Of a DNA stretch of 26,113 nucleotides, positions 1-26,113 are shown piece after piece. Source of the DNA: an uncultured Erysipelotrichaceae bacterium (GTDB lineage Bacteria; Bacillota_I; Bacilli_A; Acholeplasmatales; Anaeroplasmataceae). The stretch spans positions 1 to 26,113 of the forward strand of contig CACZRY010000127.1 in the NCBI GenBank assembly GCA_902783745.1. Reading direction: 5' to 3'. A program made the translations under genes and the position numbers. Each line of letters begins with the position of its first letter. The first letter of the stretch is position 1. Under the pieces are notes generated by a model. That model ran no database searches, was not told the DNA's origin, and worked only from the letters and a program-made list of their open reading frames with translations.

Positions 1-1
1 A

Positions 2-586
2 TATACATTTTTTAACAAGATTATAGATGATGAAAGTTTTGTGAAATATTTAGCTGTTCTTATAAAGTCCGATTTGTTGATGGGTTCGTTTGAAGATGAT
101 TTGAGAATTTTATCTAATAAAATACAAGCACAATACAATTATAAATTTGTGTTTAAATATTTGGATTTTACCGATTCTGATGTTATTTCAAAATATGGTT
201 TAAAGAACACTACCGATATTTACGCAAAGAAATTTGATAATAAAGATATTTTTATTGTGTTCAATAAAAAATTAAATTCTAATTTGAATAGATATTTATT
301 TTTAAAGGTTTGGGCTTATGATATATTGGATGCTTGGAAGAAAGATGATGAACTTCGTTTAGCTTTAAAAATCAATGCATCTGATGATGATATTTTAGCC
401 GAAAGAATAGCAATTGAAATGACTTTAACAAGATGGCAACTAAAATTATATGATGATGGCACAGAAGATCCAGCATTAAAAAGAGCTTTAACTTTCTGTG
501 AACCAGAAATATTAGAAATTAGAAGAAAAAATTATAAAGATAAGGGAGTTATTAGGAATTGGACTCTATTAAGTGTGAGAAAATAA
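2..586 (+). CDS. Hypothetical protein, 5'-truncated by the window edge
   Basis: The reading frame is open to the left edge. It adds 13 residues before a GTG at 41 that has only a weak upstream ribosome site, so the true start probably lies outside the window. About 194 residues are visible, with no signal peptide or membrane helix. I do not recognise the family. One weak resemblance: residues encoded around 250-450 run IFIVFNKKLN, then a helix at KVWAYDIL, then AERIAIEMTLTR. This is the spacing seen in ImmA/IrrE-like proteins, where a HExxH helix precedes an ANRFA-type helix. The HExxH zinc motif itself is absent, so if related it would be a non-catalytic version. The gene ends in TAA and is followed by two small ORFs and a structured RNA on the same strand. 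Confidence 0.6.
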   Translation, partial: YTFFNKIIDDESFVKYLAVLIKSDLLMGSFEDDLRILSNKIQAQYNYKFVFKYLDFTDSDVISKYGLKNTTDIYAKKFDNKDIFIVFNKKLNSNLNRYLFLKVWAYDILDAWKKDDELRLALKINASDDDILAERIAIEMTLTRWQLKLYDDGTEDPALKRALTFCEPEILEIRRKNYKDKGVIRNWTLLSVRK

Positions 587-660
587 GGGCATTAATACAA
601 TATGGTGAAAGAAACTATCCATGCACTGTTGTTGATTTTCTAGTGAAGGAGTTGATGTAA
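559..660 (+). CDS. Possible 33-codon small ORF bridging two genes
   Basis: A frame opens after a TAG at 553-555 and runs from a TTG at 559 to a TAA at 658-660. It overlaps the last codons of the upstream gene and ends 2 bases before the next ATG. An AAGGGAG tract at 542-548 sits about 10 bases upstream of the TTG, a usable ribosome site. The peptide begins MDSIKCEKIRALIQYGE and ends FLVKELM. It is not recognised. The stop lies next to the AAGGAG that serves the next gene, so it could act as a leader or translational-coupling peptide. It could also be chance, or the leftover of a frameshifted longer gene. There is no coding-bias evidence either way. Confidence 0.22.
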   Translation: MDSIKCEKIRALIQYGERNYPCTVVDFLVKELM

Positions 661-662
661 TT

Positions 663-857
663 ATGTCAATTACAGAAGAAGAAAAAATTAGAAGAAGAAA
701 ATCATTTGAAAAAAATGATAATATTATAGGCGCAGGATTTGGGGAAGAAATTGATCCTAGAATTAAAAATATTCCCGAAGCAGAAAAATATATAAATGGT
801 GAAATTGAATTTGAAGAATATCAAGAAGCATTAATGAAATTTATAAAGAATTTATAA
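663..857 (+). CDS. Small VbhA/Fic-antitoxin-like protein (orphan)
   Basis: A 64-residue acidic and lysine-rich protein starting at ATG 663, with AAGGAG at about 646-651. The layout matches VbhA-type inhibitors of Fic toxins: an N-terminal EEEKIRRRKS helix, a central loop NDNIIGAGFGEEIDP, and a C-terminal helix with AEKYINGEIEFEEY, close to the common 'Y-x-x-G-E-I/L-x-x-E-E' signature. The inhibitory [S/T]xxxE[G/N] motif that blocks the Fic active site is not clear; the expected place reads SFEKNDNIIG. No Fic toxin (HPFxxGNGR) is found on either side, so this is either an orphan or a different small helical protein. It ends 38 bases before the predicted start of the structured RNA, and the RNA's -35 begins 3 bases after its stop codon. 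Confidence 0.55.
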   Translation: MSITEEEKIRRRKSFEKNDNIIGAGFGEEIDPRIKNIPEAEKYINGEIEFEEYQEALMKFIKNL

Positions 858-860
858 TGT

Positions 861-889
861 TTGTATTTATATGTAATATATAGTAAAAT
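861..889 (+). promoter_or_regulatory. Sigma-A-type promoter for the pseudoknot-repeat RNA
   Basis: The -35 is TTGTAT (861-866), the spacer exactly 17 bases, and the -10 TAAAAT (884-889). The predicted start is near G896, exactly at the base of the first hairpin of the RNA. It lies immediately after the stop codon of the 64-aa gene, so the RNA can be made independently of it. Confidence 0.6.
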
Positions 890-942
890 ATATATGTGCC
901 GAAAAGCTATGGCACTTTTAACATAGAGAAATGTTAAATAAT

Positions 943-1086
943 GATTGTCGCTTTCTAGTAGGCGACTGACAAGTAGCTAGAGTTCTAAATGATTGTCGCT
1001 TCCCTATAGGCGTCTGACAAGTAGTAGGGGTTCAAAAATAATTGTCGCTTACCTGTAGGCGACTGATAAGTTGCAGGTCTTAAAAA
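943..1086 (+). repeat. Three tandem imperfect 48-49-nt repeats (pseudoknot units)
   Basis: The units begin at 943, 991 and 1040 (periods 48 and 49). Conserved blocks are ATTGTCGCTT, then TAGGCGACTGACAAGT with one or two changes in copies 2 and 3, then an A/T-rich spacer (TTCTAAA, TTCAAAA, CTTAAAA). Variable blocks are the 5-6 loop bases and their pairing partner, which change together. Copy 2 has one T-T mismatch in stem 1 (GTCGC against GCGTC). Confidence 0.85.
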
Positions 1087-1090
1087 TTCG

Positions 1091-1115
1091 TCCTACCTTT
1101 GGTTAGGATTTTTTT
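1091..1115 (+). terminator. Terminator of the pseudoknot RNA
   Basis: The stem TCCTA/TAGGA (1091-1095/1104-1108), with an inner C-G pair and a small loop, is followed by seven T (1109-1115). It directly follows the third repeat, so it sets the 3' end of the small RNA. Confidence 0.7.
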
Positions 1116-1151
1116 ATTTATATACAATATAATTAATGAAAAGATAAAAGA

Positions 1152-1194
1152 AGCTGTAAAAAAACAAAGATTTTTTCACAGCTACAATTTTTTT
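1152..1194 (+). terminator. Second A/T-rich hairpin with T-run upstream of groES
   Basis: AGCTGT (1152-1157) pairs with ACAGCT (1178-1183), with an inner A-run/T-run stem around CAAAG, and a T-run follows at 1188-1194. It could be a back-up terminator that insulates the groE promoter from the upstream RNA. No gene lies between it and the first terminator. Confidence 0.45.
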
Positions 1195-1204
1195 AAAAAA
1201 ACTT

Positions 1205-1244
1205 TTGGCAAACATATTGACAGAGTGCCAAAAATGACTATAAT
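1205..1244 (+). promoter_or_regulatory. groESL promoter with embedded CIRCE operator 1
   Basis: The promoter is TTGACA (1217-1222), 16 bases, TATAAT (1239-1244). The -35 lies inside an inverted repeat with CIRCE geometry: TTGGCAAAC (1205-1213), exactly 9 bases, GAGTGCCAA (1223-1231). The right arm matches the consensus GAGTGCTAA at 8 of 9 positions; the left arm matches TTAGCACTC at 6 of 9. HrcA bound here would cover the -35. Confidence 0.85.
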
Positions 1245-1255
1245 TTAAATTGTAG

Positions 1256-1282
1256 TTGGCAGTTAACCAACAAGAGTGCAAA
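1256..1282 (+). promoter_or_regulatory. CIRCE-like operator 2 in the groES leader
   Basis: TTGGCAGTT (1256-1264), 9 bases, GAGTGCAAA (1274-1282). The geometry is the same as operator 1, with a right arm 8 of 9 to consensus and a left arm 6 of 9. It lies downstream of the predicted transcription start and just before the groES ribosome site (AAAGGA, 1288-1293). Confidence 0.65.
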
Positions 1283-1303
1283 TAAAGAAAGGAAGATTAT
1301 ATA

Positions 1304-1585
1304 ATGATTAAACCATTAAATAATAACGTTGTTTTGAAAAAAGAAAAAAAGGAAAGTAAGACCGCATCAGGTATTATTCTATCTAATGAAAAGGAAGAAC
1401 CTGAATACGCTATAGTTGTTGCGGTAGGAGATGGAAAGATTAATGATAAGGGCCAATTAGTAAAGCCAAATTTGAATGTTGGTGATAAGGTAGTATACAA
1501 GAGCTACAGTCCAACAAAAGTTAAGTTTGATAATGAAGAATATTTAATTTTAGATTGTGAAGATATTTTAGCAATTATTGAATAG
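1304..1585 (+). CDS. groES: Co-chaperonin GroES
   Basis: A 93-residue protein of normal GroES length. It begins MIKPLNNNVVLKK and carries the conserved TASGIIL segment at the base of the mobile loop, the VGDKVVYKSYS strand and a C-terminal EEYLILDCEDILAII, all standard for Cpn10. It forms a heptameric lid that closes the GroEL folding chamber in the cytoplasm. It starts at ATG 1304 after AAAGGAAG and is 12 bases upstream of groEL, so the two are co-transcribed. Control by heat through HrcA is expected because two CIRCE-like operators flank the promoter; hrcA itself is not in the window. Confidence 0.97.
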   Translation: MIKPLNNNVVLKKEKKESKTASGIILSNEKEEPEYAIVVAVGDGKINDKGQLVKPNLNVGDKVVYKSYSPTKVKFDNEEYLILDCEDILAIIE

Positions 1586-1588
1586 TGA

Positions 1589-3208
<1,620 letters not shown>

Positions 3209-3216
3209 AATGTTTT

Positions 3217-3243
3217 GGTCTAGATTTATCTAGACCTTTTTTT
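3217..3243 (+). terminator. groESL operon terminator
   Basis: A perfect 8-bp stem, GGTCTAGA (3217-3224) and TCTAGACC (3229-3236), a TTTA loop and seven T. Confidence 0.95.
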
Positions 3244-3285
3244 ATTTTATTTATAAAATCATTATTAAATTTATAATTTTTAGGG

Positions 3286-3291
3286 TATAAT
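3286..3291 (+). promoter_or_regulatory. Probable -10 box for the CoA-binding/flavodiiron/HAD operon
   Basis: A consensus TATAAT preceded by GGG. The position 17 bases upstream reads TATTAA (3263-3268), a poor -35, so only the -10 is convincing. Confidence 0.4.
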
Positions 3292-3328
3292 TAAATAAAG
3301 AGTTAATTTATTTGAACGGAATGATAAT

Positions 3329-3706
3329 ATGGATTTAAAACAAAGTTTAGAATTTAATAATTTTTTAGTTTTAGGAGATACGACTAAAAAAGAAAAATAT
3401 GCTTATAAAATAAAATCTAGTATTATAAGAGCAGATAAGAATTGCTTTTGCGTAAGAGAAGATGGGAATTCTATTGATGATTGCCCATTTGAAATTGATG
3501 TATTAGATTTATGTATAAACCCTATACGTGGTTTAGAATACTTAAAATCTACAAAGAAGAAATTCAAATATGTAGTAATACAACAGGGAGCTTCATCAGA
3601 TGATATAGAAAAATATTTATCTGATAATAAAATCGAATTTGTAAATGGATGCTTACTTATGGCATTTAAAGTATATAAAGGAATTGAGGTAGAAGAAAAT
3701 GATTAA
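3329..3706 (+). CDS. CoA-binding domain protein (CoA_binding_2 / YccU-like)
   Basis: A 125-residue single-domain Rossmann-type protein. The N-terminal block NNFLVLGDTTKKEKYAYKI and the C-terminal block YVVIQQGASSDDIEKYL followed by GCLLMAFKV fit the YccU/CoA_binding_2 family (the family has KYVW-QPGAES and a final CxM motif). The domain is related to the CoA-binding domain of succinyl-CoA synthetases; the cellular role of these small proteins is not settled. The last 8 bases overlap the start of the flavodiiron gene (ATGATTAA), so translation is coupled. It may respond to CoA or a nucleotide in redox metabolism (inference from context only). Confidence 0.8.
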   Translation: MDLKQSLEFNNFLVLGDTTKKEKYAYKIKSSIIRADKNCFCVREDGNSIDDCPFEIDVLDLCINPIRGLEYLKSTKKKFKYVVIQQGASSDDIEKYLSDNKIEFVNGCLLMAFKVYKGIEVEEND

Positions 3707-4829
3707 ATATGTCGGTGTTGATGATTTAAATATTGATTTATTTGAAAGTCAGTATGTAGTAAAAAATGGTATGAGCTATAACTCATATATTATTCAGGAT
3801 TCAAAGATTTATGTTATGGATACAGTTGATTTCCAATATGCAAATGAATGGCTTGAAAATATTAAAAAGGTTTTAAATAAGAAGGTTCCTGATTATTTAG
3901 TATTGCATCATATGGAACCTGACCATTCTGGTTCTGTAAAAGCTTTTTTAGCTAAATATCCTTCAACAACTGTTGTAGGTAATGCTAAAACATTTGTAAT
4001 GTTAAATCAATTTTTCCCAAATATTAATATCCAAAATAAGCTTGAAGTAAAAGATAACGATAAGCTTGAGCTTGGAAAGAATGATACTTTAACATTTATT
4101 TTTGCACCAATGGTACACTGGCCAGAGGTTATGATGAGTGTTGATAATGGTTTATTATTTAGTGCAGATGCATTCGGTAAATTTGGTGCTTTAAAATTTG
4201 AAGATAACTGGGATGATGAAGCAAGAAGATACTATTATGGAATTGTTGGTAAATATGGTGCACAAGTACAAGCGTTAATTAAAAAGCTTACACCATTCAA
4301 TGTACGTGCAATATTACCTCTACATGGACCTATTATTAAAGATACATTACCACATGTAATAGATTTATATTCTAAATGGAGCCAATATCAACCTGAAGAT
4401 AATGGTGTATGTATTTTCTATACATCTGTTTATGGAAATACAAAGAAAGCTTGTATGAGATTATATGATCAATTACAAATGAAAAATTCAGAAATTATTG
4501 ATTTAGCAAGATTTGATATGTCAGAGGCTGTAGCTAAGGCATTCTTTTATAAAAAGATTGTTTTAGCATCTCCAACTTATAATGGAGACCTATTCCCTCC
4601 AATGAAGCAATTCTTAGATGCGTTAAAAGAAAGAAATTATCAAAATAGAACTATTGCATTCATAGAAAATGGTTCATGGGCTCCTATTACTGCAAAGAAG
4701 ATGAAAGAATTTGCAGAAGCTAATTTTAAAAATATTACTTTTATAGAACCACAAATTACATTAAAGGGCGCAATGACTGCAAATAATGTAACACAAATTA
4801 ATTTCTTAGTAGGATCATTAAAGAAATAA
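3699..4829 (+). CDS. Flavodiiron protein (FprA / flavorubredoxin-type O2/NO reductase)
   Basis: A 376-residue cytosolic protein with two domains. Residues 1-250 form a metallo-beta-lactamase fold with the diiron ligands visible: H71-x-E73-x-D75-H76 in LHHMEPDHSGS, a His in MVHWPE, an Asp in FSADAFGKFG and a His in LPLHGPII. Residues from about 252 form a flavodoxin domain with the FMN phosphate loop YTSVYGNTKKA, then ASPTYNGDLFPPM and ENGSWAPITAKKM. Flavodiiron proteins reduce O2 to water and/or NO to N2O, protecting anaerobes. No rubredoxin domain is fused and none is nearby, so the electron donor is unknown. The start overlaps the upstream gene by 8 bases and the stop overlaps the HAD gene start by one base (TAATG). 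Confidence 0.93.
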   Translation: MIKYVGVDDLNIDLFESQYVVKNGMSYNSYIIQDSKIYVMDTVDFQYANEWLENIKKVLNKKVPDYLVLHHMEPDHSGSVKAFLAKYPSTTVVGNAKTFVMLNQFFPNINIQNKLEVKDNDKLELGKNDTLTFIFAPMVHWPEVMMSVDNGLLFSADAFGKFGALKFEDNWDDEARRYYYGIVGKYGAQVQALIKKLTPFNVRAILPLHGPIIKDTLPHVIDLYSKWSQYQPEDNGVCIFYTSVYGNTKKACMRLYDQLQMKNSEIIDLARFDMSEAVAKAFFYKKIVLASPTYNGDLFPPMKQFLDALKERNYQNRTIAFIENGSWAPITAKKMKEFAEANFKNITFIEPQITLKGAMTANNVTQINFLVGSLKK

Positions 4830-5464
4830 TGTTTGATTTTAGTAAATACGATGTTATAGTATTTGATTACGATGGTGTAACTATAGATTCAATGGATTAT
4901 TGGTATCATCTACCATCTAAATTCATAAAATATAAAGGATATAATCCAAAGCCTGATTTAGATGAATCTATATCATATTATTTAACATATGATGTTGCAA
5001 AAAAATTTATAGATGAATATAAAATTGATTCAACTGTAGATGATTTATTAAAAGAAATGGATTATTTTATAGATATTACATATCCAACTAATAAACCAAT
5101 GTATAAAATAATTGATTTATTAAAAAGATTAAAAGATAAAAAGAAAATTGTATTTTCTTCATCACCATCTAAAATAGTTATTAATTCATTAAAGAAAAAT
5201 AATCTATTTGATTATTTTGATACTATCTATACTTCAAATGAATATAATATATCAAAATATCATACTGATGGCTTTGAATTTATAATTGAAAAATTAAAAA
5301 TTTCAAAGAATAAAATATTAGTTTTAGATAATGATATTAGAGTTGTTAAAGCCTCAACTGATGCAGGTATTGATACAATATTAATTTTAGATGAATATAA
5401 TAAAAAAATGAAAGATGAAGTTAAAGATAAAGTATTAGGAATATATAAAATTAGTGATTTATAG
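4829..5464 (+). CDS. HAD-superfamily hydrolase (phosphatase / phosphoglucomutase-like)
   Basis: A 211-residue HAD protein. Motif I is FDYDGVTIDS, with nucleophile D13 and acid/base D15. A helical cap follows (about 20-95). Motif II is FSSSPS, the motif III lysine lies in ISKYHTDGF, and motif IV is VLDNDIRVVKASTDAGI, the subfamily I pattern of PGMB- and Gph-like phosphatases. The substrate cannot be read from sequence. It begins inside the stop codon of the flavodiiron gene and ends at a strong terminator, making it the last gene of a three-gene operon. It may remove a damaged or toxic phosphorylated metabolite, but that is a guess. Confidence 0.85.
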   Translation: MFDFSKYDVIVFDYDGVTIDSMDYWYHLPSKFIKYKGYNPKPDLDESISYYLTYDVAKKFIDEYKIDSTVDDLLKEMDYFIDITYPTNKPMYKIIDLLKRLKDKKKIVFSSSPSKIVINSLKKNNLFDYFDTIYTSNEYNISKYHTDGFEFIIEKLKISKNKILVLDNDIRVVKASTDAGIDTILILDEYNKKMKDEVKDKVLGIYKISDL

Positions 5465-5466
5465 TA

Positions 5467-5490
5467 AGGATAGCAAATTGCTATCCTTTT
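5467..5490 (+). terminator. Terminator after the HAD gene
   Basis: AGGATAGC (5467-5474), AAATT loop, GCTATCCT (5480-5487), then T residues. A perfect 8-bp stem starting 3 bases after the stop. Confidence 0.9.
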
Positions 5491-5575
5491 CATTTATTTT
5501 CATTAAATATATTATGTAAATTTCAGTTTAATTATTATATAATAATTATAGTATTTATTTTGGAGGGCCAAGAAT

Positions 5576-6634
5576 ATGAAAATAATTCATACTGCAGATC
5601 TTCATATTGATTCAAAGATGGAAACACATCTTGATCCAATTAAGGCTAAGGAAAGAAAAAATGAATTATTATTGTCTTTTAAGAGATTGGTTGATTATGC
5701 TAGAACAAATGATGTTAAGGTAATAATTATCGCTGGTGATATGTTTGATAAAGAAAGAGTTTCTATTAAGACTCGTGATTACATATTAGGTGTTATAAGA
5801 GAATATCAAAACATTGATTTTATATATGTTGCAGGAAACCATGACGAAGATGTAATAATATCTGAGTTTGATGATGCTCCATCTAACCTATATACATTTA
5901 ATTCTAAATGGCAAACAATTTCATATGATGATGTTGATATTTCAGCAATTGTATATAATGAAGCATCAAAAACATATATGTATGACACATTACAGTTAGA
6001 CCAAAATAAACTAAATATTGTTGTATTACATGGTCCTATTGAAGGAGAAAATGCGATAAATCTTAATCTATTAAAAGATAAGCATATTGATTATTTAGCA
6101 TTAGGACATATTCATAAATATATTAAAGGATCACTTGGAGATAATGGAGTTTATGTTTATCCAGGTTGCTTAGATGGTAGAGGTTTTGATGAAATAGGTC
6201 CTAAGGGATTTGTTGAATTAGAAATTGTTGGTGGTAAAATAACATCTAATTTCCATAAATTTGCAAGACGTGAACTTCATATGGTTGAGGTTGATATTAC
6301 AAATCTCGATAATTGGGTTGATATTAGAAAGACTATCTCATTAAAGCTTAATGGTATTCCATCAACAGATATGGTTAAGGTAAAACTTACAGGTAAATAT
6401 AATATTGATTTAATTAAACAAACTGAATTATTATTGGATTCATTAAATGATGAATATTATTTTGCAAAGGTAGAAGATGATTCTAAATTAAATGTAAATC
6501 CTAAGGATTTTGAAAATGATGTATCACTTAAGGGTGAATTCATAAGGAATGTATTAGGTTCTAATTTAAGTGAAGATGAGAAGAATTCAATTATTGAATA
6601 TGGTATTAAAGCATTATTAAAGGAGGAAATATAA
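5576..6634 (+). CDS. SbcD/Mre11-like DNA repair metallophosphoesterase (YhaO family)
   Basis: A 352-residue protein with the calcineurin-like nuclease motifs in order: D8-x-H10 in IIHTADLHID, GDMFD (54-58), GNHDED (87-92), a His in VVLHGP and GHIH in LALGHIHKY. The binuclear metal site is complete. A C-terminal region of about 120 residues follows, as in YhaO proteins, which are close in length to B. subtilis YhaO. It starts at ATG 5576 after GGAGGG. The next gene begins one base after its stop and encodes a Rad50/YhaN-like ATPase, so the two probably form an SbcCD-type complex acting on DNA ends or structures. A TATAAT at 5538-5543 is the likely -10; no good -35 was seen. Confidence 0.9.
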   Translation: MKIIHTADLHIDSKMETHLDPIKAKERKNELLLSFKRLVDYARTNDVKVIIIAGDMFDKERVSIKTRDYILGVIREYQNIDFIYVAGNHDEDVIISEFDDAPSNLYTFNSKWQTISYDDVDISAIVYNEASKTYMYDTLQLDQNKLNIVVLHGPIEGENAINLNLLKDKHIDYLALGHIHKYIKGSLGDNGVYVYPGCLDGRGFDEIGPKGFVELEIVGGKITSNFHKFARRELHMVEVDITNLDNWVDIRKTISLKLNGIPSTDMVKVKLTGKYNIDLIKQTELLLDSLNDEYYFAKVEDDSKLNVNPKDFENDVSLKGEFIRNVLGSNLSEDEKNSIIEYGIKALLKEEI

Positions 6635-6635
6635 T

Positions 6636-8963
6636 ATGAAGCTAATTAGTTTATATATTTCTTCATTTGGTAAATTTAATAACTATTCATATGATTTTAA
6701 TCAAAAGCTTAATTCAATTTACGAAGAGAATGGTTGGGGTAAGACAACCATGACAGTATTTATTAAAGCAATGCTTTATGGTCTTAATGATAGAACTGAA
6801 AGAGCAAAATATACTCCATGGAATAATCTTACTTCATTTGGCGGTTCTTTAGTTATTGAGGTTGGAGATAATAAATATAGAATTGAAAGACAATTCTCAC
6901 CTCAAAAGGCATCTTTAGATTCATTTAAGATATTTGATTTAAAAACTAATTTAGAATTAAATAAATTTGGTTCTAACGTTGGTGAAATTTTCTTAAATTT
7001 AAATGATAAATCATTTGAAAGAAGTGTATTTATTCCTCAAAAGGAATTATATGATGAAGGATTTGGTTCTGATATTGAAGCTAAACTTGCGAACTTAATC
7101 GGTGGTACAAATGATTCACAAACATACGATGAGGCTCAAGAGATTTTAACTAATAGATTAAAAGAATTAAAAATGAATTCTAAAAAGGGTTTGATCATTG
7201 AGAAGAAAGCATACCTTCAATCACTAGATTTTGATATTGATGAATGCAATAACAAGATTGATGGAATAAAGCAAATAGAAGAAAGTATTCAAAATTTAAA
7301 TAAGAATTTATCTGATTTACAAGAGCAAAAGCGTGATGCAAATAAAAAGATTATTGATTTCCATCACTTACAAGATAAGCTTGCAATGCAAGGTATTGCA
7401 AAAACTTATTTAGAAGATATTGAGAATACAAAGCGTCAGCTTGAAGAAAATAATCAAATTTTTAATGGACATAAGGTTACTCAAGAAGAAGTTTTAGGAA
7501 TTCGTAGTAAAAATAAAGAATTATTAAACTTAAAGACTACTTATGAAATTAAAAATCAATATACTAATGTTGAAACAAGATTAAATGATTTAAAAAATCA
7601 AATTAATTTCAAGGATGATAATCCACCAACAGATGAAGAAATTCATGATATTTCTAAAGCTGTTGAAAAATATCAAAGTATTAAATCTTTAGAGCATGCA
7701 AATACTCAGTCTCAAACAAAGATAGAAAAGAAGAAAAATACTACTCCTATTCTTTTAGTAATTGTATCATTATTACTTGCTATTGGAGGTATTTCATTAA
7801 TTATTATTAGTGCATTTACAAAAGGTAGCCAAGAAGTTGATACTAAATCTCCTGATTTAAAGAATTCATTACTAATAATTGGTATAGTATTAGTAGTTAT
7901 AGGTGCATTAGGTATTTTAGGTTCACTTGCATTGTTTGTATATAATTTCCAAAAGAATCAGGCAATTGAAATACCTTATGCTAAAGTTAAAAATTATGAT
8001 TTTGAATTACATCAAATAGAAGAAAAGTTAAGAGAATTCTTTGGTAAATATCATCTTTATTCATCAGATTTTTCAAATAACCTATATATTATTAGAATTA
8101 ATACTCAACGTTATAGAGAAATCAAAGATGAATATGAAAATGCTAATAAGACTAATGATGAAATCATGTCTAAGATTAAAGATATCGAAAAGCTTGTATT
8201 AGATTTCTTAGCTCAATTCCAAACAACAGCGTTAACAGTTGAAGAAAAAATAGGTGAATTAAATACTCACTTAAGAAGACAAAGAGAAATTGAAAATCTA
8301 TTAATTCAAAAGCAAACTCGTTATAATCAGTATGTTTTATTAAATAAGCTTGGTGATATTAAAGAGGTTGATGTAGATATTGAAGCATTAAATAAGCTTG
8401 TTACTGCAATTGATGATAAGATTCAAGCAATTAATAATGAAAAAACTACATTATCTAATAAGATTGTTGAATTTGAAACTGATATTGATAAGCTTGATTC
8501 TTTAAATGAAAAGAGAAGCGAAATAGTAGAAGAAATTAATCAATTAGAGAATGAATATAATACTATTAAGCTTACAAGTGATTTCTTAAAGGAAAGTCAA
8601 ACAAAGCTTTTAGAAAAATATGTCAAGCCTATGCGTGATTCTGTTAATAAATATGTATCATTATTCTTTAAGAATAACGATTATAATATTGATATTAATT
8701 TTAAGTTCCAATTTATTACAGAAAATGGTATTAAGGAATTAGATTCTTATTCAAGAGGTTTACAAACAATTATTAATCTATGTATGAGATTAGCATTAAT
8801 TGATTGCCTATATCCAAATGAAAAACCATTTGTAATTTTAGATGATCCATTTGTTAACTTTGATGATTCAAAGCTTGAATTATCTAAAAACTTAATTAAA
8901 TCTATTTCTGATAAGTATCAAATTGTTTATTATACTTGTCATGAATCAAGAGAAATCAAATAA
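6636..8963 (+). CDS. Rad50/SbcC-like ATPase with membrane segments (YhaN family)
   Basis: A 775-residue SMC-like ATPase. The N-terminal half-site has ISSFGKFNNYSYDF and a Walker A NGWGKTT (32-38); YhaN proteins more often have a small residue or proline where W34 sits. Long coiled coils (about 175-340 and 455-670) are interrupted by two hydrophobic helices near 370-396 and 411-437, as in YhaN. The C-terminal half-site has a signature SYSRGLQT near 704 and a Walker B VILDDPFVNFDD. The ATPase head and the coiled coil are thus tethered to the membrane. It is preceded by a strong AAAGGAGG site and translated right after the YhaO-like partner. By analogy it opens DNA for the nuclease in an ATP-dependent way. 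Confidence 0.88.
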   Translation: MKLISLYISSFGKFNNYSYDFNQKLNSIYEENGWGKTTMTVFIKAMLYGLNDRTERAKYTPWNNLTSFGGSLVIEVGDNKYRIERQFSPQKASLDSFKIFDLKTNLELNKFGSNVGEIFLNLNDKSFERSVFIPQKELYDEGFGSDIEAKLANLIGGTNDSQTYDEAQEILTNRLKELKMNSKKGLIIEKKAYLQSLDFDIDECNNKIDGIKQIEESIQNLNKNLSDLQEQKRDANKKIIDFHHLQDKLAMQGIAKTYLEDIENTKRQLEENNQIFNGHKVTQEEVLGIRSKNKELLNLKTTYEIKNQYTNVETRLNDLKNQINFKDDNPPTDEEIHDISKAVEKYQSIKSLEHANTQSQTKIEKKKNTTPILLVIVSLLLAIGGISLIIISAFTKGSQEVDTKSPDLKNSLLIIGIVLVVIGALGILGSLALFVYNFQKNQAIEIPYAKVKNYDFELHQIEEKLREFFGKYHLYSSDFSNNLYIIRINTQRYREIKDEYENANKTNDEIMSKIKDIEKLVLDFLAQFQTTALTVEEKIGELNTHLRRQREIENLLIQKQTRYNQYVLLNKLGDIKEVDVDIEALNKLVTAIDDKIQAINNEKTTLSNKIVEFETDIDKLDSLNEKRSEIVEEINQLENEYNTIKLTSDFLKESQTKLLEKYVKPMRDSVNKYVSLFFKNNDYNIDINFKFQFITENGIKELDSYSRGLQTIINLCMRLALIDCLYPNEKPFVILDDPFVNFDDSKLELSKNLIKSISDKYQIVYYTCHESREIK

Positions 8964-8970
8964 TTTTTTA

Positions 8971-9000
8971 GGGTGTGTATATATTTCCACACCCATTTTT
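8971..9000 (+). terminator. Terminator after the YhaN-like gene
   Basis: GGGTGTG (8971-8977) pairs with CACACCC (8988-8994), followed by ATTTTT. Confidence 0.85.
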
Positions 9001-9078
9001 CTTTAAAAATTTACAAAATTAGCTAGTTTGTATATCTAAAAACAAAATCTTAGACATAAATATTTAGATAAAATGTGA

Positions 9079-9084
9079 TATAAT
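9079..9084 (+). promoter_or_regulatory. -10 box for the M6 protease gene
   Basis: TATAAT preceded by TGTGA. No convincing -35 lies at 16-18 bases. The box is about 25 bases upstream of the GTG start. Confidence 0.45.
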
Positions 9085-9108
9085 TTAGTTTTGAAAGAAG
9101 GTGTTTTT

Positions 9109-10788
9109 GTGAAAGCAAAAAGAATTATAGGTTTATCATTAGCTATCTCATCATTACTTTCTTTAAGTTCATGTAGTTTTTTAAATGATTTATTAACAAT
9201 TGATTTTTATGGTCCTACAACTACAGATGATGAAGATGTTTTAACGTCATATGAAGATTTAGGAAATTATTATATTGATTTAGATCCTATTACATCAAAA
9301 TGTAATAATAAACTTATTAATAATAGTATTTATGCTGATGCAGTACCATCAGTTGGAGATGTTAATTTATTAGTCATTCCTGTTGAATTTAGTGATTATA
9401 CTTTTGAATATGCAGGATATTCTTCTGATGAAGTTTTATATGATGATTTAAATAGAGTTTATAATGGTACTGAAGAAGATACAGGATATTTCACATCTGT
9501 TTCTGATTTTTATAAAAATTCAAGTTATGGTAAATTAAATTTAAGTTTTGAAATAGCTCCTAAGTATGAACTAGGTATGACTGCAAAACAATTAAAGAAT
9601 TTAGATTTAAAATCAGATGTAGATAAGTCTACATATGTATTAGAAAAAGCAGTTGATGATTATAAGAATAAGTATGGAAATGATAAGGTTAAGCAATTTG
9701 ATAACGATAGTGATGGATTAATTGATGGTGTAATGCTTATATATAGTTGCCATAATACAGGTAATAGTGAATACTCAACATTTGCAAAAAATGTAGGTGA
9801 TAGTGGTGATTTATATTGGGCATATTGTTATTGGGATAATGAAAATGGTCAAGAAAAGTTCTACTATGCAAAGAATAATCAACCAGGACATAAATCTAAT
9901 TCTGAACTTATTGAATCACCTATTCCATGTACATATTTTTGGTGTTCATATGATTTTATTTATTCATATTCATCATGTGAAATTGGTGGAAATGTAGATT
10001 CTCATACTTTAGATCATGAATTTGGTCATATGCTTGGACTTGATGATTATTATTCTTATGATGATAGTACAACTTATGGTAATGAATATTCTAGAGCTGG
10101 TTATGCAGATATGATGGAAGGTAATATTTATGATCATGATGCATATTCTAAAGCAGTATTAGGTTGGATTAATCCTTATGTTGTAACAGGTGATTGTACA
10201 ATATCAATAAGAAGTAGTGCATTATATGGAGATTGTATTATTCTTGCGAATAATTATAATGGTACAGTATATGATGAATATATAATGCTTGAATTATTTA
10301 CACCTGAGGGTATGAATAAAAACGATGTATTATATCCATATTCTTCAAATATTCCTACTTGCTTTACTAATCCAGGAGTAAAAATATTTCATATAGATTC
10401 TAGACTTGTAAATTCTAAAACTGGTAAAGAAGGAACATATTCTTTTATTAATAAGCAATCTATTGATTTAAATTATGCTTATAAATTTGCATATTCTAAT
10501 TCAAAAAGTAGAGACGCATTATCTACTGATTATGACTTAATAAAGTTGATACATAAGGATAAATCTACAGGTAACTTAAATTCGACTTCATTTTTTGGTG
10601 ATAATTCAAGTTATTATGGCAAGAATAAACATTTATTTACTAAAAATGATGAATTCTCAGTTTCATCATATAAATCATTATTTAAGAACAATGGAAAGCT
10701 TGATAATAATGAAGAACTTAATTATACTGTAACAATTTTACAGGCAAATAGCTCTGGTGCAGTTATAGAATTTAAACAAAATCAATAA
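9109..10788 (+). CDS. Secreted M6-family metalloprotease domain lipoprotein
   Basis: 559 residues from GTG 9109. An upstream in-frame TTG at 9091 is less likely because GAAGGTG (9097-9102) then forms the ribosome site for the GTG. The N-terminus KAKRIIGLSLAISSLLSLSSC is a lipoprotein signal peptide ending in the lipobox LSSC, so the protein should be lipid-anchored outside the membrane. The catalytic zinc motif is HEFGH (about 303-307) in DHEFGHMLGLDDYY, followed by MMEGNIYDHDAYSKAVLGW, the pattern of M6 (immune inhibitor A-like) peptidases. A DNDSDGLIDG stretch upstream resembles a calcium-binding loop. It is monocistronic, bounded by terminators. Likely role: degrading extracellular or host proteins (inference). 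Confidence 0.85.
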   Translation: MKAKRIIGLSLAISSLLSLSSCSFLNDLLTIDFYGPTTTDDEDVLTSYEDLGNYYIDLDPITSKCNNKLINNSIYADAVPSVGDVNLLVIPVEFSDYTFEYAGYSSDEVLYDDLNRVYNGTEEDTGYFTSVSDFYKNSSYGKLNLSFEIAPKYELGMTAKQLKNLDLKSDVDKSTYVLEKAVDDYKNKYGNDKVKQFDNDSDGLIDGVMLIYSCHNTGNSEYSTFAKNVGDSGDLYWAYCYWDNENGQEKFYYAKNNQPGHKSNSELIESPIPCTYFWCSYDFIYSYSSCEIGGNVDSHTLDHEFGHMLGLDDYYSYDDSTTYGNEYSRAGYADMMEGNIYDHDAYSKAVLGWINPYVVTGDCTISIRSSALYGDCIILANNYNGTVYDEYIMLELFTPEGMNKNDVLYPYSSNIPTCFTNPGVKIFHIDSRLVNSKTGKEGTYSFINKQSIDLNYAYKFAYSNSKSRDALSTDYDLIKLIHKDKSTGNLNSTSFFGDNSSYYGKNKHLFTKNDEFSVSSYKSLFKNNGKLDNNEELNYTVTILQANSSGAVIEFKQNQ

Positions 10789-10795
10789 TAAAGTT

Positions 10796-10833
10796 TTAAA
10801 AGCCTTGGCGAAAAAAAACAAGGCTTTTAATTT
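10796..10833 (+). terminator. Strong terminator after the M6 protease
   Basis: A perfect 12-bp stem, TTAAAAGCCTTG (10796-10807) and CAAGGCTTTTAA (10819-10830), followed by TTT. It may work in both directions. Confidence 0.9.
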
Positions 10834-10847
10834 GCGTTAGTTTTTCC

Positions 10848-10875
10848 TTGATAATATTTATTGTAGTAGTATGAT
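10848..10875 (+). promoter_or_regulatory. Promoter of the ABC exporter operon
   Basis: TTGATA (10848-10853), 16 bases, TATGAT (10870-10875), about 35 bases upstream of the first ABC gene, whose ribosome site is the strong AGGGGGTG. Confidence 0.5.
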
Positions 10876-10910
10876 AATTTATATAAAATATAAATATAGG
10901 GGGTGCTTTT

Positions 10911-12728
10911 ATGAAGGGAATAAAAAGAATTGTTGGCTGGGCTAAGCAGTATACATTTTTATTTGTATTTATTGTTTTAATCTCAGTTTTATTACAATGG
11001 TTATATTCTTACCTACCACTTCATGTTAATTACGCACTTGCAGTAATTGAACCAGAAGGAGAATATTCAAAGGATGTTAATCTTCCGAGTTTTATAATAA
11101 GCTGGTTTGAATCTCAAAATGAAGTTTTAAAGATAGTATTGATTGTTGGAATTTCAATGATATTATTGCAAGCAGTTAGAAGTGTATTAAGATTTTTATG
11201 TAATTACTCACAAAAAAAATTAGCAGAATTAATAAGATATAAGCTTAAGGTTAAATTGTATGATCATATTGAAGATTTACCTTTTTCATTCCATCAAAAT
11301 CATGATGTAGGTGATTTAATTCAAAGATCAACATCAGATGTAGATCAGGTTTCTGATTTTGTTGCAAACCAAATAATTGCGTTTATAAATGTTTTTGCAA
11401 CAGTATTTATTGGTGCAATACAGGTTGCAATGATTAATGTAGAATTAATGTGGGTTTCAATTGCTGTTGTACCTATTACTGCGATTTCATCAATCATTTA
11501 TTTTAGATATTGTAATAAACAATTCAGTAAGATTGATAAGGCAGAATCAAAAATGACAACTGCAATACAAGAAAATGTTAATGCCGCTAGAGTTGTTAGA
11601 GCATTTTCAAATGAAAAATATGAATTTGATAAAATGGATGTTTTAGCAAATTCATATAGAGATGAAAATGTTAAATTTAATAATGTAATGGCTATATATT
11701 GGGCATTGCAGGATGTAATGGTATTTGTACAATTTGCGGTTACAATGGCTGTTTCAATAAGTCTTGCTAAAAAGGGACTTGTAACAGTTGCAGAAGTATC
11801 TGCAGTAATCTTATTATTAAATATGTTAGTTTTCCCAATGAGAGGTCTTGGAAGAATTATTTCATCATTTGGTAAAGCATCAGTTGCTGCAAATAGAATT
11901 GGTGAAGTCTTAGATACTGAAACTGAATATAAGATTAATGGTAATTTAACTCCTCAAATTAAAGGTAATATTGAATTTAATAATGTTTCATTTAAATTTA
12001 AGGATGATGATAGACATTTATTAAATGGTATATCATTTAAAATTAAGGCTGGTCAAACTATTGCGTTAGTAGGTAAAACAGGTAGTGGTAAATCTACAAT
12101 TTGTAATTTACTTGCTAGATTCTTAGAAATTGATTCAGGAAGTATTACTATTGATGGTGTTGATATTAGAGATATTGATAAAAAGCATTTAAGAAGTAAT
12201 ATTAGATATGTTGTACAAGATCCATTCCTTTTCTCTAAAACATTATATGAAAATATTGCAATTTCTAAAAAGAATATAACTGAAAATGAAGTTATTAGTG
12301 CTGCAAAAACAGCTGCAATACATGATGATGTATTAAAATTTAAGCAAGGTTATGAAACTATTGTTGGTGAAAAGGGTACTACATTATCAGGTGGACAAAA
12401 ACAAAGAGTTGCAATAGCTCGTATGTTAGTTGATGAATCACCTGTTATTATATTTGATGATTCGTTATCTGCGTTAGATACTAAAACTGATGTTTTAATA
12501 AGAAAGGCATTAAAACTAAAGAGTAGTGAACAAACAATGATTATTATTACTCATAGAATTACAACAGCCAAAGAAGCTGATTTAATATTAGTTTTAGATG
12601 ATGGTATCATTAAGGAAATGGGTACTCATGATGAATTAGTTAAGAATGACGGACTTTATTCTAAGCTTTGGGGTATTCAAGGCGAACTTGAAAATGAATA
12701 TATGAACGTATTAAAGGATGGTGAATAA
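10911..12728 (+). CDS. Heterodimeric ABC exporter half, degenerate ATP site (BmrC/TM287-like)
   Basis: A 605-residue half-transporter. Six membrane helices lie in residues 15-330 and an ATPase domain at about 345-600. The nucleotide-binding domain has Walker A LVGKTGSGKST (near 386), a canonical signature LSGGQKQRVAIARM (near 491), Walker B VIIFDDSLSALD (near 511) and a switch His in ITHRITT. The Walker B catalytic glutamate is replaced by aspartate (FDD instead of LDE), so its own ATP site is catalytically weak. With the non-canonical signature of the next protein this makes the degenerate site typical of asymmetric exporters such as TM287/288 and BmrCD. It exports drugs, lipids or peptides; the substrate is unknown. 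The partner gene starts 1 base after its stop. Confidence 0.93.
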   Translation: MKGIKRIVGWAKQYTFLFVFIVLISVLLQWLYSYLPLHVNYALAVIEPEGEYSKDVNLPSFIISWFESQNEVLKIVLIVGISMILLQAVRSVLRFLCNYSQKKLAELIRYKLKVKLYDHIEDLPFSFHQNHDVGDLIQRSTSDVDQVSDFVANQIIAFINVFATVFIGAIQVAMINVELMWVSIAVVPITAISSIIYFRYCNKQFSKIDKAESKMTTAIQENVNAARVVRAFSNEKYEFDKMDVLANSYRDENVKFNNVMAIYWALQDVMVFVQFAVTMAVSISLAKKGLVTVAEVSAVILLLNMLVFPMRGLGRIISSFGKASVAANRIGEVLDTETEYKINGNLTPQIKGNIEFNNVSFKFKDDDRHLLNGISFKIKAGQTIALVGKTGSGKSTICNLLARFLEIDSGSITIDGVDIRDIDKKHLRSNIRYVVQDPFLFSKTLYENIAISKKNITENEVISAAKTAAIHDDVLKFKQGYETIVGEKGTTLSGGQKQRVAIARMLVDESPVIIFDDSLSALDTKTDVLIRKALKLKSSEQTMIIITHRITTAKEADLILVLDDGIIKEMGTHDELVKNDGLYSKLWGIQGELENEYMNVLKDGE

Positions 12729-12729
12729 T

Positions 12730-14544
12730 ATGGAAAAAGAAAATCTTGATCAAAAAAGATATAATAACCATCCTTGGAAAAAGATAATTAAAACGGTATT
12801 TATCCATAAAAAATATGCATTTGGATTAATTTTTTCAGGAATTTTTGCATCTATAATTGATGTTATGATTCCACTAATTAATGAATATGCATTAACACAT
12901 TATTTCCCTTCTGAAGGTGTACCTGATTATTCAACTGTTTCTATGTTTATTGCATTATATATTGGTTGTGCAACATTGTTCGGTTTAGGAACATTTCTAT
13001 TTATTTTCTTTGCAGGTAAGGTTGATGCTTGGACAAGCTATGAATTAAGAAAAGAAGCATACGAAAATCTACAAAAGCTTCCATTCTCATACTTTGATAG
13101 AACTCAGCAAGGTTGGATTATGGCTAGATTAACATCTGATACAAGAAGACTTGCAGAAATAATATCATGGGGTGCAATTGATTTATTATCAATGAGTGTT
13201 ACTATGGTTGGTATTTTAATTGTATTAATGATTAAAAATACTAGATTATCATTAATTTTATTAATAGTATTACCTATAATTTTTACTATAAGTTTTTTCT
13301 TAAATAGAAAAATATTAAAAGCTTATAGAGAAGCAAGAAGTGAAAATTCAAAGGTTACTGCAGCCTTAAATGAAGGATTTATGGGTATTAAGGCAACTAA
13401 ATCTTTAGTAATAGAAGATAAGAACTCTGTAGAATTTAGAGGTGTTGCATCAAGATATAAGCATCAAGCTTTACGTGCTGCATTTATATCTGCTATGTTT
13501 GGACCTATTATCTTTATAACATGTTATTTTTCAGTTGGTACAACATTGTACGTTGGTGCAACACTTGCAATATCAGCACCTGCTTTATATGTATTCGTAG
13601 ATTACACAATTAGATTCTTTGATCCTGTTATGCATTTATCTCAAACATTAGGTGAATTCCAACAAGCTCAAGCATCTGCAGAGCGTATTATAGCTTTAAT
13701 AGATGAAAAACCAGATATTGTAGATTCAAAAGAAGTTATTGAAAAATATGGTACAATAATGGAACCAAAATATGAAAACTTCGAACCATTAGTTGGTGAT
13801 GTTGAATTTAAAAATGTATGTTTTAAATATCAAGTTGGAGAAGAAATATTACATGATTTTAATCTAAAAATAAAAGCCGGAAGTAGTGTTGCGTTAGTTG
13901 GACATACTGGTAGTGGTAAATCAACTATTGTTAATCTAATATGTAGATTTTATGAACCAACATCAGGTAATATATTAATTGATGACAAGGATTATAAAGA
14001 AAGAAGTATAACTTGGTTACATTCTAATTTAGGATATGTTTTACAAACTCCAGAGCTATTCACAGGTACTATTTTAGAAAATGTTAGATATGGTAACTTA
14101 AATGCAACTGATGAAGAATGTATTAATGCATTAAAATTAGTTAATGCTGATGAGTTTATAGAAAAGTTAGATGATGGTTATAATACAAATGTAGGTGAAG
14201 GTGGAGGTAAGCTTTCACTTGGTGAAAAGCAGTTAATATCTTTCGCTCGTGCAATAGTAAAAGATCCTAAAATTTTAATCTTAGATGAAGCTACATCATC
14301 TATTGATACAGAAACTGAAACTAAGATTCAAAAAGCAATTGATATATCTATGAAGGGAAGAACTACATTTATGATAGCTCATAGATTATCAACAGTAGTT
14401 AATTGTGATCTTATATTAGTTATGAGAGATGGTAAGATAGTAGAACAAGGTAATCATCATGAACTATTAAAACAAAAAGGATATTATTTTGAATTATATT
14501 CAAATCAATTTTCTGAGGATAAAGTTAATAATTTGTTGCATTAG
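12730..14544 (+). CDS. Heterodimeric ABC exporter half, consensus ATPase (BmrD/TM288-like)
   Basis: 604 residues from ATG 12730. An in-frame ATG at 12718 lies inside the upstream gene and would remove the AAAGGATGG ribosome site, so 12730 is preferred. There are six membrane helices in the first 330 residues, then an insertion before the ATPase domain (EKYGTIMEPKYENFEPLVG). Walker A LVGHTGSGKST (near 389), Walker B ILILDEATSSID with the catalytic Glu (near 514) and switch His IAHRLST are all canonical. The signature is LSLGEKQLISFARA instead of LSGGQ. Its Walker motifs thus pair with the LSGGQ of the partner to form the active site, while its LSLGE faces the partner's degenerate site. It is the last gene of the operon. 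Confidence 0.93.
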   Translation: MEKENLDQKRYNNHPWKKIIKTVFIHKKYAFGLIFSGIFASIIDVMIPLINEYALTHYFPSEGVPDYSTVSMFIALYIGCATLFGLGTFLFIFFAGKVDAWTSYELRKEAYENLQKLPFSYFDRTQQGWIMARLTSDTRRLAEIISWGAIDLLSMSVTMVGILIVLMIKNTRLSLILLIVLPIIFTISFFLNRKILKAYREARSENSKVTAALNEGFMGIKATKSLVIEDKNSVEFRGVASRYKHQALRAAFISAMFGPIIFITCYFSVGTTLYVGATLAISAPALYVFVDYTIRFFDPVMHLSQTLGEFQQAQASAERIIALIDEKPDIVDSKEVIEKYGTIMEPKYENFEPLVGDVEFKNVCFKYQVGEEILHDFNLKIKAGSSVALVGHTGSGKSTIVNLICRFYEPTSGNILIDDKDYKERSITWLHSNLGYVLQTPELFTGTILENVRYGNLNATDEECINALKLVNADEFIEKLDDGYNTNVGEGGGKLSLGEKQLISFARAIVKDPKILILDEATSSIDTETETKIQKAIDISMKGRTTFMIAHRLSTVVNCDLILVMRDGKIVEQGNHHELLKQKGYYFELYSNQFSEDKVNNLLH

Positions 14545-14572
14545 AATGTAATATATTATTGCTAAATTATGA

Positions 14573-14608
14573 AGAATCATTACGTTTAATTGTAATGGTT
14601 CTTTTTTA
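14573..14608 (+). terminator. Terminator after the ABC operon
   Basis: AGAATCATTAC (14573-14583) pairs with GTAATGGTTCT (14592-14602), with one mismatch or G-T pair, and is followed by six T. Confidence 0.85.
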
Positions 14609-14661
14609 TAATAAATAACAATCATTTTTTTGTATTTATCATTAATATGATAAAAACAAAC

Positions 14662-14690
14662 TTGTAAATTATTTTACTATAGTTTATAAT
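14662..14690 (+). promoter_or_regulatory. Promoter of the tandem diguanylate cyclase genes
   Basis: TTGTAA (14662-14667), exactly 17 bases, TATAAT (14685-14690). It leaves a 5' leader of about 90 bases before the first ATG. Confidence 0.65.
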
Positions 14691-14712
14691 TAAGTAAGGT
14701 ATTACTATAGCA

Positions 14713-14767
14713 TTAATAATGTTAAAGTATATTTTGATAGGAGATAAAAATATACTTAAATTATTAA
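14713..14767 (+). promoter_or_regulatory. Long leader hairpin upstream of the GGDEF genes
   Basis: The inner stem AAGTATATTTT/AAAATATACTT (14725-14735/14747-14757) is perfect over 11 bp. It is extended by an outer stem TTAATAAT/ATTATTAA (14713-14720/14760-14767). The loop contains GATAGGAGAT, a Shine-Dalgarno-like sequence that is not the gene's own site (that is AGGGATGTGATG near 14772). No c-di-GMP riboswitch motif (GEMM-I or GEMM-II) was seen. The role is unknown: mRNA stability, translation control or a protein-binding site. Confidence 0.5.
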
Positions 14768-14787
14768 TTTTAGGGATGTGATGAATT

Positions 14788-15873
14788 ATGTATACTGTAG
14801 AATTTTTAAAGAAAATTCCATATTTTGAAGAATATCATCAAACTGAAAGTAATTTCAGTTTAGAAGAAAATCTAGAAAATATAATAGATTCATTAACTGG
14901 TTTGATTTCAAGAAAATATATTATTGGTTATGCTAATTATTTAATTAAAGTTAAGTCACCTTTTAGACTTGCAATTATTGACTTAGATAATTTTAAGCAA
15001 ATTAATGATAATTACGGTCATACTAATGGTGATAAGGTATTACAAACTACTGCAAGTGATTTAAGAAAAAATGTTTCTGACAAAGGTTTATGTGGTAGAT
15101 TTGGTGGAGATGAATATTTACTAGTAATTAATGGATTATTAGTTTATGATGAAATTTATGAATTTATAAGAAAAATGTTTCAAACTCCAAAAGATGGTAC
15201 ATGTTCAAATGCATTTAGAAAATCTTTAAAGTTTAGTGATTTCCAACCATTTATTACTGCAACATTAGGAGTTGCACAATATCCTACTGATGCAGATAAT
15301 TATTCTGATTTATTCTTATGTGCTGATAAAGCATTATATAGAGGAAAAATGAAAGGAAGAAATTGTTATATCATATACTTAAAGGATAAGCATGAAGGTA
15401 TTGATATTTCAGCATTAAAGAAGAAATCTACATTAGATGCTATAACAAGATTAACTCATTTCACAAGCAATACTAGTGGTACAGTTCATAATAAAATAAA
15501 AAGAAATGTAGAATTCTTAAGAGAATTTATTTCAGCTGCAGGTACATGCTATATAGAAAAAAATGGTCATTGTAAAGACTTAAATGTTGATTTTTTACCA
15601 GAAGAAATTGATGAATTATTAGATTTTAATAACCAATTCTTTTGTAATCAAAGAAGTGCTATTATGGATAATACTATATTCCCTAAAATTAAATCAGTTG
15701 GTATTTCAGCATTTATAGTTCAAAAATGTGTATTTAATAATACTTCATATGGATATATTATTATTTATGATAATGAAATACAACATATATGGCAAGAAGA
15801 AGACTTACTTGTTTCATATTGTGCAGCACATTTAATTGGTGAATTAAAATTCTTAAATGAATTAAATAAATAG
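14788..15873 (+). CDS. Diguanylate cyclase, GGDEF domain followed by GAF-like domain (copy 1)
   Basis: A 361-residue soluble protein with no membrane helix. The GGDEF domain begins near 34 with DSLTGLISRKY, then DLDNFKQINDNYGHTNGD and the active loop GRFGGDEY (106-110, Tyr for the usual Phe), and ends with ADKALYRGKMKGRNCY. The metal and GTP-binding residues are present, so it should convert 2 GTP to c-di-GMP. The inhibitory I-site RxxD expected upstream of the loop is replaced by S..G, so product inhibition at that site is not expected. Residues from about 230 form an alpha/beta domain (GTCYIEKNGHC, YGYIIIYDNEIQHIWQEEDLL) resembling a GAF domain. Sensor-last order is the reverse of the common arrangement. 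A paralogue follows after 8 bases. Confidence 0.88.
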   Translation: MYTVEFLKKIPYFEEYHQTESNFSLEENLENIIDSLTGLISRKYIIGYANYLIKVKSPFRLAIIDLDNFKQINDNYGHTNGDKVLQTTASDLRKNVSDKGLCGRFGGDEYLLVINGLLVYDEIYEFIRKMFQTPKDGTCSNAFRKSLKFSDFQPFITATLGVAQYPTDADNYSDLFLCADKALYRGKMKGRNCYIIYLKDKHEGIDISALKKKSTLDAITRLTHFTSNTSGTVHNKIKRNVEFLREFISAAGTCYIEKNGHCKDLNVDFLPEEIDELLDFNNQFFCNQRSAIMDNTIFPKIKSVGISAFIVQKCVFNNTSYGYIIIYDNEIQHIWQEEDLLVSYCAAHLIGELKFLNELNK

Positions 15874-15881
15874 GAGATTTC

Positions 15882-16946
15882 ATGTATAATTATGTTTCAC
15901 TTTCGAAAGTAATATATTTTGAAGAGTTTCATGATACTATAGATGAAAAGCCTTTAGAAGCTGATGTTAGTAATGTATTAGATTCATTAACTGGAGTTGT
16001 TTCAAGAAAATACATAGAAGGATATGCAAAATATCTTATTTCTAAAGGTGAAAGCTTCGTATATATTATTTCTGATTTAGATAATTTTAAACAAATAAAT
16101 GATAATTATGGTCACGCATTAGGTGATATTGTTTTAAAGTCTGTTGCCAATTCTTTAATTGATTATATTTCAAATAAGGGAGTTGTTGGTAGATTCGGTG
16201 GAGATGAATTCATTATCATTTTAAATGGCAAATATGAATATGATGAAATACATACAATACTTAATGGTATGTATTACAATAATACAGTTTATCGTAGATA
16301 TAGGGGCTTAGGTGCAGTATGTCCTTTTATTACATCTACTATTGGTTCTGCATGTTACCCAAAAGATGCAACTACTTATGATGATTTATTTTTGGATATG
16401 GATAAAGCATTATATAGAGGTAAGATGAAAGGTAGAAACTGTTTTATTATATTTGATGAGGTAAAGCATGGAGATATTGATATTTCTCGTATGAGAAAAA
16501 AATCTATGTATGAGATGATAACAAATATTTCTAATATTTGTAAATCCAAATCAAAATTAGCTGATAAATGTAGTGATTTATTAAAATATATAGAACAATC
16601 AATAAGAGTAGATCATGCAATATTTATTGATAATGATTTCAAATGTAAGGAATTAGGATTTCAATTCAATAAGGATTTGTTTTTAGAATTTGATTCAAAT
16701 GGTATTTTTACATGTAATGATAGATTAGATTTAGAAAAGGATCATTATGAAACATTTGAATATTTACAAGATAAATCTATATTATCATTTATTATTGCAA
16801 AGGTATGTTATAACAATAAAGAAACTTTTGGATATATAATGTTATATTCAAGAACTACACAGCATATATGGCAAGATGAAGAACTAGCGTTAGCATATTA
16901 TGCACAAGAAATGTTATCAATACTTTTACATAATGCAAAAAAATAA
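15882..16946 (+). CDS. Diguanylate cyclase, GGDEF domain followed by GAF-like domain (copy 2)
   Basis: A 354-residue paralogue of the preceding gene, alignable along the whole length. It has the same short N-terminus (VIYFEEFHDT against IPYFEEYHQT), DSLTGVVSRKY, DLDNFKQINDNYGHALGD, the canonical GRFGGDEF at 106-110, ALYRGKMKGRNCF, and a C-terminal GAF-like domain ending YIMLYSRTTQHIWQDEEL. The I-site is also lost (S..G). The core is conserved, while the GAF-like half is clearly more divergent, which suggests the two copies sense different inputs. TAGGAG lies just before the ATG. The two genes form a bicistronic unit closed by a terminator. No c-di-GMP receptor or phosphodiesterase (EAL or HD-GYP) is in the window. 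Confidence 0.88.
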   Translation: MYNYVSLSKVIYFEEFHDTIDEKPLEADVSNVLDSLTGVVSRKYIEGYAKYLISKGESFVYIISDLDNFKQINDNYGHALGDIVLKSVANSLIDYISNKGVVGRFGGDEFIIILNGKYEYDEIHTILNGMYYNNTVYRRYRGLGAVCPFITSTIGSACYPKDATTYDDLFLDMDKALYRGKMKGRNCFIIFDEVKHGDIDISRMRKKSMYEMITNISNICKSKSKLADKCSDLLKYIEQSIRVDHAIFIDNDFKCKELGFQFNKDLFLEFDSNGIFTCNDRLDLEKDHYETFEYLQDKSILSFIIAKVCYNNKETFGYIMLYSRTTQHIWQDEELALAYYAQEMLSILLHNAKK

Positions 16947-16950
16947 AATT

Positions 16951-16970
16951 CACCCCTTTGGGGTGTTTTT
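16951..16970 (+). terminator. Terminator after the GGDEF pair
   Basis: CACCCC (16951-16956), TTT, GGGGTG (16960-16965), then five T. Confidence 0.92.
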
Positions 16971-17015
16971 ATTTTTTCTAGTGGTTATTTCCTTTATTAG
17001 GTTTTATTTTAATGT

Positions 17016-17021
17016 TATAAT
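17016..17021 (+). promoter_or_regulatory. Probable -10 box of the membrane-protein gene cluster
   Basis: TATAAT about 23 bases upstream of the DUF1294 gene start. The -35 position (16993-16998, TTTATT) is weak. Confidence 0.4.
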
Positions 17022-17043
17022 ATACGAGTACGAGGTGAAATTA

Positions 17044-17352
17044 ATGGATAACAAAATAATTTTTATTATTTATGTTTGCTATATGGCATTTATGTCATTA
17101 ATTACTATGTTTTTATTTATTAAAGATAAGAATATGGCAAAGAAGAATGGCGATAGTAATAGAATAAAAGAAAAAACATTATTAGGATTTGTTGCTTATG
17201 GTGGCGCAATAGGTGGATTTATTGGTAGAATAATTGCACATCATAAGACTGATAAATTTTATTTTACATTAACTATATTTATTTCTTTAATTGCATGGAT
17301 TTTAGTTGGTGTAATACTTGCTTTATATGCATTTAATATTATTAAATTTTAG
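17044..17352 (+). CDS. DUF1294 family membrane protein
   Basis: 102 residues from ATG 17044, which follows the ribosome site GAGGTG (17031-17036). A longer in-frame start at 16900 would run through the GGDEF gene and its terminator and is rejected. The family pattern is clear: K-x-x-A-K near 32-37, RIKEKTLLGFVAYGGAIGGF and HHKTDKFYF, matching the DUF1294 core (RxxE-x-x-L, GG-x-x-G, RHKT-x-K-x-x-F). There are three hydrophobic helices, at about 4-24, 45-63 and 73-98. The function is unknown. It starts a run of closely spaced genes on the same strand. Confidence 0.85.
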   Translation: MDNKIIFIIYVCYMAFMSLITMFLFIKDKNMAKKNGDSNRIKEKTLLGFVAYGGAIGGFIGRIIAHHKTDKFYFTLTIFISLIAWILVGVILALYAFNIIKF

Positions 17353-17363
17353 GAGGAGATAGT

Positions 17364-17570
17364 ATGGCAACTAGTTTAGAAAAATCACATTCTAAATGGT
17401 CTAATTTTAAATTGACTCTTTTAGTTTTATTAGCATCTTTATCAATTCCTATGATTTTTTTAGGATTAATGCTAACAAATTCAATTGGTAATTTAGGATA
17501 TTTATTAGTTGGTATAGGTGGAGTAATATTTTTAATTACTTTTATTTTACTTAGATTATTTAAGAGGTAG
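17364..17570 (+). CDS. Small two-helix membrane protein, hypothetical
   Basis: 68 residues. A polar N-terminus (MATSLEKSHSKWSN) is followed by two hydrophobic helices (about 16-37 and 43-64) joined by a short SIGNLG turn, and a basic RLFKR end. The start at ATG 17364 has a strong AGGAGG site 11 bases after the DUF1294 stop. I do not recognise a family. Its position 5 bases before the next gene suggests co-translation with the exported protein that follows. Confidence 0.7.
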   Translation: MATSLEKSHSKWSNFKLTLLVLLASLSIPMIFLGLMLTNSIGNLGYLLVGIGGVIFLITFILLRLFKR

Positions 17571-17575
17571 TTAAA

Positions 17576-18892
17576 ATGAAATTTTTAAAAAGATTAATTA
17601 TAACATTATTTGTAATAGCTTTATTATTGGTTGTTGCAATAATAGTTTTAGGCGTTATAGCTTATGATGGTTCTGGATTATCATATAATCCTAATTCATC
17701 AAATAATATGTATAATTTAATAGGTTCTGAATTTGGTAAATCATTAGACAAGATATATAATTCATCATATGTAGTTGATGATAATAAAATAGAAATTGGT
17801 ATAACTGATGATGCATTAACTCAATATGTTTTTGACAATGTAAGAGACATGGAGGGTAATGAAAAATATTATGATGGTAGTAAAGATCAAAAAACATATA
17901 TTATGGAAAGTAATAATGTTAGATTAAATAGTGTTGAATTTTTTATAAATGAAGATTTAACATTAGCATCAAAAGTTAGAGTACAAGCTATAGGCTTTTA
18001 TCAAACATCAATTCATTTAAACGCAGGTTTAAGTGTTATTTCATATGATGACTTAAAAGATGATGGCAAGGAATATGAAAACCTTGTAGGTGTTGAACAT
18101 ATATTAGCTGTTGAATTTAATGAATTAAAATTAGGAACATCATTAGGTATTACATCTAAAATTGCAAAGAAGCTTTTATCTAATTTCAAATTTAATGTTG
18201 ATTCAAGTGTTAATTTTGATTTTGATAAGTTAGCTTTATATATGAATTTTGATGAAATCATGGAAAAATGTTGCCAAGATGAATTCTTATTATCATTACT
18301 TCAAGAATGTAATTATAGTGTATCAATTGAAAAATATGATAGTGATTTAGAACCTAAATTATATTTAATTGTTGATACAAAGAATTTATTTAGCCAAGAG
18401 GTAAAAAAGGATATTACAATTTCTAATTTAGATGTTATTACAGAAATATCATCTGAATTATCTAGCGGAATGATATCATTATCAGAAGAAGAATTTAATG
18501 CGTTAATTAAGGATAAGGTTTCATCTAATCTTAATGATTTTAATAGAATAATAACTTTAGGTGAGACTAATATTAATTTAACATTAAATGATCCTTATTT
18601 CTCACTTGATACTAATTCCCTAACAGCAAATCTAAAATTTAATAACACTAATTCAGTTGTTAAATTAAATATTGGATTTGAATATATTAATTCATCTAAG
18701 CTTATAAAATTAAGTTTAAATGATTGTTATGCAGGAAATATTAAAACATCAAATTTAACAAAGAATGATAGTAGTGTTATTAATGAATTAGAATTATCTA
18801 CTACTGATTTATTTGGCAATATAATTTCTGAAAAAATTACTAATATAGTAATTGATAAAGATAATAAAGTTTTAAATATTTATTTTAATTAA
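17576..18892 (+). CDS. Membrane-anchored exported protein, hypothetical
   Basis: 438 residues. One N-terminal helix (about 5-30) follows MKFLKR, so the protein is anchored with its bulk outside the cell. There is no lipobox. The exported part has mixed alpha/beta character, with many Asn, Ser, Asp and Lys residues. Amphipathic stretches such as KLYLIVDTKNLF and SKVRVQAIGFYQTSIHLNAG, and segments with alternating hydrophobic residues, suggest beta-rich lipid- or ligand-binding folds. I do not recognise a family. AGAGGTAG before ATG 17576 is the ribosome site. It is co-directional with, and 19 bases upstream of, the aldo/keto reductase. Confidence 0.75.
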   Translation: MKFLKRLIITLFVIALLLVVAIIVLGVIAYDGSGLSYNPNSSNNMYNLIGSEFGKSLDKIYNSSYVVDDNKIEIGITDDALTQYVFDNVRDMEGNEKYYDGSKDQKTYIMESNNVRLNSVEFFINEDLTLASKVRVQAIGFYQTSIHLNAGLSVISYDDLKDDGKEYENLVGVEHILAVEFNELKLGTSLGITSKIAKKLLSNFKFNVDSSVNFDFDKLALYMNFDEIMEKCCQDEFLLSLLQECNYSVSIEKYDSDLEPKLYLIVDTKNLFSQEVKKDITISNLDVITEISSELSSGMISLSEEEFNALIKDKVSSNLNDFNRIITLGETNINLTLNDPYFSLDTNSLTANLKFNNTNSVVKLNIGFEYINSSKLIKLSLNDCYAGNIKTSNLTKNDSSVINELELSTTDLFGNIISEKITNIVIDKDNKVLNIYFN

Positions 18893-18911
18893 GAATAGAA
18901 AGGTAAGAATT

Positions 18912-19706
18912 ATGAAATTAATGAATGGAGTAGAAATGCCAAATATTGGATTTGGTACATGGCAAATTGAGCCTAAGGATGCAAAAGCATCTTGTATGAT
19001 GGCAGTAAAGCACGGATATAAGATGATTGATACTGCAGAATCTTATGGAAATGAAGAGGAATGTGTATCAGGAATTGATACAAAAGATGTTTTTATTGTA
19101 ACAAAGCTACCAGCACAATATAAGACTTATGATGAGGCTGTTATACATTTTAATGAATCTTTAAAGAAGCTTGGAAGAATTGATTTATATTTAATTCATG
19201 CACCATGGCCTTGGAATGAACAAGGTAAGGATTGTATGGAAGGTAATATAATGGTATGGAAGGCTTTTTGTGACCTTTATAAGGCAGGAAAGGTAGGAGC
19301 AATTGGTGTTTCTAATTTTCATCCTGATGAAATGGATATGTTATATAAGGCTACAGGTGTAATGCCTATGGTTAACCAAATTAGATATTTTATCGGTAAT
19401 AGACAAATTGATACATATAATTATTGCATAAAAAATAATATCGCAATTATGGCATATTCACCACTTGCAACATCTGAGCTTTTAGAAAGTGAAGAAGTTA
19501 AAAAGATGGCTGTTAAATATAATAAAACTCCAGCTCAAATTTGTATTAGATATTGTATAGATACTAATACAATTCCTGTTGTAAAGTCTACTAAGGAGGA
19601 AAGAATTAAGGCTAACTTAGATGTTGACTTTAAATTAGATGATGAGGATATTAAGTATCTTAATTCATTAAAGCCACAAGCATCAACTAGACCTTATAGA
19701 AGCTAG
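18912..19706 (+). CDS. Aldo/keto reductase
   Basis: A 264-residue TIM-barrel NAD(P)H-dependent reductase. The catalytic tetrad is complete: D40 and Y45 in MIDTAESYGNE, K65 in IVTKLPA and H96 in LIHAPWPW. The cofactor region VVKSTKEERIKANLDVDF near the C-terminus is standard, and GAIGVSNFHPDEM matches AKR motifs. It is slightly shorter than the usual 270-290 residues. It is like the 2,5-diketo-gluconate reductase group; the substrate is not predictable. GAAAGGTAAG precedes ATG 18912. The next gene starts one base after its stop, so the two are probably translated together. Confidence 0.9.
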   Translation: MKLMNGVEMPNIGFGTWQIEPKDAKASCMMAVKHGYKMIDTAESYGNEEECVSGIDTKDVFIVTKLPAQYKTYDEAVIHFNESLKKLGRIDLYLIHAPWPWNEQGKDCMEGNIMVWKAFCDLYKAGKVGAIGVSNFHPDEMDMLYKATGVMPMVNQIRYFIGNRQIDTYNYCIKNNIAIMAYSPLATSELLESEEVKKMAVKYNKTPAQICIRYCIDTNTIPVVKSTKEERIKANLDVDFKLDDEDIKYLNSLKPQASTRPYRS

Positions 19707-19707
19707 T

Positions 19708-20658
19708 ATGTTAATTTCTAAAGAATTAGGTATTAAAGCACCTATATTTATGGGTGCAATGGCAAGAATTACTGATGCGAAATTTGCAGCTTCTGTATCT
19801 AACGCAGGAGGCTTAGGTGTTATTGCGTCAGGTGATATGACAAAAGATGAAGTTAAAAAAGAAATTGATTTGATTAAGACTTTAACAGATAAACCTTATG
19901 GTGTAAATATAATGTTACAAAGTCCATATAGTAGTGATATTGTTGATCTAGTCATTGAAGAAGATGTACCAATTGTTATGTTTGGTGCAGGGACTCCTTT
20001 TAAATATATGGATAGATTAAATGAAAAGGGTATTAAAGTTTTTCCTATTGTTTCTAGTGTGACTTTAGCAAAAAGATTGGCAAAATATAAGCCATTTGGT
20101 TTTATTGTTGAAGGTACTGAATCAGGTGGACATATAGGATTTGAATCAACTCTCCCATTAATTCAGGCAATGCGTATGGAACTTCCTTCTTTAAGATTAA
20201 TTGCGGCAGGTGGTTTTGCAACAGGAGAATCATTAAATGCTGCATTAATGCTTGGTTGTGTTGGAATTCAAATGGGAACTAGATTTTTAGCATCAGAAGA
20301 AGCTCCTATAGATATTAAATATAAAGAAGAGATTCTTCGTGCAAGAGATAATAAAACAACAATTACAGGTCAAAAATTTGGTATGCCTGTTAGAGTTTTA
20401 AAAAATCAAATGTCAACTAATTATCATGAGATTGAATCAAAGGCACAATCAATATTAGAATTAGAGGTTTTAACTGTTGGTTCATTAAAAAAGGCTATAT
20501 CAGGTGATATAGAAAACGGTTCTTTAATGTGTGGTGAGATTGCATCTGTTATATCAGATATTAAACCAGTTAAAGAAATTATTGATGATATTATTGAATC
20601 TGCAAAACAAGCAAATTTAAGATATTTATCGATATCTAGTGAAATAAATAATTTATAA
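19708..20658 (+). CDS. FMN-dependent enoyl-ACP reductase II / nitronate monooxygenase family protein (FabK-like)
   Basis: A 316-residue flavin TIM-barrel protein. Motifs are IKAPIFMGAMA, VSNAGGLGVIASG, KPYGVNIMLQSP, VEGTESGGHIG (H142), RLIAAGGFATG and GIQMGTRFLASEE, which together define the FabK/nitronate monooxygenase/2-nitropropane dioxygenase family. GVNIML-SP and ESGGHIG are closest to FabK, which reduces enoyl-ACP in fatty acid synthesis. No fab genes are nearby, so a nitronate monooxygenase role stays possible. There is no clear Shine-Dalgarno before ATG 19708 (it follows GCTAGT), so expression probably depends on translation of the aldo/keto reductase. It converges on the LysR gene across a shared terminator. 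Confidence 0.87.
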   Translation: MLISKELGIKAPIFMGAMARITDAKFAASVSNAGGLGVIASGDMTKDEVKKEIDLIKTLTDKPYGVNIMLQSPYSSDIVDLVIEEDVPIVMFGAGTPFKYMDRLNEKGIKVFPIVSSVTLAKRLAKYKPFGFIVEGTESGGHIGFESTLPLIQAMRMELPSLRLIAAGGFATGESLNAALMLGCVGIQMGTRFLASEEAPIDIKYKEEILRARDNKTTITGQKFGMPVRVLKNQMSTNYHEIESKAQSILELEVLTVGSLKKAISGDIENGSLMCGEIASVISDIKPVKEIIDDIIESAKQANLRYLSISSEINNL

Positions 20659-20667
20659 ATGTTATAT

Positions 20668-20707
20668 AAAAAAATAACTATGCCCAAGCTAGCATAGTTA
20701 TTTTTTT
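20668..20707. terminator. Bidirectional terminator between FabK-like and LysR genes
   Basis: AAAAAATAACTATG (20669-20682), 10-base loop, then CATAGTTATTTTTTT (20693-20707). The A-run and T-run let it work on both strands. The 3' arm contains the LysR stop codon (20698-20700). Confidence 0.85.
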
Positions 20708-21549
20708 ATATTAAAGTCAATAAATGAATTAATAATTTTATTATTTATATTTCCTTTAAGCATTAAAACATTTCTTTTTTCTAATTTTAAATCACTATTT
20801 ATAGTGTGAATATTTTTATTTTTTTCAACAAGCATTAAGGGTATTATTGCAATACCTAAATTATTTTCTACTAATGGTATAATTTCAGAAACAGTAGATA
20901 CTTCAATATCAATATCATATGTTAATCCTTGTTGATTAAATAAAGAAGAATAATATTTATATGATACTGTATTTGATGAAAGACCAATTTTTGGAAGTTT
21001 AGATAAATCATATATCGAATAATATTGATTAAAATTACTGCCACCAATAATAACATCATTAAATTCTAATACATTAAATGAATTATCGTATTTGATAGGT
21101 GATGTTACAAATGCGAGATCAATAAGCTTTAAATCCAAATTCTTTATTGCATCTATTGTATTATAATTTGTTATTTTAAATCTAACATTTGGCTTTGTCT
21201 TATGATAATTTGCTAAAGTATTTGCTAAATATAGATTTAATGCTGTTTCTGTTGTTCCTATTCTTATTGTACCTATATCATCTTTTAATCTATTATTTAA
21301 TATATTTTCAGCATTAGAGATTTCTTGGATTGCAATATCTAAATGCTCATATAATATTAGACCTTCCTCGGTTAAAGAAAGTCCATTTTTTTCTCTATTT
21401 AATAATTTAGTATTTAGATTTGATTCTAATATTCTTATTATTCTTGACAGGTTAGGCTGTGAGGTTTGAAGTATAGAAGAAGCTTTAGTGAAGCTTTTTT
21501 CTCTTGCTATATAATAAAAAGCTTTATAATAATCATATGAAATATCCAT
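20698..21549 (-). CDS. LysR-family transcription regulator
   Basis: A 283-residue protein. The N-terminal winged helix-turn-helix (1-60) has YDYYKAFYYIAREKSFTKAS, then LQTSQPNLSRIIRILESNL and LLNREKNGLSLTEEG, the canonical LysR pattern. A linker helix and a periplasmic-binding-protein-like effector domain (about 88-283) follow, with TIRIGTTETALNLYL and ENNLGIAIIPLMLV. AAGGAGA precedes the ATG. It is transcribed divergently from the MATE transporter with 136 bases between them, the usual geometry for a LysR regulator controlling its neighbour. The effector is unknown. The C-terminus is slightly short compared with the usual 290-310. Confidence 0.93.
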   Translation of the reverse strand: MDISYDYYKAFYYIAREKSFTKASSILQTSQPNLSRIIRILESNLNTKLLNREKNGLSLTEEGLILYEHLDIAIQEISNAENILNNRLKDDIGTIRIGTTETALNLYLANTLANYHKTKPNVRFKITNYNTIDAIKNLDLKLIDLAFVTSPIKYDNSFNVLEFNDVIIGGSNFNQYYSIYDLSKLPKIGLSSNTVSYKYYSSLFNQQGLTYDIDIEVSTVSEIIPLVENNLGIAIIPLMLVEKNKNIHTINSDLKLEKRNVLMLKGNINNKIINSFIDFNIKK

Positions 21550-21577
21550 AATTAAATCTCCTTTTCAAAATATATTA

Positions 21578-21588
21578 GTATTTAATAC
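21578..21588. promoter_or_regulatory. Candidate LysR operator palindrome
   Basis: GTATTTAATAC is a perfect palindrome around a central T. It sits 29 bases upstream of the LysR start, in the divergent region. LysR sites usually contain T-N11-A in an imperfect dyad; this is shorter, so the assignment is tentative. Confidence 0.3.
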
Positions 21589-21617
21589 GTACTTGCCTAT
21601 ATCAAATTTATATATTT

Positions 21618-21646
21618 ATTATATCACATATATATTTTATTTATAA
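21618..21646 (-). promoter_or_regulatory. Probable LysR gene promoter
   Basis: Read on the minus strand: TTATAA (21646-21641), 17 bases, TATAAT (21623-21618) with an upstream TGTG. The -35 is weak. The region before the MATE gene is too AT-rich for one clear plus-strand promoter. Confidence 0.45.
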
Positions 21647-21685
21647 CTTGAATTAATATAAAATAGTTTTTGAGGATGTGATAAT

Positions 21686-23074
21686 ATGGCAAGAAATAAG
21701 GATTTAACAATAGGTAATCCTACTAAGCTTTTAATAGGATTTTGTGTTCCTTTATTTTTATCAGCATTATTTCAGCAATTATATTCTATAGGTGATTCTA
21801 TAGTTGCAGGTCAAATGATAGGTAATGATGCGTTATCTGAAATATCTAATTCATATGAGGTAACATTAGTATTTATTGCATTTGCATTTGGTTGTAATAT
21901 TGGTACATCTGTAATTGTTGCTGAATATTTTGGTTCTAAAAATTATTCAAAGGTTAAAACTGCAGTATATACATCAGTTATTACTTCACTTATAATGTGC
22001 TTTATTTTGATGGCTTTAGGAATAATACTAGCAACGCCTTTATTGAGACTTTTAAATACAAAAGAAGAGCTTTTAGGACCTAGTAGAGACTATTTATTAA
22101 TTTATTGTTATTCTTTGCCATTTGTATTTCTTTATAATATTGCGACAGGAATATTTGCAGCATTAGGTGATTCTAAAACTCCATTTATATTTTTAGCAAT
22201 ATCTAGTGTAGCAAATGTATTAGTTGATATTTGGTTTGCAGCAATTGGATTAGGAGTTGTAGGTCTTGCTATAGCGACATTAATTTGTCAAGTTGTTTCA
22301 TGTATATTATCAATAATTGTTATTCTATTAAGATTAAAAGCTTTGAAAACAGAAGGAAAAGTTAAAATTTTTGATAAAAAAGTATTACTGACATTCTTAA
22401 GTGTAGCAGTTCCATCAATTTTACAACAGTCTTTTATATCAATTGGTAATCTTGTAATACAAGGTGAAGTTAATATTTATGGTTCTGGTGTTATGTCAGG
22501 ATATGGAACAGCTGTTAAGTTAAATAATGTTGTAATAACATCATTGACTGCAGTCGGTAATGGTGTTTCTAATTATACAGCACAAAATGTTGGTGCAGGA
22601 AAGCTTTTAAGAGTTAAAAAAGGGTTTTTATCAAGTTTGATTATTTCTTATTCGATAGTATTAATTATATCTTTAATATATTTGATATTTACTAATCTAT
22701 TATTATCATTCTTTATTAATAATAAGGAATCTATTGATAATCCTAAAGAAAAGATTGATGAAGCATATATGGTTGCAAGATCATTTATCTATATTGTTGC
22801 GCCATTCTATATTGTAATTGCAACTAAGCTTGCTTCAGATGGAGTTTTAAGAGGTTCAAGGATGATGAAGCAATTTATGTGCGCAACATTAATTGATTTA
22901 TTATTAAGAGTTTTATTATCATTTATGTTTAATAGCCTTCTTGGAGCAAATGGTATTTGGTGGTCTTGGCCAATTGGATGGATAGTAAGTGGCATAATTT
23001 CAATTTCATTCTTCATATATCGATATAAGAATGCAAAAGATGTAGATTCAGGAATTGAACAAATAGAAGAATAA
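21686..23074 (+). CDS. MATE-family multidrug efflux transporter
   Basis: A 462-residue integral membrane protein with twelve hydrophobic helices in two pseudo-symmetric halves. Family marks are the start LTIGNPTKLLIGFCVPLFLS, FQQLYSIGDSIVAGQMIG, YNIATGIFAALGDSKTPF (an N-to-D substitution of the usual 'GDtktP' type region), and a parallel second half with FISIGNLVIQGEVN. MATE pumps expel cationic drugs or metabolites using Na+ or H+. GAGGATGTG lies before ATG 21686. The divergent LysR gene is its likely regulator. Confidence 0.92.
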   Translation: MARNKDLTIGNPTKLLIGFCVPLFLSALFQQLYSIGDSIVAGQMIGNDALSEISNSYEVTLVFIAFAFGCNIGTSVIVAEYFGSKNYSKVKTAVYTSVITSLIMCFILMALGIILATPLLRLLNTKEELLGPSRDYLLIYCYSLPFVFLYNIATGIFAALGDSKTPFIFLAISSVANVLVDIWFAAIGLGVVGLAIATLICQVVSCILSIIVILLRLKALKTEGKVKIFDKKVLLTFLSVAVPSILQQSFISIGNLVIQGEVNIYGSGVMSGYGTAVKLNNVVITSLTAVGNGVSNYTAQNVGAGKLLRVKKGFLSSLIISYSIVLIISLIYLIFTNLLLSFFINNKESIDNPKEKIDEAYMVARSFIYIVAPFYIVIATKLASDGVLRGSRMMKQFMCATLIDLLLRVLLSFMFNSLLGANGIWWSWPIGWIVSGIISISFFIYRYKNAKDVDSGIEQIEE

Positions 23075-23098
23075 AAGAGGTCGTTTTGACCTCTTTTA
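23072..23098. terminator. Bidirectional terminator between convergent genes
   Basis: A perfect 11-bp stem, TAAAAGAGGTC (23072-23082) and GACCTCTTTTA (23088-23098), with loop GTTTT. It lies between the MATE gene, whose stop codon is in the 5' arm, and the zinc-ribbon gene on the other strand. Confidence 0.85.
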
Positions 23099-23103
23099 GC
23101 GTT

Positions 23104-24396
23104 TTATTTATTGCTTCTTTCAATTTTAGTCTTAGATACTTTTTTGTATAAATAGATATCTTTTGCATTACTTATTTTTAAAGTATCTCTTAAAACATAG
23201 TTAGAAGCACCATGTTGGAATCTTACCGGTTTCATTTGTCGTCTTAATGCGGCATTAATACCGAAAGCAGAAGCTAAGCCAATAATTAAACCAAATAATA
23301 TACTTAGCATAATTCTATATTCAGAACCTGATGTAATTGCAAATAGAATTCCAAATACAATTCCACCAATTATTAGGAATGAAAATATAAACCAAAGTGT
23401 TGCTTTTATAATTGATATAGGTAAATTACCGACAATTTTTCCTGTTTGTGCATTCATTGCAAATTGGAAATTCTTTTCTTTATATTGTGTATTTAAAGTC
23501 CAAACCGGATAAAGTGCATATGATGCTTGATTTGAATTATAACTTATTGTTGCATCATCAACATTTAAAGTATCATATCCATGTACTGTTGTTGTGAATA
23601 TATCAATTGTACCTTCTTTAATTCTTTGATTTGCTCTTTTAAATGTTTCTTCTTTTGATACATCATATTTATCAGCAGCATATCCTACGATATAAGCATT
23701 GTTATATTCTTTAGCACCTTTAAAATCAAATGGTTCGATTGATTCCATCATTTTATCATCCATTTTCTTTGATGCATCAACAGGTAGATGTTCAAATGAA
23801 ACATCACCTTTTCTTACGATTCTATAATATTTAGTTTCTTTATAGCGATAATTAGAATCACTCCATGTTCTAACTTTTGTACCACTATATGTAACTAAAC
23901 CATTAACATCTGCATCAAATATCCAATATGGTACATATAATGATGTAATTTCTTTGACTTCGTTTAATTTCTTAAAATCATTAGGTAATAATATTTTGCC
24001 TTTGAAATAATTACCTAAATTTTCTTTTGCAGCATCTTTTTCTAATTTAAAAGGTATAACGAATTTTGGTTTTAGACCACCAGATAGTCTTTCTTTAAAT
24101 AAAACAGGATTACCACAATATGGACATATAGTAGAAGTGGTGTTTTCATCACACATTACTTCACCACCACATGTGTTACATGAATATACATTAAATGCAT
24201 CTTCACTTGTGAATTCTTCAGTATTAGATTCCCAATTTGTGTTTTCTTCAATTTTATTTGAAGGATCATTTAATTCTTTTAAATCACTAACTTCATATTC
24301 TGTGTCACAATATTCACATTTGATTTTTTGAAGAGAAGCTTCAAATTTTAATGAACCGCCACAGCAAGGGCAGGTACATGTAAATAAATCATCCAT
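23104..24396 (-). CDS. Zinc-ribbon membrane protein (YdjG-like / TFIIB-type zinc ribbon)
   Basis: 430 residues. The N-terminus carries two zinc ribbons: CPCCGG...CEYCDTEY (residues 10-35) and CNTCGG...CPYCGNP (about 74-98). A soluble region follows (VIPFKLEKDAAKENL, YVPYWIFDADVNG, LPVDASKKMDDKMMESIEPFDF), then two close membrane helices near 330-378, and a basic C-terminus. The pattern 'zinc ribbons, then VPFxxxK and YxPYWxFD, then membrane helices' is common in proteins encoded next to SPFH/YdjI-like proteins, including YdjG of the B. subtilis PspA-YdjGHI module. The gene is 11 bases downstream of its SPFH partner, with AGGTGAT as ribosome site. It likely helps assemble the SPFH protein at the membrane (inference). 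Confidence 0.8.
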   Translation of the reverse strand: MDDLFTCTCPCCGGSLKFEASLQKIKCEYCDTEYEVSDLKELNDPSNKIEENTNWESNTEEFTSEDAFNVYSCNTCGGEVMCDENTTSTICPYCGNPVLFKERLSGGLKPKFVIPFKLEKDAAKENLGNYFKGKILLPNDFKKLNEVKEITSLYVPYWIFDADVNGLVTYSGTKVRTWSDSNYRYKETKYYRIVRKGDVSFEHLPVDASKKMDDKMMESIEPFDFKGAKEYNNAYIVGYAADKYDVSKEETFKRANQRIKEGTIDIFTTTVHGYDTLNVDDATISYNSNQASYALYPVWTLNTQYKEKNFQFAMNAQTGKIVGNLPISIIKATLWFIFSFLIIGGIVFGILFAITSGSEYRIMLSILFGLIIGLASAFGINAALRRQMKPVRFQHGASNYVLRDTLKISNAKDIYLYKKVSKTKIERSNK

Positions 24397-24407
24397 ATTA
24401 TCACCTA

Positions 24408-25793
24408 TTACTTAGAGTCATCCTCATTAAATACATTACCACATTCAGGACAGAATTTTGGTGGATTTGTTGGGTCAGATGGAGTCCAACCACATTTGTT
24501 GCATTTAAAAAATTTCTTTTCTTCAGGACGTTTTGTACCGCATTCAGGACAGAACTTACCTGTAACTATTGCACCACAGCTACATTTCCAAGTATTATCA
24601 GCAGGTTTTTTAGTGCCACATTCAGGGCAGAAGTTTCCTGTTGCAAGTTTACCACAAGTTGGGCACTTCCAAGAATTAGCTGATGCAGGTTCAGGTTTCT
24701 TAGAACCGCATTCAGGACAGAATTTACCTGTTACAGTAGCACCACAAGAACACTTCCAAGAATTAGCTTGTTGCTCTTTAGCTTTTTGTTGTTCGCCCAT
24801 ACTATAGAATTGTTGTGCATTCATACCACCAGCATTTTGAGCCATTCCCATGCCAAAGAAGCCCATTGCAGCACCATTAGGGTTACCTGCAGCGTTCTTC
24901 ATAGCTTGTGCTTGAGCTTCAACTAATGTAGCACCTGCCATATTTGGATTGCTTGCATAAACATTCTTTCTTTGCAATTCTTTAATTAATTCTTCATCTT
25001 CCTTAGGTAATGTAATTGAACCTAATGCGATAGATACAACCTCAATACCTCTTAATTCAGCCCATTTTTCATCTAAAGCAGCATTCATAGCTTTTTCTAG
25101 TTCAGGAATGTGAGTCATAATTTGGTTAGGTCTCATTTCCATTTCGGATAATTTACCAAAACCAGGTTGTAAAGCACTAATAAATTCAGTCTTTAATTGT
25201 GAATCAATTTTATCTCTTGTATAGTTTTCTGTAACATTTCCACAAACGTTTTGATAGAAAAGAACAGGATTTGTTATTTTATAAGAGAATACACCATTGC
25301 ATCTAACTGAAACATCAATATCTAATCCAACCTTAGAATCAACAACTCTAAATGGAACTGGTTGAGCAGTACCAAACTTATTATCAACGATTTCCTTTAA
25401 ATTAAAATAATATACTCTTTGGTCATGACCTGTATCTCCACCAAACTTAAAACGACGTGCAATTGTTTTGAATATACCATTTCCAAGTCCACCTGAAAAA
25501 ATAGAACCTTCAGTTGACTTATCATATTTAAATTCACCTGGTTCAGCAGTGAATTCAACAATTGCACCTTGATCAACAATCATCATACATTGTCCTTCAT
25601 TAACTGCGATAATAGAACCATTAGAAATAATATTATCAGAACCTTTTGTATTTGAAGAGCGTTTTGAATTTACTCTTTTTTGTCCTTTTGCTACTAATAC
25701 ATTCTTATCAAGTGAATCACAATAGAAGTATTCTAACCATTGATCTCCAAATGTGCTAGATGTTGCACCAATTAACGCTTTAATTAATCCCAT
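24408..25793 (-). CDS. SPFH/band-7 protein with four C-terminal zinc ribbons (YdjI-like)
   Basis: 461 residues. Residues 1-290 form an SPFH domain: DQWLEYFYCDSL, GSIIAVNEGQCMMIVDQG, VVDSKVGLDIDVSVRCNGVFSYKI and an E/K-rich helix ending ELQRKNVYA. The YdjI/virion-core-like group has this form and no signal peptide. A Gly/Ala/Met/Asn linker (about 290-340) follows, then four zinc ribbons (about 342-455). Three are near-repeats WKCSCGATVTGKFCPECG, WKCPTCGKLATGNFCPECG and WKCSCGAIVTGKFCPECG; the last is FKCNKCGW...FCPECG. Copies 1 and 3 have C-x-C and copies 2 and 4 C-x-x-C in the first knuckle. In B. subtilis YdjI recruits PspA to the membrane under stress; no pspA is seen here. GGAGG precedes ATG 25793. 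Confidence 0.88.
   Translation of the reverse strand: MGLIKALIGATSSTFGDQWLEYFYCDSLDKNVLVAKGQKRVNSKRSSNTKGSDNIISNGSIIAVNEGQCMMIVDQGAIVEFTAEPGEFKYDKSTEGSIFSGGLGNGIFKTIARRFKFGGDTGHDQRVYYFNLKEIVDNKFGTAQPVPFRVVDSKVGLDIDVSVRCNGVFSYKITNPVLFYQNVCGNVTENYTRDKIDSQLKTEFISALQPGFGKLSEMEMRPNQIMTHIPELEKAMNAALDEKWAELRGIEVVSIALGSITLPKEDEELIKELQRKNVYASNPNMAGATLVEAQAQAMKNAAGNPNGAAMGFFGMGMAQNAGGMNAQQFYSMGEQQKAKEQQANSWKCSCGATVTGKFCPECGSKKPEPASANSWKCPTCGKLATGNFCPECGTKKPADNTWKCSCGAIVTGKFCPECGTKRPEEKKFFKCNKCGWTPSDPTNPPKFCPECGNVFNEDDSK
24510..24768 (-). repeat. Three tandem zinc-ribbon-coding repeats (about 84 bp each)
   Basis: Three DNA units encode the WKC-CG-TGxFCPECG-K/RP module and are separated by Ala/Pro/Asn-rich linkers. 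Unit spacing is about 27-29 codons. A fourth, more divergent ribbon lies at 24426-24509. They suggest internal duplication. Confidence 0.75.
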
Positions 25794-25828
25794 TACTATA
25801 TACCTCCAAATTAATGTACGTTTATGTA

Positions 25829-25857
25829 ATTATAAAATATAATTTTATATTTTTCAA
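25829..25857 (-). promoter_or_regulatory. Promoter of the SPFH/zinc-ribbon operon
   Basis: Read on the minus strand: TTGAAA (25857-25852), exactly 17 bases, TATAAT (25834-25829), about 35 bases upstream of the SPFH start codon. Confidence 0.7.
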
Positions 25858-25963
25858 TAAAAATGGGGGATAACAAATATATATAATATAAAAGGATAAA
25901 AAATAATTAGTAAGACAAGAAACTAAAATCATACTTTAGTCTAAAAATGTCTTTAATATTCGT

Positions 25964-25973
25964 ACAATTGTAA
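25964..25973. other. Small palindrome in the SPFH-rRNA intergenic region
   Basis: The TACAATTGTA dyad (5-bp arms, perfect) lies between the divergent SPFH operon and rRNA promoters. It may be an operator or chance in AT-rich sequence. The rest of the 320-base gap (25794-26113) holds only the two promoters and AT-rich filler. Confidence 0.25.
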
Positions 25974-26032
25974 GTATTTTCATAACAAAATAAAAAAAGT
26001 GAAAATTTTGCATTTTTTTAATAAAATTATGG

Positions 26033-26061
26033 TTGACATTAAAAAGTGAAAGTGATAAACT
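26033..26061 (+). promoter_or_regulatory. rRNA operon promoter
   Basis: TTGACA (26033-26038), exactly 17 bases, TAAACT (26056-26061), followed about 7 bases on by GAGCGCG as the likely start. It is upstream of a typical rRNA leader. Confidence 0.8.
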
Positions 26062-26067
26062 AAATGA

Positions 26068-26113
26068 GCGCGTTGTTAAAAACGTCGCAAAACAATTGAG
26101 TCTTTGAAAACTG
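26068..26113 (+). promoter_or_regulatory. Start of rRNA leader with boxA-like sequence (16S expected just outside)
   Basis: The sequence TCTTTGAAAACTG (26101-26113) is the hallmark found upstream of 16S genes in low-GC Firmicutes (variants of CTTTGAAAACT, part of the antitermination/processing region). The window ends there; the 16S gene itself is not visible. Confidence 0.75.

Follow-up and report, generated by a model that had tools for sequence, protein, structure and literature searches.

A solitary array of CptI-type pseudoknots in an Anaeroplasma-group genome, read as an antitoxin RNA that may act in trans

Results

A structured RNA of three tandem pseudoknots

The window (the whole stretch of DNA analyzed, 26,113 nucleotides, from a 1.44-Mb, 81.8% complete genome, labeled G000, of the genus to which Anaeroplasma bactoclasticum belongs) carries at positions 896-1115 an RNA array that, judged by its covariation, is built of selected CptI-type units and has no cptN gene adjoining it. 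We read this RNA as a free-standing CptI-type antitoxin array that would act in trans on CptN-type nucleases, as a decoy or anti-addiction element, a function that we infer with a probability of roughly 0.55.

As the initial annotation of this DNA had claimed, the region contains three tandem H-type pseudoknots, whose cores lie on the plus strand at 947-981, 995-1029 and 1044-1078, spaced by 48 and 49 nucleotides. Each repeat consists of the first strand of stem 1 (S1, GTCGC/GCGAC), loop L1 (TT), five variable bases that open stem 2 (S2), TAG, the second strand of S1, loop L3 and the second strand of S2; in the Anaeroplasma repeat, L3 has ten bases (TGAYAAGTNG). S1 is formed by 947-951/962-966, 995-999/1010-1014 and 1044-1048/1059-1063, and S2 by 954-958/977-981, 1002-1006/1025-1029 and 1051-1055/1074-1078, respectively. 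The two 5' hairpins that had been proposed are both present in the computed minimum-energy fold: the first (896-915) has similar sequences in G017 and at a second locus of the window genome (G000:C71), and the second (917-938) retains its stem at G000:C71, with a shorter loop (by eye). The flanking signals had also been described, and here the picture is mixed. A candidate promoter at 861-889 (TTGTAT at 861-866, 17 bases, TAAAAT at 884-889) belongs to a pattern of resembling hexamers, 17 bases apart, that is seen at 5 of the 6 Anaeroplasma array loci (by eye), but its -35 hexamer matches the consensus at 3 of 6 positions and a consensus promoter scan did not list it. Similarly, the putative intrinsic terminator (1091-1115, by eye) has a T run after its stem and a better-formed counterpart in G007, but the stem contains one bulge and was not listed by a strict terminator scan.

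The initial annotation had further stated that the variable strand and its downstream partner change together in all three units, and indeed each S2 is paired at 5 of 5 positions (TCTAG/CTAGA, CCCTA/TAGGG, ACCTG/CAGGT). Swapping the 3' strands against the 5' strands among the window units loses pairs in every other assignment, and the chance of a perfect partner for TCTAG is about 9e-4 given the base composition. A wider covariation analysis drew on six loci of four Anaeroplasma-group genomes, which together contribute 16 units, 14 of them distinct. Standard pairs fill 96.4% of the pair cells, a value as high as which was seen in 0 of 500 shuffles, and 19 cells are double-changed, with 0 of 500 shuffles matching either this count or the covariation score. 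Double changes fall at 5 pairs (reached by 12 of 500 shuffles); the number of pair types is not distinctive, being equalled in 469 of 500 shuffles. When the partners were slid against each other, pairing dropped to 31-56%. S1 is near-constant in these units, with a single double change (GTCGG/CCGAC) and a T-T mismatch in the second unit of both the window and G000:C71. Changes in S2 are compensated; the exceptions are one mismatch in unit 4 of the G017 array and the decaying unit 5 of the same array. On this sequence evidence, 896-1115 is a real RNA structure whose pseudoknots are kept by selection, as had been argued from the three window units.

The window RNA matches the CptI design

By structure and sequence, the window RNA is very probably of the CptI type. 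The initial annotation had remarked on a resemblance to type III antitoxin RNAs, which holds in the layout and in the association of this kind of unit with cptN genes described below; a CptI lacking its toxin is a likely identity that it had not proposed. In the solved E. rectale CptI (PDB 4RMO, PMC4627078), the repeat, as read from the printed primer (ACCAC TG ACCGA TAT GTGGT ATATAAATGG TCGGG), parses into an S1 of 5 bases, an L1 of 2, an S2 of 4-5, 3 further bases, S1' of 5, an L3 of 10 and S2', in agreement with the Anaeroplasma layout; by the paper's own count, L1 of this CptI_Er is one base (PMC4627078). Like the CptI of CptIN systems, the window RNA has tandem repeats folding as H-type pseudoknots of similar stem and loop lengths, an L3 with A-Y-AA[AG]T, and a Rho-independent terminator after the repeats (1091-1115, with its one bulge, by eye). 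It differs in that no cptN follows the terminator, and its subtype is set apart from CptI_Er by L1 = TT and L2 = TAG. Unit numbers range from 2 to 5 in the Anaeroplasma arrays, whereas 17 of the 18 cptN-linked arrays that were parsed have two.

These cptN-linked arrays were collected with the CptN profile NF047359 of NCBIfam (CptIN), to which the solved CptN scores 1.1e-33 and which gave matches above cut-off in 13 of 395 genomes of the class. A motif finder, whose loop ranges were chosen after both kinds of array had been seen, located tandem CptI-type units upstream of 18 of 24 cptN genes, covering all 14 of the genome loci and 4 of the 10 viral ones; a looser parser returned the same 18, adding some plainly spurious single units. 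Independently of this choice of ranges, a covariance model built from Anaeroplasma units alone gave a weak match at G428:C25:18357 (E 0.07), shortly ahead of the cptN at 18492. A joint alignment was made of 28 units, 27 of them distinct, taken from phages and from solitary and cptN-linked arrays; it leaves aside identical copies and units of other loop lengths, which include most cptN-linked ones. Of its pairs, 94.1% are standard, and 9 of 10 pairs show double changes, a result matched by 0 of 500 shuffles. The number of pair types by itself was reached by 322 of 500, and slid partners pair at 30-48%.

No tandem CptI-type units were found by the motif finder at six viral cptN loci (L132, L133, L137-L140). 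By eye, L132 has two related repeats, L133, L137 and L140 have repeats of another design, and L139 shows no repeats in 410 bases. Likewise, the strict finder gave no tandem units at 16 loci with CptN matches below the cut-off (L090-L105). AT-rich tandem pairs that it returned in the window (18643/18685), L088 (810/774) and L130 (5130/5168) were taken as chance. The cptN-linked arrays L077, L088, L089, L128 and L130 matched Rfam in tRNA only.

The variation of S2 had been taken to separate this RNA from type III antitoxins, as if each unit carried a different address. This contrast fails. Among the 18 cptN-linked arrays in which at least 2 units were parsed, 9 have compensated S2 changes from unit to unit (L078, L079, L080, L085, L086, L087, L131, L134 and L136; in the other 9, S2 is unchanged), and a ToxIN locus in G379 (L075:1495-2160, minus strand) likewise has three ToxI repeats that vary in one stem while its strands still match (by eye). 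A varying stem is thus ordinary among CptI arrays, and no address is required to account for it. The unusual feature of the array is its solitary state.

Distribution in bacterial genomes

No Rfam family reached its gathering score with the window RNA; the matches below it were weak and taken as chance. Within the genus, 4 of 27 genomes have homologous arrays, with three units in the window, two at G000:C71, five in G017, two at G007:C22, and two and two in G018. With stricter filters, no further arrays were found beyond those four genomes among 160 genomes of the order. Among 395 genomes of the class, 41 had matches to the Anaeroplasma model with E no higher than 0.1, and outside the genus E fell below 0.001 for G379 alone. 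Of 20 weak matches inspected, two had tandem units (G007:C27 and G428:C25), and the remaining 18 places, without tandem units, were read as chance.

Two of these finds are themselves solitary. In G379, a member of another family of the same class, contig C107 holds two tandem units (S2 CTCGA/TCGAG) with a terminator, below a MazE-like gene and with genes for a DUF3990 and an HTH protein further upstream; no type III toxin was found beside them. The array at G007:C27 (L119:3047-3130) is of the E. rectale subtype and has a terminator, with no cptN in the approximately 340 bases to the contig end. G007 therefore carries two separate array subtypes (C22 and C27).

No toxin gene was found beside the array

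The gene after the window array is groES (Cpn10, starting at 1304), with no cptN directly downstream. The CptN profile gave no credible match in the window or at the other RNA loci scanned, nor in any of the three array-bearing genomes searched, G000 (81.8% complete), G007 and G018, although a divergent CptN could escape NF047359. G379, which we infer to have been in the searched set, is not among the CptN matches; it does carry a toxN gene paired with ToxI repeats, on a contig other than C107. ToxN (PF13958) was found in none of the 27 Anaeroplasma genomes. As a separate observation ahead of groES, a 12/12 sigma-70 promoter match with a 16-base spacer lies at 1217-1244 and overlaps an inverted repeat at 1237-1256.

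Upstream, the next gene at 6 of 6 loci of the window subtype is orfC (663-857, plus strand, 64 aa), whose product is weakly VbhA-like, below the Pfam cut-off; this constancy hints at a local partner. It is preceded by orfB (1-586, plus strand, truncated at the contig start, with an ORF listed at 41-586), which also lies upstream of the array in G007 and twice in G018 and has no relatives in viral contigs. The orfB product was considered as a toxin and rejected: its modeled fold is of the ImmA/IrrE type without HExxH, and the first His of this motif is replaced by a Lys that is invariant in 61 of 61 alignment rows (by eye). More generally, an A-B-C cassette (L008:7437-10315, window 1-857) consists of two kinds of small, weakly VbhA-like protein flanking the pseudo-ImmA/IrrE protein, has a recurring AT-rich promoter region above it, and occurs as a tandem duplicate in G018. 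At G007:C55 (L051:2188-3167), an orfC homologue immediately precedes a Fic gene, an arrangement reminiscent of VbhA-VbhT pairs.

Solitary units in phages and viral contigs

Scanning viral contigs with exact patterns in which S2 was left free turned up nine (L127, L129, L141-L147) that carry CptI-type units and no cptN in the stretch examined, as well as two with cptN past the array (L128, L130). The viral stretches examined were 2.9-13.2 kb each, plus one complete phage genome. On the nine contigs there are six different unit sequences, of which two differ by a single base; on every contig the S2 strands, which the patterns did not specify, form 4 or 5 of the 5 pairs. None of the nine is among the ten viral CptN loci, a list that is itself pattern-limited. 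The examined stretch includes tRNA genes in five contigs (L127, L129, L142, L146 and L147) and none in the other four. Two of these contigs combine different units. L129 (2704-2791, minus strand) has two units of different CptI subtypes, in a 5.6-kb stretch with 14 tRNA genes. On L147 (8060-8142, minus strand), a viral contig of 155 kb, a CptI-type unit is closely preceded by a ToxI-like one, and comparison of the latter with a toxN-linked repeat in G291 shows differences at 2 of 26 bases; the two units possibly form a decoy pair against two toxin families.

In a phage isolate, Geobacillus virus E3 (KP144388.1, 141 kb), two tandem, unannotated CptI-type units (L148:2456-2545) are flanked by E3_06 and E3_07, one of these genes being PhoH-like and the other hypothetical. 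One is identical to window unit 3 at 28 of 35 positions, with one S2 pair exchanged, and the other is less regular. The E3 units also gave a weak 25-base match (E 0.8) to Mammaliicoccus phage phi36. A tblastn search with one CptN query found no CptN in 50,697 phage records. Exact patterns of the window subtype found nothing in viral contigs, where the 12 stretches returned by a shorter GTCGC pattern all lacked the full motif. There were no blastn matches either, with the window RNA and the G007:C27 array as queries against phages and plasmids and the L146 unit against phages.

Discussion

In type III systems, the toxin processes the antitoxin precursor and the pseudoknots hold it inactive; ToxN cleaves at A-rich sites (PMC5086642, PMC8860590), among the published ones AA/AU, GAA/AU and AAA/AA (slash at the cut). 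The ToxI of ToxIN/AbiQ (PF13958) shares with the window RNA its tandem pseudoknots, A-rich linkers and, at the G379 locus, one varying stem, and differs in its 34-36-nt repeats (PMC5086642), its other loops and the toxN downstream. We propose that the window RNA probably works in trans, like the antitoxin half of such a system. It would be transcribed from its own promoter, and its A-rich linkers, which contain AAAT after 14 of the 16 Anaeroplasma units (by eye), would be cut to release single pseudoknots by a CptN-like nuclease, coming from outside the cell (on a plasmid, phage or neighboring element) or encoded elsewhere. The freed pseudoknots would block this nuclease and thereby shield the cell or mobile island from abortive infection or addiction by CptIN systems; solitary phage units would shield the phage in the same manner. 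The recurrence of solitary arrays or units in G379, at G007:C27, on nine viral contigs and in phage E3 argues for a free-standing antitoxin, and the 6 of 10 viral cptN loci with arrays of another design, or none found, argue against it.

Alternatively, the array could be the antitoxin of a local or hidden partner toxin, which might be orfB together with orfC, a strongly diverged CptN, or a TenpN encoded at another site of the genome. The constant position of orfC and the recurrence of orfB upstream both point this way. In addition, the Pfam ToxN model is blind to CptN_Er at E up to 1 (first 88 residues), showing that a toxin of another family can escape one family's model. We nevertheless consider such a partner rather unlikely. 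It is more doubtful still that the array is the relic of a CptIN locus that lost its toxin, with an antitoxin persisting without a role. The patchy spread of the arrays within genus and order, the decay of G017 unit 5 and the loss of genes around the array are what a relic would leave, but both stems compensate across 16 units, the promoter is kept at 5 of 6 loci, arrays hold 2-5 units, G007 has two subtypes, and units recur in phages. Tandem protein-binding motifs are typical of sponge RNAs, and the free-standing window RNA resembles these, so it might be a regulatory RNA that titrates another RNA-binding protein and is CptI-like by coincidence; loop sequences and lengths close to CptI, together with the intermediates that connect it to cptN-linked arrays, make this highly improbable.

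The free-standing antitoxin that we favor has a counterpart in phage PhiTE, in which an expanded pseudo-ToxI, likewise a toxin-free, antitoxin-like RNA, suppresses the host ToxN (PMC3475682). Pseudo-ToxI belongs to the ToxI family, and wild-type PhiTE is described as having 1.5 repeats and no full pseudo-ToxI RNA, with activity arising only after expansion or recombination (PMC3475682), whereas the solitary CptI-type units are complete in wild genomes, including those of bacteria. In the openly licensed literature, we found no report of a toxin-free CptI.

Type III loci have so far been found via toxin homology and upstream repeats, as described in PMC5086642, a route by which toxin-free antitoxin RNAs are overlooked; the CptI arrays tested lack Rfam matches other than to tRNA. 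Tentatively, and with somewhat less confidence than for the window RNA itself, we suggest that solitary type III antitoxin RNAs may be a standing class of anti-toxin decoys, made of complete CptI-type (and ToxI-like) pseudoknots in bacterial islands and large phages. The phage units, in non-coding and often tRNA-rich regions and sometimes with subtypes or families side by side, would then give simultaneous protection against several host abortive-infection systems. This idea is open to testing with known CptN toxins. Should solitary CptI RNAs indeed function as decoys, counter-defence by RNA against type III toxins would be a strategy that phages and bacterial islands use in nature, beyond escape in the laboratory.
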